Positions 1-64,000 of a stretch of DNA of 64,000 bases are shown one piece after another. This DNA comes from Pseudofulvimonas gallinarii. Its GTDB lineage: Bacteria > Pseudomonadota > Gammaproteobacteria > Xanthomonadales > UBA2363. The stretch lies in assembly GCF_004343305.1 (NCBI RefSeq), contig NZ_SMAF01000001.1, forward strand, positions 62,001-126,000. Direction: 5' to 3'. The notes below the pieces were generated by a model. That model was not told the DNA's origin. It saw nothing but the letters and a program-made list of their open reading frames with translations, and ran no database searches. Positions within the stretch are counted from its first letter, which is position 1; each line of letters begins with the position of its first letter. The position numbers and the translations under genes were made by a program.

Positions 1-204
1 CGAGTACAGCAGCAACTGCACCGTGCCGGCGCGCGCGCCGACGATCAGGTCGGTGCCGCTCAGCGTGCTGGCGAAACTGCTGCGCGCCTCGCTGCGGACG
101 CGTTCGACGCCGACCAGCAGCGCGGTGCTCAGGGCGATGGTGAAAACGGTAAGGAGCACCGTGCCACGACGGTTGAGCAGGCTTTTCAGCGCAAGGCGGA
201 ACAT
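1..204 (-). CDS. FtsX-type ABC transporter permease, N-terminal part (cut by window edge)
   Basis: Only the first 68 codons lie in the window. Reading the minus strand from the ATG at 204 gives a short basic start (MFRLALKSLLNRRG) and a hydrophobic segment at about residues 15-30, then a soluble stretch, as in the MacB/LolC/FtsX permease family. The ATG shares one base with the TGA of the upstream ATPase gene (TGATG), so the two are translationally coupled and surely form one transporter. Following a ZrgA-like protein, the likely role is part of a second zinc-uptake system, but the substrate is inferred from context only. Confidence 0.8.
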   Translation of the reverse strand, partial: MFRLALKSLLNRRGTVLLTVFTIALSTALLVGVERVRSEARSSFASTLSGTDLIVGARAGTVQLLLYS

Positions 205-914
205 CAGGCCGCCTCCGCCGGAGTGGCTGCGCGGTTGACATCGGTCAGGCGCAGGCTGCGCGGAAACAGCGGTGCCAGCGCCGGATCGTGGCTGACGAAC
301 ACCAGCGTGCTGCCGGCGCGTCCGCATTCGCCGAACAGCAGTTCGATGAAGGCGGCGCGCGCGTTCGCATCGAGTGCGGACGTCGGTTCGTCGGCAATCA
401 CCAGTTCCGGCGCACCGATCAGGGCGCGTGCGGCGGCGACGCGCTGCTGCTGACCGACGCTGAGTTCGGTGACGGAATGGTGGCGCAGCGACTGCACATC
501 CAGACCCAGGGCGCCGAGCAGGCGTTCGGCCTCGCTGTTGACCCGCGCGCCCAGTCGTTGACGGCGGCGCGGGGAGAACCGGCAACCCAGGGTGACGTTC
601 TCGACCAGTCCCAGATACGGCACCAGGTTGAACTGCTGGAAGATGAAGCCGATGTGGTCGGCACGGAAGCGGTCACGGGCACCGGCACGCAGGCGTGCGG
701 GTTCGGTGCCGAGAATCGCCAGTCGTCCGGCGTCGGGCAGCAGCACGCCCCCGAGCAGGCCGAGCAGCGTGCTCTTGCCGCTGCCCGACGGGCCTTCCAG
801 GAATACGCGTTCGCCAGCGCCGATGACCAGGTGGGGAATGTCGATCAGCGCCGGTTTTCCGGGCCAGGCGTAGCGAAGGTCGTCGATGGCGACGGTCGCG
901 GTCGGCGTGTTCAT
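204..914 (-). CDS. ABC transporter ATP-binding protein (LolD/MacB class), zinc cassette
   Basis: The protein has 236 residues, a full-length ATPase. Walker A GPSGSGKST is at residues 41-49, the Q-loop at 92-94, the signature LSVGQQQ at 151-157, Walker B LVIADEP at 171-177 and the switch histidine at 209. The sequence class is that of LolD/MacB ATPases, which pair with FtsX-type permeases, and such a permease follows with a one-base overlap. A histidine-rich DUF2796 protein is encoded 75 bp upstream on the same strand. The same trio (ZrgA, ATPase, permease) forms the zinc-regulated zrg transporter of Vibrio cholerae, so zinc uptake is a reasonable inference; lipoprotein or peptide export is the alternative. 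Confidence 0.88.
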   Translation of the reverse strand: MNTPTATVAIDDLRYAWPGKPALIDIPHLVIGAGERVFLEGPSGSGKSTLLGLLGGVLLPDAGRLAILGTEPARLRAGARDRFRADHIGFIFQQFNLVPYLGLVENVTLGCRFSPRRRQRLGARVNSEAERLLGALGLDVQSLRHHSVTELSVGQQQRVAAARALIGAPELVIADEPTSALDANARAAFIELLFGECGRAGSTLVFVSHDPALAPLFPRSLRLTDVNRAATPAEAA

Positions 915-989
915 GACGGCAGTGTAACGAGGCGGATCACCCGGCCCGTGCCGGACGCGGTCAAGGGGGCGAACATCGCGACGAAGCCG

Positions 990-1601
990 TCAGGGAGCCA
1001 GGCGCACCTCGCCGCGGCCGCCCGGCAGCTCCACGCGACCCTGGTGGTCTTCGGCAAGGAAATCGACGCGGACCCGGGAGAGGCTGGAGAAATAGCCCCC
1101 GAGGTTCACCCGTACGGAGACCGGCGCCTTTGCGCATTCGGCCTTCAACGAGGCGTGGAATTCACCATGGCCGCCGTGGTGGTCCGCGTCCTCGCCTTGA
1201 CCGGCTCCGTGGTCATGGCCGGCATGGCCGTCCCGGTGGTCGTGGTCGTCATCTTCGCCGTGACCGCCTTCGCTGGATGCCTGCTGCGCCTTGAAGCCGT
1301 GCACATGGGCGTTGCTGTCGGTGAATGCACAGGCGTCCGCGGGCTCGAAGGCCAGCCAGATCCTGCCGTCGCGCAGTGTCTCCAGCGATTTCTCGATGCC
1401 CGAGTGCTGCAGTCGATCGCGCGGCGCGTGCTCGAAGCCGACGATGTCGCTGCCCGGGGCGGTGAATTCGACCTCGAGCTGTCCATCCGCATAGGCGATC
1501 TGCAGGTCGGCGCGACCATGTTCATGACTGTCGTGCTGGTGCGCGATCTGGGCGCTGGCCAGCGGGGCGGTCAACAGCAACGGCACGAGGGCAGGGCGCA
1601 T
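990..1601 (-). CDS. DUF2796 (ZrgA-like) histidine-rich zinc-binding protein
   Basis: This is a 203-residue exported protein. The ATG at 1601 was chosen because a signal peptide (residues 1-17, ending ASA) begins there; the open frame upstream is low-complexity and has no signal. After HQHDSHEHGRADL, an N-terminal domain with Cys91 is followed by a His/Asp-rich linker at about residues 113-149 with HGHD-like repeats, then a C-terminal domain with Cys156. The layout matches the DUF2796 family, whose member ZrgA belongs to a zinc-responsive ABC system. The His-rich arm would capture Zn(II) in the periplasm for the transporter encoded just downstream. No convincing Zur operator is visible in the short upstream gap. 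Confidence 0.85.
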   Translation of the reverse strand: MRPALVPLLLTAPLASAQIAHQHDSHEHGRADLQIAYADGQLEVEFTAPGSDIVGFEHAPRDRLQHSGIEKSLETLRDGRIWLAFEPADACAFTDSNAHVHGFKAQQASSEGGHGEDDDHDHRDGHAGHDHGAGQGEDADHHGGHGEFHASLKAECAKAPVSVRVNLGGYFSSLSRVRVDFLAEDHQGRVELPGGRGEVRLAP

Positions 1602-1647
1602 GGACGGACTCCGGTTGGATGGGTGGCGATACGATGCGGCGCGCAGC

Positions 1648-2436
1648 CTACTGCCCGGCCTGTGGATGGAAGCGCCAGTGCCAGGGTTCGTAGGCGATGC
1701 CATGGGGATTGTCGCGTGGATAGCTGAGACGGAAGCTGAAGCGCCCTGCATGCGCCGACAGCCAGGCGAATGCCGCGGTGTTTTCAAAGGATTCTTCCAG
1801 TACGGCTCCGTCGCCGCCATGCAGATCCAGAGTCGTTCCCAGATGGTGCTCGCTGAAACCGGGCAGGGCGCTGACGGAAAGGATGGCGTCCCAATCAAGC
1901 CCGCGCGCGCGTTTCCGTGCGATCAGCATTCGCTGGTAGGCGGCGCTGCGGAACCCCGACACCGGTTCCAGCACGACGCCATCGCGGCGTGCGGCGATCG
2001 ACATACGCAGCCAGGCGCGGGCGGCAGCCGGCGTGAGCCACAGGGAGCGTCCGCCACGATCGCGGCCGGCTTCGACGAGTTCCCCCGGTTCATCGCAGCG
2101 CTGCAGGCGATAGTCGCGCAGGATCTCCGTCGGTACGCCCAGTCCCTGCAGCCAGTCCTTGCGCCTGGGCTGGCGTGAAAGCAGGCGTTGTGCGGCGGTG
2201 CCGGCTTTGAATCGCGCCTCCAGCCGGGCCATCTCCCCCAGGAGATCGCGGGACGGAAGGGGTGGACGCTTACGGGCTATGCGCGGGTGCGTGCCATTCG
2301 CCAGGCTCCAGCGCACGAGGACCGCGCCATCGCGCTTGCGCACAAGGCTGGCCGAAGCGGGCAGTCCGCGCTGGTGGTAATCGAGCACCAGTGCGTGTGC
2401 GTGGCCGTTGATCCATCTGCGTTTCAACTCGGGCAT
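1648..2436 (-). CDS. M15 (VanY/DacB-type) D-alanyl-D-alanine carboxypeptidase
   Basis: 262 residues. The C-terminal half carries the zinc peptidase motifs of the VanY family: SGFRS (160-164), SEHHLGTTLDL (195-205, the SxHxxGxxxD motif with zinc ligands His197 and Asp204) and EPWHWR (250-255, catalytic Glu250 and third ligand His253). The first 100 residues are basic and do not form an obvious signal peptide, which is unusual for an enzyme acting on periplasmic peptidoglycan peptides; the start could be misplaced or export may use another route. The gene lies 46 bp upstream of the ZrgA-like gene on the same strand, so they may be co-transcribed. Confidence 0.88.
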   Translation of the reverse strand: MPELKRRWINGHAHALVLDYHQRGLPASASLVRKRDGAVLVRWSLANGTHPRIARKRPPLPSRDLLGEMARLEARFKAGTAAQRLLSRQPRRKDWLQGLGVPTEILRDYRLQRCDEPGELVEAGRDRGGRSLWLTPAAARAWLRMSIAARRDGVVLEPVSGFRSAAYQRMLIARKRARGLDWDAILSVSALPGFSEHHLGTTLDLHGGDGAVLEESFENTAAFAWLSAHAGRFSFRLSYPRDNPHGIAYEPWHWRFHPQAGQ

Positions 2437-2625
2437 GGCGAGAGGATTTTCCGGGCGGGGCCGTATTATCCGTCAGGCGACCGCGACACGCGTGGGCGCC
2501 GGCCCGCCAGCCCGGGCTGGATCGCCGGATTGCGGCCGCATCTTGCGCTGCGCGCGGCAACGCCGCACTCTTCGCCTCTTTCTCCAGGGCGCCCATCCCT
2601 GCTGTCCTCCGTCGACTTCCTTACG

Positions 2626-3696
2626 ATGAAGACCCTCCCACGCGGCCTCTCCACGGTCCTGTTTCCCTTGCTGCTGGCGGCCTGCGCCACGACGCCCGGG
2701 TCACGGCCGGCGACGCCATCGATGCCGGCGATCCCGGCGACCTGGGTGGCCGAACCCCTGCCTGGCGACGAGATCGACTCGGTATCGGTCTGGCGAAGGG
2801 ACGACGCGCCGGCACACGTCATCGCGACGGCCAAGAAGGGCCACCGCCTGGTTCTGCTGGACGCCGATACCGGGCGACTCGCCGGCGAACTGGGGCGGCA
2901 CGGCAGTGCACCAGGTGAATTCAGCGCACCCAACGGCATCGCCATTGATGGCGACCTGGCATTCGTCGTCGACCGCGACAACCGGCGCGTGCAGGTGCTG
3001 CAACTGACTTCGGGCAACGTGATCGGCACGTTCGGCGACGACGCGCTGCGGCGCCCGTTCGGCCTGTGGCTGCGGGTCCACGGCGGAGGCTTCTACCATG
3101 TCTATGTGACCGACAGCTTCGACGTCGACCCAGGTGTCGAACCACCCGGCATGGACGGCCGCGTCAAGCGCTACGCCGTGCGCCTTTCCGGCAGCGGACT
3201 GGAAGCGCAGCTGGAAGGCCGCTTCGGCGAGATGGAGGGCGAGGCCGCCTTGCGCTACGTGGAGTCCGTGTGGGGTGATCCACCCCATAACCGCCTGCTG
3301 GTCGCCGACGAATATCCGGAGCACCGCGACATCAAGGTGTTCGACATGGCGGGACGATTCACCGGCGCGGTGATCGGCCAGGGCATGTTTACCGGCGAGC
3401 CGGAAGGCCTGACGCTGATCGAGTGTGGCGATGACGGTGGCGGCTACTGGCTGGTGTCAGACCAGGATCCGGATCAGCAGGCCTTCCACCTGTTCGAACG
3501 GCGGTCACTGGCGCGGGTTGGAAGCTTCAGGTCCGACGATGCGCGCATGGTCGATGGACTGTGGTTCCAGCCGGGTCGAAGCGGCCGCTTTCCGGCTGGC
3601 GTCCTGTTCACGCAGTCCAACGATATCACCGTGGTCGCTTTCGACTGGCAGCACATCGTGGAGGCGCTGTCACTGCGCCGCGACTGCGGCCTGTGA
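2626..3696 (+). CDS. beta-propeller lipoprotein (phytase/NHL-like)
   Basis: 356 residues. The ATG at 2626 starts a lipoprotein signal (LAAC at 17-20, lipidated Cys20). The remainder is repetitive and beta-rich with repeated 'G.R.V.L.D..TG' strand patterns, and has 'GEFSAPNGIAIDGDLAFVVD', an NHL-type repeat. The later part (EGLTLIECGDDGGGYWLVSD, then FHLFERR) resembles the blade in beta-propeller phytases where 'EG' and 'G.GYLI.S' recur. It may be a phytase-like phosphatase or simply a propeller-fold binding lipoprotein; the calcium and phosphate ligands cannot be assigned by eye. It is divergent from the M15 peptidase gene with 189 bp between. Confidence 0.75.
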   Translation: MKTLPRGLSTVLFPLLLAACATTPGSRPATPSMPAIPATWVAEPLPGDEIDSVSVWRRDDAPAHVIATAKKGHRLVLLDADTGRLAGELGRHGSAPGEFSAPNGIAIDGDLAFVVDRDNRRVQVLQLTSGNVIGTFGDDALRRPFGLWLRVHGGGFYHVYVTDSFDVDPGVEPPGMDGRVKRYAVRLSGSGLEAQLEGRFGEMEGEAALRYVESVWGDPPHNRLLVADEYPEHRDIKVFDMAGRFTGAVIGQGMFTGEPEGLTLIECGDDGGGYWLVSDQDPDQQAFHLFERRSLARVGSFRSDDARMVDGLWFQPGRSGRFPAGVLFTQSNDITVVAFDWQHIVEALSLRRDCGL

Positions 3697-3738
3697 TGCG
3701 CCCCGCTGCTGCCGGGTGCAGCGCAGCAGCCAGCACCA

Positions 3739-4851
3739 TCAGGCCGTGGCTTCGGCTTCCCCGCGCGTCTGGCTGACCGCATTGCGACCGCGCGATTTCG
3801 AGGCGTAGAGCGCGCGGTCGGCGCGTTGCGACCACTGCCTGAGGTCGTCGTCACCAGACCCTGGCGAAGCCAGGCCGATGCTCACCGTGGCACGCAGTTC
3901 CGGCCACTCCGCAAAGCTCAGGGCCGTGACACCGGCCCGGATCGCTTCCGCGACGGCATGCGCCCCGGTCTCGGCCAGCGGCAGGACGACGGCGAACTCG
4001 TCACCGCCCAGTCGGCCGGCATGGCCGTCGGCGGGCACGACGCGGCGCAGGACGTCGCCGATGCCGCGCAGGACATCGTCGCCGGCCGCATGGCCGTAGT
4101 TGTCGTTGACCGACTTGAAGTGGTCGGCATCGATCAGGACCAGCGTCGCGTCGCTTCGCCCTGCATGATGCCTTTGCAGCAGTGCCGCGGCGTGTTCCTG
4201 CCAGTGGCCGCGGTTTTCCAGCCCGGTCAGGACATCGAAGCGGCTCAAGGTATCGAGCCGCAGGTTCTGCATCTGCACACGGCGGATCAGGTGGTAGGCG
4301 CCCATGGCGACCGCTAGCGTATGCACCACCAGCATCGGCAGGCAGGCCATCAGCACGGTCATGCTGGTTTCCAGTCGCACCGCGAAGCCGGTGAGCAGGC
4401 CGGTCGCCAGCAGTCCGATCACCATGGCTGGAATCGAGTGACGCCACAGGCCGCGCACGCCGGAGCTGATCTTGTCGGCCGCGGCGACCGTCAACACCAT
4501 CACTGACGGCAGCAGCGTGAACTGCATCAGGGGCAACAGGCTCGCGGTCAGCGCCGAGTCGATGGTGAGGTTGCGCAACTCCGCTTCGGAGGGGTCGCGG
4601 CTGCGACAGGCATGCAGGTGAAAGGCCACGTGCGGCCAGACAAGGCCGCAGAACACCGTCCAGACCCAGGCCGGCCACGGCATCGAGAGCTCGTGCAGGG
4701 TGACGAGAACGGGAATGACGCCCAGGCCCATGCCCAGAACCCGGAACGGGTAGACCCGTCGTGCCAGCGACCGCAGGCGGGCAGAGCGGCGGGTGGGTTG
4801 CGACGGGTCGATCGGGTCCGGCATGACGACTTCCTGTGCGGTCGCCGGCAA
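3739..4851 (-). CDS. MASE2-GGDEF diguanylate cyclase
   Basis: 370 residues. The N-terminal part (about 30-190) has several hydrophobic segments and the MASE2 hallmarks RVLGMGLG, WPHVAFH and RNLTIDS, the sensor region found in AdrA/DgcC-like enzymes. The C-terminal GGDEF domain starts near 200 (DVLTGLENR) and holds the metal-binding Asp241 region and an intact LGGDEF at 281-286, so c-di-GMP synthesis is expected. The RxxD inhibitory site normally nine residues ahead of GGDEF is not apparent (PADGHAGRL instead), so product feedback may be absent. Start: ATG at 4851; an in-frame ATG at 4824 is an alternative. It is divergent from the epimerase gene. Confidence 0.92.
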   Translation of the reverse strand: MPATAQEVVMPDPIDPSQPTRRSARLRSLARRVYPFRVLGMGLGVIPVLVTLHELSMPWPAWVWTVFCGLVWPHVAFHLHACRSRDPSEAELRNLTIDSALTASLLPLMQFTLLPSVMVLTVAAADKISSGVRGLWRHSIPAMVIGLLATGLLTGFAVRLETSMTVLMACLPMLVVHTLAVAMGAYHLIRRVQMQNLRLDTLSRFDVLTGLENRGHWQEHAAALLQRHHAGRSDATLVLIDADHFKSVNDNYGHAAGDDVLRGIGDVLRRVVPADGHAGRLGGDEFAVVLPLAETGAHAVAEAIRAGVTALSFAEWPELRATVSIGLASPGSGDDDLRQWSQRADRALYASKSRGRNAVSQTRGEAEATA

Positions 4852-4978
4852 TAGTATTCGTTAAAGCGGACGGTGCGGTGTCCTTCCTCGCACGCCATGC
4901 CATTCAACCGCCAGGAGTCCTCGTTTCGTCGCAGCGTCGGACTTCCGGCAGGGGTGCCGATGGATCCGGGTGGGCTAT

Positions 4979-5013
4979 ACCGGCGCTACGCCGGTCCTGT
5001 CCCTGACAGGACC
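4979..5013 (+). promoter_or_regulatory. two overlapping perfect hairpins in the epimerase leader
   Basis: ACCGGCG-CTA-CGCCGGT (4979-4995, 7-bp stem) and GGTCCTGTC-CCT-GACAGGACC (4993-5013, 9-bp stem) share three bases, so an RNA can fold only one fully. They sit 33 bp before the epimerase start codon. The arrangement could be a leader switch, or a dispersed palindromic repeat; part of the second hairpin recurs at 24,588-24,623. There is no T-run, so this is not a simple terminator. Confidence 0.4.
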
Positions 5014-5046
5014 GCCGTTCGACCATCGACCCCGGGAGCTTCCGCC

Positions 5047-6198
5047 ATGACCACACGTCGCGACCTGTTCAAACTGGGCGCCCTTGCCGCCGCCGCTGCC
5101 GTCACGCTGCCTGCCTTCGCTTCAGGCGCGCGCACAGCGGGCGCGGCTGCAGTGCAGAGAGCGGCACGGCCGCTGCGCATCCTCATTCTCGGTGGCACCG
5201 GTTTTACCGGCCCGTTCCAGGTCGATTACGCGCTTGCGCGTGGCCACAGGATCACGCTGTTCAATCGTGGCCAGCGTCCTTCGCCGGAATGGCCGGCCGA
5301 AGTCGAGCAGCTGCATGGCGACCGCAACACCGGCGATCTCAAGGCCCTGGAAGGTCGCGAGTGGGACGTGTGCATCGACAATCCGACTTCACTGCCGTTC
5401 TGGGTCCGTGATGCCGGCAAGGTGCTCAAGGGCAAGGTCGGCCACTATCTGTTCATCTCGACGATCTCCGTCTATGCCGATGGCAGCCGCGCCGGCATCG
5501 AGGAGGACGCGTCGCTGGCCCGGTACCGCGGCAGCGATGCCATGGCCGAAACCATGGAAACGCTGCGTGCCGACATGGGCAACCTCTACGGCCCGCTGAA
5601 GGCCTTGAGCGAAGCGGAAGCGCACAAGCAGTTCGGCGAACGGGTGACCATCATCCGGCCGGGTTACATCGTCGGGCCGCGTGACGAGACCGACCGCTTC
5701 ACCTACTGGCCGCATCGCATCGCCCAGGGCGGCGAGCTGCTGGTCCCGGGTGATGGCAGCGATCCGGTGCAGATCATCGATGGCCGCGATCTCGCCGAGT
5801 GGGTGATCCGTCTTGCCGAAGCGGGCACCACGGGTACTTTCAATGCGGTCGGTCCGGATTACACGCTGACGACCGATGCGATGGTGCACGGCTGCCATGC
5901 CGTGACCGGCGGGCCGGTGCGCTTGACCCATGTCACGCCGGAATTCCTCGAGGCCAACGAGGCCGGCCTGCCGATCTGGGTGTCGTCGAAAGCCGGTCCC
6001 TATTCGGGCTACGGACGCGTCAGCAACGCGCGGGCACTCGAGGCTGGACTGACGTTCAGGCCGCTGGCGACGACGGTCGCCGACCTTCTGGCCTGGTTCC
6101 GCAGTCTCCCGGCCGAACGCCAGGCCACGCTGCGTGCGGGACTTACGCGCGACCGCGAGGCGGAACTGCTGCGCGCCTGGCATGCGCGTGGTGCCTGA
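5047..6198 (+). CDS. exported NAD-dependent epimerase/dehydratase (extended SDR)
   Basis: 383 residues. The ATG at 5047 has GGGAGC seven bases upstream and begins a twin-arginine-type signal (TTRRDLFKLGALAAAAAVT), suggesting export of the folded, cofactor-loaded enzyme. The Rossmann motif ILGGTGFTG is at 47-55, followed by an SDR core with ISTISVYAD and a conserved IRPGYIVGPRD segment. The usual YxxxK pair is not obvious in its normal position (YGPLKALSEAEA could provide Tyr and Lys). It resembles the NAD(P)-binding isoflavone-reductase/sugar-epimerase proteins that have a Tat signal. Its substrate is unknown, and it stands alone between the cyclase and the oxidoreductase genes. Confidence 0.85.
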   Translation: MTTRRDLFKLGALAAAAAVTLPAFASGARTAGAAAVQRAARPLRILILGGTGFTGPFQVDYALARGHRITLFNRGQRPSPEWPAEVEQLHGDRNTGDLKALEGREWDVCIDNPTSLPFWVRDAGKVLKGKVGHYLFISTISVYADGSRAGIEEDASLARYRGSDAMAETMETLRADMGNLYGPLKALSEAEAHKQFGERVTIIRPGYIVGPRDETDRFTYWPHRIAQGGELLVPGDGSDPVQIIDGRDLAEWVIRLAEAGTTGTFNAVGPDYTLTTDAMVHGCHAVTGGPVRLTHVTPEFLEANEAGLPIWVSSKAGPYSGYGRVSNARALEAGLTFRPLATTVADLLAWFRSLPAERQATLRAGLTRDREAELLRAWHARGA

Positions 6199-6338
6199 AC
6201 GATGACAACGATGCCGCGCCCGACTGGCGCGGCATCCTGCAAGGCGGCATGCGCGACGGGACCGTAAGCGCTGGAAAACGGCGGCAGGCGACCCCATTGA
6301 TCAGGTCTCCTTCTTGAACAGCCGCTTCCGGAGTCCGC

Positions 6339-7331
6339 ATGTTTCCCTTGTCGGTGCTAGATCTCGCGCCGGTTGCCGACGGCAGCGACATCGCCAGCAG
6401 TTTCCGTGCTTCCGTTTCACTGGCACAGCATGCCGAAGCGCTCGGCTATCGGCGCTATTGGCTTGCCGAACACCACAACATGCCGGCCATCGCCAGTTCG
6501 GCGACCGCCGTGCTGATCGGTCATATCGCTGGCCGGACGCAACGGATCCGCGTCGGTGCCGGCGGCATCATGTTGCCCAATCACGCGCCCCTGCAGGTCG
6601 CCGAACAGTTCGGCACCCTCGCGACCCTGACACCCGGTCGCATCGATCTCGGCCTGGGGCGCGCGCCCGGCACCGATACAGCGACCGCGCGTGCGCTGCG
6701 CCGCTATTTCGACAGCGCCGACCAGTTCCCGCACGACGTACAGGAATTGCTGGCCTATTTCGAGCCGGCCACGGCCAACCAGGCCGTGCGCGCGATTCCG
6801 GGTGAAGGGGTCGAAGTCGATGTCTGGCTGCTGGGCTCCAGCCTGTTCAGTGCCCGACTGGCGGCCCGGCTGGGCCTGCCGTTCGCCTTCGCATCGCACT
6901 TCGCGCCGGATGCGCTGGGTGCGGCCTTGCGTGTCTATCGCGAGGGGTTTCAGCCATCGAAGCGGCTCGCGAAGCCGTATGCCATTGCAGGCATCAATGT
7001 CGTCGCCGGCGAATCCGATTCGGAAGCACGTCGCCAGTTCACCACCGTGCAACAGAGCTTCACAAACCTGCGCCGCGGCGTCATCGGCCTGTTGCCACAG
7101 CCCATCGACGATATCGAAAACTGGTGGACCCCTCTGGAAAAGGCCGGCGTCGAACATGCGCTGGCCTGCAGCGTGGTAGGCAATCCGGATTCGGTCGCCG
7201 CTGGCCTGGATGCGTTCGTCGAACGCCACAGGCCGGACGAGCTCATCGTCGTCAGCAACCTGTACAGCCTGGAAGCACGAACACAGTCGCTCTCAGCCGC
7301 CGCCGAGTGGGCTGTTTCGAGGTCGGGCTGA
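6339..7331 (+). CDS. LLM-class flavin-dependent oxidoreductase
   Basis: 330 residues, the normal length for bacterial luciferase-like (LLM) monooxygenases of the single-component group. It starts [17 protein letters not shown] and then has the family blocks [11 protein letters not shown] (residues about 40-50), [43 protein letters not shown] (about 72-115) and a C-terminal DELIVVSN strand. These bind FMNH2 supplied by a reductase. The substrate cannot be deduced; such genes are often annotated as alkanal monooxygenase-like. It sits 140 bp after the epimerase gene on the same strand but has its own leader, so an operon is uncertain. Confidence 0.9.
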
Positions 7332-7439
7332 TCGCCGACTTCCGGCACCGGCTCGGCGAATCCAGCCCGTTCCGCTGAATCTGGAACTTTTCGCCGGTTG
7401 TCGCCTCTCAGCGTGACTTCCATCGCCAGGGTCGGATTC

Positions 7440-8318
7440 ATGACAAGCCGGATCACGCGGATCGCCGCCGTTCTTTCAGGTTGCCTGTTGCTCGATGCTG
7501 TTGCTGGCGCCAGTGCCGACGACGCGACAGTTCGTCAGGAGGTTTGTCCACGCGATGACGTGCTGCTTCCCGCGGAGGCGCGCTCCGGATCGGTCCTGTT
7601 CGGCGAGATGCATGGGTCGGTCGAAGCGCCGGCGTTTTTCCTCGGTGCGGTGTGCTCCGCGTTGCGCGACCGCAGTGTTCCGGCCGTGGTGGTGGGACTG
7701 GAGTTTCCGCTTGAGCAGTCGGAACCGATCGCCGCGTATCTCGATTCCGCCGGTCGGCCCGCGGACGGGACGGCATTGCTGTCCACCGCCTTCTGGCGTC
7801 GCAGCGAGCAGGATGGTCGAACCAGCGCGGCCATGTTCGAACTCGTCGAGGGCCTGCGTGTACTTTCACATGCGGACTCGCGACTGCAAGTCGCGGTCTT
7901 CGACGACCGCTCCGGCGATGCCCGGGGAGAACGGGAAAGAATGATGGCGCGGGCGTGGCAGAAGTCGCGGGCAGCGCATCCAGGCGCCATGTCCCTGGCA
8001 CTGACTGGCAATCTGCATGCAAGACGGACTGCCGGTTTTGCGGGTGACCCGGCGTACCGTCCCATGGCGATGCATCTTGACGGACCTGTGGCCACTTACG
8101 CATTTCGTGGGAACGGCGGACGGATCTGGGCGTGCATGGCCGACGGCTGCGGCATCCATGACCAGCCAGGTCGCGATGATGCGGCCTCTACGCCCGACTG
8201 GCGCATGGAACGGGTCGTGCCATCGCAGAACTATGACGGTCTGGTCGACCTCGGCCCGTACTCGCCTTCGCCGCCTGCCGTGGCCGTCTACGGCACGCAT
8301 ACGCAGCCCGGCGACTGA
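7440..8318 (+). CDS. secreted ChaN/TraB-like (Tiki superfamily) protein
   Basis: 292 residues. The ATG at 7440 gives a signal peptide (about residues 1-27, ending ASA). The early motif VLFGEMHGSVEAPAF with Glu and His, followed by VVVGLEFPLEQSEP, matches the ChaN/EreA/TraB fold, where a GE.H and a later H/E pair bind heme or a metal. A later block, LALTGNLHARRTAG, fits the second conserved His position. The role could be heme handling or metalloprotease-like; the catalytic set cannot be verified by eye. The sequence upstream of 7440 in frame is not signal-like and overlaps the preceding gap, so the shorter start was taken. Confidence 0.75.
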   Translation: MTSRITRIAAVLSGCLLLDAVAGASADDATVRQEVCPRDDVLLPAEARSGSVLFGEMHGSVEAPAFFLGAVCSALRDRSVPAVVVGLEFPLEQSEPIAAYLDSAGRPADGTALLSTAFWRRSEQDGRTSAAMFELVEGLRVLSHADSRLQVAVFDDRSGDARGERERMMARAWQKSRAAHPGAMSLALTGNLHARRTAGFAGDPAYRPMAMHLDGPVATYAFRGNGGRIWACMADGCGIHDQPGRDDAASTPDWRMERVVPSQNYDGLVDLGPYSPSPPAVAVYGTHTQPGD

Positions 8319-8808
8319 CCGGCGTCCCATTCCCGTAGTGGGACGTGGCAGGCGCGGCGCCGTGATCAACGTCCGCCGAGGTGATGCTGTCGGCAACGAC
8401 GTGTGCGTCGAATGTATCCGGCACCTGCCGGTAATCAGTGGGTTGGCATTGTCAAGGACGTCACGGGCGACCTGGCATCCGGGATGGCCAGGTGGCGACG
8501 GTTCTTTTTCGTGCCCTTCGGTCGGTTCGTGCTGGCAGGGGTGGCGTTGCCAGGGGGCGCAGGATGGCAGCCATTGCGATCACCTGCCGCGCGACCGCCT
8601 CGCCACGGCATCCGCTGTGATCCACACTTCCAGGCGGGCTCGACGATGACGGCAGTAGACCTCCGCCGCTGATGCCAGCCCTGCCGGGATGCCTTGGGCG
8701 AGGGGCAGCGCGCCGGTGAAAAACGCCGCCCAGGGGCGGCGTCTGCTCCACTTTCAGTTCCGTCGTAATTCCGGCACCGCTGTCCTGTTGCCGGAACGGG
8801 CAGGGCGC
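8319..8808. other. 490-bp gap without a supported gene
   Basis: Directly after the ChaN-like gene there is an inverted repeat GTCCCA / TGGGAC (8324-8344) with no T-run, perhaps a transcript end. Near the right end lies the terminator of the beta-oxidation operon (8719-8742). Between them the frames in both directions are short, arginine-rich and without ribosome binding sites; I see no gene, repeat or RNA signature. Confidence 0.6.
8719..8742 (-). terminator. intrinsic terminator of the beta-oxidation operon
   Basis: On the minus strand the perfect 8-bp stem ACGCCGCC / GGCGGCGT with loop CCTG is followed directly by TTTT. It lies 67 bases past the thiolase stop at 8809 and so ends the two-gene fatty-acid operon. 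Confidence 0.85.
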
Positions 8809-10005
8809 TCAGACGGCTTCGAAGATGCCGGCTGCGCCCATGCCGGTACCGATGCACATGGTGACCATGCCGTACTTCTGCTGGCGACGGCGCAGGCCGT
8901 GTACCAGCGTCGCGGCGCGGATGGCACCGGTAGCGCCCAGCGGATGGCCCAGTGCGATGGCGCCACCGAGGGGATTGACCTTGGACGGATCGAGACCGAG
9001 ATCCTTGATCACCGCCAGCGCCTGTGCGGCGAAGGCTTCGTTGAGTTCGATCCAGTCGAGCTGGTCCAGGGTGATACCGGCCTGCTTCAACGCCTTCGGG
9101 ATCGCTTCCTTCGGACCGATGCCCATGATCTCCGGCGGCACGCCGGCGACCGAGAAGCTGACGAAGCGGGCCAGTGGCGTCAGGCCGTAGTCCTTGATCG
9201 CCTGCTCGCTGGCCAGCAGCAGCGCGCCGGCACCGTCGGACATCTGCGAGGCGTTGCCGGCGGTGACGCTGCCACCGGCGCGGAACACGGTACGCAGTTT
9301 CGCCAGGCCTTCCGGCGAGGTGTCGGCGCGCGGGCCTTCATCGGTGTCGATGATCCGCGAGTCGGTCCTGCTGCTGCGCGAAGCCAGGTCGGGGTAGTGG
9401 TCGTCGAGCTGGAACGGGGTGATCTCGTCCTTGAACTCGCCGCCGGCGATGGCGGCCAGGGCCTTCTGGTGGCTGGCCAGGGCGAAGGCGTCCTGCTCTT
9501 CGCGGCTGACGTTCCACTGTTCGGCGACCTTCTCGGCGGTGATGCCCATGCCGTAGGCAATGCCGATGTTCTCGTCGGTGAAGAAGGCCGGATTCATCGC
9601 CACCTTGTGGCCCATCATCGGCACCATCGACATCGATTCGGTGCCGCCGGCCAGCATCAGGTCGGCGTCACCGGTGCGGATGCGGTCGGCGGCCATGGCG
9701 ATGGCCTGCACGCCGGACGAACAGAAGCGGTTGATGGTGACCGCCGAAACCGTGTGCGGCAGGCCGGCCAGCAGCACGCCGATGCGGGCCACGTTCATGC
9801 CTTGCTCGGCTTCGGGCATGGCACAGCCGATCACCGCGTCATCGATGCGATTGACGTCGATGCCCGGTGCCTGGGCGATCACCGCCTTGAGGACATGCGC
9901 CAGCAGGTCGTCGGGGCGGGTGTTGCGGAAGGCGCCACGCGGTGCCTTGGCGACCGGCGTACGGGTGGCGGCGACGATGTAGGCGTCCTGGATCTGTCTG
10001 CTCAT
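8809..10005 (-). CDS. acetyl-CoA C-acyltransferase (3-ketoacyl-CoA thiolase)
   Basis: 398 residues, usual thiolase length. The acyl-accepting cysteine is Cys95 in NRFCSSG (92-98); other hallmarks are NEAFAAQ (about 332-338), the catalytic His in GHPLGATG (about 361-368) and the second catalytic Cys in CIGTGMGAA close to the C terminus. It cleaves 3-ketoacyl-CoA with CoA to give acetyl-CoA and a shortened acyl-CoA, the last step of beta-oxidation, in the cytoplasm. It follows the multifunctional enzyme gene by 19 bp on the same strand, so both are on one transcript, ended by the hairpin at 8719-8742. Confidence 0.95.
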   Translation of the reverse strand: MSRQIQDAYIVAATRTPVAKAPRGAFRNTRPDDLLAHVLKAVIAQAPGIDVNRIDDAVIGCAMPEAEQGMNVARIGVLLAGLPHTVSAVTINRFCSSGVQAIAMAADRIRTGDADLMLAGGTESMSMVPMMGHKVAMNPAFFTDENIGIAYGMGITAEKVAEQWNVSREEQDAFALASHQKALAAIAGGEFKDEITPFQLDDHYPDLASRSSRTDSRIIDTDEGPRADTSPEGLAKLRTVFRAGGSVTAGNASQMSDGAGALLLASEQAIKDYGLTPLARFVSFSVAGVPPEIMGIGPKEAIPKALKQAGITLDQLDWIELNEAFAAQALAVIKDLGLDPSKVNPLGGAIALGHPLGATGAIRAATLVHGLRRRQQKYGMVTMCIGTGMGAAGIFEAV

Positions 10006-10024
10006 GATGTGGTGTCCTCGTCGC

Positions 10025-12397
10025 TCAGTTGCGCAGCGGCTTGCCGGTGGTCATGGTGTGGGCGATGCGGGCCTGGGTTTTTTCCGTGCGCGCCAGTTCC
10101 ACAAAATGCTTGCGCTCCAGGTCCAGCAGCCATTGCTCGTCGACCTGTGATCCGCGCTCGATGCGGCCACCGCACAAGGTGTCGGCGATGCGCGCGGCGA
10201 TGTCGAAATCGTGTTCGGAAATGAAGCGGCCTTCGATCATGTTGGCCAGCATCGACTTGAAGGTGGCGCTGCCGACATCGCCGGCGACGGTGATGTCGCG
10301 GGCCGGCAGCGGCGGCCGGTGGCCGGCTTCGGCCAGTGAAGCCGCCACCTGCTTCGCCACGTACAACAGTTCGTGCGCGTTGTAGACGACAACATCGGCG
10401 TCGCGCAGCAGGCCCATGCGCTTCGCGTCCAGCGCACTGCCGCCGACCTTGGCCATGGCGATGGTCTCGAACACGCGCTTGAGGCCTTCGAAGGGATCGT
10501 TCGGGAACTGTCTTGACGCGCGCAATGCCAGTTCCTTGAGGCCGCCACCGGCCGGCAGCAGGCCGACGCCGGCCTCGACCAGGCCAATGTAGCTTTCCAG
10601 CGCGGCGACGGTGCGAGTGGCGTGCATCTGGAACTCGCAGCCGCCGCCGAAGCACATGCCGCGCACGGCGGCAACGGTCGGCACCAGCGAATGCTTGAGT
10701 GCCATCGAGGTCTTCTGGAAGTTGTCGACCATCTTCTCGAAATCGTCGAAGCGGCCGGCCTGCAGCAGGCCCAGTGCGCCCTTGAGATCGGCGCCGGCGG
10801 AGAACGGTTCGCCGGTCTGCCAGATCACCAGCGCCTTGAGCTGGCGCTCGGCGATGCGCACGCATTCCTGCAGGCCGTCCAGCACCGCGTCATTGACGGT
10901 GTTCATCTTGGTCTTGAAGGAGACGATGCCAACGCCATCGTCGCCCAGCGTCCACAGGCGGACGCCGTCGTTCTCCCAGACCGTCATGCCCGGGTCGAAA
11001 CGCTCGCCGAGCAGCGGATCGGGGAACAGCTGGCGTGCATAGACCGGATGGGTCGAGCGGGGCAGGGCCTTGCCGGCATTCGGCGACCACGAACCGTCGC
11101 CACCGTGCACGCCGTCGCGACCATCCAGCACCCACGCCGGCAGCGGCGCGTCGCTCATGGCCTTGCCGGCCTTGATGTCCTCGTCGATCCAGGCGGCGAC
11201 CTGCTTCCAGCCGGCGGCCTGCCAGGTTTCGAAGGGTCCCAGCTTCCAGCCGTAACCCCAGCGGATGGCGAAATCGACGTCGCGGGCGGTATCGGCGATG
11301 TCGCCCAGGTGAAAGGCGGTGTAGTGGAAAAGATCGCGGAAGACCGCCCACAGGAACTGCGCCTGCGGATCGCTGCTGGCACGGAGCTTCGCGAACTTCT
11401 CGGCCGGGTCACGGATCGCCAGGATGCCGGCGACCTCGTCGCTGGCCTTGCCGTCGGCAAGGCGGAAATCCTGCTTTGCCAGATCAAGGACGTGGATGTC
11501 CTTGCCGGTCTTGCGGAAGAAGCCGGCGCCGGTCTTGGCGCCGAGCGCACCCTTGTCGATCAGGGCCTGCAGCCACGTCGGCGCCTTGAAGTAGCGGTGC
11601 CACGGATCATCCGGCAGGGTGTCGGCCATGGTCTTGATGACGTGCGCCATGGTGTCCAGGCCGACCACGTCCGCCGTGCGGTAGGTGGCGCTCTTGGGAC
11701 GGCCGATGGCCGGCCCGGTCAGTGCGTCGACGACATCGAAGCCCAGGCCTGATTCCTGCGTGTGGTGCATGGTCGCCAGGATCGAGAAGACGCCGATACG
11801 GTTGCCGATGAAGTTCGGCGTGTCCTTGGCGCGCACCACGCCCTTGCCGAGGTTCGTGGTCAGGAAGGTTTCAAGACCGTCGAGCACGGCCGGATCGGTG
11901 CCGGTGCACGGGATCAGCTCGACCAGGTGCATGTAGCGCGGCGGATTGAAGAAGTGCACGCCGCAGAAGCGCGGCCGCAGCTGGGCCGGGATGGCGTCGG
12001 CCAGACCATTGATGGACAGGCCGGAGGTATTGCTGGCAAGCACTGCAGTTTCAGACACATACGGGGCGATCTTCACGTAAAGGTCGCGCTTCCAGTCCAT
12101 CCGTTCGGCGATCGCCTCGATGACCAGGTCGCAGTCACGGAGCAGCTCCAGGTGCTGGTCGTAGTTGGCGGCGGTAATCGCGCCCAGGCGCGAGGGCTCG
12201 GCCAGGGGAGCGGGGGACAGCTTGGCAAGGCCTTGGATCGCCCTGTCGACTATTCCGTTCGGCTTGCCTTCTTTGGCCGGCAGGTCAAACAGGACGACAT
12301 CGACATTGGCGTTGGCCAGGTGCGCGGCGATCTGTGCGCCCATCACGCCGGCGCCCAGCACGGCCGCCTTGCGTATGGTCAGACGAGGAGTGGTCAT
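10025..12397 (-). CDS. 3-hydroxyacyl-CoA dehydrogenase / enoyl-CoA hydratase (FadN-like)
   Basis: 790 residues. The dehydrogenase half comes first, with the NAD motif GAGVMG at 15-20 and VHFFNPPRYMHLVELI in the C-terminal dimerisation part, and a crotonase domain follows (about 480-700, with PFSAGADLKGALG and the oxyanion block RGMCFGGGCEFQMHA). This order is that of FadN-type enzymes and is the reverse of E. coli FadB. The ATG at 12397 was preferred over an in-frame TTG at 12409 because GGGGA lies five bases before it. It hydrates enoyl-CoA and oxidises 3-hydroxyacyl-CoA; the thiolase encoded 19 bp downstream completes the cycle. Confidence 0.93.
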   Translation of the reverse strand: MTTPRLTIRKAAVLGAGVMGAQIAAHLANANVDVVLFDLPAKEGKPNGIVDRAIQGLAKLSPAPLAEPSRLGAITAANYDQHLELLRDCDLVIEAIAERMDWKRDLYVKIAPYVSETAVLASNTSGLSINGLADAIPAQLRPRFCGVHFFNPPRYMHLVELIPCTGTDPAVLDGLETFLTTNLGKGVVRAKDTPNFIGNRIGVFSILATMHHTQESGLGFDVVDALTGPAIGRPKSATYRTADVVGLDTMAHVIKTMADTLPDDPWHRYFKAPTWLQALIDKGALGAKTGAGFFRKTGKDIHVLDLAKQDFRLADGKASDEVAGILAIRDPAEKFAKLRASSDPQAQFLWAVFRDLFHYTAFHLGDIADTARDVDFAIRWGYGWKLGPFETWQAAGWKQVAAWIDEDIKAGKAMSDAPLPAWVLDGRDGVHGGDGSWSPNAGKALPRSTHPVYARQLFPDPLLGERFDPGMTVWENDGVRLWTLGDDGVGIVSFKTKMNTVNDAVLDGLQECVRIAERQLKALVIWQTGEPFSAGADLKGALGLLQAGRFDDFEKMVDNFQKTSMALKHSLVPTVAAVRGMCFGGGCEFQMHATRTVAALESYIGLVEAGVGLLPAGGGLKELALRASRQFPNDPFEGLKRVFETIAMAKVGGSALDAKRMGLLRDADVVVYNAHELLYVAKQVAASLAEAGHRPPLPARDITVAGDVGSATFKSMLANMIEGRFISEHDFDIAARIADTLCGGRIERGSQVDEQWLLDLERKHFVELARTEKTQARIAHTMTTGKPLRN

Positions 12398-12507
12398 CGA
12401 AATCCCCAAGGGTCAGTTGGTTACGGGTGAAACGGATGGGTGTCGGAAATGGATGGTCCGGATGCGCCCGTACGGGCCGGCCCTTTCCGGCTGGACGGGC
12501 CACCTGA

Positions 12508-12525
12508 CCATACTCAACAGTATGG
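12508..12525. promoter_or_regulatory. perfect palindrome, candidate operator of the beta-oxidation operon
   Basis: CCATACT-CAAC-AGTATGG has two perfect 7-bp arms. It lies 111 bp upstream of the FadN-like start and overlaps the best available -10 for that operon. Size and symmetry fit a TetR- or GntR-type fatty-acid repressor site. It differs from the E. coli FadR and Pseudomonas PsrA consensus sites as I know them, so the regulator is unknown. Confidence 0.5.
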
Positions 12526-12554
12526 ATGCTCGCAGCAACACCGTTGCCGGTCAA

Positions 12555-12591
12555 GTTGAGACGCCAGTCACACAGCACGTCCAGTCTCAAC
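12555..12591. repeat. inverted repeat GTTGAGAC / GTCTCAAC with 21-bp spacing
   Basis: Two perfect 8-bp arms (12555-12562 and 12584-12591) are separated by 21 bp, so their starts are 29 bp apart, close to three helical turns. The core CTCAAC also occurs inside the neighbouring palindrome at 12513. It could be a second site for the same regulator. Confidence 0.4.
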
Positions 12592-12634
12592 GCTACAGTG
12601 CGCGGGCAGGGGAGGCGCGAGATGGGACCTCACA

Positions 12635-12656
12635 AATCACGGCTAAGCCTGTGATT
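12635..12656. promoter_or_regulatory. near-perfect 22-bp palindrome upstream of ndk
   Basis: AATCAC-GGCT-A-AGCC-T-GTGATT is symmetric except for one extra T in the right arm. It ends 70 bp before the ndk start codon and immediately ahead of the only plausible ndk -10. It may be an operator or an RNA hairpin; no regulator is evident. Confidence 0.4.
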
Positions 12657-12725
12657 CCACCGGCAATGCTGTTAGATTAGCGGCCCGCTTTCGCATCCCC
12701 ACCCTACTAGGTATCTGGAGTTTTC

Positions 12726-13151
12726 ATGGCGCTGGAACGCACCCTGTCGATCATCAAGCCCGACGCTGTTGCAAAGAATGTCATCGGCGAAATCTACACC
12801 CGTTTCGAAAAGGCCGGTTTGAAGATTGTCGCCGCCAAGATGAAGCAGCTGACCCGCGAGGAAGCGGAAGGTTTCTATGCCGTCCATCGCGAGCGTCCGT
12901 TCTTCGGCGCGCTTGTGGAATTCATGATTTCCGGGCCGGTGATGATCCAGGCGCTGGAAGGCGATGACGCCATCGCCAGGAATCGCGAGCTGATGGGCGC
13001 GACCAACCCGAAGGATGCGGCTCCGGGCACCATCCGCGCGGACTTCGCGGATTCCATCGACGCCAATGCCGTGCATGGTTCGGATGGCCCGGAGACGGCG
13101 AAGAACGAGATCGCCTACTTCTTCACCGAAGCAGAGCTGGCCTCGCGCTGA
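12726..13151 (+). CDS. ndk: nucleoside diphosphate kinase
   Basis: 141 residues, the typical length. The start [15 protein letters not shown] and the phosphorylated histidine His117 in [10 protein letters not shown] (114-123) identify it with certainty. It transfers the gamma phosphate between nucleoside triphosphates and diphosphates through the phospho-histidine, balancing NTP pools in the cytoplasm. TGGAG lies seven bases before the ATG. The rlmN gene follows after only seven bases, and the block continues through pilF, rodZ, yfgM, bamB and der in the order usual for xanthomonads. Confidence 0.98.
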
Positions 13152-13158
13152 GCACCGG

Positions 13159-14292
13159 ATGATGCAGCAGTCGACATCGTCGTCGAAGGTCAACCTCCTC
13201 GGTCTCGACCGGACCCGCATGGAAGCGTTTTTCGTCGAAGAGCTCGGCGAGAAACGTTTCCGCGCGCACCAGGTGATGAAGTGGATCTACCATTACTTCG
13301 CCGATGATTTCGACAAGATGACCGATCTCGGCAAGGCCTTGCGGGGCAAGCTTGCCGGGATCGCCGAAGTGCGCGTGCCCACCGCGCAGGTCGACCAGCA
13401 ATCGGTCGACGGCACGCGCAAGTGGCTGCTCTCGCTGGACGGCGCCAACGGCATCGAGACGGTGTACATCCCGGAGCCCACGCGCGGCACGCTGTGCGTG
13501 TCCTCGCAGGTGGGCTGTGCGCTGAACTGCCGCTTCTGTTCGACCGGCAAGCAGGGCTTCAACCGCGACCTTAAGACGGCGGAAATCGTCGGCCAGGTCT
13601 GGCATGCCGCGCGCGAACTGGGCCACCTCACGCACCAGACGCGACGCATCACCAACGTGGTGATGATGGGCATGGGCGAGCCGCTGCTGAACTTCGACAA
13701 CGTCGTGCCGGCAATGAACATCATGCGCGACGATTTCGGTTTCGGCCTGGCGAACAAGCGCGTGACACTGTCCACCGCTGGCGTCGTGCCGATGATCGAC
13801 CGCTTGTCGGACGCCGCCGACGTGAGCCTTGCGGTGTCGCTTCACGCACCTGACGACGCGCTGCGCGACCACCTGGTCCCGATCAACCGCAAGTATCCGA
13901 TCGTCGAGCTGCTGGAGGCCTGCAAGCGTTACCAGGCCAAGCGTCCGCGTTCGTCGATCACGTTCGAATACACGCTGCTCAAGGACGTCAACGACAGCGA
14001 GGCGCAGGCGCGCGCGCTGGTCAAGCTGCTGCGCAAGGTGCCGTCCAAGCTCAACCTGATTCCATTCAATCCGTTTCCCGGCACCGAGTACGAATGTCCG
14101 GATCCCGCTGTCATCCAGCGGTTCCAGCAGATCGTCTACGACGCCGGGATCATCACCACCCTGCGACGCACCCGTGGGCAGGACATCGACGCGGCCTGTG
14201 GACAGCTCGCGGGCAAGGTCGCCGACCGGACGCGGCGCTCGGCGCAGTTCCGGCGCGAAGTCGAGGAACGCAACCGCCATGCAGCCGTCTGA
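13159..14292 (+). CDS. rlmN: dual-specificity 23S rRNA A2503 / tRNA A37 C2-methyltransferase
   Basis: 377 residues. The radical-SAM cluster motif is CALNCRFC (Cys120, Cys124, Cys127). The methyl-carrying Cys113 lies in [10 protein letters not shown] and the second resolving cysteine in [11 protein letters not shown] near the end, the pair expected for Rlm[14 protein letters not shown] and [10 protein letters not shown] are further family blocks. The enzyme methylates C2 of A2503 in 23S rRNA and A37 of several tRNAs, improving decoding fidelity. Two ATGs stand back to back at 13159 and 13162. The end overlaps the next gene by 14 bp. Confidence 0.97.
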
Positions 14293-15121
14293 TCGACTTG
14301 TCCTCATCTTCCTCCTGGCGGCCTTCATGCTCGCCGGCAGCGGCTGCGCCAGCCAGCCGCGCATGAACGAGCCGCAGATGCGCAGCAATACGGTGGCGGC
14401 GGTGCCGAACCGCGGCAACCGCGACAGCGGCAACCGCAACAACCGGAACGGCAGCAGCCGCTCGCGCGGCGGCAACCAGATGGATGGCGAGACGCGGCGC
14501 AACAACTCCGACATCCTCGTCGAGCTGGGCCAGCGTTATTACGCCCGCGGTGAATACGAGATCGCGCTGGAAAAGCTCAACAGCGCACTGAACATCGACC
14601 CGAACTCGGCCAGCGCGCATACCGTCATCGCCATCCTCTACGAGACGATCGGCAATTCCGACCAGGCTGCACATCATTACCGGCAGTCCGTCCGCCACGG
14701 TGGCCGCCAGGGCGACATCCTCAACAACTACGGCAGCTGGCAGTGCCGCCAGCGCAACTACGCCGAAGCCGAACAGTCGTTCCGCCAGGCGCTGGCCGAT
14801 CCCTTCTACAAGACTCCGGAGTCGGCGATGGCCAATGCCGGCACCTGCGCGCTGGCCAGCGGACGCATGGACCTGGCCGAGAACTACCTGTCGCAGGTGC
14901 TCACGCGCTTTCCGAACGACGTGCAGGCGCTGCTGGGCATGGCGAACGTCGCCTTCAGCAAGCAGGAGTACCTGCGCGCGCGCGCATTCGTGCAGCGCGC
15001 AGACGCCAGTGGTGGCCTTGACCGCCAGGCGTTGGAACTGGCCGCAAGAATCGAAGAGCAGCTTGGTGATACCGGCGCCGCCGCGACCTATCGCGCGCGC
15101 CTGCGGTCGAGTGGTGGTTGA
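14279..15121 (+). CDS. pilF: type IV pilus pilotin, TPR lipoprotein PilF/PilW
   Basis: 280 residues. A lipoprotein signal (LAGSGC, Cys at about 22) is followed by an Asn/Arg/Ser-rich low-complexity stretch at about 40-72, then tetratricopeptide repeats from about 78 to the end, for example [18 protein letters not shown] and [17 protein letters not shown]. The family pilots the PilQ secretin to the outer membrane. The Asn/Arg linker is longer than I expect for typical PilF and may tether the TPR domain. Position between rlmN (14-bp overlap) and rodZ agrees with the pilF locus of other xanthomonads and pseudomonads. Confidence 0.93.
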
Positions 15122-15180
15122 AGTTTTCTTGCCGGCGGGTTCCGTCGGCGATTTGGCAGTGCGGATCAGGACGACGAGTG

Positions 15181-16077
15181 ATGTTCACAGAACCAGCGGG
15201 GGGACGGGACATGGAATTTGCGGGGAAGCTCCGCGACGCGCGTCTGGCGCGTGGCTGGAGCATCGAGGAAGTGGGAGTGCAGTTGCGTCTTCCAGCGCGC
15301 GTGATCGCCCAGGTCGAAGAGGGCGACCTGGAAGGACTGGGTGCGCCGATCTACCGTCGCGGCTACCTGCGCAGCTTCGGCAGGCTGGTCGGGCTGCCCG
15401 AGGACGAAATCGAACAGGCACTTCAGCAGGAGCAGGCGCCGGCGCCGGCACTGGTCGCCACGGGCGTCCGTCCGCGCAGTGAATACGTCATCGAGCGTTA
15501 TGTGCGTCCGGCGACCTATATCGCGCTGACTGCGCTGATCGCCTTGCCCGTGGTCTGGTGGGCCGCCTCCGGCAAGCTGGGCGAAGGTCTCGCCGGCAAC
15601 CGGTTCGACCTGCAGCCGCCACTGGCGGGTGAGGGCGGTGCGCTGGTAGCGCTGCCGCAGCGTCCGGCACCGGCGTCGATGGCGACCGAGCAGACGGAAG
15701 TGCTGCGCGCGTCCCTGATCGCAGTGCCGCCGATGGCAAACGTCGGCCCGACGCTTCCGGTCGCCACACCGGAAGCATCCACGCCCGCCGACGATGGCGC
15801 CGATGGCGTCGACAACATTGTCGGCAGCGGCCGCTTCGAGGCCGTGCTCGAGCTCGACGACAAGAGCTGGGTCGAGGTCAGCGCGTCCGGACGCCGGGTC
15901 CACCAGGCGCTGCGCACGCCGGGCCGCTGGGTGTACCGCAGCGAGCAGCCGCTGCAGTTCACCATCGGCAACAGCCGGCATGCCCGCCTGACCACCAATG
16001 GCACGGCCGTCGACCTGTCGGCGCACCGCAGTCCCAACGACGTCGTTCGCGTCGAGGTTTTTGGCGGCGAAGGCTGA
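15181..16077 (+). CDS. rodZ: cytoskeleton protein RodZ
   Basis: 298 residues from the ATG at 15181; an ATG at 15211 preceded by GGGGGGACGG is an equally good start. A Cro/C1-like HTH domain (about 12-75, with LARGWSIEEVGVQLRLP and APIYRRGYLRSFGRLVGLPE) is followed by one membrane segment at about 110-128 (ATYIALTALIALPVVWW). A periplasmic linker and the C-terminal RodZ beta domain (DDKSWVEVSASGRRVHQALR onward) complete it. RodZ links MreB to the cell-elongation machinery. E. coli has ispG and hisS between rodZ and yfgM; here yfgM follows directly after a 179-bp gap containing a strong hairpin. Confidence 0.93.
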   Translation: MFTEPAGGRDMEFAGKLRDARLARGWSIEEVGVQLRLPARVIAQVEEGDLEGLGAPIYRRGYLRSFGRLVGLPEDEIEQALQQEQAPAPALVATGVRPRSEYVIERYVRPATYIALTALIALPVVWWAASGKLGEGLAGNRFDLQPPLAGEGGALVALPQRPAPASMATEQTEVLRASLIAVPPMANVGPTLPVATPEASTPADDGADGVDNIVGSGRFEAVLELDDKSWVEVSASGRRVHQALRTPGRWVYRSEQPLQFTIGNSRHARLTTNGTAVDLSAHRSPNDVVRVEVFGGEG

Positions 16078-16134
16078 GGCCATCGGCCTGCCAGCAGGTG
16101 CCCGCGCTGCCGGTCAACCGGGAGCGCCCCAGGA

Positions 16135-16159
16135 CGGCGGATGGCAGGCCCATCCGCCG
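16135..16159 (+). promoter_or_regulatory. strong hairpin between rodZ and yfgM
   Basis: CGGCGGATG / CATCCGCCG forms a perfect 9-bp stem with a 7-base loop. A smaller hairpin, CGACCG / CGGTCG, follows at 16216-16232. There is no T-run, so it could be a processing or attenuation site between rodZ and yfgM rather than a simple terminator. Confidence 0.4.
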
Positions 16160-16256
16160 GTCCGCATTACCGGCTGCGTCAAAGCGGCGCCGCTGGTAAG
16201 CTTCGCCATCGCATTCGACCGGACTTCGGTCGCGGCTTCCACCGTTTGGACCATCC

Positions 16257-16886
16257 ATGGAAATTTACGACCAGCACGAGCAAAGCGAGCGTGTACGCTC
16301 GTGGTTGAAGGACAACGCTTCCGCCATCATCGCCGGCATCGTCATCGGCCTGGGGGCGATTTTCGGTTACGGCCAATGGCAGCAGCACAAGCTGCGCCAG
16401 GCTCACACGGCCGCCGAGCTGTTCGAGCGCGTCCGCGCAGAGGATGCATCGGCGGAAGCGATCGCCGCCGCGGCGCGCCAGCTGCGCGAGGAATATCCGG
16501 GCAGCGGTTTCGCGGTGCTGGCCTCGATGGCCGAGGCGGCCAAGCAGGCCGAATCCGGCAACATCGCTGGCGCCCGCGAAAACCTGGCCTGGGCCGCAAG
16601 GCAGGCTGACGAAGCGGCGTTGCGTTCGCTGGTCAACCTTCGCCTCGCCCGGCTTGAGCTGGCCGCGGGCAAGGCCGATGCGGCACTGAAGATCCTTGAT
16701 GCCGTCGGCAATGACGGTTTCGCGGCGGAACGCGCCGAATTGCGGGGCGACATCCTCGCGGCGCTGGGCCGGCGCGACGACGCCCGCACCGCCTATCTGG
16801 AAGCGCAGGCCGCCGGACCGGCTAACCCTGCCGCGCTGGACATGAAGCTGAGCGAGTTCCCGTCCGTCGAAGGGGACCAGGCATGA
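16257..16886 (+). CDS. yfgM: YfgM-family tetratricopeptide protein, SecYEG ancillary subunit
   Basis: 209 residues. A short cytoplasmic start (MEIYDQHEQSERVRSWLKDN) precedes one membrane segment at about 22-40 (ASAIIAGIVIGLGAIFGYG). The periplasmic part is alpha-helical and Ala-rich, with degenerate TPRs. The family binds the translocon through its membrane segment and passes secreted proteins to chaperones such as PpiD. Its last four bases (ATGA) overlap the start of bamB, a coupling seen in E. coli-type gene order as well, which supports the assignment. Confidence 0.93.
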   Translation: MEIYDQHEQSERVRSWLKDNASAIIAGIVIGLGAIFGYGQWQQHKLRQAHTAAELFERVRAEDASAEAIAAAARQLREEYPGSGFAVLASMAEAAKQAESGNIAGARENLAWAARQADEAALRSLVNLRLARLELAAGKADAALKILDAVGNDGFAAERAELRGDILAALGRRDDARTAYLEAQAAGPANPAALDMKLSEFPSVEGDQA

Positions 16887-18022
16887 TGCGGGCGCTGCTG
16901 CTCGTCCTGGTCGGCGTTCTGGCGGCCTGTTCCAGCGCCAAGCGCGAGAACATCAAGCCTCCAAAGGAACTCGAGGACATCGAGACCCGGATCAGCGTGC
17001 AGCGCCTGTGGAGTCGCAATCTGGGCGATGTCGGCGGCAGGTCCGGCCTGGACATGTCGGTGACGGCATACCAGGGCCGCCTGTACGCTGCCAATACCAA
17101 GGGTGAGCTGCTGGTCATCGATCCGAACAGCGGCAGCGAGATCAATCGCCTGCGCACGAAGCACCGCTTCGCCAGTACGCCGGGTGCGGGCGAGGGTGTG
17201 ATCGCTGTCGGCACGCTCGACGGCACCGTCGTCGTGTTCGACGCGCAGACGCTGGAAGAGCGTTATGTCCAGCAGTTGACGTCGGAAGTCATCGCCGCGC
17301 CGGTCATCGCCGAAGGTCACCTCTTCGCGCGCAGCCACGACGGTCGAACCACCGCCCACGAACTGTCGGATGGACGCCGCCGTTGGCTGCACGAGCAGGC
17401 CGTTCCGCCGCTGAGCCTGCGGGGCAATTCCAGCCCGCGCTACGACCGCGGCTATCTCCTCAATGCCTATGACGATGGCCGCGTGATCGCCCTGCGTGCC
17501 GACGACGGCATGGTGGTGTGGCAGCAGCAGGTCGGCCTGGGTGAAGGCCGCACCGATCTGGAAAGGCTTGCAGACGTCGACGGCGAGATCGTGGCTGCCG
17601 ACGGTGTCCTCTACGCCGCCGGCTACGACGGCCAGACGGTGGCCATCGATATCGCCGGTGGCCACACGCGCTGGAACCGCGACCTGTCGTCCGTGTCCGG
17701 CGTCGCCCTCGGGCAGCACCTGTTCGTCAGTGGCGCCGACGGCAAGGTCGTCGCGCTGGACCAGCACACCGGTGGTGCCCTCTGGACCCAGGATGCGCTG
17801 GAAAACCGCCAGCTCTCGGCCCCCGCCGTCGTCGGCCGATATGCGGCGGTCGGCGACCTCGAGGGCTACGTCCACTGGCTCGATCCGGACACCGGTGCCA
17901 TCGTCGCCCGTGACCGCAACGGCCGCGATGCCATCCGCAGCGCGCCGCTGGCCATGGGGGATGTCGTCTACGTGACCACCATCGACGGCAGCCTTACCGC
18001 CTATCGCGTCAGCGGCAGCTGA
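16883..18022 (+). CDS. bamB: outer membrane assembly factor BamB
   Basis: 379 residues. A lipoprotein signal with LAAC at 13-16 precedes an eight-bladed PQQ-like propeller; repeated blade motifs of the type 'LYAANTKGELLVIDPNSG' and 'AADGVLYAAGYDGQTVAID' recur about every 40-45 residues. BamB is a lipoprotein of the BAM complex and presents unfolded outer-membrane proteins to BamA. The ATGA overlap with yfgM and der 68 bp downstream are the standard neighbours. Confidence 0.97.
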   Translation: MMRALLLVLVGVLAACSSAKRENIKPPKELEDIETRISVQRLWSRNLGDVGGRSGLDMSVTAYQGRLYAANTKGELLVIDPNSGSEINRLRTKHRFASTPGAGEGVIAVGTLDGTVVVFDAQTLEERYVQQLTSEVIAAPVIAEGHLFARSHDGRTTAHELSDGRRRWLHEQAVPPLSLRGNSSPRYDRGYLLNAYDDGRVIALRADDGMVVWQQQVGLGEGRTDLERLADVDGEIVAADGVLYAAGYDGQTVAIDIAGGHTRWNRDLSSVSGVALGQHLFVSGADGKVVALDQHTGGALWTQDALENRQLSAPAVVGRYAAVGDLEGYVHWLDPDTGAIVARDRNGRDAIRSAPLAMGDVVYVTTIDGSLTAYRVSGS

Positions 18023-18090
18023 CGCCCGCAACCTGTTGAGCCGGCAATGGCGGGTGAGCCCCGGCGCTGCCGGCCATGGAGACCCCGGCG

Positions 18091-19518
18091 ATGTCGACTG
18101 ACCAAGCCGACACGGTGCTGACCGGAACCCTTCCGGTCGTCGCCCTGGTCGGACGCCCCAACGTGGGCAAATCGACGCTGTTCAACGTGTTGACGCGTAC
18201 GCGTGACGCCATCGTCGCGGACCGGCCCGGCGTGACGCGCGATCGCCACCACGGCGTGTGCCGTACGTTCTCGCGTCCGTTCCTGCTGGTGGATACAGGT
18301 GGCCTGAGTGAATTCGAACAGGAGCTGCCGAAACTCGCCGCCCGCCAGGCAGAGGCCGCCATCGTCGAAGCCGACGTGGTTGTCTTCGTACTGGATGCGC
18401 GTGATGGCCTGACGCCGTACGACCGCCAGATCAGCCAGGCGCTGCGTCGCGCTGGCAAGCGCGTCCTGCTGGCGGTGAACAAGACCGACGGCCTGGACGA
18501 GGACATCGCCAGCGCGGAGTTCAGCGAGCTGGGTCTCGGCGAAGGCCTGGCGCTGGCAGCTTCCCACAACCGGGGCGTCACCAGCCTCGGTGAAGCCATC
18601 GTCGATGCGCTGCCGCCGCAGGGGGAAGAGGCATCCGACAATGATCCCGACCGCCTGCGCATCGCGATCATCGGTCGGCCCAATGTCGGCAAGTCCACGC
18701 TGGTCAATCGCCTGCTTGGCGAGGAACGCGTGGTCGCTAGCGACGAACCCGGCACGACCCGCGACGCCATTCGAGTACCCTTCGAGCGTGACGGTCGCCG
18801 TTACCTGCTGATCGACACCGCAGGAATCCGTCGCCGCGGCCGCGTTGACGATGCCGTCGAGAAGTTCAGTGTCATCAAGACGCTGCAGGCGATGGAGCAG
18901 GCACAGATCGCACTGGTGCTGATTGATGCCCACGAGGGCGTGACCGACCAGGACGCGACTGTCCTCGGTCATGCGCTGGACGCGGGCAGTGCGCTGGTCG
19001 TGGTCGTCAACAAGTGGGATGGTTTGAAGCCCGACGAACGCGAACAGGTGGAGCAGCAGCTCGACCGCAAGCTCGCCTTTGTATCGTGGGCGGAGACGGT
19101 GTTCATTTCCGCCCGCCATGGCTCCGGCCTGGGCGAGCTGATGAAGGCGATCTCCCGCGCGCATGCCTCCGCCACCTTCGAGTTCAATACGCACGAACTC
19201 ACCGACGTGATGAACCTGGCGTTCGAAAGCGCCCAGCCGCCACTGGTGCGTGGACGTACCGCCAAACTGCGCTATGCCCACCAGGGCGGACGCACGCCGC
19301 CGCGCATCGTCCTGCACGGCAACCGGCTCGCCACTTTGCCGGAAAGCTACAAGCGCTATCTGGAAAATTTCCTGCGCCGTCACTACCGGCTGGTGGGCAC
19401 ACCGGTCCGGCTGGAGTTCCGCGACGGCGACAATCCCTTTGCCGGCCGGACCAATCCGCTGACCGAACGCCAGAAGGCGAAGCGCAAGCGGCTGATCCGC
19501 CACGTCAAGCGCCGCTGA
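18091..19518 (+). CDS. der: ribosome biogenesis GTPase Der (EngA)
   Basis: 475 residues from the ATG at 18091, which has GGAG nine bases upstream; an ATG at 18076 would add five residues. There are two tandem GTPase domains, each with GRPNVGKST (21-29 and 195-203), DTGG or DTAG switch-II motifs and NKTD / NKWD specificity motifs. A C-terminal KH-like domain follows (from about 365, GGRTPPRIVLHGN), ending in a basic tail. Der is essential for 50S subunit maturation. The double G-domain is unique to this family. Confidence 0.97.
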   Translation: MSTDQADTVLTGTLPVVALVGRPNVGKSTLFNVLTRTRDAIVADRPGVTRDRHHGVCRTFSRPFLLVDTGGLSEFEQELPKLAARQAEAAIVEADVVVFVLDARDGLTPYDRQISQALRRAGKRVLLAVNKTDGLDEDIASAEFSELGLGEGLALAASHNRGVTSLGEAIVDALPPQGEEASDNDPDRLRIAIIGRPNVGKSTLVNRLLGEERVVASDEPGTTRDAIRVPFERDGRRYLLIDTAGIRRRGRVDDAVEKFSVIKTLQAMEQAQIALVLIDAHEGVTDQDATVLGHALDAGSALVVVVNKWDGLKPDEREQVEQQLDRKLAFVSWAETVFISARHGSGLGELMKAISRAHASATFEFNTHELTDVMNLAFESAQPPLVRGRTAKLRYAHQGGRTPPRIVLHGNRLATLPESYKRYLENFLRRHYRLVGTPVRLEFRDGDNPFAGRTNPLTERQKAKRKRLIRHVKRR

Positions 19519-19621
19519 TCGGCGCTAGACGCGCCGTCCGCGCCACCGGCCGCAGATCGCGACATGCGTCGACAAAGCCTCGCATCGCGTCGATGGCCAC
19601 CTGCAATGCCCAGGCAACGCC

Positions 19622-20230
19622 ATGGCCGGATCCGCTGAGCCGCTGATCGGCCTGATCCTCGCCGGTGGCAAGGGCAGCCGATGTGCGGGTCGCGACAAGG
19701 CCTGGTTGAGGCTGGATGGCCGGCCCCTGGTCTGCCACGCGCGCGAGCGCCTGCAGCCGCAGGTTGGTTGCCTGGTCATCAGTGCCAATCGCCACCGCTG
19801 GGCTTACGCGCGGCTCGGCCTGCAAAGCATCGCCGATGAACCCGGGTGGTTGCACTGCGGCCCCCTGGCCGCGCTGGCCAGTGCCTGGCGCCGGTTTCCG
19901 GGGGCGGTGCTGGCAATTGTGCCCATCGATTGTCCGCTTGCGCCGCGGGACCAGGTGCAACCGTTGCATGAACGGGTGAAGACGGACGCGCGTGCCGCCG
20001 CGCTGCGTTGCGAAGGTCGGCAGCAGCCGCTGTTCGCCGTCCTTCACGGCTCACTGGCGGGCGCTGCGGAAGATGCGCTTCGTGCGCCGCGGCCGCCCGC
20101 GATGCGCGTCTGGCTGGAGGCCATGGGCGTGCACTGGCTTGACTGGCCCGACATCCGCGCCGATGAATTCAGCAACATCAACCGTCTGGAGGACCTGCGC
20201 GGTCTGGAGGGCAAATGCGGACCCGATTGA
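19622..20230 (+). CDS. mobA: molybdenum cofactor guanylyltransferase
   Basis: 202 residues. The nucleotide-binding loop LILAGGKGSRCAGRDKAWL (11-29) matches MobA, with Cys in a place often held by Met. Later come IVPIDCPLAPRD (the acidic metal-binding segment) and DEFSNIN near the C terminus, the family FxNIN motif. It attaches GMP to molybdenum-molybdopterin to form the bis-MGD cofactor. It overlaps moeA by 16 bp, and moeB follows, making a three-gene molybdenum cofactor operon. Confidence 0.93.
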   Translation: MAGSAEPLIGLILAGGKGSRCAGRDKAWLRLDGRPLVCHARERLQPQVGCLVISANRHRWAYARLGLQSIADEPGWLHCGPLAALASAWRRFPGAVLAIVPIDCPLAPRDQVQPLHERVKTDARAAALRCEGRQQPLFAVLHGSLAGAAEDALRAPRPPAMRVWLEAMGVHWLDWPDIRADEFSNINRLEDLRGLEGKCGPD

Positions 20231-21432
20231 GTTTCGACGAGGCGCAGGGGCTGGTCCTGTCCGATGTGCTGCGGCTGCCGGGCGAGACCATCGTGCTCGA
20301 CGCCGCGCTGGGCCGCATCGTGGATGTGGACATGTACGCACGGTTCGCACTGCCGGGTTTCGCCAACGCCGCGATGGATGGCTACGCGCTGAGTGCCGCC
20401 GATCTGGAGCGCGCGGCCATTCAGGGTTTGCCCGTGTCCGGCACCATTCTCGCAGGTGATACCCGTGAACATGTACTCCGTGATGGGTCCGCCTTCGCGA
20501 TCATGACCGGCGCGCCGATGCCGCTGGGGGCGGATACGGTGGTGATCCAGGAGCAGGCACGGCGCGAGGGCGATCAGGTGTGGCTGCCCGCCGACGCGCG
20601 CCCGGGTGCGAACGTGCGGCCCGCCGATGATGATTGCGCAGAGGGAGCGCGTGTTGCCGCGGCCGGCGAAACGCTCACTCCGGCGCGCATCGCCGTGCTG
20701 GCCAGCGCCGGTTTTCCCGAGGTCGATGTCGTCCGGCGGCCCAGGGTCGCCGTGCTGGCCACCGGCGACGAACTCGTTCCGCCCGAGCGGCCGCTTGGCC
20801 ACGGGCAGCGTTACGACAGCAACGGTCCGCTGCTTCGCGGGCTGGTCACGGACGCCGGTGCTGACATCGTCGAGGTCCGCTGCTGCGGCGACTGCCCCGA
20901 ACAGTTGCGCAGGGCCCTGCAGGACTTCGTGGCGCGCGAGGTCGACCTGATCCTGACCTGCGGCGGCGTTTCCGCGGGCGCCGCCGACCATCTGCCGGCA
21001 ACCATCGCGGCACTCGGTGAGATCGTGTTCTGGAAGGTGCGCATGAAGCCCGGGATGCCGGTGCTGTATGGGCGTATCGGTACGACGCGCGTGCTGGCGC
21101 TGCCCGGCAACCCGGTGTCCGTGGGAGTGACCTTCGAACTGCTCGCACGGCCGCTGCTGGACCGCCTTCTCGGTCGATCTTCAGCCGCCACCTTCCCGGT
21201 TCGCATGGCCGTCGGATTGCGCAAGAACCACGCGCGCATGGAATTCCTCCGTGTAACGCTGGAGAACGACAAGGAAGGACGATGGCTGGCCACGCCTCTC
21301 GAACACCAGGGCTCTGGTGCGCTGACGTCGCTGGCTTCGGCGCAGGCACTGGTACGGCTCGAAGAGGGACAACGTGAATACCAGCCGGGCGATGTCGTGC
21401 AGGCCAGCCGACTGCCCGGCGGCAACCTATAG
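20215..21432 (+). CDS. moeA: molybdopterin molybdenumtransferase
   Basis: 405 residues. Family blocks are PGFANAAMDGYAL (about 46-58), the substrate-site segment IMTGAPMPLGADTVV (about 95-109), VLATGDELVPP in the catalytic domain, TCGGVSAGAADHL and KPGMPVLYG followed by LPGNPVSV. MoeA inserts molybdate into adenylylated molybdopterin. The start overlaps mobA by 16 bp, indicating coupled translation. No molybdate riboswitch is visible ahead of mobA. Confidence 0.96.
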   Translation: MRTRLSFDEAQGLVLSDVLRLPGETIVLDAALGRIVDVDMYARFALPGFANAAMDGYALSAADLERAAIQGLPVSGTILAGDTREHVLRDGSAFAIMTGAPMPLGADTVVIQEQARREGDQVWLPADARPGANVRPADDDCAEGARVAAAGETLTPARIAVLASAGFPEVDVVRRPRVAVLATGDELVPPERPLGHGQRYDSNGPLLRGLVTDAGADIVEVRCCGDCPEQLRRALQDFVAREVDLILTCGGVSAGAADHLPATIAALGEIVFWKVRMKPGMPVLYGRIGTTRVLALPGNPVSVGVTFELLARPLLDRLLGRSSAATFPVRMAVGLRKNHARMEFLRVTLENDKEGRWLATPLEHQGSGALTSLASAQALVRLEEGQREYQPGDVVQASRLPGGNL

Positions 21433-21441
21433 ACTTCAGGC

Positions 21442-22584
21442 ATGAGTACTCTTGCTTTCCGGGACGGCGTCGAAGACATCGATGTCCACACGGCGTGGCG
21501 ACGCGTGCAGGATGGCGCCCGACTGGTCGATGTCCGTGAGCCATCGGAATGGAGCCAGGGGCGACCGGCACGGAGCGAAAGCGCACCGTGCAGCGCCCTG
21601 GAGGCCGCGCTGGCGGATCTGGCACTGTCGCCAGGGCAGGACATCGTCCTCATCTGCGCGGGCGGTGTGCGTTCGCGGCGCGTTGCCGAGCATCTGGCAG
21701 CCGCCGGCCATGCCCGTGTCGCCTCCGTGACAGGCGGCTTCGGCCAGTGGCTGGCGGCGGGCCTGCCGTTGCTGGAGGGTGAAGGCCTGCCGCCGGCCGA
21801 TGCCGAGCGCTATGACCGGCACCTGCGCCTGCCGGATGTCGGCCTGGCCGGGCAGAAGCGCCTGCTGTCCGCGAGGGTGCTGCTGGTCGGCGCCGGAGGG
21901 CTGGGCTCACCTGCGGCGCTTTACCTGGCCGCGGCAGGCATAGGACAGCTGACGCTGGTCGATGACGACCACGTTGAACGCAGCAACCTGCAGCGCCAGG
22001 TGCTCCATGGCGACAGTGACGTGGGCCAGGCCAAGGTCCTCTCCGCAGCGAAGCGGCTGGCTGCGCTGAATCCCGGGGTGCACGTCGAGCCCGTCGGGCA
22101 ACGCCTGGACCGCGAGAATGTACTGTCGCTGCTGGCGGGGCACGACCTGGTGATCGACGGCGCCGACAATTTCGATACCCGTTACCTCGTCAACGCCGCC
22201 TGTGGAACGCTGGGTATTCCCTGGGTGTATGGGGCGGTGGAACGGTTCCGCGGCCAGGTCAGCCTGTTCGTGCCGGGCGCGGGCCCCTGCTATCGCTGCC
22301 TGTTCCCCGAGCCGCCGCCGCCCGGTTTCGCTCCGAACTGTGCCGAAGCGGGCGTCCTGGGCGTGCTTCCCGGTGTGATCGGCCTGCTGCAGGCGACCGA
22401 GGCGATCAAGCACCTGCTCGGCCTGGGACAGACGCTCGCCGGAACGCTGCTCACCTACGATGCGGCCAGCATGCGCTTCGGGCGCGTGACGCTGGAACGC
22501 GATCCGGCGTGCCCGGGCTGCGCCGAGGGCGCGCCCATGCTGTCAAGGCTGCCGGCGACGGGTGGCGGTGCCTGCAGCGCCTAG
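21442..22584 (+). CDS. moeB: molybdopterin-synthase adenylyltransferase with N-terminal rhodanese domain
   Basis: 380 residues. An N-terminal rhodanese domain (about 10-110) has the active-site loop CAGGVRS with Cys72. The E1-like adenylylation domain starts near 120 (ERYDRHLRLPDVG), with the ATP loop GAGGLGS at 150-156, the acidic DGADNFDTRYLVN segment, and zinc-binding pairs CYRC and CPGC. It activates the MoaD C terminus. The rhodanese domain could supply sulfur so that one protein both adenylylates and sulfurates MoaD; in eukaryotic MOCS3 the rhodanese domain is C-terminal instead. It starts nine bases after moeA. Confidence 0.95.
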   Translation: MSTLAFRDGVEDIDVHTAWRRVQDGARLVDVREPSEWSQGRPARSESAPCSALEAALADLALSPGQDIVLICAGGVRSRRVAEHLAAAGHARVASVTGGFGQWLAAGLPLLEGEGLPPADAERYDRHLRLPDVGLAGQKRLLSARVLLVGAGGLGSPAALYLAAAGIGQLTLVDDDHVERSNLQRQVLHGDSDVGQAKVLSAAKRLAALNPGVHVEPVGQRLDRENVLSLLAGHDLVIDGADNFDTRYLVNAACGTLGIPWVYGAVERFRGQVSLFVPGAGPCYRCLFPEPPPPGFAPNCAEAGVLGVLPGVIGLLQATEAIKHLLGLGQTLAGTLLTYDAASMRFGRVTLERDPACPGCAEGAPMLSRLPATGGGACSA

Positions 22585-22940
22585 GCACCCGGCTCAGCGA
22601 CGGAATGCCGGCGCTGGCTGGCCTCGAAGGCGGCGAGCTGTTCCGGCGTCGCTTCACGCTGGTGCTTCATCCGCCAGTCGGCGAAGGGCTCGCCATAGAC
22701 GAGTTCGCGCGCGGCTTCGCGATCCAGGGGAGGGCCGCCAGCGGTTGCGGCATCGCGATACCAGTCCGCCAGGCAGTTGCGGCAGAAACCCGCGAGGATC
22801 ATGAGGTCGATGTTCTGCACCTCCGGACGTGAGCGCAGGTGTCCGAGCAGGCGACGGAAAGCAGCGGCAGCGAATCGATCGTCGAGTTCCATGTCCATTT
22901 CCGCGATAGTGGGGTAGGGCGGCGGCGCCGCAGAAGGCAT
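22581..22940 (-). CDS. DUF1244 family protein
   Basis: 119 residues from the ATG at 22940; an ATG at 22898 would give a 105-residue form beginning [17 protein letters not shown]. The conserved DUF1244 stretch is [18 protein letters not shown], with paired cysteines four apart (FCRNC), followed by a compact helical region. The function of the family is unknown. It ends tail-to-tail with moeB, overlapping by four bases, and its start is only 31 bp from the folD start on the other strand, so their promoters must overlap. Confidence 0.85.
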
Positions 22941-22971
22941 AATGCACGCTCCCCGTCTTCCGTGCACCGCC

Positions 22972-23829
22972 ATGCCCGCGCAAATCCTCGACGGCCGCAG
23001 CCTGGCCGATGCCCATCTCGACCGCATCCGGGGCGAAGTCGATGCCCGCCTTGCGCGAGGACTCCGGGCCCCGGCCCTTGCTGTGATCCTGGTCGGTGAC
23101 GACCCTGCGTCCGCCGTCTACGTCCGCAACAAGCGCAGTGCCGCGCGCCGGGCCGGCATCGATGCGGTGGACTACGATCTGCCCGCCGACGTGGCCGGCG
23201 ACGACCTGTTCGCGCTCATCGACCGCCTGAACGCCGATACGGCCATCGACGGCATCCTGCTCCAGCTGCCCCTTCCGCCGCACATCGATCCTGCAGCGCT
23301 GATCCAGCGGATCGCACCCGGCAAGGATGTCGATGGCTTCCATGCCGAGAACATGGGGCGACTGGTGCTGCGCCAGCCTGGCCTGCGGCCCTGCACGCCC
23401 AAGGGCGTGATCGAGCTGCTCAAGCACTCGGGCGCGACCTTCTACGGCGAACACGCGGTGATCGTTGGCGCCTCCAACCACGTCGGGCGCCCCATGGTGC
23501 TGGAACTGCTGCTCGCCGGCGCCACGGTGACCTGTTGCCACCGCTTCACGCGCAACCTGGCCGCCCACGTGGCTGAGGCCGAGCTGCTGGTCGTGGCGGT
23601 GGGCCGTCCGGGCATCGTCAAGGGTGAATGGATCCGGCCCGGCGCGCGGGTGATCGATGTTGGCATCAACCGGCGCGAAGATGGCTCCCTGTGCGGAGAC
23701 GTGGACTTCGAGGCCGCTGCCGAGCGCGCCAGCTGGATTACGCCGGTTCCGGGCGGTGTGGGACCCATGACCGTTGCGATGTTGATGCAGAACACGTTGG
23801 AAGCCGCTGATCGGGCGGGTGATTTGTAA
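22972..23829 (+). CDS. folD: methylenetetrahydrofolate dehydrogenase / methenyltetrahydrofolate cyclohydrolase
   Basis: 285 residues. Signature motifs are the active-site Tyr and Lys in [17 protein letters not shown] (about 43-60), [10 protein letters not shown], the NADP-binding [13 protein letters not shown] (with Asn where Ser is more common), and the C-terminal [16 protein letters not shown]. FolD interconverts 5,10-methylene-, methenyl- and 10-formyl-tetrahydrofolate. The ATG at 22972 was chosen because the homologous region ([11 protein letters not shown]) starts there. A CATAAT -10-like box lies at 22938-22943. Confidence 0.96.
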
Positions 23830-23862
23830 CCAAGTGTGACGAAAAGCAAACCTTTGTTAAAA

Positions 23863-23878
23863 CGTGACCTGCGTCACG
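23863..23878. promoter_or_regulatory. CRP/Clp-like palindrome
   Basis: CGTGACCTGCGTCACG contains GTGA-N6-TCAC, the core of CRP-family sites, with perfect symmetry extending one base further on each side and into the spacer (CGTGAC / GTCACG). It lies 58 bp before the start of the degenerate GGDEF-like gene. A possible promoter is GTGACC (23864-23869), 17 bp, TACGTT (23887-23892), which would put the site over the -35. In xanthomonads the CRP homologue Clp answers to c-di-GMP. Confidence 0.5.
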
Positions 23879-23936
23879 CTTTGTGCTACGTTCGCCACCG
23901 TACGCTTGCCTGCAACAGGCCCTCGGAGGGAGAACC

Positions 23937-24482
23937 ATGGACAGCAGCGGTGACGGAGCGATCCTCGATTTCGATCTGGGTGAACTTGGGGCCCTTGCCT
24001 CCACGGCGTCGGACAAGGCGGACGAGCGGATGGCGCCGACGCGGGCCGAAAGCGGGTTCGAAGATGCCCTGGATGCCTTCGACCGCCGGGTAGCCGCCTC
24101 CGGAAAGCCCGCCGTCGTCTGCATGTTCCGTATCGGCTTCGGTCCCGAAGCCAGCGAGACCGTGAAGACGGTCGTCAGGACGCGGTCCTTGCAGAAGCTG
24201 GAGCGAGCCGCCCGCGATGGCGACCTCTGCCTGCGCTGGGACAACAACGACATCCTGCTCGGCATGACCGGCTGCAATGTCGAGTCCGCCCGCAACAGCA
24301 TCGCCCTGATGATGAAGCTGTTCTCGGTTGAAATGGTGCACGGCCCGAATGACGCCTTGAAGATGTCTGCAGGCATCGCGCCTTACGACCGCGATGCACG
24401 GGCCGCGCAGCGCACCGCGCAGCTTGCCTGCGACCTGGCCTCGTTCCAGGAAAACGGTTATATCGAAGTCGTGGAGTTCTGA
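23937..24482 (+). CDS. degenerate GGDEF-like (nucleotide-cyclase fold) protein
   Basis: 181 residues. The ATG at 23937 follows CGGAGGGAG. After an acidic N terminus, residues 58-170 show the pattern of a shrunken GGDEF domain: hydrophobic strand VVCMFRIG, a helix, LCLRWDNNDILLGM (96-110) where the active GGDEF loop would stand, and LKMSAGIAPYD (141-151), like the SxG.A.Y strand of cyclases. The catalytic GGDEF and metal-binding Asp are missing, so it cannot make c-di-GMP; a binding or scaffolding role is possible. I do not recognise a named family. A CRP/Clp-like palindrome precedes it. Confidence 0.7.
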   Translation: MDSSGDGAILDFDLGELGALASTASDKADERMAPTRAESGFEDALDAFDRRVAASGKPAVVCMFRIGFGPEASETVKTVVRTRSLQKLERAARDGDLCLRWDNNDILLGMTGCNVESARNSIALMMKLFSVEMVHGPNDALKMSAGIAPYDRDARAAQRTAQLACDLASFQENGYIEVVEF

Positions 24483-24990
24483 TCCACGGCTACGACGGCG
24501 CGATCCCGATGGATCGGGACGGCTGAAGCTGTACCCCAGGGAAGGATGCGACGGCGCAATCACCGTCGCCGGTGCCGTATTCCGGAGCCTGTCAGCCACA
24601 GGATGTGGACAGATCCTGACAGGAACGGACTCCGGTCCTGCTCGAGCCCAGGGACGGACTCGACGGGACCGTTCATCGGCCGCTCCCACATTACGTCGTT
24701 TTGCGGATCGATTGCCGAATGATGCGCCGGATCAGGCGCAGCCAGCCCGCGATCCGACAGAAGGCCGATGCCAGTCGCAGCGGCCAGACTGCCCTTCCAC
24801 TGTCGGTAGCGCCCTCCGGCCGCGTAGGCAGCCAGACACCAAGCTCTTTCCCGGGTGTCCCGATGCCCTCATCCATCGGCCGCGATCGGGCACGGCAGGA
24901 GGGAAACAGGGAAGGTAGGACGATGCGACGGAGGAAGCCGTCCGACTGTGTCGCGCGTGGTCGAGTGACTGGCCGTAGGGGACGGACCGC
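24483..24990. other. 508-bp gap with several inverted repeats, no supported gene
   Basis: TCCCGAT-GG-ATCGGGA (24504-24519) comes first, 21 bp after the stop codon, and may end the upstream transcript. A large nested hairpin lies at 24582-24635. Further on, no frame in either direction has a ribosome binding site, recognisable protein or plausible codon pattern; a 61-codon frame on the minus strand (24691-24876) looks spurious. Confidence 0.6.
24582..24635. repeat. nested inverted-repeat element
   Basis: The outer arms are CCGGAG (24582-24587) and CTCCGG (24630-24635), the middle arms CCTGTCA (24588-24594) and TGACAGG (24617-24623), and the inner hairpin CCACA-GGA-TGTGG (24596-24608). All pairs are perfect, with a 6-base bulge on the right side. 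The word CCTGACAGGA and the word CCGGTCCTG recur in the epimerase leader near 5,000, suggesting a dispersed repeat or related RNA structure. Confidence 0.5.
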
Positions 24991-25569
24991 TCAGCTGTTG
25001 CTCATCGTCAGTTCGCGGAACCGGGCGACTTCGAGGTTCTGCTGCTCGTGGATTTCGAAGCGCCGTGTACGGAGGCGCTCGAGGTCGGCTTCACCCTCGA
25101 TCAGCTGCTGCTTGAGTCGGGCGACGACAGGATCGTTGGGGGACACATCGCTGCGCAGCTCGCGCTGCGCCAGTTCGCGGCGGAGGCGGGAGAGCGTTTC
25201 CTCCTGGGTCCGCACGCCGGCTTCGATCGCGGCCCGGGATTCGTCATGGGCGCGCAGCAGGTCTATTTCGCTGCGGTAGTTCGCCAGCAGCATCGTATCG
25301 AGCTGGGCGCTGCGCCGTGCCTCGAGCTGGCGGCGGCGTTCTTCCTGGCTCAAGGGGCGGGAATCCTCGTTTCCGCCCTGCACCCGCATGCCATGCGAAT
25401 TGATCGCCTGGGGACGGTGCTGGACGGTGGATCCTTCGACGCGGTCGCTGTAATGGACGTTGCCGTGCTCGTCCACCCACTTGTACAGCCGTGCCCCTTG
25501 TGCGTACGAGGCATTGACTGTCGCCAGACCCAGACACACCAGAAAGGCGCACGTCATGAACCGACACAT
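24991..25569 (-). CDS. exported DUF4124 protein with coiled coil
   Basis: 192 residues. A signal peptide (about 1-23, ending SYA) is followed by the DUF4124 module LYKWVDEHGNVHYSDRVEGS (28-47), a short beta domain common in gammaproteobacterial periplasmic proteins. Residues 72-180 form a charged heptad-like coiled coil (EERRRQLEARRSAQ, LRRELAQRELRS, LERLRTRRFEI). The function is unknown; a structural or assembly role at the envelope is a guess. GGAGAAGCAGGCG precedes the ATG at 25569. The gene lies 262 bp downstream of smpB on the same strand. Confidence 0.85.
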   Translation of the reverse strand: MCRFMTCAFLVCLGLATVNASYAQGARLYKWVDEHGNVHYSDRVEGSTVQHRPQAINSHGMRVQGGNEDSRPLSQEERRRQLEARRSAQLDTMLLANYRSEIDLLRAHDESRAAIEAGVRTQEETLSRLRRELAQRELRSDVSPNDPVVARLKQQLIEGEADLERLRTRRFEIHEQQNLEVARFRELTMSNS

Positions 25570-25831
25570 CGCCTGCTTCTCCGCGAACCCGCACGATCAA
25601 CCGGCCGGAACGTCGTCCCAACCACCAGGGCGCCCGTGCGAAAGGTGAGCCCCAGTGATTGACAAGATAGTCCGCGCGTGCGCAGGTGACCGTGACCCGC
25701 TTCACAGGTGTAAACACATGTTGCGAACGGTTCACCGCAGCGCCGTATGAGCCAGTCGATGATCTGGACGGACGATCGTCAAGCGTACAGAAAATGCCGG
25801 ATCTTCTGCGTTCGCGTGACGTCGCGCACAT

Positions 25832-26335
25832 TCATGCGTTGGGGTTGTGATGACGCATGACGCGCTGCTTTTCGCGCTGCCAGTCACGCTCTTTTTCGGC
25901 CTCGCGCTTGTCGTGTGCCTGTTTGCCACGCGCGAGGCCGAGTTCGACTTTCGCACGCCCTCCTTTCCAGTAGAGGGCGGTGGGGACCAGCGTGTAGCCC
26001 TTGCGCTCGACCGCACCGATCAGGCGGTCGATCTCCTCGCGATGCAGGAGCAGCTTGCGCGTGCGCGTGGGATCGGCGACGACATGCGTGGACACGGTGC
26101 TCAGTGGCGTGATCTGCGCACCGAACAGGAACAGTTCGCCATTGCGGATCAGCGCATAGCTGTCGGCGAAGTTGAGGCGGCCGGCGCGGAGGCTTTTCAC
26201 CTCCCAGCCCTGCAACGCCACACCTGCCTCGACCCGCTCTTCGATGAAGTATTCGTGGCGCGCGCGCTTGTTCAGGCCGATCGTGCTGCTTTCCTGCTTC
26301 TTCTTGCCGCTGCTGCCGCTTTTGTTGCTGCTCAT
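25832..26335 (-). CDS. smpB: SsrA-binding protein SmpB
   Basis: 167 residues. Conserved blocks are [20 protein letters not shown] (22-41), [11 protein letters not shown] and [10 protein letters not shown], followed by a basic tail rich in Lys/Arg ([19 protein letters not shown]) that enters the decoding centre. SmpB delivers tmRNA to stalled ribosomes for trans-translation. It is divergent from ratA, the standard neighbour in gammaproteobacteria. The tmRNA gene itself is not seen in the adjacent gap. Confidence 0.97.
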
Positions 26336-26451
26336 CGGAATGTCTGGCCGGGCCGATACAATGGGGTTCTTTCAAGTGAGTCGCGCATGGTAGCCCGGAT
26401 GATGGACCGACGTGCAGGTGACAACGTGAATCCGCGACCGGGGACGGCACC

Positions 26452-26901
26452 GTGACCGAGATCAGGCGGCAGGCGCTCATCGCACGTCCGGCCGCGGCGC
26501 TTTTCGCGCTGGTGAACGACCTGGAGCACTATCCGAGGTTGTTTCCCTGGTGCCAGGCGGTCGACATCCTGGAACGTGGCGAAGACACCGTCGCAGCGCG
26601 GCTGCATGTCCGCGCCGGTGGCGTCGGCTTCAGTTTCGCGACCCGCAACCGGCTGGAACCCCCCGGGCTGATGCGCATGACCATGCTCGAAGGGCCGCTG
26701 CGCAGCCTCGACGGCGAGTGGCGCTTCACCCCTTACGGGGACGGAGGCTGCCGGGTCGATCTCCACCTGCAGTTCGAGCCACGGAGCCGCCTGCTCGGGC
26801 TGGCGACCACGCTGGCCTTCCAGCGCCTGGCCGACCGCATGGTCGAGGACTTTTCCGCCGCGGCATTGCGGGAACTGGATCCCGACGGCGCGCGGATATG
26901 A
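26452..26901 (+). CDS. ratA: RatA-family START/polyketide-cyclase-like protein
   Basis: 149 residues with a GTG start at 26452. The sequence [33 protein letters not shown] (2-35) is the conserved N terminus of the RatA/COQ10-like family, with a START-type lipid-binding fold and a C-terminal helix [14 protein letters not shown]. In E. coli RatA was reported to block ribosome subunit association, whereas the homologous COQ10 family binds ubiquinone; the physiological role is debated. Its stop overlaps the ratB start (ATGA). Despite the name, toxin activity should not be assumed. Confidence 0.93.
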
Positions 26902-27218
26902 GCACGATGCGGGTCAGCGTCGTCTGCGCCTGGCCGGTCCTGGTCTGGCGACGCGAACTCGACGTCGCGGTGGGGACGACCGTCGCCGAGGTGCTCTCCC
27001 GCGTGCCCTGGCAGGAGGCGACCGGGCTCGACGAGGACACGCTTCGGACCGGCATATTCGGCCGGCGGGTGGGGGCCGGAGAAATCCTCCGGCCTGGCGA
27101 CAGGATCGAGCTGTACCGGCCGTTGCAGATCGATCCGAAGCAGGTCCGACGGGAGCGGGCGGGGGACGGCGGCAATCACGCGCACCGGCCGCCGCTGAGC
27201 GCGGCGACCGGTCCGTAA
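26898..27218 (+). CDS. ratB: RnfH/RatB family ubiquitin-like protein (UPF0125)
   Basis: 106 residues. The core ([20 protein letters not shown], then a short helix and [21 protein letters not shown]) is the beta-grasp RnfH/UPF0125 family, nearly always next to ratA and smpB. The block YRPLQIDPK is its signature. A C-terminal extension of about 20 residues is rich in Gly, His and Pro and probably disordered. The function is unknown. The ATGA overlap with ratA shows coupled translation. Confidence 0.93.
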
Positions 27219-27222
27219 CGAC

Positions 27223-29421
27223 TCAGCGCGCGTCGTCGCTGCCGGTCAGGCCGCGACGCTTGAGCAGCGGCTGCAGCGCCGGATCGCTGCCATAGAAGCC
27301 GCGGAACAGATCCATGGCCGGGGCCGAGCCGCCCCGCGACAGCAGGGCCTGCCGGAAGCGGTCGCCGTTCTCGCGCGTCAGCCCGCCGTTGTTCTGGAAC
27401 CACTCGACCGTGGCCGCGTCGAGCACCTCGGCCCAGATGTACGAGTAATAGCCTGCCGCGTAGCCGCCGGAGAAGGTGTGCGAGAAATAGGTGGTGCGGT
27501 AACGCGGCGGAACCGGCGCGAAATCGACCCCGTACTTCGCCAGCGCCTGCGCTTCGAAGGCGATCACGTCGGCCGGCACTTCATCGGGACCGAGCTGGTG
27601 GAACGCCTGGTCCAGCAGCGTGGCGGCAAGATATTCCGTGGTGCGGAAGCCTTCGCCATAGCCGGAGGCGGCCAGCACCTTGTCGAGCAGCGCCTGAGGC
27701 AGCGGTTCGCCGGTTTCATGGTGCCTGGCGTAGTTGGCGAGGACGCTTGGCCAGGTCGCCCACATTTCATTGACCTGCGAAGGGAACTCCACGAAGTCAC
27801 GCGGGACCGAGGTGCCGGCGAAGCGCGGATAGGTCACGTTCGAGAACATGCCGTGCAGCGCGTGACCGAATTCGTGGAAGAGGGTGGTCACCTCGTCGAA
27901 CGTCATCAGCGTCGGCTGGCCGGCCGGCGGCTTCGGGATGTTCAGGTGGTTGCCGATGACCGGGCGCGTGCCCAGCAGGCCGGACTGCTGCACGTAGGCA
28001 TTCATCCAGGCGCCACCGCGCTTGGACGGGCGTGCGTACAGGTCGGTCAGGAACAGCGCCAGTGGCTCGCCATTGGCGTCGGTGACTTCCCAGACCTTGA
28101 CGTCTTCCTGGTAGACCGGCAGGTCGGTGCGTTCCTTGAAGCTCAGGCCGTAGAGCTGGTTCGCGGCATGGAAGACGCCATCGACGAGCACGCGGTTCAG
28201 CTCGAAATACGGCTTCACCGCATCGGCGTCGAAGTCGTACTTCGCCTGGCGGACCTTCTCGGCATAGAACGCCCAGTCCCAGGGCGCGAGTTCGAAGTCG
28301 CCACCATCGGCGCGGATGGCCTGCTGGATCTCGGCGGCCTCCCGACGCGCGTTGGCAACGGCCGGCGGCGCCAGCTGCGCCAGCATGCCGTTGACGGCGC
28401 CAATGCTGCCGGCGGTGCCGTCCTCGAGGACATAGGCGGCGTGGTTGGGATAGCCCAGCAAGACGGCTCGCTCCGCACGCAGCTTGACGATCTGCGCGAC
28501 CAGTTCGCGGTTGTCGAATTCGCCACCCTTCGCGCCGCGATTCACGGACGCTTCGTAGACGCGCTGGCGCGAAGCGCGGTTGCTGAGCTGGGCAAGCACC
28601 GGCTGGCCCGACGTGTTCTGCAGGGCCAGCATGAACTTGCCCTCATGACCGGCGTCGCTGGCGGCCTTGGCAGCGGCCTGGATGGCGCTGTCCGGAAGAC
28701 CTGCCAGCGCCTCGCGGTCATCGAACAGGACGGCCGAGGCGTTGGTTTCCTTCTGTACGTTCTGCGTGAAGCGCGTCTGCAGCGATGCCAGCTGCCCGTT
28801 GAGCTCCTTCAGCTTGGCCTTCTCTTCCGCGGACAGGTTCGCGCCGGCGCGGACGAAGTCGGTGTGGTAGCGCTCCAGCAGTTGCATCTGCTCGGCGTCG
28901 AGGCCCAGCGTTGCGCGCTGCTCGTACAGCGACTTGATGCGCTGGAACAGGGCGTTATCGAGGAGGATGGCGTCCATGTGCGCGGCAAGCTTTGGCGCGA
29001 ACTCCGCCTGCACCGCGCGCAGGGTATCGTTCGTGTGGGCGCCGGCCAGGTTCATGAACACGCGCTGCGTGCGGCCGAGCATCTCGCCGGCGCGCTCGAG
29101 GGCGACGATCGTGTTGTCGAAGGTCGGGGCGTCGCCGTTGCCGGAGATGGCATCGATTTCGACGCGATGCTCGGCCATGGCGCGATCCAGCGCCGGCTTG
29201 AAGTGCTCGTCGCGGATCAGGTCGAAGCGCGGATAGCCGAAATCCAGCGAGCTCGGCTGATTGAACGGGTTCGCATCGATGGCGCTGTTGGCGGTGGCCG
29301 TGACGCTGCCGGTCTGGGTCGCGGCGGGCTGCGGCGCCTGCGTCGACTCGCGTTCACCGCAGGCAGCAAGGGGCAGGCTCAAAACGGCCGCCAGGGCCAG
29401 CGCAAGGGGATGCTTTTTCAT
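27223..29421 (-). CDS. M3-family peptidyl-dipeptidase (Dcp-like), predicted lipoprotein
   Basis: 732 residues. A lipoprotein signal (LPLAACGE, lipidated Cys at 21) and an Ala/Thr-rich linker lead into a full M3 metallopeptidase. The zinc motif is HEFGH at 516-520 inside TLFHEFGHALHGMFSN, with the third ligand Glu in the downstream FVEFPSQVNEMWA helix. The C-terminal RYRTTYFSHTFSGGYAAGYYSYIW segment is characteristic of Dcp. It removes dipeptides from peptide C termini, here in the periplasm at the membrane. It lies 113 bp downstream of bamE on the same strand. Confidence 0.95.
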   Translation of the reverse strand: MKKHPLALALAAVLSLPLAACGERESTQAPQPAATQTGSVTATANSAIDANPFNQPSSLDFGYPRFDLIRDEHFKPALDRAMAEHRVEIDAISGNGDAPTFDNTIVALERAGEMLGRTQRVFMNLAGAHTNDTLRAVQAEFAPKLAAHMDAILLDNALFQRIKSLYEQRATLGLDAEQMQLLERYHTDFVRAGANLSAEEKAKLKELNGQLASLQTRFTQNVQKETNASAVLFDDREALAGLPDSAIQAAAKAASDAGHEGKFMLALQNTSGQPVLAQLSNRASRQRVYEASVNRGAKGGEFDNRELVAQIVKLRAERAVLLGYPNHAAYVLEDGTAGSIGAVNGMLAQLAPPAVANARREAAEIQQAIRADGGDFELAPWDWAFYAEKVRQAKYDFDADAVKPYFELNRVLVDGVFHAANQLYGLSFKERTDLPVYQEDVKVWEVTDANGEPLALFLTDLYARPSKRGGAWMNAYVQQSGLLGTRPVIGNHLNIPKPPAGQPTLMTFDEVTTLFHEFGHALHGMFSNVTYPRFAGTSVPRDFVEFPSQVNEMWATWPSVLANYARHHETGEPLPQALLDKVLAASGYGEGFRTTEYLAATLLDQAFHQLGPDEVPADVIAFEAQALAKYGVDFAPVPPRYRTTYFSHTFSGGYAAGYYSYIWAEVLDAATVEWFQNNGGLTRENGDRFRQALLSRGGSAPAMDLFRGFYGSDPALQPLLKRRGLTGSDDAR

Positions 29422-29534
29422 CGAACCGGATACTCCGTGACTGGACTAGACCACAGAGATTAGCCCATCCAGGCAGACGCTTTCCGGTTGAAGCGCCAGA
29501 GCCGCCCGAGGCTGCGACGGCCCGATTCGCCTTT

Positions 29535-29951
29535 TCAGTCCTCGGACTGACGGCGGCGCCGGCGCGTGTCGGCCGGATCGTCAAGCTGGGGACCGAAGCG
29601 CTCGTAGGCGCTGATGTCTTCCAGCAGGCCCTCCTCACCGGTCTTCTCCGGCAGCAGATCGCCGTCGATGCTGGCCAGGCGTTCGCCATCGAACATCAGC
29701 GTCAGGTTGCGCACTTCCGCCTCGCGGCCACGACGACGGAGGGAATAGACATAGTCCCAGCGCGACTGGTGGAAAGGCGAGGCGACGGCTGGCGTGCCGA
29801 GAAGCAGGCTGACCTGTCGCTTGCTCATGCCCACTTTGACGTCGGCGATGGCTTCCTGGTCGAGCAGGTTGCCCTGGGGCACATCTACCTTGTAGAGCAG
29901 CCCGCAGGCGGGCAGGAGCAGCGTCGCGAACAGACAGGACAGGAGTCGCAT
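29535..29951 (-). CDS. bamE: outer membrane assembly lipoprotein BamE (SmpA/OmlA)
   Basis: 138 residues. A lipoprotein signal with LPAC (13-16) precedes YKVDVPQGNLLDQ and VKVGMSKRQVSLLLGTP, the BamE signature, then FHQSRWDYVYSLRR. A C-terminal charged tail (DDPADTRRRRRQSED) extends beyond the E. coli protein. BamE stabilises BamD-BamA in the outer-membrane assembly complex. It is divergent from fur with 85 bp between, the arrangement conserved across Lysobacterales and Pseudomonas. Confidence 0.96.
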   Translation of the reverse strand: MRLLSCLFATLLLPACGLLYKVDVPQGNLLDQEAIADVKVGMSKRQVSLLLGTPAVASPFHQSRWDYVYSLRRRGREAEVRNLTLMFDGERLASIDGDLLPEKTGEEGLLEDISAYERFGPQLDDPADTRRRRRQSED

Positions 29952-29980
29952 GGCTTTAACGGGGAAGGTGAAAGTGCCGG

Positions 29981-29990
29981 ATGATACACT
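29981..29990. promoter_or_regulatory. possible shared -10 region of bamE and fur
   Basis: ATGATACACT reads TACACT (29985-29990) toward fur and TATCAT toward bamE. Neither direction has a convincing -35 at 17 bp, so this is only a candidate. The two start codons are 85 bp apart, so the control signals of both genes must lie here. Confidence 0.3.
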
Positions 29991-30036
29991 AGGGCGCCCG
30001 CACGGGCCGCCCTACCAACGAGGTTGAATACTGTCC

Positions 30037-30453
30037 ATGGAATCGCAGGAACTGCGCAAGGTCGGCCTGAAGGTGACCCATCCCCGGCTCCGCATCCTCG
30101 ACCTGCTCGAGCGGGCTGAAGGTCGTCATCTCACCGCCGAGGACATCTACCGCGCCCTGATCGAGTCGTCCGAGGACATCGGCCTGGCGACGGTCTATCG
30201 CGTGCTGACGCAGTTCGAGGCGGCCGGCCTCGTCGTCAAGCATCACTTCGAAGGCGGCCAGGCCGTGTACGAGCTGGATCGCGGCGACCATCACGACCAC
30301 ATGGTCTGTGTCGACACCGGCAAGGTCATCGAGTTCTACGACCCCGAAATCGAACGCCTGCAGCGCGAGATCGCCGACCGCCACGGCTACATCATCGAGG
30401 ACCACAGCCTGGTCCTGTACGTCAGGCCGAAGAAGTCGGGTCGCGGCGCCTGA
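30037..30453 (+). CDS. fur: ferric uptake regulator
   Basis: 138 residues. The N-terminal winged helix holds LKVTHPRLRILDLLERA and DIGLATVYRVLTQFEAAGLV (48-67, the recognition helix). Metal ligands are His33-type residues in GRHLTAEDIY and the HHDHMVCVD block (87-95); only one Cys follows, so the structural CxxC pair of E. coli Fur is not present, as is common in xanthomonad-type Fur. It represses iron uptake when Fe(II)-bound. The window also contains a ferric iron transporter at its right end. Confidence 0.96.
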   Translation: MESQELRKVGLKVTHPRLRILDLLERAEGRHLTAEDIYRALIESSEDIGLATVYRVLTQFEAAGLVVKHHFEGGQAVYELDRGDHHDHMVCVDTGKVIEFYDPEIERLQREIADRHGYIIEDHSLVLYVRPKKSGRGA

Positions 30454-30476
30454 GAACCGCGACCAGCGCGCGGCGG

Positions 30477-31040
30477 TCAGTTGCCGCGACCACTCCGTCG
30501 GGGGCGCGGTCGATGGATGGGGCGCGGGTGCCAGAGGTGGTGGTGGTGCCAGCCATACCATGACGGGCCGAACCAGAGCGCCCAGGTCGGCGGCAGCGGC
30601 TCGTAGCGGTACTCCACGCGCGGTGGCCACAGGTAGATCACATCCGCCGCGACTTCCGGCATCGTGTACGGATATTCACCCACGACCCTCGTGGTCATCG
30701 CGGCGACAATACCCGTGACCGTGACTTCACGCCCTTCCGTGAAGACTTCAGGATCGTAGAAGCCGGCACGGCAGGCGACGAAGCGACCTTCGTCGGGGTC
30801 GCGCAGGCGCGGTCGTGCATCCGGACCGAGTTCCCTGGCGAGCACCTGGATGCAGGTGCGTTCGGCTTCCGGTTCAACCGCGATGATGCTGCCACCCCAG
30901 CGGACAGGTCCGCCATTCCGGCCTGCTTCGACAACGGCGCGTGGCTGCGAGGGCAGGTACTCGCCGCCCAGGGGCTTGGGCACGCTGGCGCAGCCGACCG
31001 AGAGCGACGAAAGGATGACGGCAATGGAGAGGCGCTTCAT
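30477..31040 (-). CDS. Slp-family outer membrane lipoprotein
   Basis: 187 residues. A lipoprotein signal (LSVGCASVPKPL, Cys17) is followed by the Slp domain with VRWGGSIIAVEPEAERTCIQV, GRFVACRAGFYDPEVFTEGREVTVTG and YPYTMPEVAADVIYLWP. The C-terminal tail is rich in Trp, His, Pro and Arg (WYGWHHHHLWHPRP), which may bind metal. Slp proteins of E. coli are starvation- and acid-induced. Its ATG overlaps the TgpA stop codon (ATGA), so it is the last gene of the MoxR-DUF58-TgpA operon, an unusual partner for that set. Confidence 0.92.
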   Translation of the reverse strand: MKRLSIAVILSSLSVGCASVPKPLGGEYLPSQPRAVVEAGRNGGPVRWGGSIIAVEPEAERTCIQVLARELGPDARPRLRDPDEGRFVACRAGFYDPEVFTEGREVTVTGIVAAMTTRVVGEYPYTMPEVAADVIYLWPPRVEYRYEPLPPTWALWFGPSWYGWHHHHLWHPRPIHRPRPRRSGRGN

Positions 31041-33127
31041 GGCGGTGACCCCTGGGGCGAATCGTTGACAGTTCGACGGCGCAGCCGCAGGAATCGTTCC
31101 AGGCGGCTTTGCCAGAGCTTCAGCCGGAGTTGGGCCAGCGGCAGCCGAGCCGGCCTGGATTCGACCGTGGCGTACCTTGCCGCCTGGTAGCGGCGGGCGA
31201 GCCGGCCAAGCAGCGGCGCATGCTCAGGATACGCAGCCGAAGCGCGGGCGACCAGCACCGACACCGGCTCGGAGGGGTGCGACGATACGCCGGCGGCTGA
31301 AAGCATCGCCCGCAGGCGCTGAAGCCACGCAGCAAGTGGATCCGCGTCGCGGCGCCGCGGCGCCTGGCCGCGAAGTTTCCAGGCCACGAAGGCGACGATC
31401 GCAATCACCGCGATCGCGAGCAACAGGCCGGGCAGGCGCGGCGTCTGCGGCAGCCACCGGGATAGAGACTGCAGCATGCGGCTCTGGTCGATCGCCTGGA
31501 AATTCACCACCCAGTCGTTCCAGCGCAGCTCCATGTAATCCCATCGGGTCCACAGCCAGTTCATCAGGCTGCCGCGGCGCAGCCCGGCCAGGCTGTCGAT
31601 GCCCACTGCGCCGGCACTGCGGTCGATCCGTTCCGGCGCCACCATGGACGTCGGATCGGCGCGGATCCAGCCGCGGTCCTCCAGCCAGTATTCCACCCAC
31701 GCATGGGCATCCGAACGCCGCACGACCAGATAGCCGCCGATGCTGTTGTAGTAACCGCCGTAATAGCCGAGGACGACGCGCGCCGGCACGCCACCGGCGC
31801 GCAACAGCGTCGCATAGGCCGAGGCGTAGTGTTCGCAATAGCCGGTCTGCGTGTCGAACAGGAACTCGTCCACCGAGTTGCCGCCCAGCGGTGGCGGCTC
31901 GAGGCTGTAGCTGAAGTCGTTGCGAAACATCGCGATCACGACACGCGCGAAGTCGGCGGGATCGGGATAGCGTTCGCGCATCCGGCGCGCGTAGGCAAGG
32001 GTGCGCGGGTTGCGGTCGGCCGGCAGCGACAGGCCGGCGTTGCGCACCGGCACCGGCAGTCGATCCGCCTGCAGTGCGAGGTCCGGGCTGGAGACGACCT
32101 GGTAGCGCAGTTCACGCATTCCACGGCGCAACGGCAGGCTGTGGTCAAGCGACAGGTGCAGTCCTTCCGGTGCGGCGATCGGACGGTCAAGCGCCGGCAG
32201 CCAGGGTGCGGCGTCCGGTTCCAGCGTGACTTCGTGGCGGACGCCGCGATCCGGCACGGCGGGCAGTTCCAGCGCCGGCGCGTCGCTCATTTCCGGTCGT
32301 GTCCAGATCCGGCCATCGGTACGCCACAGGACGAGGCCGCGGAAGTAGCGCTGGCTGAGCGGCGGCACGCCGTCGGGAAAACGGACGCGCATCGCCGTGC
32401 GGTCGTCCAGCGCGCTGCTGCCCAGTTGACCCGGCTCCATGCGGTCGCTGAGCCCCATGCCGCCTTTCTGCCCGAAGGCGTTTCCCCAGAGCGGCGATTC
32501 CAGGCGGGGGAACAGCACGAACAGGACGGCCGTAAGCGGAAGCGCCATCAGCATCAGCCGCAGCGGCTGCCGCAGGCTGGCCCAGGCGCGCTCCCGGCGG
32601 GTACCCGTCATGGGCTGCGGCCGGTGCAGGCTGGCCAGCGTCGACACCGCGACGATAACGCCTGGCAGGCCGGCGAGCATCGCCCACAACGCGGTCTGGA
32701 ACAGGAACTGCGTCATCACCAGGAAACTGGCGAAGGTCGCGATCGAACGCGCATCGCGCACGCGCTCGGCCTCGTAGAGCTTCGACACCAGCATGGCGGC
32801 GAGGAAACCGGCGCCCTGCGTTCCGCTGATGCTGCCGATGGCCACCCAGGAGGCGGCGCACAGGCACAACATCAGCGCGGTATGGAACCACCACGGCCAG
32901 GGCGACGTCTGGCGACCGCGTTGCGCCCAGCGGAAGACGATCAGCGCCAGCAGCACGAGGAGGAAGGGCAGGGGCAGCCAGGTCGCGTGCGGCAGCAACG
33001 CGGCGAGTACGGTCAGGCAGCAAAGGCGGAACTGAACGGCGTCCAGCGGCTGCTGGCTCAGGGGATCGCCACCGCGCCGTCGACGCGGCGATCCTGCGGG
33101 CTTGGGGGCAGCGGGGGCGGTGCTCAT
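31037..33127 (-). CDS. TgpA-type membrane protein, DUF3488 plus transglutaminase domain
   Basis: 696 residues from the ATG at 33127, which overlaps the stop of the DUF58 gene. Five or more membrane segments fill about 30-210, then DUF3488, then a periplasmic transglutaminase core with the triad Cys in DTQTGYCEHYASAYA, His in RSDAHAWVEYW and Asp in GWIRADPTSM. One more membrane segment (LLLAIAVIAIVAFVAWKL) is followed by a cytoplasmic DUF4129-like tail. TgpA is essential in Pseudomonas aeruginosa, with unknown substrate. The MoxR ATPase and DUF58 protein encoded upstream are its usual partners. Confidence 0.95.
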   Translation of the reverse strand: MSTAPAAPKPAGSPRRRRGGDPLSQQPLDAVQFRLCCLTVLAALLPHATWLPLPFLLVLLALIVFRWAQRGRQTSPWPWWFHTALMLCLCAASWVAIGSISGTQGAGFLAAMLVSKLYEAERVRDARSIATFASFLVMTQFLFQTALWAMLAGLPGVIVAVSTLASLHRPQPMTGTRRERAWASLRQPLRLMLMALPLTAVLFVLFPRLESPLWGNAFGQKGGMGLSDRMEPGQLGSSALDDRTAMRVRFPDGVPPLSQRYFRGLVLWRTDGRIWTRPEMSDAPALELPAVPDRGVRHEVTLEPDAAPWLPALDRPIAAPEGLHLSLDHSLPLRRGMRELRYQVVSSPDLALQADRLPVPVRNAGLSLPADRNPRTLAYARRMRERYPDPADFARVVIAMFRNDFSYSLEPPPLGGNSVDEFLFDTQTGYCEHYASAYATLLRAGGVPARVVLGYYGGYYNSIGGYLVVRRSDAHAWVEYWLEDRGWIRADPTSMVAPERIDRSAGAVGIDSLAGLRRGSLMNWLWTRWDYMELRWNDWVVNFQAIDQSRMLQSLSRWLPQTPRLPGLLLAIAVIAIVAFVAWKLRGQAPRRRDADPLAAWLQRLRAMLSAAGVSSHPSEPVSVLVARASAAYPEHAPLLGRLARRYQAARYATVESRPARLPLAQLRLKLWQSRLERFLRLRRRTVNDSPQGSPP

Positions 33128-34068
33128 GGCAGTTCCGCGAGCATGACCAGTGCGTGCCGCCGCTGCACCTCGCCGCGGCCCGGCCCGACTTTGGCGTTGC
33201 CGAGATCGAGGATCCACGACAGCTGCTCCGCCTCGGCAACGAGTATCCAGCCGCACAACCGCGACAGCGCGTGTTCGCGGTCGAGGTGGCTGACCATGGA
33301 CAGGCTGAAGCGCAATGTCGGCGCCTCGGCGGACGAGCGGGTCTCGGCGACCAGCCAGCGGTCATGTCGGGCACTGGTCTTCCAGGCGATGTCACGCAGG
33401 CTGTCGCCGCGCCGGAACTCGCGCAGTGCATGCCATTCCTCGTCGCCGCCGCGTGGCGTTGCACGCGCACCCGCGGCCGGATCCGCTTCGGCCGGCCAGC
33501 GCACTGCCGGCGATTCCGGTGCCGGATAGACCAGGCGGTCTGCGTCCGGCACCAGGTCGCACCAGGCATGGAACATGCCGAGCGGGTAACCGCTCGACAG
33601 GCGCACCCGTCCCAGCGGATGGCGCCCGCGGGCGCCGGCCGCGGCGCGCCATCGCCCGGTCGCGAAATCGCCGTCATAGCTCATGGCGGCGTCGAGTCCC
33701 GCAACCCGCAGGCGAAGCTCACCCCGGAGGGGCCCCTGCGCACTTCGGACGGTGAGGCTGCAGTCTTGTTCCGTGCCGGCAAAGGCTTCACCGGCGTCGA
33801 ATGCGGTCACGGTCAGGCTGTTGAGGAAGCGCACGCAGACCACGGCACTCATCAGCGCGATCGACGCCAGCAGCAGGGCCAGCAGGATGGCGGCATTGTT
33901 GTTGTAGTTCAGCGCGCCCAGCTGCAGGAAGAACAGCGCCGTCGCATACACCAGGCCGAATCGGCTGGGCAGGATGTAGATGCGGCGGCGGGGCAGTCCA
34001 AGTGGCAGCGGCCCGGCAGGCGGCTTTGGCAGGAGCCGCGCCAGTCCGGTGCGGACACCGGTCGACAT
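33124..34068 (-). CDS. DUF58 domain membrane protein
   Basis: 314 residues. The ATG at 34068 shares a base with the MoxR stop (TGATG). Two adjacent membrane segments at about 35-80 (FGLVYATALFFLQLGAL and AAILLALLLASIALMSAVV) precede a soluble part ending in the DUF58 core GGDEEWHALREFRRGDSLRDIAWKTSARHD, the conserved 'R.Y..GD..R.I.W..SAR' block. DUF58 proteins accompany MoxR ATPases and transglutaminase-like proteins and are thought to take part in envelope or complex assembly. The stop overlaps the TgpA start (ATGA). Confidence 0.94.
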   Translation of the reverse strand: MSTGVRTGLARLLPKPPAGPLPLGLPRRRIYILPSRFGLVYATALFFLQLGALNYNNNAAILLALLLASIALMSAVVCVRFLNSLTVTAFDAGEAFAGTEQDCSLTVRSAQGPLRGELRLRVAGLDAAMSYDGDFATGRWRAAAGARGRHPLGRVRLSSGYPLGMFHAWCDLVPDADRLVYPAPESPAVRWPAEADPAAGARATPRGGDEEWHALREFRRGDSLRDIAWKTSARHDRWLVAETRSSAEAPTLRFSLSMVSHLDREHALSRLCGWILVAEAEQLSWILDLGNAKVGPGRGEVQRRHALVMLAELP

Positions 34069-35012
34069 CACGGAATGGCGGTATCCGCCAGCAGCAGGCG
34101 CGCGATGCGCTCGCCGCTGGTCAGGGCATCGGCGCGCGGATGCAGGCGGTGGCGTGTCAGCGGCACGAAGACCGCCTGCACGTCTTCGGGCAGGACATGG
34201 TCGCGGCCATCGAGGACCGCCCAGGCGCGTGCCGCCGCGATCAGTGCCAGGCCGGCGCGGGGCGACAATCCCAGGCGGATCTGCGGATGGTTGCGGCTCG
34301 CGGCCAGCAACGCCTGCACATAGGCGACCAGCGCCGGACGCGCGGTGATCGCATGGACATGGGCGATGAGACCCAGCAGCGGCTGCGGCGTGAGGATGGT
34401 CCGGACATCCGTCTGGCCGGCGGTGGACCCCGCGCTCAGCAGGGCGCGTTCCACATCGGCATCCGGATAGCCCAGGCTGAGGCAGAACATGAAACGGTCC
34501 AGTTGCGATTCCGGCAGCGGGTAGGTGCCGGCCTGGTCGAGCGGGTTCTGCGTCGCGACCACGAAGAACGGCGTCGGTAGCCCATGGCGCTGGCCGTCGA
34601 TGGACACCTGTCCTTCGGCCATCGCTTCCAGCAGTGCGCTCTGAGTCTTCGGCGGCGCGCGGTTGAGTTCGTCGAACAGCAGCAATTGCGAGAACACCGG
34701 GCCCGGATGGAAACGGAAACGGTTGTCGGTGCGGTCGTAGACCGACATGCCGACGATATCGGCGGGCAGCAGGTCCGCCGTGCCCTGTACGCGCTGGAAC
34801 TCCAGGCCGAGCACCGTGGCCAGCGTGTGCGCCAGCGTCGTCTTGCCGACGCCCGGAATGTCCTCGATCAGCAGATGACCGCCTGCGAGCAGGCACGCCA
34901 GCGCCAGGCGGACTTCGTGCGGTTTGCCGAGCACGATGCGCTCGACTTCCGCGAGGGTCTGGCCGAGACGTGTATCAACAGGGGTACTGGATGCGTTGGC
35001 GAGCAGGGTCAT
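34068..35012 (-). CDS. MoxR-family AAA+ ATPase
   Basis: 314 residues. Walker A GVGKTT is at 54-59, Walker B LLLFDELNRAPPKTQSALLEAM at about 111-132, and sensor regions VVATQNPLDQAGTYPLPESQLDRFM and LSPRAGLALIAAARAWA follow. MoxR ATPases act as chaperones that mature metal- or cofactor-containing enzymes or membrane complexes. It is the first gene of the operon with DUF58, TgpA and Slp, all linked by overlapping start and stop codons. Upstream lies a strong hairpin at 35137-35163. Confidence 0.96.
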   Translation of the reverse strand: MTLLANASSTPVDTRLGQTLAEVERIVLGKPHEVRLALACLLAGGHLLIEDIPGVGKTTLAHTLATVLGLEFQRVQGTADLLPADIVGMSVYDRTDNRFRFHPGPVFSQLLLFDELNRAPPKTQSALLEAMAEGQVSIDGQRHGLPTPFFVVATQNPLDQAGTYPLPESQLDRFMFCLSLGYPDADVERALLSAGSTAGQTDVRTILTPQPLLGLIAHVHAITARPALVAYVQALLAASRNHPQIRLGLSPRAGLALIAAARAWAVLDGRDHVLPEDVQAVFVPLTRHRLHPRADALTSGERIARLLLADTAIP

Positions 35013-35136
35013 GGGGCAGGTTGGTGGTTCCCGTTACGATCATACCCCGGCGGCGTGGCGCCAACTGCAGGTGCGCCCGCTCGTGCTGCGCGCGATTCAC
35101 GTTCACGCTGTCGCGAAGCCGTCGCCTGTGCCCGGC

Positions 35137-35163
35137 GCGACGACCGGCCGAAACGGTCGTCGC
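35137..35163 (-). terminator. strong 10-bp hairpin after the transglutaminase gene
   Basis: GCGACGACCG and CGGTCGTCGC are perfectly complementary with a 7-base loop. It sits 36 bases past the end of the transglutaminase gene and before the MoxR operon on the same strand. There is no T-run, so it may mark a processed or Rho-dependent end that separates the two operons. Confidence 0.45.
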
Positions 35164-35198
35164 ATGAAGGGAAACGCCAGGACGGCAGCGCGCCGGCC

Positions 35199-36653
35199 TT
35201 ATTCGTCCCGGGCCCTGATCGACGCGACGCGGAGACGACCGATGGCCTCGAGCCCCGAATAGAAGCGCCATGGATCGCCATCGTCGGCGACCATGGCGAT
35301 ACGGAGCTGTGGGCCCGGCAGGGCCGCATCAAAGGCCTGCCAGCGCTCGCCGGTCCATGCGGTGACCCAGGCATGCGGGACGAACACGGAGCGGTTTCCT
35401 TCGAACTCCCCGGCGTAGGCGAGCCCGTTGACGACGCGCGTGGGAATGCCCAGCGAACGGCCGAGGGCCGCCAGCAGCAGGGCGTGCTCGGTGCAGTCGC
35501 CTTCGCGCAGGCGGGCGGCATCGCCGGCCGAGGCGTAGCCGATGTTCAGGCTCTTCCGGTTGATGTGGCGATGGACCCGGTCCTGCAGGATCTGCATACG
35601 CTCGGCATTGCCAGCTTCGGAAACGGCTTCCTCGAGCAGCGCCTTCACCGAAGGGGTGTCGTAATCGAGCCAGTCGGTCCGCGCGAGATCGCGCTCGCCC
35701 GGTCCCGGCATCGGGTCCGCCGTGGCGCTCAGCGTGTCGATCCTGTAGCGGCCGTTGCCCAACGCCGTGATCTTCTGTCCGTCGATGCCGGGCCAGCCCG
35801 ACAGCTCGACTTCGCTTTCCACGACCAGCGTCAGCGGACGGCCCAGGAGCTTGTCGTCGATGGCCTCAGGCACCTGCACGAGCGATGACGTGAGGATCTC
35901 CGCCGGCTGGTTCGGCGCTTCCGCGCAGGCCTGGCTGCAGGCAAGCAGTTCCAGTTCGTCACCCATCACTTCCATGATCGTGCGCTGCATGCGCCACTGC
36001 GCATCCATCCAGCTGCGACTGCTGACGCTGCCACCCGGCATGTTCATGGTTTCGCGCGTCTCGATCAGTTCCTCGGTGCCGGAGGGCAGCGTGACCATCG
36101 ACGGACCGATCACCTCCGTCTCGACCTGCATGGCCTGTCCCATCATGGCGTTGAACGCGGTGACCTGCACCTTCGTCCCGGGCTCGGTGCCCATGCCGCG
36201 CAACTGCCTTTCGATGCCCCACGACAGCAGGGCACCCTCGGGCCAGGTCATCTCGCTTTCGCGCATGGCGCCGACCGCGCCCGACTTCAATGCGAAGCGC
36301 TCGCCATCGATGCGGCGACCTTCGCTGCGCATCTGCAGACCGCTGATGGTGCTGAGGCTGCTGAACGCCAGCGGTTGTCCGTCCGGTGTTTCCTCGTGTT
36401 CCTCCAGCGTGGTCATGACCACGCCGATGCCGGCGCGGCCCATCTCGAAGCTCATGAACTGGCGCGTCGTGACCTTGTCGTCGGCGAACTCGCGCTCGAT
36501 GCGCATGTGGCCGACCTTGCGGCCACTGAGCAGCACGGTCAGCCATTGCTGGCTGGTGTCCGTCGTCGCGGCAGCGGGTGTTCCGCGGGCCGCGGCAGGG
36601 CTGGCGACGGACAGTGCCAGCAGGAAGGCAAAGGTGTATTTGAGTAGGTTCAT
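35199..36653 (-). CDS. periplasmic transglutaminase-like protein
   Basis: 484 residues from the ATG at 36653; an ATG at 36665 is possible, but the signal peptide (MNLLKYTFAFLLALSVASPAAA) begins at the chosen one. Residues up to about 330 form a beta-rich domain of unknown role with a Met-rich middle (FNAMMGQAMQVE) and two close cysteines (LLACSQACAEA). The C-terminal transglutaminase fold has Cys387 in EGDCTEHALLLAALGRS, His in FVPHAWVTAW and Asp in WQAFDAAL, a complete triad. The substrate is unknown. It closes the SPFH operon, 50 bp after the DUF5808 gene. Confidence 0.88.
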   Translation of the reverse strand: MNLLKYTFAFLLALSVASPAAARGTPAAATTDTSQQWLTVLLSGRKVGHMRIEREFADDKVTTRQFMSFEMGRAGIGVVMTTLEEHEETPDGQPLAFSSLSTISGLQMRSEGRRIDGERFALKSGAVGAMRESEMTWPEGALLSWGIERQLRGMGTEPGTKVQVTAFNAMMGQAMQVETEVIGPSMVTLPSGTEELIETRETMNMPGGSVSSRSWMDAQWRMQRTIMEVMGDELELLACSQACAEAPNQPAEILTSSLVQVPEAIDDKLLGRPLTLVVESEVELSGWPGIDGQKITALGNGRYRIDTLSATADPMPGPGERDLARTDWLDYDTPSVKALLEEAVSEAGNAERMQILQDRVHRHINRKSLNIGYASAGDAARLREGDCTEHALLLAALGRSLGIPTRVVNGLAYAGEFEGNRSVFVPHAWVTAWTGERWQAFDAALPGPQLRIAMVADDGDPWRFYSGLEAIGRLRVASIRARDE

Positions 36654-36703
36654 GGCCGCCATCATGCCACGGCGGCCATCCCGACAGCGGCCGAAGTCCT
36701 GGC

Positions 36704-36955
36704 CTAGAGAACAAGCTGGATGGTCAGGACGATCAGGACGAGCGCCACACAGGCTGCCAGGAACCAGCGACTGGCCGGGTGCGCGAAATTCAGGGTCCAG
36801 CCCAGGTAGCGCGGACGCTTCGGCACCATGGCGCGGCTGTCTTCCGCGGCGTGGTAGATGCCCAGCCAGCCTGGTCCGGTCCAGTTGACGGGATTGTTCC
36901 AGGCCTTTTCGTTCTGTTCCTGTTCCGTAAGCGCCGGGCGTTGATGGGCGGTCAT
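36704..36955 (-). CDS. small DUF5808 membrane protein
   Basis: 83 residues from the ATG at 36955, whose ATGA overlaps the stop of the hydrolase gene. The family pattern is NPVNWTGPGWLGIYHAAED, then VPKRPRYLGWTLNFAHPASRW, then one membrane helix (FLAACVALVLIVLTIQLVL) at the C terminus, giving a tail-anchored topology. DUF5808 domains occur in small membrane proteins with no known biochemical role. Translational coupling to the secreted hydrolase suggests that the two act together at the membrane. Confidence 0.8.
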   Translation of the reverse strand: MTAHQRPALTEQEQNEKAWNNPVNWTGPGWLGIYHAAEDSRAMVPKRPRYLGWTLNFAHPASRWFLAACVALVLIVLTIQLVL

Positions 36956-38319
36956 GGTTGCTTCCCTCCGATGTTGGCCGCAGCCTGATGGTGGATCCAT
37001 TCGGCGATGTCGGTGGTCACCCGGTCATCGACGTGGCGGGGTTCCATGTAGTCGCGCGGTGTCGACGGCCCCTCGCCGGACATGAACAGGTGGTCAAGTG
37101 AAGGATACGACTTCAGGGTCAGGCCGGGGTGCCGGGCTGCCAGTTCGCGCCAGGCGGAGAAATCGAGCATCGTCACCTGATAGTCCCGCTCACCCTGCAG
37201 GACCAGGGCAGGCCGGTCGGCATCGCGGGCGACGTCGAGGGCGCTGTAGTCCGACAGGCTGGACCAGTAGGCCTCGCTCAACCCGAGCAGCAGGGGCCCT
37301 TCGACCGGCTCGCCGCGGCGCAGCCGGCGCACGTTGTCCGCCTGCTGTTCAATGGCGGCGAGCATGTCGCTGTCCATGCCCTGGTCGGGTCCGATGTGGC
37401 GGACCTGTTCAACGACCAGATCCTCCAGTGGACGGGATGGCGCGGCAAGCAGGACCATGCCCGCACATGACGCCGATCGCTGGCAGATCCGAGGGCCCAT
37501 CATTGCGCCCAGGCTGTGCCCGACCACGAAGACGCGGTCGCTATCGATCCGCGCCTGCCCGGCCAGCCACGCCATGGCGCCGACAGCGTCATCCGTCACT
37601 TCCTGGTCGATGCCGAATCCCGGCGTTTCCGCCAACATCCGGGTGCCATGCGCCTTGCTGCGCTTGACGTAACGCAGACTGGCGACGCCCCGGTCGGCCA
37701 GGCCGCGGGCGAGGTCGCGGAAGGGCTTGCTGGCGAAGATGGTCTCGTCGGCGTCGTGCGGACCCGAGCCGTGGACCAGGACGACGGCTGGAAATGGACC
37801 GTCACCTTCCGGCAGCGTCAGGATCGCAGGCAATGGCCACGCATCGCCACCAATCGTCACGCGTCGCTCACGGTCATCATCTTCAGCGTCCGGCCTGCCG
37901 GACAGCGGGGCGGTGTCCGGCCCCGATGCGCAGGGCGACGCCTCCTGCGGCGGGACGAAGAAAAGTCCAGCGACGCGATCCTCCTCATCGAAGACCAGCT
38001 TGGCATCAAGGGCGGCACGTTCGAAATCGATGCGCTGCCAGGTGGCGTGGCGGCCGGCTTCGCAACCGTGCCGGAAATCGCCGCGCCCGGACGGTGCGCC
38101 GACCTGCTGCGTAAGCGCGCCGACGATGCCGGCGATTCGTGGCGGCGGCAATGCCGCCTTCATCGTGTCGCTGAAATGGGCGGTGGCGGTCTCCCCGTCA
38201 CCAGCCAGCACCGCGTCGAGGGTGGATGTCGCGCGTTGCTCACGCGTGGACTCATCGGCTATGACTGGTGCGCCGGAAAGCGCCAGGCAGGCGCCGACCA
38301 GCAGGATTGCGTTGCGCAT
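36952..38319 (-). CDS. secreted DUF3887 plus alpha/beta serine hydrolase
   Basis: 455 residues. The ATG at 38319 has GGGAGGGC six bases upstream and starts a signal peptide (to about 21); an ATG at 38337 overlapping the regulator stop codon (ATGA) is an alternative start. An N-terminal DUF3887 domain (about 25-125, with ATAHFSDTMKAAL and AGLFFVPP) precedes an alpha/beta hydrolase: oxyanion strand VVLVHGSGPHDAD, nucleophile in VVGHSLGAMM, Asp in LVLQGERDYQV and His in SLDHLFMSG. This combination occurs in periplasmic acyl hydrolases of unknown substrate. Confidence 0.9.
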   Translation of the reverse strand: MRNAILLVGACLALSGAPVIADESTREQRATSTLDAVLAGDGETATAHFSDTMKAALPPPRIAGIVGALTQQVGAPSGRGDFRHGCEAGRHATWQRIDFERAALDAKLVFDEEDRVAGLFFVPPQEASPCASGPDTAPLSGRPDAEDDDRERRVTIGGDAWPLPAILTLPEGDGPFPAVVLVHGSGPHDADETIFASKPFRDLARGLADRGVASLRYVKRSKAHGTRMLAETPGFGIDQEVTDDAVGAMAWLAGQARIDSDRVFVVGHSLGAMMGPRICQRSASCAGMVLLAAPSRPLEDLVVEQVRHIGPDQGMDSDMLAAIEQQADNVRRLRRGEPVEGPLLLGLSEAYWSSLSDYSALDVARDADRPALVLQGERDYQVTMLDFSAWRELAARHPGLTLKSYPSLDHLFMSGEGPSTPRDYMEPRHVDDRVTTDIAEWIHHQAAANIGGKQP

Positions 38320-38333
38320 GTGCTGCCCTCCCT

Positions 38334-38519
38334 TCATTCGTCATCATCGACCGGCTCGGGCCGGTCCGCGGGTTTCATGCGGCCTGCCTTGCGCAGGGCA
38401 TCGCGGAGGAGGAACTCGATCTGCGCGTTGACGCTGCGCAGATCATCGTCCGCCCAATGCTGCACCGCCGCCAGCACGGCTGGGGAAATGCGCAGGGGAT
38501 AGGCCTTTTTCTCCGCCAT
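38334..38519 (-). CDS. small ribbon-helix-helix (Arc-type) DNA-binding protein
   Basis: 61 residues. [42 protein letters not shown] fits the ribbon-helix-helix fold: the short strand YPLRIS would enter the DNA groove, followed by two helices with the Arc-like '[10 protein letters not shown]' turn. An acidic tail (PEPVDDDE) ends the protein. It is encoded 18 bp after the SPFH gene and its stop meets the hydrolase start. The repeated GATATC sites in the operon promoter are a likely target, giving autoregulation. Confidence 0.85.
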
Positions 38520-38537
38520 CGAACCGGACCGCGGCGC

Positions 38538-39404
38538 TCAGTACAGCGAGCCGGAATTGATGACCGGTTGCGCGGCGCGGTCCGAACACAGGACCACCAG
38601 CAGGTTGCTGATCATGGCTGCCTTGCGTTCCTCGTCGAGTTCGACCTGGCCACCCTGGCGCAGCTGCTCGAGCGCCATGTGCACCATGCCGACCGCACCC
38701 TCGACGATGCGCGCCCGCGCGGCAATGATCGCGCCGGCCTGCTGGCGCTGGAGCATGGCCTGGGCGATTTCCTGCGCGTAGGCAAGGTGGCTGATGCGCG
38801 CCTCGATGACCTCGACGCCTGCTTTCGCCAGGCGGTCCTGGATTTCCCGCCGCAGCTCGCGGGCGATTTCCTCGCCGTGGCTGCGCAGCGCGATCTCCAC
38901 GCCTTCGTGCATGTCATAGGGATAGCGCGTGGCCATCTGGCGCAGTGCCGATTCGGACTGGATCTGCACGAAATTCTCGTAGTCGTCGACCTCGAAGGCG
39001 GCCTCGTAGGTATCGACCACCTGCCAGACCACGACCGCGGCGATCTCGATCGGTGATCCTTCCAGTTCGTTGACCTTGAGGCGGCCGCTTTCGAAATTGC
39101 GGACGCGCTGGGAGATCTTCTTCTTCGAATAGAACGGATTGGCGAAACGCAGCCCGGTCTCGCGACAGGTGCCGACATAACGACCGAACAGGGTGAGCAC
39201 CACGCCCTGGTTGGGCTCGACCGTGAACAATCCGAACAGGCTGACGAAAGTCGCGAAGCAGACGATCGCCGAGGCGATGACCAGCCAGCCGATGCTCTGA
39301 TGCGCGGCCCATACCATGCCGTAGATGGAAGCCGGGATGGTGGCCACCAGCAGCGGCAGCGCGATCAGTCCGTGGGTCGCTTTGACGGAACGTTCGTGAC
39401 TCAT
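38538..39404 (-). CDS. SPFH (band 7/stomatin-like) membrane protein
   Basis: 288 residues from the ATG at 39404, with AAGGAG six bases upstream. Two hydrophobic segments (about 12-33 and 42-62) precede the SPFH domain: [33 protein letters not shown] (65-97), the central [20 protein letters not shown], and [32 protein letters not shown], where oligomerising helices begin. SPFH proteins build large membrane-associated cages or lipid microdomains. It is the first gene of the five-gene operon and has a well-formed promoter. Confidence 0.92.
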
Positions 39405-39430
39405 AAAGGTCTCCTTGGGCAAGGATCAAG

Positions 39431-39484
39431 ACGATATCCAAATGATATCTATCTTGCAAGACGCTTGCGCTTGTGGCTGATATC
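39431..39484 (-). promoter_or_regulatory. promoter of the SPFH operon with GATATC repeats
   Basis: The -35 TTGCAA (39459-39454) and -10 TATCGT (39436-39431) are 17 bp apart, putting transcription start near 39424, 20 bases before the ATG. GATATC occurs at 39433-39438 (on the -10) and 39444-39449 (in the spacer), exactly 11 bp or one helical turn apart, and again at 39479-39484. The palindrome TCTTG-CAAGA (39452-39461) covers the -35. This is the layout of a repressor-controlled promoter. Confidence 0.65.
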
Positions 39485-39598
39485 GATTCGCATTTACAAT
39501 TCACGGCTCCGCGCTTCGCCTCCGCGCGATTTTCATGACAGAACCTAGAAGATGTCTTGCAACGTGTTGATCATGCGGCGCTTTCAGCCCTCTCGGGT

Positions 39599-40267
39599 AT
39601 GCTGAGCGCGTCACCCGCGGGCGGCGTCGAGCCCACACCCACGAGTGACGCGGACAAAGACCGACGCCGTCGCCGCGCACGGTGGCTGAAGCGGATGCAT
39701 GCCTGGCACTGGGTCAGCTCCGCAATCTGTCTGGTCGGCATGATCCTGTTCGCGGTCACCGGCATCACGCTGAATCATGCCGCCGGCATCGAGGCGCGGC
39801 CGCAGGTCCAGAACTGGACCGGAGTCCTTCCGCAGGCATTGCGCCCGTCGCTGTCACTGAAGGCTGCCAACAGCGCGTTGCCCATGGAGGTTCGTCGCTG
39901 GTTGCGCGAACAGACGGGCCAGCGCGTCCCGGTGCGGCCGGCCGAATGGTCGGACGACGAGGTCTACCTCTCGCTGCCGCGCGCCGGCGGCGACGCATGG
40001 CTGAGCATCGACCGCGCAACGGGCGAGGTGGAATACGAGCGCACCGACCGTGGCTGGGTTGCACTCTTCAACGACCTGCACAAGGGCCGCAATACCGGCC
40101 CGGCCTGGTCGTGGTTCCTGGACATCTTCGCGATCGCCTGCCTGGTGTTCTGCCTGACCGGGCTTGTGCTTCTGAAACTGCACGCCGGCCATCGTCCGTC
40201 GACCTGGCCCATGGTCATGGCGGGCCTGGCGATCCCCGTGCTGCTTGTCGTTCTTCTCCTCCACTGA
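39599..40267 (+). CDS. PepSY-associated transmembrane protein
   Basis: 222 residues from the ATG at 39599; a TTG at 39557 would add 14 residues, and no clear ribosome binding site decides it. A basic N terminus (DKDRRRRRARWLKRMHAWHWVSS) leads into a first membrane helix with ITLNHA, a periplasmic PepSY-like region, then FNDLHKGRNTGPAWSWFLDIFAIACLVFCLTGLVLL and a last helix. The His residues near helix ends (LKRMHAWH, TLNHA, DLHKG) are like heme ligands of PepSY-TM electron carriers. It opens the operon with DUF2271, DUF4198 and ApbE. Confidence 0.88.
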   Translation: MLSASPAGGVEPTPTSDADKDRRRRRARWLKRMHAWHWVSSAICLVGMILFAVTGITLNHAAGIEARPQVQNWTGVLPQALRPSLSLKAANSALPMEVRRWLREQTGQRVPVRPAEWSDDEVYLSLPRAGGDAWLSIDRATGEVEYERTDRGWVALFNDLHKGRNTGPAWSWFLDIFAIACLVFCLTGLVLLKLHAGHRPSTWPMVMAGLAIPVLLVVLLLH

Positions 40268-40280
40268 TCCGAGGACCCCG

Positions 40281-40799
40281 ATGTCCAGATCCCCACTGTC
40301 CCTGGTGGCACTGATCCTTCCTGCCTGCGCTGCCCAGGCCGCCGAACTCTCCGTCTCGGTGGAGATACCGCGACTGGATGTGGCCGAATACCACCGTCCG
40401 TATGTCGCCGCCTGGGTCGAGCGTCCCGATCGCAGCGTCGCCGCGCAACTGGCGGTGTGGTACCAGCAGTCGGAGTCGCGCGAAGGCCATGGCACCAAAT
40501 GGTTGCCCGACCTGCGCCAATGGTGGCGTCGCGGCGGACGCCAGCTGGACGTGCCCGTCGACGGCGTGACCGGTGCGACCAAAGCGCCCGGCACGCACAC
40601 GCTGCGATTCGGAGCCGGGTCCCAGGCAGTCGCGGCGCTCGCGCCAGGCAGCTATGTGCTGCTTGTAGAGGCATCCCGCGAGGTGGGTGGCCGCGAGTTG
40701 CTGCAGATTCCTTTCGAATGGCCAGCCGATGAAGCGCGCACGCTGGATGCGCGCGGTGAGCACGAGCTGGGCACGGTTTCGCTTGAACTGGTTCCCTGA
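40281..40799 (+). CDS. DUF2271 periplasmic protein, candidate flavoprotein
   Basis: 172 residues with a signal peptide (about 1-21, ending AQA). The DUF2271 core contains YVAAWVERPDRSVAAQLAVWY and WLPDLRQWWRRGG. Residues 94-100 read DGVTGAT: this DxxTGAT matches the consensus recognised by ApbE flavin transferases, with Thr100 as the expected FMN attachment residue. It lies 13 bp after the PepSY-TM gene, and ApbE is encoded two genes downstream. A role as periplasmic electron carrier is therefore likely; flavinylation itself is inferred. Confidence 0.88.
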   Translation: MSRSPLSLVALILPACAAQAAELSVSVEIPRLDVAEYHRPYVAAWVERPDRSVAAQLAVWYQQSESREGHGTKWLPDLRQWWRRGGRQLDVPVDGVTGATKAPGTHTLRFGAGSQAVAALAPGSYVLLVEASREVGGRELLQIPFEWPADEARTLDARGEHELGTVSLELVP

Positions 40800-40821
40800 T
40801 TTACCTGCTGGAGTACCGCAC

Positions 40822-41628
40822 ATGAATGCTTCCCTGCGTCGCCTTGTCCTGGTCGTGCTGGTCGTGCTGCCACTACCCGCGTTCGCGCACAAGGCCTGGC
40901 TGCTGCCTTCCGCCACCGTCCTGAGTGAAGGGCAGTGGATCACCGTCGATGGCGCGGTGTCGAACGACCTGTTCTATTTCAACCACGTGCCGCTTCGCCT
41001 CGACAATCTGGTCATCACGCGACCCGACGGCAGCGCGGGCGCCTATAGCGGTGGTCATACCGGCAAATACCGAAGCGTGTTCGATGTCGAGCTCGACAAG
41101 CCGGGCACCTGGCGGCTTGCCATCATCAATGAAGGCCTGTTTGCCAGCTGGACCGAGAACGGCGAGAGCAAGCGGTGGCGCGGCAGCGAAGCCGACCTGG
41201 CCAAGGCGCTGCCGGTTGCCGCGACCGACGTGCAGGTCACCCGCTCGCACGGTCGCATTGAAACCTTCGTCACCGCGGGTGCCCCGACCACCGCGGCGAT
41301 GAAGCTGCAGGGCAGTGGCCTTGAACTCGTGCACGACACGCATCCGAACGACCTGTACGCAGGCGAGACCACGCGCTACCAGTTCCTGCTGGACGGAAAG
41401 CCGGCAGCCGACGTCGAGGTCGAGATCGTTGCCGGTGCGACGCGCTACCGCAGCCGCCTCGGCGAAAAGCGGGTCACGACCGATGCCGAAGGGCGTTTCG
41501 AAGTCACCTGGTCCGAGCCCGGCATGTACTGGCTGGAGGCGTCCGCCTCTTCGACGCTGGAAGGCGACGCGCTTGCCAGCCAGCGTCGCGCCAGCCACGT
41601 GGTGACGCTGGAAGTCCTGCCGCAGTAA
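40822..41628 (+). CDS. DUF4198 periplasmic protein
   Basis: 268 residues. A signal peptide (about 1-22, PAFA) is followed by AHKAWLLPSATVLSEGQWITV, the DUF4198 start with His right after the cleavage site, suitable for metal binding through the free N terminus. The rest is a beta-sandwich with a C-terminal transthyretin-like module (ADVEVEIVAGATRYRSRLG onward, DAEGRFEVTWSEPGMYWLEA). The family occurs with metal uptake and with ApbE/DUF2271 sets. GGAG lies nine bases before the ATG. Confidence 0.9.
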   Translation: MNASLRRLVLVVLVVLPLPAFAHKAWLLPSATVLSEGQWITVDGAVSNDLFYFNHVPLRLDNLVITRPDGSAGAYSGGHTGKYRSVFDVELDKPGTWRLAIINEGLFASWTENGESKRWRGSEADLAKALPVAATDVQVTRSHGRIETFVTAGAPTTAAMKLQGSGLELVHDTHPNDLYAGETTRYQFLLDGKPAADVEVEIVAGATRYRSRLGEKRVTTDAEGRFEVTWSEPGMYWLEASASSTLEGDALASQRRASHVVTLEVLPQ

Positions 41629-41659
41629 TCCGGCTCCGCGTCGTTCCCGGACTCGCCAG

Positions 41660-42676
41660 ATGTCCCGCATTGCCGGCCTGTTGATCGCGCTGCTTTCATT
41701 GGCGCAGATGTCGGGATGCGGGAAGTCGACGGAAATCGTCCGCCTCGACGGGCCGACCATGGGCACGACCTGGTCGGCCCGTTTCGCGGCGCACCGTGCC
41801 ATCGATCGCGAGGTCGTGCTGCAAGCGATACGCACCGAACTGGAGGACGTCGTCGTCCAGATGAGCACCTGGCGCCGGGATTCGCTGATCAGCCGGTACA
41901 ACAACGCGGCGGCGGGAACCTGGCATGAACTGCCGGAAAGTTTCGCGATCGTCCTGGAGGCGGCCCTGGCGCTTGCCGCTGCAACCGGGGGCCATTACGA
42001 CCCGACCGTCGGACCGCTGGTCGATCTGTGGGGATTCGGTCCCGGTGGGCGCCGTGATAAGCCCCCGGCAGCGGCAGACATCGCCGCTGCGAAGGCGCGC
42101 GTCGGTTGGCAGCGCATCCAGTTCGAAGCCGGCACGCGGCGATTGCTGCAACCGGGCGGATTACGGCTCGATCTGTCCTCGATCGCCGAAGGTTTCGCCG
42201 TGGACCGCATGGGGGAGGCGCTGGAACGTCTGGGCATCGACGCGTATCTCGTCGAGATCGGCGGCGAATTGCGCGCACGCGGCAAACGTCCCGACGGCAT
42301 GCCCTGGCGTGTCGCCATCGAGCAGCCGGATAGCGGCGATGTGCCTGTGACGGTCGTACCGTTGCAGGATCTGTCGATCGCCACGTCGGGTGATTACCGC
42401 AAGTTTTTCGAGTTCGCGGGCCGGCGTTACAGCCACGCGATCGATCCGCATACGGGCTATCCGGTGCAGCACGGGTTGGCCGCGGTGACCGTGTCCGCCT
42501 CGACCTGCATGGAAGCCGGCTCGACCGCCACGGCGCTCAGCGTGCTCGGGCCGCAACGTGGATTCGACTACGCCGTGCGCAACGACATCGCCGCGCGCCT
42601 GGTGATCCGGGATGGGCCGTCCGGATTCACCGTTCGCGAAACGCCTGCGTTCACTGCGCTGGTCGACGCGCACTGA
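41660..42676 (+). CDS. apbE: FAD:protein FMN transferase (ApbE family), altered metal site
   Basis: 338 residues. A lipoprotein-type signal (LAQMSGC, Cys20) is followed by MGTTWSARF, GGHYDPTVGPLVDLWGFG, RLDLSSIAEGFAVDRMG, EIGGELRARG and YSHAIDPHTGYPV, all standard ApbE blocks. The metal-binding loop, normally of the form AD-x-x-ATA, reads EAGSTATAL: Gly287 (codon GGC at 42518-42520) replaces the Asp, one base away from GAC. Thr291 is kept. Activity may be lowered or lost, unless another residue serves. It probably acts on the DUF2271 protein of the same operon. Confidence 0.92.
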   Translation: MSRIAGLLIALLSLAQMSGCGKSTEIVRLDGPTMGTTWSARFAAHRAIDREVVLQAIRTELEDVVVQMSTWRRDSLISRYNNAAAGTWHELPESFAIVLEAALALAAATGGHYDPTVGPLVDLWGFGPGGRRDKPPAAADIAAAKARVGWQRIQFEAGTRRLLQPGGLRLDLSSIAEGFAVDRMGEALERLGIDAYLVEIGGELRARGKRPDGMPWRVAIEQPDSGDVPVTVVPLQDLSIATSGDYRKFFEFAGRRYSHAIDPHTGYPVQHGLAAVTVSASTCMEAGSTATALSVLGPQRGFDYAVRNDIAARLVIRDGPSGFTVRETPAFTALVDAH

Positions 42677-42751
42677 GCGTTGCGCCCGCGTTCATGCCGG
42701 CGGCCGCGCTTGTACTAGGCTGGCCCGACCCATCGAACCTGGAGACGCGCC

Positions 42752-43174
42752 ATGATCCGCAAGGCCACCGCGACCTGGACCGGCAACGGCAAGGAAGGCA
42801 AGGGACGTCTGGACACCGCTTCGGGCGTACTCGACCAGACCCCTTACGGTTTCAACAGCCGTTTCGAGGACGGTCCGGGCAGCAACCCCGAAGAACTGCT
42901 GGCCGCCGCCCACGCCGGCTGCTTCACCATGGCGCTGGCCTTCCAGCTTGAACGCGCCGGTTTCGCCGCCGAGGAACTGCGCACGGAAGCTGCGGTGTCG
43001 CTGGGCAAGGATGGTGACGGCTTCAGCATCAACCGTTCGGCGCTGACGCTGACGGCGCGCGTGCCGGGCATCGACGCGGCGAAATTCGACGAACTGGCGC
43101 AGACCGCCAAGAGCGGCTGCCCGGTGTCGAAGCTGTTCAATGCCGAGATCACGCTGGACGCGAAGCTCGCCTGA
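42752..43174 (+). CDS. OsmC-family peroxiredoxin
   Basis: 140 residues, the size of OsmC. The peroxidatic cysteine is Cys57 in AHAGCFTM and the resolving cysteine Cys122 in KSGCPVSKLFN. The start MIRKATATWTGNGKEGKGRL and LDQTPYGFNSRFEDGPGSNPEELL match OsmC closely. It reduces organic hydroperoxides in the cytoplasm. GGAGACGCGCC precedes the ATG. Confidence 0.96.
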   Translation: MIRKATATWTGNGKEGKGRLDTASGVLDQTPYGFNSRFEDGPGSNPEELLAAAHAGCFTMALAFQLERAGFAAEELRTEAAVSLGKDGDGFSINRSALTLTARVPGIDAAKFDELAQTAKSGCPVSKLFNAEITLDAKLA

Positions 43175-43243
43175 GCGGAAATTTTCGCGGACATCTTGAC
43201 CGCGACGACACTCCTGCCTAGACTTCGCAGCCCACCTCACGGC

Positions 43244-43318
43244 GGGCGGTTAGCTCAGCGGTAGAGCACTGCCTTCACACGGCAGGGGTCGTAGGTTCGA
43301 ACCCTACACCGCCCACCA
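43244..43318 (+). tRNA. tRNA-Val (anticodon CAC)
   Basis: Acceptor stem GGGCGGT pairs with ACCGCCC, followed by discriminator A and an encoded CCA. The D arm (AGCTCAGCGGTAGAGC) and T arm (GTAGGTTCGAACCCTAC) are regular. The anticodon stem CTGCC/GGCAG encloses TTCACAC, so the anticodon is CAC, reading GUG. Confidence 0.97.
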
Positions 43319-43325
43319 CAGGTGA

Positions 43326-43922
<597 letters not shown>

Positions 43923-43928
43923 GCCGCC

Positions 43929-44387
43929 TCAGCCTTCCCGGCTGAAACGGTCCAGTTCCTGGTGGAGGGCGCGCACCGCCATTGCCGCTTCGCGATAGAG
44001 GAACAGGCAGGCGAGCAGGACCAGCGTGACGCCGGCGACGGCCAGGGCGGTTGGCAGGTGCACCAGCTGGTTGCCGAGCGCGCTGTCCGCGGCAACGGCC
44101 AGGCTGCTGCCGACGAACGCGGCCAGGGCGAGGTAAAGCAGGCGGCAGGCGGCGAGTATGAGCTGGCAGCGCGCGCGCTGGCCGGCAATGTGCTGGCGCA
44201 GGAACCGGCTGCGTTCCGGCAAGGTGTCGGCTGCTTCGCATTCGCGCATCAGCGTGCGCATGCGATCGACGACGCGTGCCAGCCGGTTGTTTCCCGACTG
44301 CAGTAGCGAGCCGGTGGCCGTCATGAACAGGGCGGGCGCCAGCATCGACAGCAGGATGGCGTACTGGCCGGCATTGCTTCCGAACAT
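43929..44387 (-). CDS. DUF2721 membrane protein
   Basis: 152 residues with three hydrophobic segments: about 8-28 ([20 protein letters not shown]), about 82-100 ([17 protein letters not shown]) and about 111-130 ([21 protein letters not shown]). A charged loop between the first and second ([15 protein letters not shown]) is the DUF2721 hallmark. The function is unknown. It is convergent with tadA, six bases apart, and divergent from orn with 50 bp between. Confidence 0.9.
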
Positions 44388-44437
44388 GGGGTCCTCCCGG
44401 CAGCTATCATTCGCACCGCAGACGACGTGGACGCGGC

Positions 44438-45007
44438 ATGAGCAAGCATAACGACAACCTGATCTGGCTGGACCTCGAGATGACCGGTCTGGAGCCGGAT
44501 CGCGACACCATCATCGAAATCGCCACGCTGGTCACCGACAAGGATCTCAACATCCTTGCCGAAGGTCCGGTGTACGCCATCCACCAGCCGCTGGTCCGGC
44601 TCGAGGCAATGGACGACTGGAACCGCAACCAGCACGGCCGTTCGGGCCTGTGGCAGCGCGTCGTCGAATCACCGCACGACATGACGGCGGCGGAGCAGGG
44701 TACGCTCGCATTCCTGCGCGAATGGACAGTGGCGGGCAAGTCGCCGCTGTGCGGCAACACGATCGGCCATGACCGCCGTTTCCTGGCCCGCTACATGCCG
44801 CGCCTGGAACGCTGGCTGCACTACCGCAACCTCGACGTCTCCACCGTGAAGGAACTGGCGCGACGCTGGGCACCCGAGGTGGCCGATGCCGGCAAGAAGA
44901 CCTCGGCACATACCGCACTCTCGGACATCCGTGATTCCGTTGCCGAACTGCGCCACTATCGCAACCATTTCCACGCCTTCATGGCGCCGCCGCCGGCCGC
45001 CACATGA
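44438..45007 (+). CDS. orn: oligoribonuclease
   Basis: 189 residues. The DEDDh exonuclease motifs are WLDLEMTGL (Asp12, Glu14), [16 protein letters not shown] and [14 protein letters not shown] with the final His and Asp. The enzyme degrades two- to five-nucleotide RNAs, including pGpG, the breakdown product of c-di-GMP, which links it to the cyclase encoded at 3.7 kb. Confidence 0.97.
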
Positions 45008-45064
45008 CAGCACGCCCCGGCTGGCCGGGGCGTGTTGTATCGATCCTGCAGACGGATACGCCGC

Positions 45065-47437
45065 TTACGCGTTGCGGCGTCGCGCCAGTCGCAGCCAGGT
45101 GTCGACGACGGTATCGGGATTCAGCGACACCGACTCGATGCCCTGGTCCATCAGCCATTCGGCCAGGTCCGGATGGTCGGACGGGCCCTGGCCACAGATG
45201 CCGATGTATTTGCCGCGCTCGCGGCAGGCGCTGATCGCCATCGACAGCAGCTTCTTGACCGCTTCGTTGCGTTCGTCGAACAGGTGGGCGATCAGGCCGG
45301 AGTCGCGGTCAAGGCCCAGCGTCAGCTGGGTCAGGTCGTTCGAGCCGATCGAGAAGCCGTCGAACAGGTCGAGGAACTGGTCTGCGAGCAGTGCATTGGA
45401 CGGCACCTCGCACATCATGATGATCTTCAGGCCGTTCTCGCCGCGACGCAGGCCGTTCTCGGCGAGGATGTCAATGACATGCCTCGCCTCGTCGACGGTG
45501 CGCACGAAGGGGATCATCACCCAGCAGTTGTCCAGACCTATGTCGTCGCGCACGCGCTTGACCGCCTGGCACTCCAGCGCGAAGCAGGCACGGAACGCAT
45601 CGTCCACGTAGCGGCTGGCGCCACGGAAACCGATCATCGGGTTCTCTTCGTGCGGCTCGTACTTTCGGCCGCCGAGCAGGTTGGCGTATTCGTTCGACTT
45701 GAAGTCGGACAGGCGCACGATGACGGGGTGGGGCGCGAACGCCGCCGTCAAGGTGGCGATGCCTTCCTTGAGGCGGTCGACGTAATACTCGACCGGATCG
45801 TCGTAGCCGGCGATGCGATCGAGGATGGCGGCCTTGATGTCGGCCGGCTGTTCGTCCAAAGCCAGCAGCGCGTGCGGATGCACGCCGATCTGCCGTTCGA
45901 TGATGAACTCCAGCCGCGCCAGGCCGATGCCGCGATGCGGGAGCATGGCGAAGTCGAAGGCGCGCTCGGGGTTGCCGACATTCATCATGATCTTCAGCGG
46001 CGCTTCCGGCATGCGGTCCACTTCGGTCTCGCTGCGTTCGAAAGGCAGGATGCCCGCGTAGATGAAACCGGTATCGCCCTCGGCGCAGGACACCGTCGCT
46101 TCGCTGCCGTCGGCAATGGCGGTGGTCGCGTTGCCGCAACCGACGACGGCCGGAATGCCCAGTTCGCGCGCGATGATCGCCGCGTGGCAGGTGCGGCCGC
46201 CGCGGTTGGTGACGATGGCGGCGGCGCGCTTCATCACCGGTTCCCAGTCCGGGTCGGTCATGTCGGTGACGAGGATGTCGCCAGCCTGCACGCGGTTCAT
46301 TTCGGCGATCGACTTCACCACCTTGGCGACCCCCGTGCCGATGCGCTGCCCGATGGCACGGCCTTCGCAGACGATCTCGCCGCGACGCTCGAGGTGGTAG
46401 CGCTCGATCGTGGTCGAACGGGCACGCGACTTCACGGTTTCCGGGCGCGCCTGGACGATGAACAATTCGCCGGTCACGCCGTCCTTGGCCCATTCGATAT
46501 CCATGGGCCGGCCATAGTGCTGCTCGATGATCAGCGCCTGGCGGGCCAGTGCCTCGACTTCCTGATTGCTCAGGCAGTAGCGGCGCGACCGTTCGGCCGC
46601 AACCGGCTCGATGCGCACGCGCTCGGCCGAGCCCGGTTCGGCGTAGACCATCTGCTGCTGCTTCGCGCCGAGCGTGCGACGAAGGATGGCCGGCTTGCCC
46701 TTCGCCAGCGTCGGCTTGTGGACATAGAACTCGTCCGGATTCACGGCGCCCTGGACCACCATTTCACCGAGGCCGTAGCTGCCGGTGATGAAGACGACGT
46801 CCCGGAAACCGGACTCGGTGTCCAGCGTGAACAGCACGCCGGAGCAGGCCAGGTCGGAGCGCACCATCTGCTGGATGCCCGCAGAAAGGAAAACGTCCTC
46901 GTGCTTGAAGCCATGGTGGACGCGATAGGCGATGGCGCGGTCGTTGTAAAGCGACGCGAAGACATCCTTCACACGCTGGACGACTGCATCCTCGCCCTGG
47001 ACATTGAGGAAGGTTTCCTGCTGTCCGGCGAACGACGCATCGGGAAGGTCCTCTGCGGTGGCCGACGAGCGCACGGCGACGGCGACTTCGGCACCGGCGC
47101 GTTCGCACATCTGGCGGTAGCCGTCCCGGATCGCGCTGTCGAGGTCGGCCGGCAACGGCGCGTTGACCACGAATTCGCGGATTTCCTTGCCCACCTTCAT
47201 CAGCGCTTCGACGTCGTCGACGTCAAGCGGCGCCAGCAGGTCGGCAATGCGCTGCTCCAGGCGGGAATCGGCCAGGAAGCGCTGGAAGGCCGCCGACGTG
47301 GTCGCGAAACCACCTGGCACCGAGACGCCGGCACCGGCCAGGTTGCCGATCATTTCACCCAGCGAGGCGTTCTTTCCGCCCACCTTCGTCAGATCGGACA
47401 AGCGCAGGCGATCCAGCCACAGAATCAGCTCGGACAA
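45065..47437 (-). CDS. ppsA: phosphoenolpyruvate synthase
   Basis: 790 residues, as in E. coli. Translation starts at the TTG at 47437: AAGGAG lies seven bases upstream (47450-47445), whereas the longer open frame has no binding site and would read through it. The N-terminal ATP-grasp part begins [19 protein letters not shown]. The swivelling phospho-histidine domain has [17 protein letters not shown], and the C-terminal PEP-binding barrel includes [15 protein letters not shown] and the Cys in [11 protein letters not shown]. It makes PEP from pyruvate and ATP. It is divergent from its regulator gene ppsR. Confidence 0.97.
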
Positions 47438-47557
47438 GGGAAATCTCCTTGAGAAAGGCAAAACGGCACGCTCGGGCGCTTATGATGATGCGGCGCAGCG
47501 TCCCGGGCAAGAAAATCCCGCCGGACGGGGCGATTCCGGCCACAGGGAGAACGCGAA

Positions 47558-48373
47558 ATGAGGCGACTGGTTTTCTATGTTTCCGACGGCACCGGCATCA
47601 CCGCCGAAACCATCGGCCACACCATCCTGACCCAGTTCGAAGGGGTGGAATTCCAGACCGTCCGCATTCCCTTTGTCGATACCGTTGAACTGGCCCGGAT
47701 GGCGGTCGCGAAGATCGAGGCCCACGTCCGCAGCAGCGGCCTGCGGCCCATCCTGATCAGCTCGGTGATCAATCCGGACATCACCGCCGTGCTCAGCGAG
47801 AGCGGGGCACTGGTTCTCGACGTGTTCGCGCCATTCATCGCGCCGCTGGAAGACGAACTTGGCATGCAGCGATCGCCGCGCGTCGGCAAGGCGCATGGCC
47901 TGGTCAACTTCGACGAATACGAGGCGCGGATCAACGCCACGAACTATGCACTCAGCCACGACGACGGCATAGACGTGAACTATGCAGAGGCGGAGGTGAT
48001 CCTGGTCGGCGTCTCGAGGTCCGGCAAGACGCCGACCTGCCTGTACCTTGCGCTGCACTACGGCATCCGCGCCGCCAACTATCCGCTCACCGAGGAAGAC
48101 CTGGAAAAGCAGGAGCTCCCGCATCGGCTGCTGGCGTACCGCGCCCGACTGCACGGTCTCACCATCGACCCGGTCCGCCTCGCACAGGTGAGGGAAACCC
48201 GTCGTCCCGGCAGCCGCTATGCAAAGCCCGAACAGTGCCGATGGGAAGTCGCTGCCGCCGAAAAGCTGATGCGCGTCGAGCGCCTGCCCTGGGTCAGCAC
48301 GACCAATTCCTCGATCGAGGAGATCGCCAGCAAGATCCTCAGCGCGCTGGATATCCAGCGACACATGTACTGA
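47558..48373 (+). CDS. ppsR: PEP synthase regulatory kinase/pyrophosphorylase
   Basis: 271 residues. It begins [27 protein letters not shown], the DUF299 signature. The P-loop [10 protein letters not shown] is at about 152-161, followed by YPLTEEDLE and the C-terminal [11 protein letters not shown]. In E. coli this protein phosphorylates PpsA on a Thr using ADP, turning it off, and removes the phosphate with inorganic phosphate. The divergent ppsA start is 120 bp away. CAGGGAGAACGCGAA precedes the ATG. Confidence 0.97.
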
Positions 48374-48420
48374 GCGGGGCAGGGTGGTGCGCCGCGCCTG
48401 CACTCGCGTATGCTGGCCGC

Positions 48421-48939
48421 ATGACGACCTTGCAGCTGTCCCCCGAACGCCTGCTTTCCCGGCGCTTCGTGTGGCTCATGGACCTGTACGAAGAGAACTT
48501 CAACCGTCTCGAAAAACTGTTCAGTCCTTCCACGTTGGTGCCGGACCGCTACCGTTCCAGCGTGCACGACGGTTTCGATGTGCTGCTGGAAATCGTCGAA
48601 CGCCATGCCTACACGACGGAAGTGCGCCTGAGTTACGACCTGCTGGATCCGGCGACCGGCCTGCATACGCCTTCCGCCATGCTGCGCATCTATGCGGACG
48701 CCCGCGTCGCCGAGGCCACGCATTGCCTGCCGGGCCGCCAGCTGGTTGACGTGCTGGGACCTTTCCCCGCCGCGCGCACGGTGGTCGAGCATCGCCTGCG
48801 CATGAATACCTTCCTGAGCCGCTGGCTCGATTACCTGTCCGGGCACGGCCACGGCACGCATACGCTCATGATCGATGGTGCCGCGGCTGGCGCCGATCTG
48901 GCGGCGGGCGAGGAGGCAGGGGCAGTTCCGGGGGGCTGA
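48421..48939 (+). CDS. DUF1249 (YqiB-like) protein
   Basis: 172 residues. LSRRFVWLMDLYEENFNRLEKLFSP at 13-37 is the start of the DUF1249 family. HAYTTEVRLSYDLLD, PSAMLRIYADARVAEATHCLPG and MNTFLSRWLDYLSGHGHG are further conserved blocks. The C terminus adds an Ala/Gly-rich tail. The function is unknown. In E. coli the homologue yqiB lies next to cpdA, the cAMP phosphodiesterase gene; here it sits alone between ppsR and a tRNA operon. Confidence 0.9.
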   Translation: MTTLQLSPERLLSRRFVWLMDLYEENFNRLEKLFSPSTLVPDRYRSSVHDGFDVLLEIVERHAYTTEVRLSYDLLDPATGLHTPSAMLRIYADARVAEATHCLPGRQLVDVLGPFPAARTVVEHRLRMNTFLSRWLDYLSGHGHGTHTLMIDGAAAGADLAAGEEAGAVPGG

Positions 48940-49027
48940 AAATGGACGAAAACGCGGCACCGGGTTCAAGTTGATCACAAACTTTCCAGTGCAAGTCACG
49001 CAGTCCAAAGGAATTTCAAAAGACGTG

Positions 49028-49056
49028 TTGACGAACCCGGACGACGTCGGTATTCT
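49028..49056 (+). promoter_or_regulatory. promoter of the tRNA-Ala/tRNA-Glu operon
   Basis: TTGACG (49028-49033), a 17-bp spacer and TATTCT (49051-49056) form a near-consensus sigma-70 promoter. Transcription would start around 49063, nine bases before tRNA-Ala. The GC-rich discriminator GCGCGTCCC fits stringent (ppGpp) control, as usual for stable RNA genes. Confidence 0.85.
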
Positions 49057-49071
49057 GCGCGTCCCTCGTGT

Positions 49072-49147
<76 letters not shown>

Positions 49148-49206
49148 ACAGGTCAAATCTCAAGAATTCAAGGTCTTAGCTCCTCGTTAGCGATATTTTT
49201 CGCTGC

Positions 49207-49282
49207 GTCCCCATCGTCTAGAGGCCCAGGACACCACCCTTTCACGGTGGATACAGGGGTTCGAATCCCCTTGGGGACGCCA
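49207..49282 (+). tRNA. tRNA-Glu (anticodon TTC)
   Basis: Acceptor GTCCCCA pairs with TGGGGAC, followed by G and an encoded CCA. The anticodon stem CCACC/GGTGG encloses CTTTCAC, giving TTC. It follows tRNA-Ala by 59 bp of noticeably AT-richer sequence. Confidence 0.97.
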
Positions 49283-49289
49283 TCTTTTC

Positions 49290-49310
49290 AAGCGCTTGTG
49301 GGCGCTTTTT
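49290..49310 (+). terminator. first terminator of the tRNA operon
   Basis: AAGCGC-TTGTGG-GCGCTT forms a 6-bp stem followed by TTT, eight bases after tRNA-Glu. Confidence 0.75.
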
Positions 49311-49345
49311 CAAGAAAGATGCAGTCTCCGGCAACTGCCGGACGG

Positions 49346-49379
49346 ATGCCGGTGTGCATGGATGCACACCGGCATTTTT
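49346..49379 (+). terminator. second, very strong terminator of the tRNA operon
   Basis: ATGCCGGTGTGCAT and ATGCACACCGGCAT are perfectly complementary around GG, and TTTTG follows on the plus strand. It backs up the first terminator and keeps tRNA transcription out of the convergent sugar dehydrogenase gene. Confidence 0.88.
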
Positions 49380-49458
49380 GTTTCTGGATCCGATCGAATT
49401 TCCAGATGCCAGGCGGGCAGGGCATGCCGGAACGGCACGCCGTCGCCGCCAGCCGCTC

Positions 49459-50673
49459 TTACCGCGGCGTGAGCTTGAGCAGCCAGCCGCCGCCCTGGCG
49501 GGTGCCGTCTTCCAGCAGCCAGATCGCGCCGTCCGGACCCTGTTCAACCTCGCGGATCCGCCGGCCCATGTCGAAACGTTCGGCCTCGCGGGCGCTGTCG
49601 CCATCGAACTGGATGCGCACGAGCGACTTCGACGACATGCCGCCGATGAAGCCGGAGCCGCGCCAGTCGGCGAACGATTCCCCGTCGTAGATCATGAAAC
49701 CGGCCGGCGAGATCACCGGTGTCCAGGTGATCACCGGGGCATTGAATTCCGGTCGCGTTTCATGGTCGGGAATCGGCGTGCCGTCGTAGTGGTCACCGTT
49801 GGAGACCAGCGGGTAGCCATAGTTGGCGCCACGCTGGATCAGGTTCAGCTCGTCGCCGCCCATCGGGCCCATCTCGTGCGCCCACAAGCGACCGTCGCCA
49901 TCGAAGGCCAGGCCCAGGATGTTGCGATGGCCCAGCGACCACACCTGCGCCGCCACTTCGTCCTGGTCGGCGAAGGGATTGTCCGCGGGAACGCTGCCGT
50001 CGTCGTTGAGGCGGACAATCTTGCCCAGGTTGCTGGCCATGTCCTGCGCCGGATCGAACTCCTTGCGTTCGCTGGAACTGATCCACAACTTGCCGTCGCC
50101 ATCGAAGGCGATCCGGTAACCGAAGTGGCCATCGCCGGACTTCTTCGGCACCTGGCGCCAGATCACCTGCAGATCATCCAGGCTGCCGGTGCCGCTGTCG
50201 TCCAGCGCCAGCCGGGCGCGCGCGACGGCGGAACCGAGCAGGTCGCCCTCGCGCTCGGCGAAGCTCAGGTACACCACCTGGTTCTCCGCGAAACGCGGGT
50301 GCAGGACGATGTCACCCAGCCCACCCTGGGCGACATGCGCTACTTCGGGAACGCCGACGATGCTGCCGCGGGTATCGCTGGCCGGGTCGTACAGATGCAG
50401 CGTGCCGGCCATCTCGGTGACCAGCATGCGGCCATCGGGCAGGAAGGTCATCGCCCAGGGCGAGTCGAACCTCGTCACCTGGGCGATATCGAAGGCGTCG
50501 GTCCGGGCGGGTGGGGTGGCCGTGGCGTCGGCAGCAGGAGCGGCCGGGGCAGGGGCCGGCACTGCCTCCGGCGTTGTTGCCGGTGCTGCCGGAGCCGGAT
50601 CCGGCGCCTTCGAGCACGCGGCCAGCAACCCCAGGGTGATGGCGGCGGCCAACAGATTTCGGTGCGCGTTCAA
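49459..50673 (-). CDS. PQQ-dependent aldose sugar dehydrogenase (YliI-like), lipoprotein
   Basis: 404 residues. A TTG start at 50673 has AAGGAG five bases upstream (50684-50679) and gives a lipoprotein signal (LGLLAACSK); no other start has such a site. A Pro/Ala-rich linker (about 20-60) precedes the GSDH propeller: SPWAMTFLPDGRMLVTEMAG, HPRFAENQVVYLSFAERE, GHFGYRIAFDGDGKLWISSSER and GHRNILGLAFDGDGRLWAHEMGPMGGDELNL. It oxidises sugars with PQQ at the cell surface or in the periplasm. No PQQ synthesis genes are in the window. Confidence 0.93.
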   Translation of the reverse strand: MNAHRNLLAAAITLGLLAACSKAPDPAPAAPATTPEAVPAPAPAAPAADATATPPARTDAFDIAQVTRFDSPWAMTFLPDGRMLVTEMAGTLHLYDPASDTRGSIVGVPEVAHVAQGGLGDIVLHPRFAENQVVYLSFAEREGDLLGSAVARARLALDDSGTGSLDDLQVIWRQVPKKSGDGHFGYRIAFDGDGKLWISSSERKEFDPAQDMASNLGKIVRLNDDGSVPADNPFADQDEVAAQVWSLGHRNILGLAFDGDGRLWAHEMGPMGGDELNLIQRGANYGYPLVSNGDHYDGTPIPDHETRPEFNAPVITWTPVISPAGFMIYDGESFADWRGSGFIGGMSSKSLVRIQFDGDSAREAERFDMGRRIREVEQGPDGAIWLLEDGTRQGGGWLLKLTPR

Positions 50674-50750
50674 GACGACTCCTTGATGCATGGATGCGGG
50701 GATTGGCCCGACTACCATAGCGTGAACCACCGGCGCCGCGTCACCGCCGG

Positions 50751-51521
50751 TCAGTCCGCGCCCATGCCGCCATCAATGCGGTACTGCGCACCGGTAATGA
50801 AGCTGCTTTCGTCACTGGCCAGGAACAGCACCAGATTGGCGATGTCTGTCGACTCACCATAGCGACCCAGCGGAATCGCCTTCTCCAGCTGCGCCTTCGC
50901 CGCCGCGGCATCCTTCGGATCGAAGCCCGCTTCCAGCGAGCGCATCATGCGCGTATTGACCGGCGAAGGGTGCACGGAGTTGACGCGCACGTTGTGCGCC
51001 GCCGCTTCCAGCGCCGCCACCTTGGTCATGCCCGACAACGCGTGCTTGGAGGTCACGTACGGAAGCACGCCGGCGCTGCCATCCAGGCCGGCCACCGACG
51101 AGGTGTTGATGACACTGCCCGAACGCTGCCTGTACATGTGCGGCAACACGTGGCGCAGGCCCAGGTACGTGCCGCGGACATTGATGGCGATCACCTTGTC
51201 GAACATGGAGAGCTTCTGCTGCTCCAGCGGTGCGACATCGCCCTCGATGCCGGCGTTGTTGAAGAACACGTCGATCCGGCCGAAACGCTGGATGGTCGCC
51301 TTCACGTAATTTTCCACCTGTGCGTCGTCGCTGACATCGGCACGTACCACCAGGACCCGGTCGCCGCCGTCCAGCTCTCGTTGCGTCGCGTCCAGCGCCT
51401 CCTGGTCGATATCCACCAGCACCACCGATGCGCCCTCGTCGAGGAACCGCCGCGCCGTGGTCTTGCCAATGCCGCCGCTGCCACCGGTGATGATGGCGAT
51501 CTTGTCCTGAAGTCGTTTCAC
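50751..51521 (-). CDS. short-chain dehydrogenase/reductase
   Basis: 256 residues with a GTG start at 51521, supported by AAGGAG seven bases upstream (51534-51529). The cofactor motif TGGSGGIG is at 12-19, with VLVDID selecting NAD over NADP. NNAG, the catalytic Ser in NTSSVAG and YVTSK follow, with IDGGMGAD at the end. The substrate is unknown; the closest named families are 2,5-dichloro-2,5-cyclohexadiene dehydrogenase-like and glucose 1-dehydrogenase-like SDRs. Confidence 0.93.
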   Translation of the reverse strand: MKRLQDKIAIITGGSGGIGKTTARRFLDEGASVVLVDIDQEALDATQRELDGGDRVLVVRADVSDDAQVENYVKATIQRFGRIDVFFNNAGIEGDVAPLEQQKLSMFDKVIAINVRGTYLGLRHVLPHMYRQRSGSVINTSSVAGLDGSAGVLPYVTSKHALSGMTKVAALEAAAHNVRVNSVHPSPVNTRMMRSLEAGFDPKDAAAAKAQLEKAIPLGRYGESTDIANLVLFLASDESSFITGAQYRIDGGMGAD

Positions 51522-52033
51522 TGCCGAACTCCTTCTGCTGTGCACGCATGGAAAGCGTGAATACCCTAACACTAGCGCTTGATCGGTGAACGTTCCGGAA
51601 GTGCTGGCGGGTGGTCCGGGAACCTTCGCGCGATCACATCCGTCAAGGTGGGACAGCGATTGAAGGGCTGTCATGTGTTCGATAACATAATAAACATTAT
51701 GCGAAGTCGTGTGGTCCGCAAATGGCCCTACAAGATCAAGCATTGCTGAAGGCCCTTTCACACCGGCTGTGCCCGGATCTCCGTTACCGGGCTGACGGCG
51801 GCTGGCACTTCCAGTCCTGCGACGGATCGTCCGCCCAACCGCCCTCAATCTGGTAGATCAACTTGCCGGACAAGCAGCGCTGGCCTGGCTTCAACGCCCG
51901 ATCAGCGGCGCGCCTGCGACGCTACCTCTCGGTCCACTGCCTTTGTGCGCCGACGCGCCGTTGCGTCGTCTAGTTGATCACCCGTGCGGCGTGCATTGCC
52001 TGCCGTTGCACATGCCAGAACAGTGAATTGCGA
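51522..52033. other. 512-bp gap with an AT-rich palindrome and a doubtful 44-codon frame
   Basis: The main feature is CATAAT-AAAC-ATTATG (51686-51701), unusually AT-rich for this region. Just downstream an ATG at 51722 opens a 44-codon frame ending at 51856 with no ribosome binding site and no recognisable similarity. The rest shows nothing I can name. The stretch may hold the promoter of the SDR gene, though about 165 bp from it, or remnants of a lost gene. Confidence 0.5.
51686..51701. promoter_or_regulatory. AT-rich palindrome, possible operator
   Basis: CATAAT-AAAC-ATTATG has perfect 6-bp arms. It contains TATTAT on the minus strand, which could act as -10 for the SDR gene with a long leader. 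TetR-type operators often look like this. Confidence 0.35.
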
Positions 52034-53200
52034 TCATGGCGGCGCGAACCCGACAAGCCCTTCGGGTGAATTGTCGTGCCGCGAAGTCCCCACCAGCCGA
52101 CGAAGCACCGTGCGCTGCACCAGCAGTTCGAAAGCCAGCACGCACAGCGCGAGCGTCGCCACGATCGATAGGGCCAGTTTCGCCGACCAGTGCCAGGGCA
52201 GATCCATCAACCGGTACTGGATGGCGAGCAGGACAGGAAGATGGGCGAGATAGATCCAGTAGGAGGCGCCGGCCAGATAGCGCATGACGCGGTTCGACCG
52301 CTCAAGCAACATTCGCCCCAGTGCCACGCAGGCCACCGTCATCCACACGCTGATCGTTGCTTCAAGAAACGCGAGGAACAGGTGGCCGGCGCTGAGCGTC
52401 GCCACCCTGCCCGATCCATCCAGTATCCACACGAAGGTCGCATACAGGACCAGACTGGCTGGCAGCAGCCAGACGACATGGCGCTGCATTCTTTCGATCA
52501 GCAGCGGATGCTGCTGTATCACTGCGCCGAGCAGGAAGAACGCGCCGAAGTAGCCGATCGCCCAGAACTGCGGCAGCAGGCTTTCCGGCGCCGGGTGCGG
52601 AACCGGCATGGCGGCCAGCGACGGCAGCACGATCAACGGCATGCCGACCAGCAGCCATAGCGGCGGCACTGCCGCCAACCTGGCCATCAAGCCACCGGGG
52701 CCGAGTGCGCGCGCCACCCAGGTGAGAACGCAGAACAGCAGCAGGTAGTAAAGGAACCAGAGGTGACCGGTTCCCGGCGGCATCGACGGCAAAGGTCCCA
52801 TGGCCAGCAGGTCGCGGATGAAGCCGAGCAGCGGCGAGGGATGCGCCACGGTCCGCGCCGCGTGCAAGGTGTCGGCGCTGATCGCCATGTGCACGATCGG
52901 GAGAAATAGCAGGAACGGAATGCCGACCCGGACCCAGCGGCTGCGCAGCATCCCGCCGATCCCCTTCCGCTGCACCTGCAGCGCCGTGAAGAAGCCGGCC
53001 ACCACGAAGAACAGCGGCATCCGGAACAGGTGCAGGAACCAGATCGGCAGGTCGACCCAGGCCGAGTTGGAGCGGTCGGCCGTGGGAAAGAACGCCTGCG
53101 CAATCGGGCTGTATGCGAGCGCGGCATGGAAGAACACGCCCGCCAGCATGGCCAGGGCGCGCAGATTGTCCATGGAATGGAGGCGCTGGTTGGACTGCAT
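52034..53200 (-). CDS. acyltransferase family 3 membrane protein (OpgC/MdoC-like)
   Basis: 388 residues from the ATG at 53200, preceded by GAGGAAAGG. It begins LHSMDNLRALAMLAGVFFHAALAYSP, the acyltransferase-3 start with the invariant His in FFHA, and has about ten membrane helices, including GTGHLWFLYYLLLFCVL and YLAGASYWIYLAHLPVLLAIQY. Such enzymes transfer acyl groups, for example succinyl to periplasmic glucans or acetyl to surface polysaccharides. It is the last gene on the minus strand after the GntR/ABC operon, with a 69-bp gap, so it may belong to it. Confidence 0.9.
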   Translation of the reverse strand: MQSNQRLHSMDNLRALAMLAGVFFHAALAYSPIAQAFFPTADRSNSAWVDLPIWFLHLFRMPLFFVVAGFFTALQVQRKGIGGMLRSRWVRVGIPFLLFLPIVHMAISADTLHAARTVAHPSPLLGFIRDLLAMGPLPSMPPGTGHLWFLYYLLLFCVLTWVARALGPGGLMARLAAVPPLWLLVGMPLIVLPSLAAMPVPHPAPESLLPQFWAIGYFGAFFLLGAVIQQHPLLIERMQRHVVWLLPASLVLYATFVWILDGSGRVATLSAGHLFLAFLEATISVWMTVACVALGRMLLERSNRVMRYLAGASYWIYLAHLPVLLAIQYRLMDLPWHWSAKLALSIVATLALCVLAFELLVQRTVLRRLVGTSRHDNSPEGLVGFAPP

Positions 53201-53269
53201 GGGCCTTTCCTCGGGACAAGCGGAGCCGTGCGGCAGCACATCGTGCGGCCGCCAGTGGGCGGTGTGGGA

Positions 53270-53956
53270 TCAGTAGAACGTCGGCTTGCGGCAGTGGGCG
53301 ATGGTCGTGTACGCGAGGACCCCGATGCCGACCACCACCTGCACCGCAAGGATGGCGACCGCCGGCGTGGTCCAGACAACCGCATCCCTGGATATGTTGT
53401 CCGCGATCGACGGAATCTGCCCGAGCACCATCATGAAGGGATTGATCAGCACCATGCTGGAGATCATCGCGAACGTGTTCCAGCCCTCGGATTCCACGAC
53501 CGTGGCAATCGAAAGGGACACGCAATAGGCAAGAAAGATGTACCCGAATATCAGCAACCCGTAAACGACCAGACCATCCGGCAGCGGCGTCAGCAGGACA
53601 ACAGCGATGGCGCCGCCGGCGATGATGAGGAACGGCACGCCGAAGGTCACCAGATTCCCGATCAGCTTGGCGACATGGAAGTCCATCGGTGTAACCGGCA
53701 GGCTCATCACGAATGCCAGGGTGCGTTCCTTGCGTTCGACGATCAGCGAGTTGGAGATCGCGAAGCAGGCGGTGCTGACCAGCACGATGATGAGCACCAA
53801 CGAACCGACGTAGAAACTCCAGCGTTGCGCCATGCCCAGCAGGCACAGCGCGACGATGCCGCCGGCGACATACAGGGCCAGCTGCTTCTCGAACAGCTGC
53901 CAGTCCTTGGCGACCAGCAGCTTGACCAGGGGAACGTTGATGTCGAACCGGTTCAT
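53270..53956 (-). CDS. ABC-2 type transporter permease
   Basis: 228 residues with six hydrophobic segments. FVMSLPVTPMDFHVAKLIGNLV (about 83-104) resembles the SLPV..RE..LAK.......... coupling block of ABC-2 permeases. Its ATG overlaps the ATPase stop (ATGA). It forms the membrane part of an exporter regulated by a YtrA-type repressor, most likely for a cell-envelope-active compound. Confidence 0.88.
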   Translation of the reverse strand: MNRFDINVPLVKLLVAKDWQLFEKQLALYVAGGIVALCLLGMAQRWSFYVGSLVLIIVLVSTACFAISNSLIVERKERTLAFVMSLPVTPMDFHVAKLIGNLVTFGVPFLIIAGGAIAVVLLTPLPDGLVVYGLLIFGYIFLAYCVSLSIATVVESEGWNTFAMISSMVLINPFMMVLGQIPSIADNISRDAVVWTTPAVAILAVQVVVGIGVLAYTTIAHCRKPTFY

Positions 53957-54837
53957 GCCGTCTCTCCTGCCCGCACGGTGGTAATGAAAATGTCTTCCAG
54001 GCTCATCGGGTGCACGGTGCGCACGTCCAGGCCCTGCCCTTTCAGGCGTCCGGCCAGGTCGTCACTGAAATCCCGGATCTTGAGTTCGAGTACAGAGCCA
54101 CTGCGGCGCAGCGCGGCAATCTGCGGCCAATGCGCGAGGTCCGGTGTCCAGTCGCCCTGGCAGACCATGCGCCGCCAGCGATCGATGAACGACTCCTTGT
54201 CGCAGGACGCCAGCATGCGACCTTCGTGCAGGAAGGTAATGGTATCGGCGAGCTGCTCGATGTCATGGGTGTTGTGCGAGGAAAACACGACGCTGCGATC
54301 CCCGTCGCGCAGAACGTCGGAAAGGGCCTCGAGAACTTCCACCCGCGCCACCGGATCGAGGCCGGTCGTCGGCTCGTCCAGCAGCAACAGGCGCGGGCGT
54401 CGCGCGAGGTTGAGCAACAACAGCGCCTTCACGCGCTGGCCGTGCGAAAAGCCGTCGAGCAGCTGCTCCGCGCGCAGCGCGAAGCGCTTCAGCAGGATGC
54501 CGGCATAGCTTTCGTCCCAGTCCGGATACGCCCTGGCAATCAGGTCCATGTGCCAGCGCAAGCTGCGCTTGCGGTACAGGCGCATGTCCTCCGAGGCGAA
54601 GCCGAGCTGTCGCTTTGCGGCCACCTGCTCGCGCGGAAGCGAATGGCCGAGCACTTCGACCGTGCCGCTGTCCGGTGAGCTGATGCCGGCGAGAATGCGC
54701 AGCAGCGTGGTTTTGCCGGCGCCGTTGACGCCGACCAGACCCATGATCTCGCCTTCGGCAAGTGCCAGATCGATGTCGTGCAACTCGAAATGCGGATAGC
54801 GCTTGCCGAGACCGGAAACGGAAAATGCGGCAGTCAT
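53953..54837 (-). CDS. ABC transporter ATP-binding protein (YtrB/CcmA class)
   Basis: 294 residues. Walker A GVNGAGKTT is at 36-44, Walker B LLLLDEPTTGLDP at about 149-161, and the switch His in SSHNTHD. The signature reads FSHGQRVK instead of LSGGQ, a variant common in the YtrB subgroup. A C-terminal extension (after 215) is specific to this subgroup. Both ends overlap neighbouring genes by four bases, linking regulator, ATPase and permease. Confidence 0.93.
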   Translation of the reverse strand: MTAAFSVSGLGKRYPHFELHDIDLALAEGEIMGLVGVNGAGKTTLLRILAGISSPDSGTVEVLGHSLPREQVAAKRQLGFASEDMRLYRKRSLRWHMDLIARAYPDWDESYAGILLKRFALRAEQLLDGFSHGQRVKALLLLNLARRPRLLLLDEPTTGLDPVARVEVLEALSDVLRDGDRSVVFSSHNTHDIEQLADTITFLHEGRMLASCDKESFIDRWRRMVCQGDWTPDLAHWPQIAALRRSGSVLELKIRDFSDDLAGRLKGQGLDVRTVHPMSLEDIFITTVRAGETA

Positions 54838-55238
54838 GTAGCGGATCCTTCAAGGGGGTTGTCGGGCGACGCGGCAGCGGCGTCGAGAAGTTCGTGCAAG
54901 GCCTTGCGCGTCAGGCCCAGGCGGCCGGCGCAGCGCATGGCGTCAGACAGGTGCGACTCCAGTTCCGCCAGCAACAGCGCCCGCGGCGCCTCGATGGATT
55001 CCGAGACAAACGAGCCCTTGCCCTGCCGGGTGACGATGACGCCGTCACGCTCCAGTTCCTGGTAGGCGCGCTTGACGGTGATCACGCTGATGCTGCTTTC
55101 GCTGGCCAGCTCGCGGATGGACGGCAGGGCCGTTCCGGGCGGCCAATCGCCGGCCAGGACCTTTGCCACGATCTGATCGATGACCTGCTGGTACATCGGT
55201 GTCGGATCGCTGGCGGAGAGAAAGAGTGTGGGTGGCAT
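54834..55238 (-). CDS. GntR-family regulator, YtrA subfamily
   Basis: 134 residues. The winged helix covers 12-80 with PMYQQVIDQIVAKVLAG, LPSIRELASESSISVITVKRAYQELERDGVIVTRQGKGSFV. The C-terminal part is only about 50 residues with two helices, which is typical of YtrA and too short for a ligand-binding FCD or UTRA domain. It probably represses its own operon through the CTGTG/CACAG sites directly upstream. Its stop overlaps the ATPase start (ATGA). Confidence 0.94.
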   Translation of the reverse strand: MPPTLFLSASDPTPMYQQVIDQIVAKVLAGDWPPGTALPSIRELASESSISVITVKRAYQELERDGVIVTRQGKGSFVSESIEAPRALLLAELESHLSDAMRCAGRLGLTRKALHELLDAAAASPDNPLEGSAT

Positions 55239-55240
55239 TC

Positions 55241-55292
55241 CTGTGAACCTACTGTGTCTTCACAGTATGCACAGTAGTCACGGTGAACGCAA
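55241..55292 (-). promoter_or_regulatory. promoter and four-half-site operator of the GntR/ABC operon
   Basis: On the plus strand, CTGTG occurs at 55241 and 55252 and CACAG at 55261 and 55270, giving two nested inverted repeats with a common centre; the inner one is ACTGTG-TCTT-CACAGT. A minus-strand promoter fits: TTGCGT (55292-55287), 17 bp, CATACT (55269-55264), start near 55257, about 20 bases before the ATG. The half-sites cover the -10 and start point, as expected for repression. Confidence 0.65.
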
Positions 55293-55522
55293 GTCACCCT
55301 GCCTACCCGCACAAGATGATTGAGGTCAGGTACTTGCCTTGCGCGTGCGATGTTCGCATCACCTTCGGCGAGCGCCGAACGAAAAATCAAATCCTGCGCC
55401 GCCACAGGCGCTAAGATGCCGGGACCACGCAGTTTCGTGAGGCGTCTGGCCGGACCCCCGCCGCCGTTTCGTCCACGCGCGTCGCGCCTTCGACGGCCGA
55501 CCCGTCATCCCGGCAGCCGACA

Positions 55523-56032
55523 GTGTCGGCCGGCTGCACGGCAACAGCGGACCCGGTGTCCGCACGGAGATCATCCATCAACACGCTCGATGCCGGTGAC
55601 GCGCCGGTCACCAGCCGCCCTGCCCGCCCTGCCGGAAAGGCCGATTGTGCGCGCTGCGATGCGGTGTGCTGTCGCCTGACCGTTGTCCTGCAACGCGAGG
55701 ACCGCATTCCTGCGCATCTGACCACGTTCGATGAGCACGGTGTCGAGCAGATGGCCCGTGGCGAAGACGGCTGGTGCGTGGCCCTCGACGCGGCACGCAT
55801 GTGCTGCTCGATCTACAACGAACGGCCATCGGTCTGCCGACGCTTCGTCATGAATGGCCCCTACTGCCGCGAAACCCGCCGCATGTACTACGCCCCTGAC
55901 GACCGCGCAACATTCCCTTGCGCGTGGAATAAGCAGCCGCCGATGGTGGCTCTGGATGTCCACGGCCAGGCGACGCACAACGCCTGGCTGTCCCCCCTGC
56001 ACGCACTTCCACCGACCACAAGGATCGACTGA
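55523..56032 (+). CDS. YkgJ-family cysteine-cluster protein
   Basis: Up to 169 residues. The conserved part is DCARCDAVCCRLTVVLQRED, GWCVALDAARMCCSIYNERPSVCRRF and NGPYCRETRRM, with CxxCxxxCC and later Cys residues that bind zinc or an Fe-S cluster. The start is uncertain: GTG at 55523 sits in the centre of the palindrome GCCGACA-G-TGTCGGC, and GTG at 55556 is the only other early choice; neither has a ribosome binding site. The stop shares a base with the next start (TGATG). Confidence 0.82.
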   Translation: MSAGCTATADPVSARRSSINTLDAGDAPVTSRPARPAGKADCARCDAVCCRLTVVLQREDRIPAHLTTFDEHGVEQMARGEDGWCVALDAARMCCSIYNERPSVCRRFVMNGPYCRETRRMYYAPDDRATFPCAWNKQPPMVALDVHGQATHNAWLSPLHALPPTTRID

Positions 56033-56427
56033 TGTCACGTGTCAATGAACCTGGGCTGGTGCTCCACCTGTACCCGGCCGAACTGTTGCGTTTTGGCGCC
56101 AGCCATACTTCCGTTGCCGATGATGCGGTCACCGCCGAGCACTTTTTCCTGTGCCTGTTCACCGACGCGCGCGAAGGCCTGTGGACGCCGATGCATGTCA
56201 CTCGCGGGCTGGACCGCCTGCCCATTCCCGAGAAGGCCAAGAGCGGCCATGCGCGCTGGACACGCGGGCCGTCCTACTATTCGCCTGCCGATCTGTGGCG
56301 GATTCCGCACAAGGCGATCCAGCGCACGCAGCCGCCGGCCGGCAACCGGTCCGGCACCCATGCCCCCAATCGTGTGGCTGCGCAGTGGCTGCCCGCCCGA
56401 TCGGACTTTCCGCCCACGCCTGCGTGA
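56032..56427 (+). CDS. conserved-looking protein of unknown function, coupled to YkgJ-like gene
   Basis: 131 residues; I do not recognise the family. The sequence (LVLHLYPAELLRFGASHTSVADDAVTAEHFFLCLF, then GPSYYSPADLWRIPHKAIQRTQP) is balanced in composition and free of signal peptide or membrane segments, so it looks like a real soluble protein. The C-terminal third is rich in Pro, Arg and Asn and probably disordered. Its start overlaps the stop of the cysteine-cluster gene, which supports expression and suggests a joint role. Confidence 0.65.
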   Translation: MSRVNEPGLVLHLYPAELLRFGASHTSVADDAVTAEHFFLCLFTDAREGLWTPMHVTRGLDRLPIPEKAKSGHARWTRGPSYYSPADLWRIPHKAIQRTQPPAGNRSGTHAPNRVAAQWLPARSDFPPTPA

Positions 56428-56511
56428 CGAAAGCCGACCGGTTTCTGCTGGAATGCAACGACGTTATCCTGCGCTTGCCGGTTCTGCCCGGTGCCCTGCC
56501 GGAGATGACGC

Positions 56512-57111
56512 ATGAGCAGCCACGAGCCACGCATCGATGCCTACATCGAACGCCAGGCGGCATTCGCCCGGCCCATCCTGGAAGAACTGCGACGGCGCGT
56601 TCACAGCGCCTGTCCGCAGGTCGATGAGACGATCAAGTGGGGCGCCCCGGCCTTCACCTACCAGGGCAAGCTGCTGGGCGTGATGGCCGGGTTCAAGCAG
56701 CACGCCGCGTTCAATCTCTGGCATGGCAAGCAGGTGGTGGATGCCGATGCGGCCGCGCAGGAAGGCATGGGCCAGTACGGACGACTAGAAACGCTGAAGG
56801 ACCTGCCCGGCAAGCGCGAGACCACGCAACATGTGCGCGCCGACATGGCGCTGATCGAAGGTGGCGCCACCGCGGCCAGCGGACGCACGCCGAAACCGCC
56901 GCCGGAACTGCCCGCTGATCTGGGCAAGGCGATGCGTGGCAACAAGCCTGCCCTCGTCGCCTGGAAGGCATTCACGCCAGGCAAGCAGCGCGAATACAGT
57001 GACTGGATCACCAGCGCCAGGACCGAAGACACCCGTGCCCGGCGCGTCGCGCAGGCGGTGGAATGGATCCAGGAAGGCAAGTCGCGGCACTGGAAGTACC
57101 AGAACTGCTGA
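56512..57111 (+). CDS. YdeI/DUF1801-family protein
   Basis: 199 residues. The DUF1801 domain spans about 10-115 (ILEELRRRVHSACPQVDETIKWGAPAFTYQGKLLGVMAGFKQHAAFNLWHG), and a C-terminal YdeI-type module includes LGKAMRGNKPALVAWKAFTPGKQREYSDWITSARTEDTRARRVAQAVEWI. The latter block resembles the helix found in bacteriocin-protection YdeI/OmpD-associated proteins. The biochemical role is unknown. GGAGATGACGC precedes the ATG. Confidence 0.9.
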   Translation: MSSHEPRIDAYIERQAAFARPILEELRRRVHSACPQVDETIKWGAPAFTYQGKLLGVMAGFKQHAAFNLWHGKQVVDADAAAQEGMGQYGRLETLKDLPGKRETTQHVRADMALIEGGATAASGRTPKPPPELPADLGKAMRGNKPALVAWKAFTPGKQREYSDWITSARTEDTRARRVAQAVEWIQEGKSRHWKYQNC

Positions 57112-57532
57112 ACGCCGCCGCGAGCGCTGTCGCCACCGCACCATCCCCATCCCCGCGGTCTTGTAGGCGGGTAGCTTGCTGCCCCCTGCGGCCGCCAGGC
57201 CGCTTGTCGGCATCGCCGCACAACCCCAACCCCTCATGCCCGCGAAGGCGGGCATCCAGAAATCCGGATACCTCGTGGCACGATCACGGGATACCCGCCT
57301 TCGCGGGTGTGACGGTGATTGGTTGGCCGCCGGCAACAGCCCCGCATCGGCAAAGTGCGCGCGCAGCAATCTACGCAGCTGCCAAAGCGAAAAGCGCCAC
57401 CGCCACAGTCTGTCCCGGGTTCGCTGCGCCCATCCGCGCGAATCGTCCCAATGATGCGGCAGCGGTGCAGTCTTTCGCGGTGCAGGCGTTATGCTCCCGA
57501 TCCGGCGGAATCATCCGCGAGCCGGAACGACC
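57112..57532. other. 421-bp gap with a REP-like doublet
   Basis: Apart from the inverted repeat doublet at 57234-57313, no gene or promoter is convincing. Frames that read through the repeat give the proline/arginine-rich translation typical of such elements and are not genes. Confidence 0.65.
57234..57313. repeat. REP-like inverted doublet
   Basis: The left unit ATGCCCGC-GAAG-GCGGGCAT (57236-57255) and the right unit ACCCGC-CTTC-GCGGGT (57293-57308) are hairpins in opposite orientation, about 40 bp apart. Sequences with CCCGCGAAGGCGGG cores followed by CATCCAG are abundant intergenic repeats in xanthomonad genomes, mobilised in some species by RAYT-type transposases. No such transposase is in the window, and I find one copy only. 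Confidence 0.75.
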
Positions 57533-58957
57533 ATGAGCCCAGACAGCGCCACCGACGATCTCTCCATCCTGCGCAACCGCACCTTCGACGAACTGGCGAT
57601 CGGCGAATGCGCCAGCATGGAGCGCACGCTGACGGCGCAGGACATCCAGTTGTTCGCGGTGATGTCCGGCGACCTCAATCCGCAGCACCTGGACCCGGAA
57701 TTCGCCGCCTCGACACGCTTCCACGGCGTGATCGCGCACGGCATGTGGGGCGGCGCGTTGATCTCGGCATTGCTGGGAACCCGCCTGCCCGGCCCGGGAA
57801 CGGTCTACCAGGGCCAGACACTGCGATTTCTTGCCCCGGTGCGGCTGGGTGACCGGTTGAGCATCCGCGTCCAGGTGCGCAGCAAGAATGCCGACACGCA
57901 GGCGGTGGTGCTGGCCTGCACCGGCATCAACCAGAACGGCGAGACGGTGATCGAAGGCGAAGCAGATGTCATCGCGCCCAGCGAACGCATCGAGCGGCCG
58001 CGCAGCGCCCTGCCCGACATCAGTGTCGACAACGGCGGCGACAATGGCCTGGAGCGCCTGCTGGCACATGTGCGGCCGCTGGAGGCGGTGCGCGTGGCGG
58101 TGGTGCATTCCTGCGATGTCGCCAGCCTGTCGGCAGCGATCGACGCCCGCGATGCCGGCCTGATCATCCCGGTACTGGTGGCACCGCTGGCCAGGCTGCG
58201 CGCTGCCGCCGACGAGGCTGGCGTGTCGCTGGACGGCATCGAGATCATCGATGCGCCGCACAGCCATGCCGCCGCCGCACACGCCGCCGGACTGGCCCGC
58301 GACGGCCATGTCGAGGCGTTGATGAAGGGCAGCCTGCACACCGACGAACTGGTGTCGGCGGTGATCGCCGCGTCCGCCGGCCTGCGCACCAAACGCCGCG
58401 TCAGCCATTGCTTCGTGCTGCAGACACCGCACTACCCGCGTCCGTTCATCGTCACCGACGCCGCGATCAACCTGGCGCCGGATCTGCAGCAGAAGGCCGA
58501 CATCATCCGCAACGCCATCGATCTGGCACACGTGATCGGTGTCGCCGAACCGAAGGTGGCCATCCTTGCCGCAGTCGAAACCATCAGCCCGGCGATGCCG
58601 GCGACGCTGGATGCCGCCGCGCTGTGCAAGATGGCCGACCGCGGCCAGATCACCGGCGGCGTGCTCGATGGCCCGCTGGCCTTCGACAACGCGGTATCGA
58701 TGGCCGCGGCACGCACCAAGGGCATCGACTCGCCCGTGGCGGGCCAGGCCGACATTCTTGTCGTGCCCGACCTGGAAAGCGGCAACATGCTGGCCAAACA
58801 GCTGATCTACATGGGCGAAGCGGCCAGTGCCGGCATCGTGCTGGGCGCCAGGGTGCCGGTGATCCTCACCAGCCGCGCCGATTCGCGGCAATCGCGCATC
58901 GCCTCCTGCGCCATCGCGCTGATGCTGGCGCACCACTATCGACAGTCGCCGCCATGA
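57533..58957 (+). CDS. bifunctional MaoC-like enoyl-CoA hydratase / phosphate acetyl(butyryl)transferase
   Basis: 474 residues. The N-terminal hot-dog domain (about 18-150) has the MaoC motif LFAVMSGDLNPQHLDPEFA and FHGVIAHGMWGGALISALLGTRLPGPG. The C-terminal PTA/PTB domain (about 175-470) has MKGSLHTDELVSAV, ITGGVLDGPLAFDNAVS and LVVPDLESGNMLAKQL. It would convert acyl-CoA plus phosphate to acyl-phosphate, and the kinase encoded next (ATGA overlap) makes ATP from it. The substrate chain length is open. The ATG at 57533 was chosen over the earlier in-frame ATG at 57491 because the MaoC homology starts there. Confidence 0.93.
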   Translation: MSPDSATDDLSILRNRTFDELAIGECASMERTLTAQDIQLFAVMSGDLNPQHLDPEFAASTRFHGVIAHGMWGGALISALLGTRLPGPGTVYQGQTLRFLAPVRLGDRLSIRVQVRSKNADTQAVVLACTGINQNGETVIEGEADVIAPSERIERPRSALPDISVDNGGDNGLERLLAHVRPLEAVRVAVVHSCDVASLSAAIDARDAGLIIPVLVAPLARLRAAADEAGVSLDGIEIIDAPHSHAAAAHAAGLARDGHVEALMKGSLHTDELVSAVIAASAGLRTKRRVSHCFVLQTPHYPRPFIVTDAAINLAPDLQQKADIIRNAIDLAHVIGVAEPKVAILAAVETISPAMPATLDAAALCKMADRGQITGGVLDGPLAFDNAVSMAAARTKGIDSPVAGQADILVVPDLESGNMLAKQLIYMGEAASAGIVLGARVPVILTSRADSRQSRIASCAIALMLAHHYRQSPP

Positions 58958-60201
58958 GCTTGGTGGCCACAGACCGTTACCACACCCGCGGCGATCTGGT
59001 CCTCGTGCTGAACTGCGGTTCGTCGAGCATCAAGTTCGCCCTGTTCGATGCCGGCCAGGTGCCGCTGCCGAAGGCGCCGGTGTGGAACGGCAAGGTGCAG
59101 GGTATCGGCGGGCCGGAGCCGACTTATGGCGAAACGGGCATGACGCCGGAGCGCGTGGAACTGGATGCCGGACACCCCTACCGCGCCGCGCTGGCGCGCA
59201 TCCGCCTGGGCGTGGTCGCGCGACTGGGCGGACGCCGACTGGCGGCGGTGGCGCACCGCGTCGTCCATGGCGGCAACCGCTATTTCGAACCGGTGCGCAT
59301 CGACGCCGGGATCCTGGCCGACCTCAAGGGCTACATTCCGCTGGCCCCGTTGCACCAGCCGTTCGCGCTGGAAGCCATCGACATCCTGCTGCGCGACCGC
59401 CCTGACCTGCCGCAGATCGCCTGTTTCGACACCGGCTTCCACCACACGATTCCCGATGTCGAGCAGATCCTGCCGCTGCCCTGGGATGCCTGGCAGCGCG
59501 GACTGCGCCGCTACGGGTTCCATGGCCTGTCCTACGACTACATGTCGGTCGCCCTCCAGGAACGATACGGCGATCTCGCGCGCGGGCGGACCATCGTCGC
59601 GCACCTGGGCAGCGGCGCCAGCCTCTGCGCCATGCAGGATCTGCGCAGCGTGGCGACGACGATGGGATTCTCCGCATTGGACGGCCTGATGATGGGTACG
59701 CGCACCGGTGCGCTCGACCCGGGCGCGGTGTTGTACCTGATGGAGATCGAGAAGCTGTCCCTGCAGGAGGTCGGGCAGCTCCTTTACCATCGCTCCGGCC
59801 TGCTGGGCGTGTCCGGGATTTCGTCGGAACCGCGGGTGATCGTGCGTCATGAGAACGACCAGGGTGAGTCGGGCGATCGCGCGCGGATGGCACTGGCGCT
59901 GTTCGTGCGCCGCGTCGTGCGCGAAATCGGTGCACTGGCGGCCGTGCTCGGCGGGCTGGACCTGTTGGTGTTCACCGCCGGCGTCGGCGAACACAACGCC
60001 TTCGTGCGCGAAAGGGTTTGCAACCACCTGGCATGGCTGGGCATCGATCTGGATGTTGCGGCGAACGACGCCAATGCGGCCGTGATTTCGGTCCCGGGCA
60101 GTCGCGTCCGCGTTGGTGTCGAACCGACCAACGAGGAATGGATCGCCGCCCGCCATGCTCTCGCCGTGCTCGAAACGGCGGCTGGAGCGGCAGCATGCTG
60201 A
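58954..60201 (+). CDS. ackA: acetate/propionate/butyrate-family kinase
   Basis: 415 residues. LVLVLNCGSSSIKFALFD (about 15-32) is the phosphate-binding start of the acetate kinase family. HRVVHGGNRYFEPVRI, FDTGFHHTIPD, YGFHGLSYDYM, VAHLGSGASLCAM and FTAGVGEHNAFVRERV complete the ASKHA fold signatures. It interconverts acyl-phosphate and ADP with carboxylate and ATP. It is translationally coupled to the MaoC-Pta gene, so both act in one acyl-CoA to carboxylate route that yields ATP. Confidence 0.95.
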   Translation: MSLVATDRYHTRGDLVLVLNCGSSSIKFALFDAGQVPLPKAPVWNGKVQGIGGPEPTYGETGMTPERVELDAGHPYRAALARIRLGVVARLGGRRLAAVAHRVVHGGNRYFEPVRIDAGILADLKGYIPLAPLHQPFALEAIDILLRDRPDLPQIACFDTGFHHTIPDVEQILPLPWDAWQRGLRRYGFHGLSYDYMSVALQERYGDLARGRTIVAHLGSGASLCAMQDLRSVATTMGFSALDGLMMGTRTGALDPGAVLYLMEIEKLSLQEVGQLLYHRSGLLGVSGISSEPRVIVRHENDQGESGDRARMALALFVRRVVREIGALAAVLGGLDLLVFTAGVGEHNAFVRERVCNHLAWLGIDLDVAANDANAAVISVPGSRVRVGVEPTNEEWIAARHALAVLETAAGAAAC

Positions 60202-60246
60202 GCCTTCATCTGTGACCCGGCATGGAAGGCGGAAACTTCCGGGCTT

Positions 60247-61473
60247 TCAGCCTGCGAGCAGCCCGATCACCAGCGCATTGACCAGGTCGATGAAGAAACC
60301 GCAGACCAGGGGCACGATGATGAATGCCCTGGGGGCATTGCCCCAGGCGCGACTGACGGCCGTCATGTTGGCCACGGCCGTCGCCGTCGAACCCAGCGTG
60401 ATGCCGCCGAATCCAGCACACACCACCACCGCCTCGTAGTCGCGTCCCATCGCCGGGAACACGATGTAAACGGTGTAGAGGACGACCATCAGCACCTGCA
60501 GGCCGATCACCGTCAGCAGGAAGAGCAGGTGTCCGTCCAGCATCCACAACTGCAGGCCCATCAGCGCCATCACGAGGAACAGTCCAAGTGCAATGTCGGA
60601 CAGCAGCGCGATGCCCGGCTGCATGCTCGCCCAGTGCCAGACATGACCGGCCGGCGTATCGAAGACATCGGCGAGGCCCCGGATGATGATGCCGGCCATC
60701 AACACGCCGACGAACTGCGGCAGGTTGAGGCCGCCCAGCGAGATCAGCCACGACACTCCCTCGCCCAGCATCAGCGCCAGGTTGAGCCAGAACAAGGCAA
60801 GCAGTACGCCCCAGTAATCCAGCTGCAATCGCAGCTCCTGCCGGTGCGTCGCGCCGATTTCCAGTTCGCGGTCACGCGATGGCGGCACCCGACGCTGGAC
60901 GATCAGCCAGCGGGCGATGGGGCCGCCGATACTGCAGGCGGCGAGCAGGCCCAGCATGTTCGCGGCCAGCCCCAGTTCCGCCGCCTGGGTGATGCCGAGC
61001 GTATCGACGAAATGCGGTGTCCAGGCCAGTGTCGTACCGACACCGCCGGTCAGCGCGATCGAGCCTGTCATCAGTCCGGCGCGCGCGTCCATGCCCCAGA
61101 GTCCGGCGACGCCCATTCCCAGCCCGTTCTGCAGCAGCATGAATACCGTGGCCAGCACCAGCAGCACGAGCATGGGTCGGCCGCCGTTGGCGAGCGTGCG
61201 CACGCGCGTGTTCAGTCCAATGGCCGCGAAGAAGTACAACAGCAGGATGTCGCGCGCCTGCAGGCTCAGGCTGACCTGGATGTCCGTGACCAGGTGAAGC
61301 AGGGCCACGAACATGGCGCAGAGCGCGCCGCCGGTCAGGGCGTCGGGAATGCTGTTCCGCTGCAGCCAGCGACTGCGGCGCGTCAGCGCCTTGCCAAGGA
61401 ACAGCAGCAGAATGGCCAGCGTCAGGCTGGGCAGCACCGGTAGCTGCCAGACCGTGATCAGATCATCGCCCAT
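60247..61473 (-). CDS. gltS: sodium/glutamate symporter
   Basis: 408 residues with about 10-12 membrane helices. It has the two pseudo-symmetric GltS segments, GSIALTGGVGTTLAWTPHF (about 137-155) and FGGITLGSTATAVANMTAVS (about 353-372), which form the substrate and sodium site. The protein imports glutamate with Na+. It converges with ackA, 45 bp apart. The start MGDDLITVWQLPVLPSLTLAILLLFLG is typical. Confidence 0.93.
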   Translation of the reverse strand: MGDDLITVWQLPVLPSLTLAILLLFLGKALTRRSRWLQRNSIPDALTGGALCAMFVALLHLVTDIQVSLSLQARDILLLYFFAAIGLNTRVRTLANGGRPMLVLLVLATVFMLLQNGLGMGVAGLWGMDARAGLMTGSIALTGGVGTTLAWTPHFVDTLGITQAAELGLAANMLGLLAACSIGGPIARWLIVQRRVPPSRDRELEIGATHRQELRLQLDYWGVLLALFWLNLALMLGEGVSWLISLGGLNLPQFVGVLMAGIIIRGLADVFDTPAGHVWHWASMQPGIALLSDIALGLFLVMALMGLQLWMLDGHLLFLLTVIGLQVLMVVLYTVYIVFPAMGRDYEAVVVCAGFGGITLGSTATAVANMTAVSRAWGNAPRAFIIVPLVCGFFIDLVNALVIGLLAG

Positions 61474-61593
61474 CGGCGCAGTGAATGTCCGTCGTCATTG
61501 CGCCCGCCCGGGCGAGCACGGAGAACGGACCAGATGGCCTGCACCGGGGGACGGCAGGCGCTCTCCGACGGGCACCGCATCGGGTCGCCGCCA

Positions 61594-62076
61594 TTACGAG
61601 GACGAAGCGTCGCCCATTCGGCTCTGCTGGTAGCGTTCGATCCCGATCATCCGGATCAGCTTGAACTGCTGCTCCAGCCAGTGCGTATGGTCTTCCTCGG
61701 TGTCCTTCAGCTGCGCGACGAGGATGTCGCGCGTGACATAGTCGCCGTGCTGTTCGCACAGGGCGATGCCTTTGGCGAGATGGCCCCGCACCGCGCATTC
61801 CAGGTCCAGGTCGCGTCGCAGCATCTCCTCGACCGTCCGGCCGGCCTCGAAGACGTTGGGGCGCATGTCGGGGACCCCTTCGAGGACAAGGATGCGGCGC
61901 ACCAACGCGTCGGCGTGCTGGGTTTCCTCTTCCATCTCGTGGTTGATCCGCTGGTAAAGCGCGTCCAGACCGAGGTCTTCGTAGCGGCGCGAATGGATGA
62001 AGTACTGGTCGCGCGCCGCCAGCTCACCGCGAAGCAGGAAATTCAGGTAGTCGACGACTTCAGGGTGACCTTTCAC
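61594..62076 (-). CDS. bfr: bacterioferritin, ferroxidase type without heme Met
   Basis: 160 residues with a GTG start at 62076 (AAGG just upstream). The ferroxidase ligands are all present: Glu18, Glu51, His54, Glu93, Glu127 and His130. The heme-coordinating Met52 of E. coli Bfr is replaced by Thr52 ([11 protein letters not shown], 46-56; a Met stands at 48 instead). It should oxidise and store iron; heme binding is doubtful. No bfd gene is adjacent. It lies next to the ferric iron ABC transporter genes. Confidence 0.95.
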
Positions 62077-62250
62077 TTGCCTTGGCTCCGGACCATGTCT
62101 GCGCTGGAGTTTGCCTGATTGGACGCCGGCGTGGCGTGATGCGAACGCTTCCGTTTCCGCTTCTCAGATCGCGCCGCCGGATGAACAGCCGGCCAACCAG
62201 CATCAAGGTTAGGGTGCCGCAGGCTACCGCGAATGCGTGTGATTCCCGGT

Positions 62251-62256
62251 TACAAT
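62251..62256 (+). promoter_or_regulatory. possible -10 of the iron transporter operon
   Basis: TACAAT stands 84 bp before the start of the iron-binding protein gene; no matching -35 is visible, so this is weak. I find no clear Fur box in the 263-bp gap shared with bfr. Confidence 0.3.
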
Positions 62257-62339
62257 ATGCCGCCCTGCTCCCGTCTTGATCCAGCCGTCGCCCGAACAGG
62301 CACGAGTGGGACTTCCCAGCCTTCCACGAGGAGATCCCG

Positions 62340-63371
62340 ATGCGCGTTTCCGCACTCATCAAGTGGCCGTTCCTGGCCAGCCTTGCCCTGGCCGCTGTGC
62401 CCGCCCTGGCCGCCGACGAAGTCAACCTCTACACCACGCGCGAGCCGGGCCTGATCCAGCCGCTGCTGGACAGTTTCAGCCGCGATACGGGCATCAAGGT
62501 CAACACCGTTTTCGTTGCCGACGGCCTGCTCGAGCGCGTCCGCGCCGAGGGCGGGCGTTCGCCGGCGGACGTGTTGATGACGGTGGACTCCGGCAACCTG
62601 CTCGACCTGGTCGGTAATGGCCTGACACAGGGCATCGAATCGGCGACGCTGGAGTCCGTCGTGCCGGCACACCTGCGTGGCGCCGATGGCAGCTGGTTCA
62701 CGCTGTCGCTGCGCGACCGTGTTCTGTACGCGCACAAGGACCTGGAACTGGACAGCTTCAACTACGAGGACCTTGCCGATCCGAAGTGGAAAGGCAAGGT
62801 TTGCATCCGTTCCGGCCAGCATCCGTACAACATCAGCCTGATCGCCGCGATGATCGCCCACGACGGCGTCGAGGCCACGGAAAACTGGCTGCGTGGTGTC
62901 AAGGCCAACCTGGCGCGCAAGGCCGCGGGCGGCGATCGCGACGTGGCCCGCGACATCCTCGCCGGCATCTGTGACCTTGGGCTGGCCAATGCCTATTACG
63001 TCGGCCGCATGAAAAACGAGCCGGCAGGTTCGGAGCAGCGCCGGTGGGGCGACGCGATCAAGGTGATCCGTCCGCATTTCGCCTACGGGAGCGAAGGCGG
63101 CACGCACGTCAACATCAGCGGTGCGGCAGTCGCGCGCCACGCACCGAACCGTGGCAACGCGGTCCGCCTGCTGGAATATCTGGTCGGTGACCAGGCCCAG
63201 AGCCTGTACGCGAAGGCGAACTACGAATACCCGGTCAAGGCCGGCGTCGAGCTCGATCCGGTGGTCGCCAGCTTCGGCGCGCTCAAGGTCGATCCCCTTC
63301 CGATGACCGAGATCGCCCGCTTCCGCAAGCAGGCCAGCGAACTGGTCGACCGCGTCGGATTCGACAACTGA
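62340..63371 (+). CDS. ferric iron ABC transporter, periplasmic binding protein (FbpA/FutA-like)
   Basis: 343 residues. A signal peptide (about 1-24, ALA) precedes DEVNLYTTREPGLIQPLLDSFSRDTGIKVNTVF, the start of the Fe(III)-binding family. VLMTVDSGNLLDLVGNGL, KWKGKVCIRSGQHPYNISLIAAMIAHDG and LANAYYVGRM follow, where the paired Tyr residues coordinate iron. An SD-like GGAG lies eight bases before the ATG. The permease gene follows after six bases. It captures ferric iron in the periplasm. Confidence 0.95.
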   Translation: MRVSALIKWPFLASLALAAVPALAADEVNLYTTREPGLIQPLLDSFSRDTGIKVNTVFVADGLLERVRAEGGRSPADVLMTVDSGNLLDLVGNGLTQGIESATLESVVPAHLRGADGSWFTLSLRDRVLYAHKDLELDSFNYEDLADPKWKGKVCIRSGQHPYNISLIAAMIAHDGVEATENWLRGVKANLARKAAGGDRDVARDILAGICDLGLANAYYVGRMKNEPAGSEQRRWGDAIKVIRPHFAYGSEGGTHVNISGAAVARHAPNRGNAVRLLEYLVGDQAQSLYAKANYEYPVKAGVELDPVVASFGALKVDPLPMTEIARFRKQASELVDRVGFDN

Positions 63372-63377
63372 TCCGAC

Positions 63378-64000
63378 GTGGCGGCGCACGCACTGACCCT
63401 GCGCCAGCGCGTGCGCCTGCCCCTTCCCTGGCTGTCCCTCGCGGCACTGCTCGCCGCGGTGGTGATCCTGCCGGTCATCGTGCTGGCCGCGACCGCGGCA
63501 CAGGGCAGCGAAGGGCTCTGGTCCCATGTCGGCCGCCACGTGCTGCCGCAGGCCAGCCTGAACACTTTGTGGCTGCTGTTGGGCGTCGGCATTGTTGTCG
63601 GCGTCATCGGCACCGGCTGCGCCTGGCTGGTCAGCGCGTATGAATTCCCCGGCCGGCGCTGGCTGTCATGGGCGTTGCTGCTGCCGCTGGCCGTGCCCAC
63701 GTATGTGGTCGCCTATGCCTATCTTGACCTGCTGCATCCGCTGGGGCCGGTGCAATCACTGGTCCGCGACCTGCTCGGCTATGACAGCCCGCGCCAGTTC
63801 CGGCTGCCGGACATCCGCTCGCTGGCGGGTTGCATAGGCCTCCTCGGCCTGGTCCTCTATCCGTATGTGTATGCGACGGTTCGCGCGATGTTCGCGACGC
63901 AGGCGGCCAGCGTGCTGGAATCCGCGCGCAGCCTCGGCGCCGGCCCGGTCGCCGTGTTCACGCGCGTTGCACTGCCGCTGGCGCGTCCGGCCATCGCAGT
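63378..64000 (+). CDS. ferric iron ABC transporter permease (FbpB-like), truncated by window edge
   Basis: GTG at 63378 starts a frame that stays open to the edge (207 codons). It encodes a first membrane helix (WLSLAALLAAVVILPVIVLAA), LPQASLNTLWLLLGVGIVVGVIGTGCAWLVSAYEFPGRRWLSWALLLPLAVPTYVVAYAY, and VLESARSLGAGPVAVFTRVALPLARPAIA, the EAA-type coupling loop of the first permease half. Complete FbpB proteins have two fused halves and about 550 residues. The start codon is inferred from the close spacing to the binding-protein gene. Confidence 0.9.
   Translation, partial: MAAHALTLRQRVRLPLPWLSLAALLAAVVILPVIVLAATAAQGSEGLWSHVGRHVLPQASLNTLWLLLGVGIVVGVIGTGCAWLVSAYEFPGRRWLSWALLLPLAVPTYVVAYAYLDLLHPLGPVQSLVRDLLGYDSPRQFRLPDIRSLAGCIGLLGLVLYPYVYATVRAMFATQAASVLESARSLGAGPVAVFTRVALPLARPAIA

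Follow-up and report, generated by a model that had tools for sequence, protein, structure and literature searches.

The fadB and fadA genes of Pseudofulvimonas gallinarii are preceded by three closely spaced inverted repeats, raising the question of which regulator, if any, acts there. The window considered here, a 64,000-nucleotide stretch of contig NZ_SMAF01000001.1 (assembly GCF_004343305.1), carries fadB and ndk on opposite strands with the repeats in the gap between them. A first-pass annotation had judged chance an unlikely source of so dense a cluster and had suggested that neither FadR nor PsrA but a different regulator of fatty-acid metabolism may act here. The features of the locus are as follows.

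8809-10005, minus strand: fadA (acetyl-CoA acyltransferase, thiolase), second gene, after fadB.
10025-12397, minus strand: fadB (3-hydroxyacyl-CoA dehydrogenase / enoyl-CoA hydratase), start taken from the tblastn alignment with relatives.
12398-12725: fadB-ndk gap, 328 bp.
12508-12525, no strand: repeat 1, predicted TfmR operator CCATAC-N6-GTATGG, 111 bp from the fadB start codon.
12555-12591, no strand: repeat 2, GTTGAGAC-N21-GTCTCAAC.
12635-12656, no strand: repeat 3, AATCAC...GTGATT, right half alone conserved.
12644-12655, plus strand: element TAAGCCTGTGAT before ndk, shared letter for letter by all three genus genomes.
12726-13151, plus strand: ndk (product Ndk), divergent from fadB.

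The fadB product is a FadB-type protein with 3HCDH and enoyl-CoA hydratase domains, and fadB is proposed to be gene 1 of the target operon. All three repeats are found where the annotation had placed them. The arms of repeat 1 are CCATACT (12508-12514) and AGTATGG (12519-12525) with a loop of 4, and those of repeat 2 are GTTGAGAC (12555-12562) and GTCTCAAC (12584-12591) with a loop of 21. Repeat 3 has arms AATCAC (12635-12640) and GTGATT (12651-12656), the 10 nt between them reading GGCT-A-AGCC-T. CTCAAC does occur in three places, at 12513, at 12586 and as its complement at 12555. Scans around the fadB-ndk gap returned no sigma-70-like promoter and no intrinsic terminator.

Comparison within the genus takes the three repeats apart. 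The sample consisted of the window genome (G000) and two congeners, G001 and G002, in both of which fadB and ndk face each other across a gap of similar length. The three-genome alignment of the gap is poor except at the palindrome and at TAAGC...CTGTGAT before ndk. CATAC-N6-GTATG lies at the matching gap position in all three genomes with a differing N6: the palindrome reads CATACCATGGCGTATG in both congeners versus CATACTCAACAGTATG in the window, and the spacer is CATGGC in the former and TCAACA in the latter. Judged from this alignment, CCATAC is the half-site that is conserved, the two halves being separated by N6, and the adjoining T/A belongs to the variable spacer. The first motif guess, ATACT-N4-AGTAT, had been found in none of the other loci, nor in the 500 bp before fadB in 80 named loci. 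This absence gave a seeming lack of conservation until the congener alignment pointed to CATAC-N6-GTATG as the true unit. Allowing 3 mismatches genome-wide, ATACT-N4-AGTAT gave 172 sites against 136 for the control, which is uninformative.

Lack of conservation in close relatives had been named as the result that would speak against the repeats, and the outcome is divided: repeat 1 is kept in three of three genus genomes, repeat 2 is not conserved, and repeat 3 is kept in its right half only. The idea of a single three-part unit is not supported, with repeat 2 found only in its own genome among the loci scanned and the right half of repeat 3 belonging to an ndk element. Repeat 2 is absent from all other genomes' loci scanned and may be a chance palindrome. 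The conserved TAAGC...CTGTGAT block contains the right half of repeat 3, and TAAGCCTGTGAT lies some 70-80 bp before the ndk start codon; we infer that this element is probably part of the ndk promoter.

Separately, the congeners carry a perfect repeat of their own, ACAGTGTC-N12-GACACTGT, in the fadB-ndk gap about where the window has repeat 2 (L004 2069-2096 and L017 1350-1377, in G001 and G002). It occurs once in each congener genome and not at all in that of the window, and is perhaps a second operator.

The palindrome of repeat 1 has a counterpart elsewhere. In all three genus genomes it also occupies the gap that separates a gene of the TetR family from a divergent pair, an alpha/beta hydrolase gene and fadE, a gene order that corresponds to the tfmR-mhpC-fadE locus of Xanthomonas citri. 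In the window's own genome, tfmR with mhpC-fadE (G000:C8; loci L033, L141) is accompanied by the same site, the tfmR|mhpC gap carrying TCCATACGCATCAGTATGGA, which agrees with the window site in 17 of 20 letters; both congeners have a site in this gap as well. The earlier proposal to look for CCATACT/AGTATGG ahead of other acyl-CoA genes pointed at the right repeat, which recurs at a second acyl-CoA locus, tfmR|mhpC-fadE, both in this genome and in others across the order. Before mhpC, the operator overlaps a -10-like CATACT formed by its left half-site, 17 bp after TTGACC or TTGACG, in all three genus genomes.

The association extends well beyond the genus. A TfmR homologue is present in 60 of 61 relatives, and mhpC and/or fadE are divergent from tfmR in 49 of 50 loci. 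ATAC-N6-GTAT is present in 28 of 30 tfmR loci (none in L154 or L166), and the upstream 500 bp of tfmR contain the strict form YMATAC-N6-GTATKR in 45 of 50, the exceptions being L154, L166, L246, L250 and L253. A matrix score above 12 was obtained at tfmR in 19 of 20 named genomes, with none in Tahibacter soli. In G006, where a long distance separates mhpC-fadE from tfmR, the strict site accompanies mhpC and tfmR has none. The genomes of X. axonopodis DSM 3585, X. hortorum and S. maltophilia IAM 12423 each have two strict sites in all, both at tfmR and 36 bp apart, with 0 for the reversed control. The 61 genomes together contain 180 strict sites and 39 matches to the reversed control, much of this background coming from a few families (control 6 exceeds pattern 3 in G020; G009 and G027 have many of both). 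With at most one mismatch, CATAC-N6-GTATG has 19, 10 and 12 places in the three genus genomes versus 11, 4 and 1 when reversed. Perfect copies besides that at fadB number one in each congener and three in the own genome. Of these 41 places, those in the own genome look mostly like noise (19, with 11 for the control), and the 41 were used only if matrix-scored too.

TfmR has been studied in Xanthomonas. The X. citri protein (XAC3052) is reported to repress mhpC/fadE 50- to 100-fold, to bind the mhpC/fadE promoter with a KD of ~87 nM, and to be released by long-chain fatty acids, the last reported for the fadE/mhpC promoter only (PMC6637906). The same source describes fadH as a direct target whose promoter is bound, and the XAC2014-fadB1-fadA promoter as bound in vitro and not in vivo. 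In X. oryzae, direct activation of rpfG and hrpX by TfmR is described (PMC11173191), so TfmR is not only a repressor. The tfmR locus of the window's genome resembles that of X. citri in having tfmR divergent to mhpC-fadE, a TetR_N domain and a palindrome in the gap. The difference lies at fadBA, which in X. citri sits behind its own tetR, XAC2014, whereas in the window it stands alone with a TfmR-type site. Term searches of the PMC6637906 main text and of PMC11173191, and searches of the open literature, yielded no TfmR operator sequence. What would be new is hence the operator; the regulator and the kind of system are already known.

Repeat 1 is very probably a TfmR operator, through which fadBA would have moved under TfmR control after loss of a PsrA-like regulator. 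The suspicion that something other than FadR or PsrA regulates fatty-acid genes here is probably right, with TfmR as the candidate. TfmR, a TetR-family protein encoded elsewhere in the same genome beside mhpC-fadE, would bind as a dimer to the two half-sites of CCATAC-N6-GTATGG upstream of fadBA and block RNA polymerase, thereby repressing fadBA together with mhpC-fadE. Long-chain fatty acids would then release TfmR, turning on dehydrogenation by FadE and the later FadBA steps together. In this genus, from which the PsrA-like tetR has gone, TfmR would have taken its place at fadBA. What the sequences show is a conserved site that recurs at the tfmR locus, and a missing PsrA-like gene; binding, repression and fatty-acid response in this organism are predicted by analogy with X. 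citri. Several findings weigh against this reading: the activator role in X. oryzae, the binding of the X. citri XAC2014-fadB1-fadA promoter in vitro only, the five tfmR loci that have no strict site, the lack of a strict site at fadH in the Xanthomonas genomes searched, the unplaced fadB promoter of the window, and the tetR-bearing L029, whose matrix score of 19.1 comes near the tetR-less range. TfmR ties fatty-acid breakdown to virulence in Xanthomonas, and with a specific pattern predicted for its operator, TfmR targets can be sought in the genome of any member of the Xanthomonadales.

It is unlikely that another TetR-type regulator shares CATAC-N6-GTATG and also controls the tfmR locus. 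There are many TetR proteins per genome, and the X. citri tfmR promoter is reported to be unresponsive to tfmR deletion (PMC6637906), both of which leave room for such a protein. However, in the 45 of 50 loci, which span the order, the motif stays with the tfmR|mhpC/fadE gap, the three named genomes with paired sites have no other strict site, and the promoter in question is the one that X. citri TfmR binds.

Still less likely is that repeats 1-3 are chance palindromes or RNA hairpins without regulatory meaning. Dinucleotide shuffling of the 149 bp produced two perfect repeats, with arms of at least 7 and loops of at most 25, 12 times in 1000, and shuffling of the full 328-bp gap did so 85 times in 1000; at least two such repeats occur in 7.6% of 149-bp stretches across the window. 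The repeats are real, but their density, on which the first-pass annotation had leaned, is weak evidence against chance. An RNA element at the repeats was rejected, the folded strand being only modestly more stable than shuffles (z -2.24) and no Rfam family reaching its gathering score; both results suit meaningless hairpins. Against this stands repeat 1, for which chance is already unlikely: it is conserved in position and half-site and shared with tfmR. For repeat 2 the chance reading may well be correct.

Action of PsrA or FadR on the repeats is the least probable alternative, despite the shared pathway and the PsrA-like regulators found before fadB in relatives: FadR (GntR), whose operator consensus is CTGGTCNGACCAG-like, has matches only with 2-3 mismatches (12375, 12491) and none at the repeats with up to 3, while the PsrA pattern [GC]AAAC-N2-4-GTTT[GC] is absent within 500 bp upstream of fadB, its one 2-mismatch match near the gap (12429) is at chance level, and a PsrA-like gene is missing from the window's genome. 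These pattern searches agree with the annotation that the repeats match neither consensus. The PsrA-like pattern searched corresponds to the reported recognition sequence G/CAAAC(N2-4)GTTTG/C (PMC10304680).

The probable TfmR operator at fadB is best appreciated against what other genomes have in its place. Smlt2053 of S. maltophilia and XAC2014 of X. citri are reported as PsrA-like TetR regulators in an operon with fadB-fadA (PMC10304680); they regulate the orthologous fadBA from between ndk and fadB, and it is this gene that the window's genome, unlike theirs, is missing. Among the best-scoring 80 named fadB loci of a longer list, a PsrA-like tetR lies just upstream of fadB in all 80, and ndk is visible beyond it in 78. 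The gene is absent before fadB in the window, in the two congeners and in G029, G058 and G037 of another family, whose fadB-ndk distance is 330-351 bp (G058 is only 77% complete; its fadB-ndk gap is intact). Whole-genome searches of these six tetR-less genomes for a PsrA-like TetR gave only partial matches of ~50-90 residues at the N-terminal end. In G000 none was found at 1e-5 (E 3.4e-4), and the other five genomes ranged from 9.5e-8 to 3.9e-6, compared with positive controls of 1.7e-109 (G022), 4.2e-72 (G047) and 3.2e-71 (G031).

The fadB gaps were scored with a 20-column matrix built from 42 tfmR sites in 25 of 27 relatives' loci, with the window's genus left out of training and the second TetR-less family kept in. 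Scoring covered 105 of 143 rows, the 38 without ndk or fadB in the stretch having been dropped. Eight rows lack tetR and represent six genomes (the window equals L002, and L013 equals L202); 97 carry it (78 from named genomes and 19 others), near relatives included. All six tetR-less genomes have a fadB-gap site, scoring 20.2-29.3 at 76-125 bp from the fadB start. The window site, which has the operator pattern, scores 29.3 with this matrix from tfmR loci outside its genus. The best of 3000 shuffled gaps scored 18.0. The maximum among the 97 tetR-bearing rows is 19.1 (L029), near the lowest tetR-less score of 20.2; seven further rows, from Stenotrophomonas and kin, reach 13.9-15.6, and no remaining row exceeds 9.7. 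The sites of L029 and the Stenotrophomonas group are on the ndk side, upstream of tetR, which suggests that partial TfmR control may predate loss of tetR. In the second family, the right half-site at fadB forms TATAGT or TATGCT, 17 or 18 bp after TTGTCG, TTGCCG or TTGCCC. The window has no good -35 at a matching distance and the scan was empty, so its fadB promoter is not convincingly placed.

A FadB tree of 46 rows (one of 47 picked was too short and was left out) explains the TetR-less state with two changes at the least, and not one of 200 bootstrap trees can do with a single change. Taken alone, the well-supported branches of this tree would still allow a single origin. We regard it as an even proposition that the window's genus and the second family independently lost the PsrA-like repressor of the ndk-tetR-fadB-fadA cluster, and that each time fadBA came under the distant TfmR through an operator 76-125 bp from the fadB start. 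TfmR would then coordinate fadE with fadBA and, in some genomes, also with fadH and lipase-like genes. Replacement of regulators between lineages is also described for the FadP/PsrA regulons of Proteobacteria, likewise TetR-family control of fatty-acid degradation; FadP differs in being described for betaproteobacteria (PMC5343134). The takeover of fadBA would be a simple and testable example of how regulation is rewired once a local repressor has been lost.

The same pattern marks several genes that may belong to a wider TfmR regulon. The own genome has five strict sites and 0 of the reversed pattern: at fadBA, at tfmR/mhpC, at an HlyIII-family gene, at a second alpha/beta hydrolase and in a dus-like frame. 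The last (G000:C26:18670) was rejected as an operator, since it lies inside the frame, scores 13.8 and is probably due to chance. Sites at new genes in the own genome, and one in G011, are listed here.

G000:C15:5959-5976 (L038 1499-1518): TfmR-type site overlapping the start codon of the second alpha/beta hydrolase gene; score 30.4, the best of those scored in the own genome.
G000:C10:42928-42945 (L209 697-716): TfmR-type site, score 27.9, upstream of a HlyIII-family membrane protein gene (PF03006, E 5.7e-44).
L290 1501-1518 (G011): fadH homologue with a strict site 14 bp ahead of its start.

The HlyIII and second-hydrolase sites have no strict counterpart in the two congeners. The G011 fadH (2,4-dienoyl-CoA reductase) homologue matches PDB 1ps9 with E 5.8e-196 and falls below the cut-offs of NCBIfam models; in the Xanthomonas genomes searched, the strict form of the pattern, the only form used, is absent at fadH. 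The G011 fadH site and the G006 mhpC site fit the TfmR reading.

TfmR-type sites also precede a secreted lipase-like protein in G002 (L131), G001 (L231) and G037 (L281), those of G001 and G002 with one mismatch. The proteins carry an FVHGTGKQT motif, with HSNGG in L131 and L231, and Pfam DUF7379 is below cut-off. The occurrence of lipase-linked sites in two families argues for a wider TfmR regulon. Further sites lie before GDSL-like hydrolases in G029 and G058, with PF00657 just above its cut-off.

A last observation concerns ndk itself. In L008, L029, L075, L077, L085, L100, L107 and L115, a GCTAAGCCC/GCTAAACCC-type sequence just before ndk carries a CCCGCG...CGCGGG-like hairpin and a T run. 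This arrangement is absent in the window; where present it is terminator-like and is possibly a leader or attenuator.

Follow-up and report, generated by a model that had tools for sequence, protein, structure and literature searches.

The window (the whole 64,000-nucleotide stretch of the Pseudofulvimonas gallinarii genome analysed here) contains a cassette that probably encodes a PepSY-like flavinylated electron-transfer system induced via Fur when iron is short, in which a protein-bound FMN would reduce periplasmic iron and an ApbE with a rearranged metal site would also serve Rnf; we put the probability of this reading at roughly 0.7. The four-gene set is a further member of a class described from thousands of bacteria, and its interpretation is essentially published; since flavinylation, the catalogue of clusters, Fur control, and Ni2+ binding have all been reported, the central claim is already known in kind. 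What is new is a Fur-boxed cassette of this class that lacks a reductase, the occurrence of apbE in congeners without the other three genes or the box, and a single altered ApbE common to the genus. The initial annotation mentioned neither the Fur-type box nor the absent reductase, nor that ApbE is single in the genome and has substitutions in its active site.

The cassette (39599-42676, all on the + strand) encodes PepSY_TM_like_2, DUF2271, DUF4198, and ApbE, in the order known for such clusters (Table 1). The ORF coordinates and Pfam matches bear out the initial annotation, which described four co-directional genes with gaps of 13-31 bp; the individual gaps are 13, 22, and 31 bp. The genomic association of ApbE with DUF2271 and PepSY proteins, mentioned there as already reported, is indeed on record: Meheust et al. 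(2021) found that PepSY-like clusters often include DUF2271 (2833 clusters) and DUF4198 (1500 clusters) and proposed a role in iron reduction (PMC8238504), and a 2024 follow-up modelled the DUF2271 fold and compared the PepSY heme site (PMC11334425). Clusters of this class combine a PepSY-like gene (PF03929 or PF16357) with ApbE or a flavinylated domain, and they have conserved predicted heme-ligand histidines in the transmembrane part of PepSY; the window cassette has both. Elsewhere in the window, a gene for a DUF2721 membrane protein (43929-44387, - strand) lies between tadA and an exonuclease gene.

Table 1. Coordinates of the cassette genes, the adjoining landmark gene, and the sites discussed in the text (positions in the window)
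Feature	Position	Strand	Basis and remarks
Band_7/SPFH gene, divergent from the cassette	38538..39404	-	Pfam; landmark beside the apbE of the congeners
Fur-type box TAAATGCGAATCGATATCAGC	39476..39496	-	trained matrix; ~100 bp upstream of the PepSY start
PepSY_TM_like_2 gene	39599..40267	+	PF16357 E=5e-81; 222 aa
DUF2271 gene	40281..40799	+	PF10029 E=9e-48; 172 aa
Codons of D94-G-V-T-G-A-T100, flavinylation motif	40560..40580	+	sequence
DUF4198 gene	40822..41628	+	PF10670 E=6e-54; 268 aa
Codon of His23, predicted mature N-terminal metal ligand of DUF4198	40888..40890	+	76/76 conservation; homologue
ApbE FAD:protein FMN transferase gene	41660..42676	+	PF02424 E=1e-84; 338 aa
Codon of ApbE Glu177	42188..42190	+	Lys in 78/89 ApbEs; corresponds to E. 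coli Glu169, metal 2 ligand (PMC4767422)
Codon of ApbE Gly287	42518..42520	+	Asp in 85/89 ApbEs; corresponds to E. coli Asp280/Vc Asp285/FmnB Asp301, metal 1 ligand

According to the mechanism that we propose, iron shortage would most likely switch on the cassette through Fur. ApbE would take FMN off FAD and attach it to Thr100 of periplasmic DUF2271, PepSY would carry electrons over the inner membrane via two hemes to this FMN, and the FMN would reduce a metal centre in the periplasm, for which ferric iron or a ferric chelate is the most likely candidate. DUF4198 would hold a divalent metal in the periplasm via its N-terminal histidine. The metal site of ApbE would be rearranged, with Glu177 holding metal 2 and the Asp at position 287 lost, and the enzyme may also serve RnfG and RnfD. 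We infer iron as the acceptor, a cytosolic or quinol donor, and the activity of ApbE.

The flow of electrons from the membrane to an FMN-loaded periplasmic protein, as first suggested from the gene content, gains support from a published case of flavinylation at the equivalent Thr: in biochemical work on Amantichitinum ursilacus, the organism's ApbE flavinylated its DUF2271 protein and no longer did so after a Thr-to-Ala change (PMC8238504). The window DUF2271 has a hydrophobic N-terminal signal, is present in a single copy in the genome, and carries the motif D94-G-V-T-G-A-T100 in its translation exactly as originally described. The window ORFs of at least 100 aa total 78,442 residues, and the pattern D..[ST]GA[ST] occurs once in them, in this protein, which we list as a predicted ApbE substrate. 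We screened 398 genomes of the phylum for DUF2271 (70 matches, 65 above the cut-off), retrieved the flanks, and aligned the genes. The initial annotation had named loss of Thr100 from orthologues as the result that would speak against its reading; of the 78 PepSY/DUF2271 cassette loci aligned, 99% have Thr100 and 97% have Asp94. Its suggestion that the motif might be conserved near apbE and missing elsewhere held for the first part only. In 18 loci that contain DUF2271 and DUF4198 (most with PepSY as well) and no ApbE within ~6 kb, the target Thr is kept, with Ser in one, so the motif is not restricted to DUF2271 proteins adjoining apbE; all 18 genomes encode ApbE elsewhere.

Several variants of DUF2271 were found in this collection. 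In four loci (L052, L053, L055, and L056), ApbE and DUF2271 occur as a fusion in one long ORF, and two of them (L052 and L053) retain the target Thr but have the preceding GA replaced. In a second DUF2271 clade (L057-L070), the target residue is Ser ([ST]GAS). We left out PF10029 matches with low scores in several relatives, which carry no motif and seem to be unrelated proteins; the weak, motif-less matches in L102-L107 look by eye like the flagellar hook protein FlgD, and weak PF10029 hits need checking. An alignment-based AlphaFold2 model of the window DUF2271 is a beta-sandwich (pLDDT 93) that places Thr100 (model residue 81) in the loop preceding strand 85-91. A fold search with this model returned nothing below E=0.001 and TM-scores (query length) of at most 0.41 among the listed hits; these are only generic beta-sandwich/C2 proteins, and the search gave no confident PDB fold match.

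The PepSY_TM_like_2 protein contains three hydrophobic segments, as judged by hydropathy. Its histidines do lie near the membrane faces, as had been remarked: His37 and His60 flank segment 1, and His161 and His195 flank segment 2, with conservation across the 78 cassettes of 100% (His37), 94% (His60), 100% (His161), and 79% (His195). They are likely heme ligands, His37/His195 at the cytosolic face and His60/His161 at the periplasmic face, a pairing and topology that we infer by analogy with FoxB. DUF4198 appears to be secreted, with a signal peptide ending in AFA and a mature protein starting at His23; this predicted cleavage site was assigned from the AxA pattern. As in N-terminal-His metalloproteins, His23 follows the Ala that ends the signal in 76/76 homologues. 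The role of DUF4198, previously called open, is less so, since a homologue binds Ni2+ via its mature N-terminal His (Kd 18 nM), with Ni2+ preferred in vitro, and some members of the family adjoin NikR-type genes (PMC12537917). Single-sequence searches of solved structures with PepSY, DUF2271, and DUF4198 gave no match.

The box upstream of the cassette was identified with a 21-bp matrix seeded with the Fur consensus and refined on the upstream regions of 77 other cassettes, the window being excluded. With 20.4 bits (runner-up, 13.9), it outscores every other one of the 127,960 window positions. Upstream regions of the relatives score a median of 25.8 bits versus -3.5 for shuffled sequences, and 67/77 exceed the 95th percentile of the shuffles. 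Because the matrix was seeded with the Fur consensus, the name Fur rests on resemblance; at the sequence level, the predicted box marks the cassette as a putative member of the Fur regulon, and a Fur-family protein is encoded in the window genome. The Caulobacter genes CC_3059-3063 are Fur-regulated and iron-responsive (PMC3751524), and the matching cluster in Caulobacter is required for fitness in EDTA (PMC11870441). The neighbours examined around the window cassette include no gene for an iron transporter or TonB.

A gene for a reductase with flavodoxin and NAD-binding domains is found near 34/36 cassettes from the same taxonomic order and 58/78 overall. The window contains no flavodoxin/NAD(P)H reductase gene, and the genome encodes no close homologue; across the genome, the top hit is a FAD/NAD-binding stretch that matches weakly (E=2e-6). 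The reductase is not obligatory for the PepSY-like class, as 20/78 cassettes have none nearby. In the DUF2271 clade with the Ser target (L063:5860-8576), a single protein beside DUF2271 combines PepSY_TM with flavodoxin and NAD-binding domains, and a MerR-type gene lies just upstream. This fusion supports a route from NAD(P)H through the reductase and PepSY to FMN in the family. For the window cassette, quinol and a general reductase are possible donors, and a cassette of this kind raises the question of whether PepSY receives its electrons from quinol or from another donor.

The window ApbE is a candidate lipoprotein (LAQMSGC) and the only one in its genome (one genome-wide match, with PF02424 above the curated cut-off). 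Two positions of its metal site are unusual among the 89 ApbEs that we aligned: position 287 is other than Asp only in the window, both congeners, and one distant protein, and position 177 is Glu in the window, both congeners, and one other distant protein. The alignment at Gly287 is ungapped relative to solved ApbEs (E. coli segment EADAWDTGL). The catalytic residues Ser243 (89/89) and His259 (87/89), which correspond to Vc Ser241 and His257, are kept, and Thr291 is retained. Absence of the metal-ligating Asp weakens the case for canonical catalysis and leaves the homology unaffected. In the E. coli enzyme, Asp280 ligates metal 1 and Glu169 metal 2, and the authors of that structure reasoned that only metal 2 should require Mg for FMN transfer (PMC4767422). 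FmnB Asp301 ligates both Mg ions, and Ala at Mg-coordinating residues leaves activity greatly reduced or abolished (PMC8906456); a 2025 review places the metal-ligand Asp among three conserved residues (PMC12052999). A single-sequence AlphaFold model of the window ApbE reached a pLDDT of 35 and was discarded.

Our sample of the genus consists of the window genome and both available congeners (L112 and L113). DUF2271 and PepSY_TM_like_2 are absent from both congener genomes, each of which encodes one ApbE with the same Gly287/Glu177 pair as the window protein. In both, apbE adjoins a Band_7 gene (72% identical), and between the two genes we found nothing resembling the PepSY/DUF2271/DUF4198 trio and no Fur-type box. 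In the window, the Band_7/SPFH gene is followed by a small ribbon-helix-helix-like gene (38334-39404, - strand), and this pair is kept beside apbE in both congeners. The Rnf genes of the window genome include RnfC, RnfD, and RnfG (L110:2640-6075), with DxxTGAT in RnfD and RnfG. These targets are intact in the window genome (RnfG, DHVTGAT; RnfD, DAVTGAT) as well as in both congeners (FMN_bind RnfG, DQFTGAT; RnfD, DAVTGAT), which suggests that apbE was probably kept for Rnf. Their presence rules out that apbE is dedicated to DUF2271 in the window genome. No FMN_bind protein was found in 29/36 related cassette genomes, so ApbE there may be dedicated to DUF2271.

The position of the trio, exactly between two genes that adjoin in both congeners, fits an insertion in the window lineage that separated Band_7 from an apbE already resident there. 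We consider this history rather unlikely, as the ApbEs of all three genomes fall inside the cassette group: the window and congener proteins group together (100/98) within a clade of 62 rows (91/88) that comprises 60 cassette ApbEs, the window included, and the two congeners. This nesting indicates that the congener apbE probably came from a cassette, and loss of the trio in the congeners seems the simpler reading of these sequences. Alternatively, the ApbE of the genus could be inactive for want of its Asp; DUF2271 would then be unflavinylated and the cassette a remnant in decay. The Asp-to-Gly change in all three genomes, the missing reductase, and the congeners' lack of the three genes and the box fit such decay, and the impaired or dead Ala mutant of FmnB (PMC8906456) counts against our main reading. 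Nevertheless, an inactive enzyme appears distinctly unlikely, since it would be the sole ApbE of genomes whose RnfG and RnfD targets are all intact, and since Ser243, His259, and Thr291 are kept, dN/dS is ~0.4 between congeners (NG86), and the branch lengths in the ApbE tree are ordinary. Purifying selection, ordinary branches, and intact Rnf targets together favour a working ApbE, and its sequence is consistent with a functional transferase that has a rearranged metal site. Following the metal-2-only argument of the E. coli authors, we propose that with Glu177 in place, metal 2 no longer depended on the Asp, which could then be lost. That the ApbE of the genus functions although it lacks the metal-1 Asp supposed to be universal, relying mainly on metal 2 after the gain of Glu177 and loading both DUF2271 and Rnf, is a tentative proposal that falls just short of an even chance. 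A natural Asp-to-Gly ApbE with intact targets in three genomes offers a test of whether both metal sites are needed for FMN transfer, a question left open by the E. coli structure paper.

Other evidence bears on the metal and on the electron donor. The DUF4198 homologue with its nanomolar affinity and in vitro preference for Ni2+, together with the NikR-type neighbours of some family members (PMC12537917), would suit a cassette that handles nickel or another divalent metal instead of reducing iron. That preference, the lack of an adjoining iron transporter or TonB gene, and a donor left missing for want of anything close to the flavodoxin-type reductase usual in such cassettes all weigh against our main reading. 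However, most relatives share the Fur-type box of the window, and in Caulobacter the cluster belongs to the Fur-regulated response to iron starvation (PMC3751524) and contributes to fitness in EDTA (PMC11870441). We regard a role in handling nickel or another divalent metal as very improbable and retain Fur-controlled iron reduction as the preferred reading.

Compared to the PepSY-like clusters of Meheust et al. (PMC8238504), the window cassette has the same four families and the same [ST]GA[ST] target in DUF2271. It differs from them in that its ApbE lacks the conserved metal-1 Asp, is the only one in the genome, and probably serves Rnf too, and in that it has neither a reductase gene nor a fused NAD-binding domain. 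The Caulobacter crescentus cluster CC_3059-CC_3063 (CCNA_03155-03159) likewise contains a gene for a membrane protein and, after it, those for DUF2271, DUF4198, and ApbE (PMC3751524, PMC11870441), and its Fur control is matched here by a predicted Fur-type box; however, the Caulobacter cluster ends with a gene for a sulfite-reductase-type flavoprotein, which the window cassette lacks. E. coli ApbE/Ftp (PMC4767422) and Listeria FmnB (PMC8906456) are FMN transferases homologous to the window ApbE, in which Ser243, His259, and Thr291 are retained. In Lys-type ApbEs, such as FmnB, both Mg ions are on Asp, whereas Glu-type ApbEs, such as that of E. coli, use a Glu (Glu169 in E. coli) to hold the second metal. 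The window enzyme resembles the E. coli protein in Glu177, the counterpart of Glu169, and differs from both in having Gly287 in place of the metal-ligand Asp280/Asp301.
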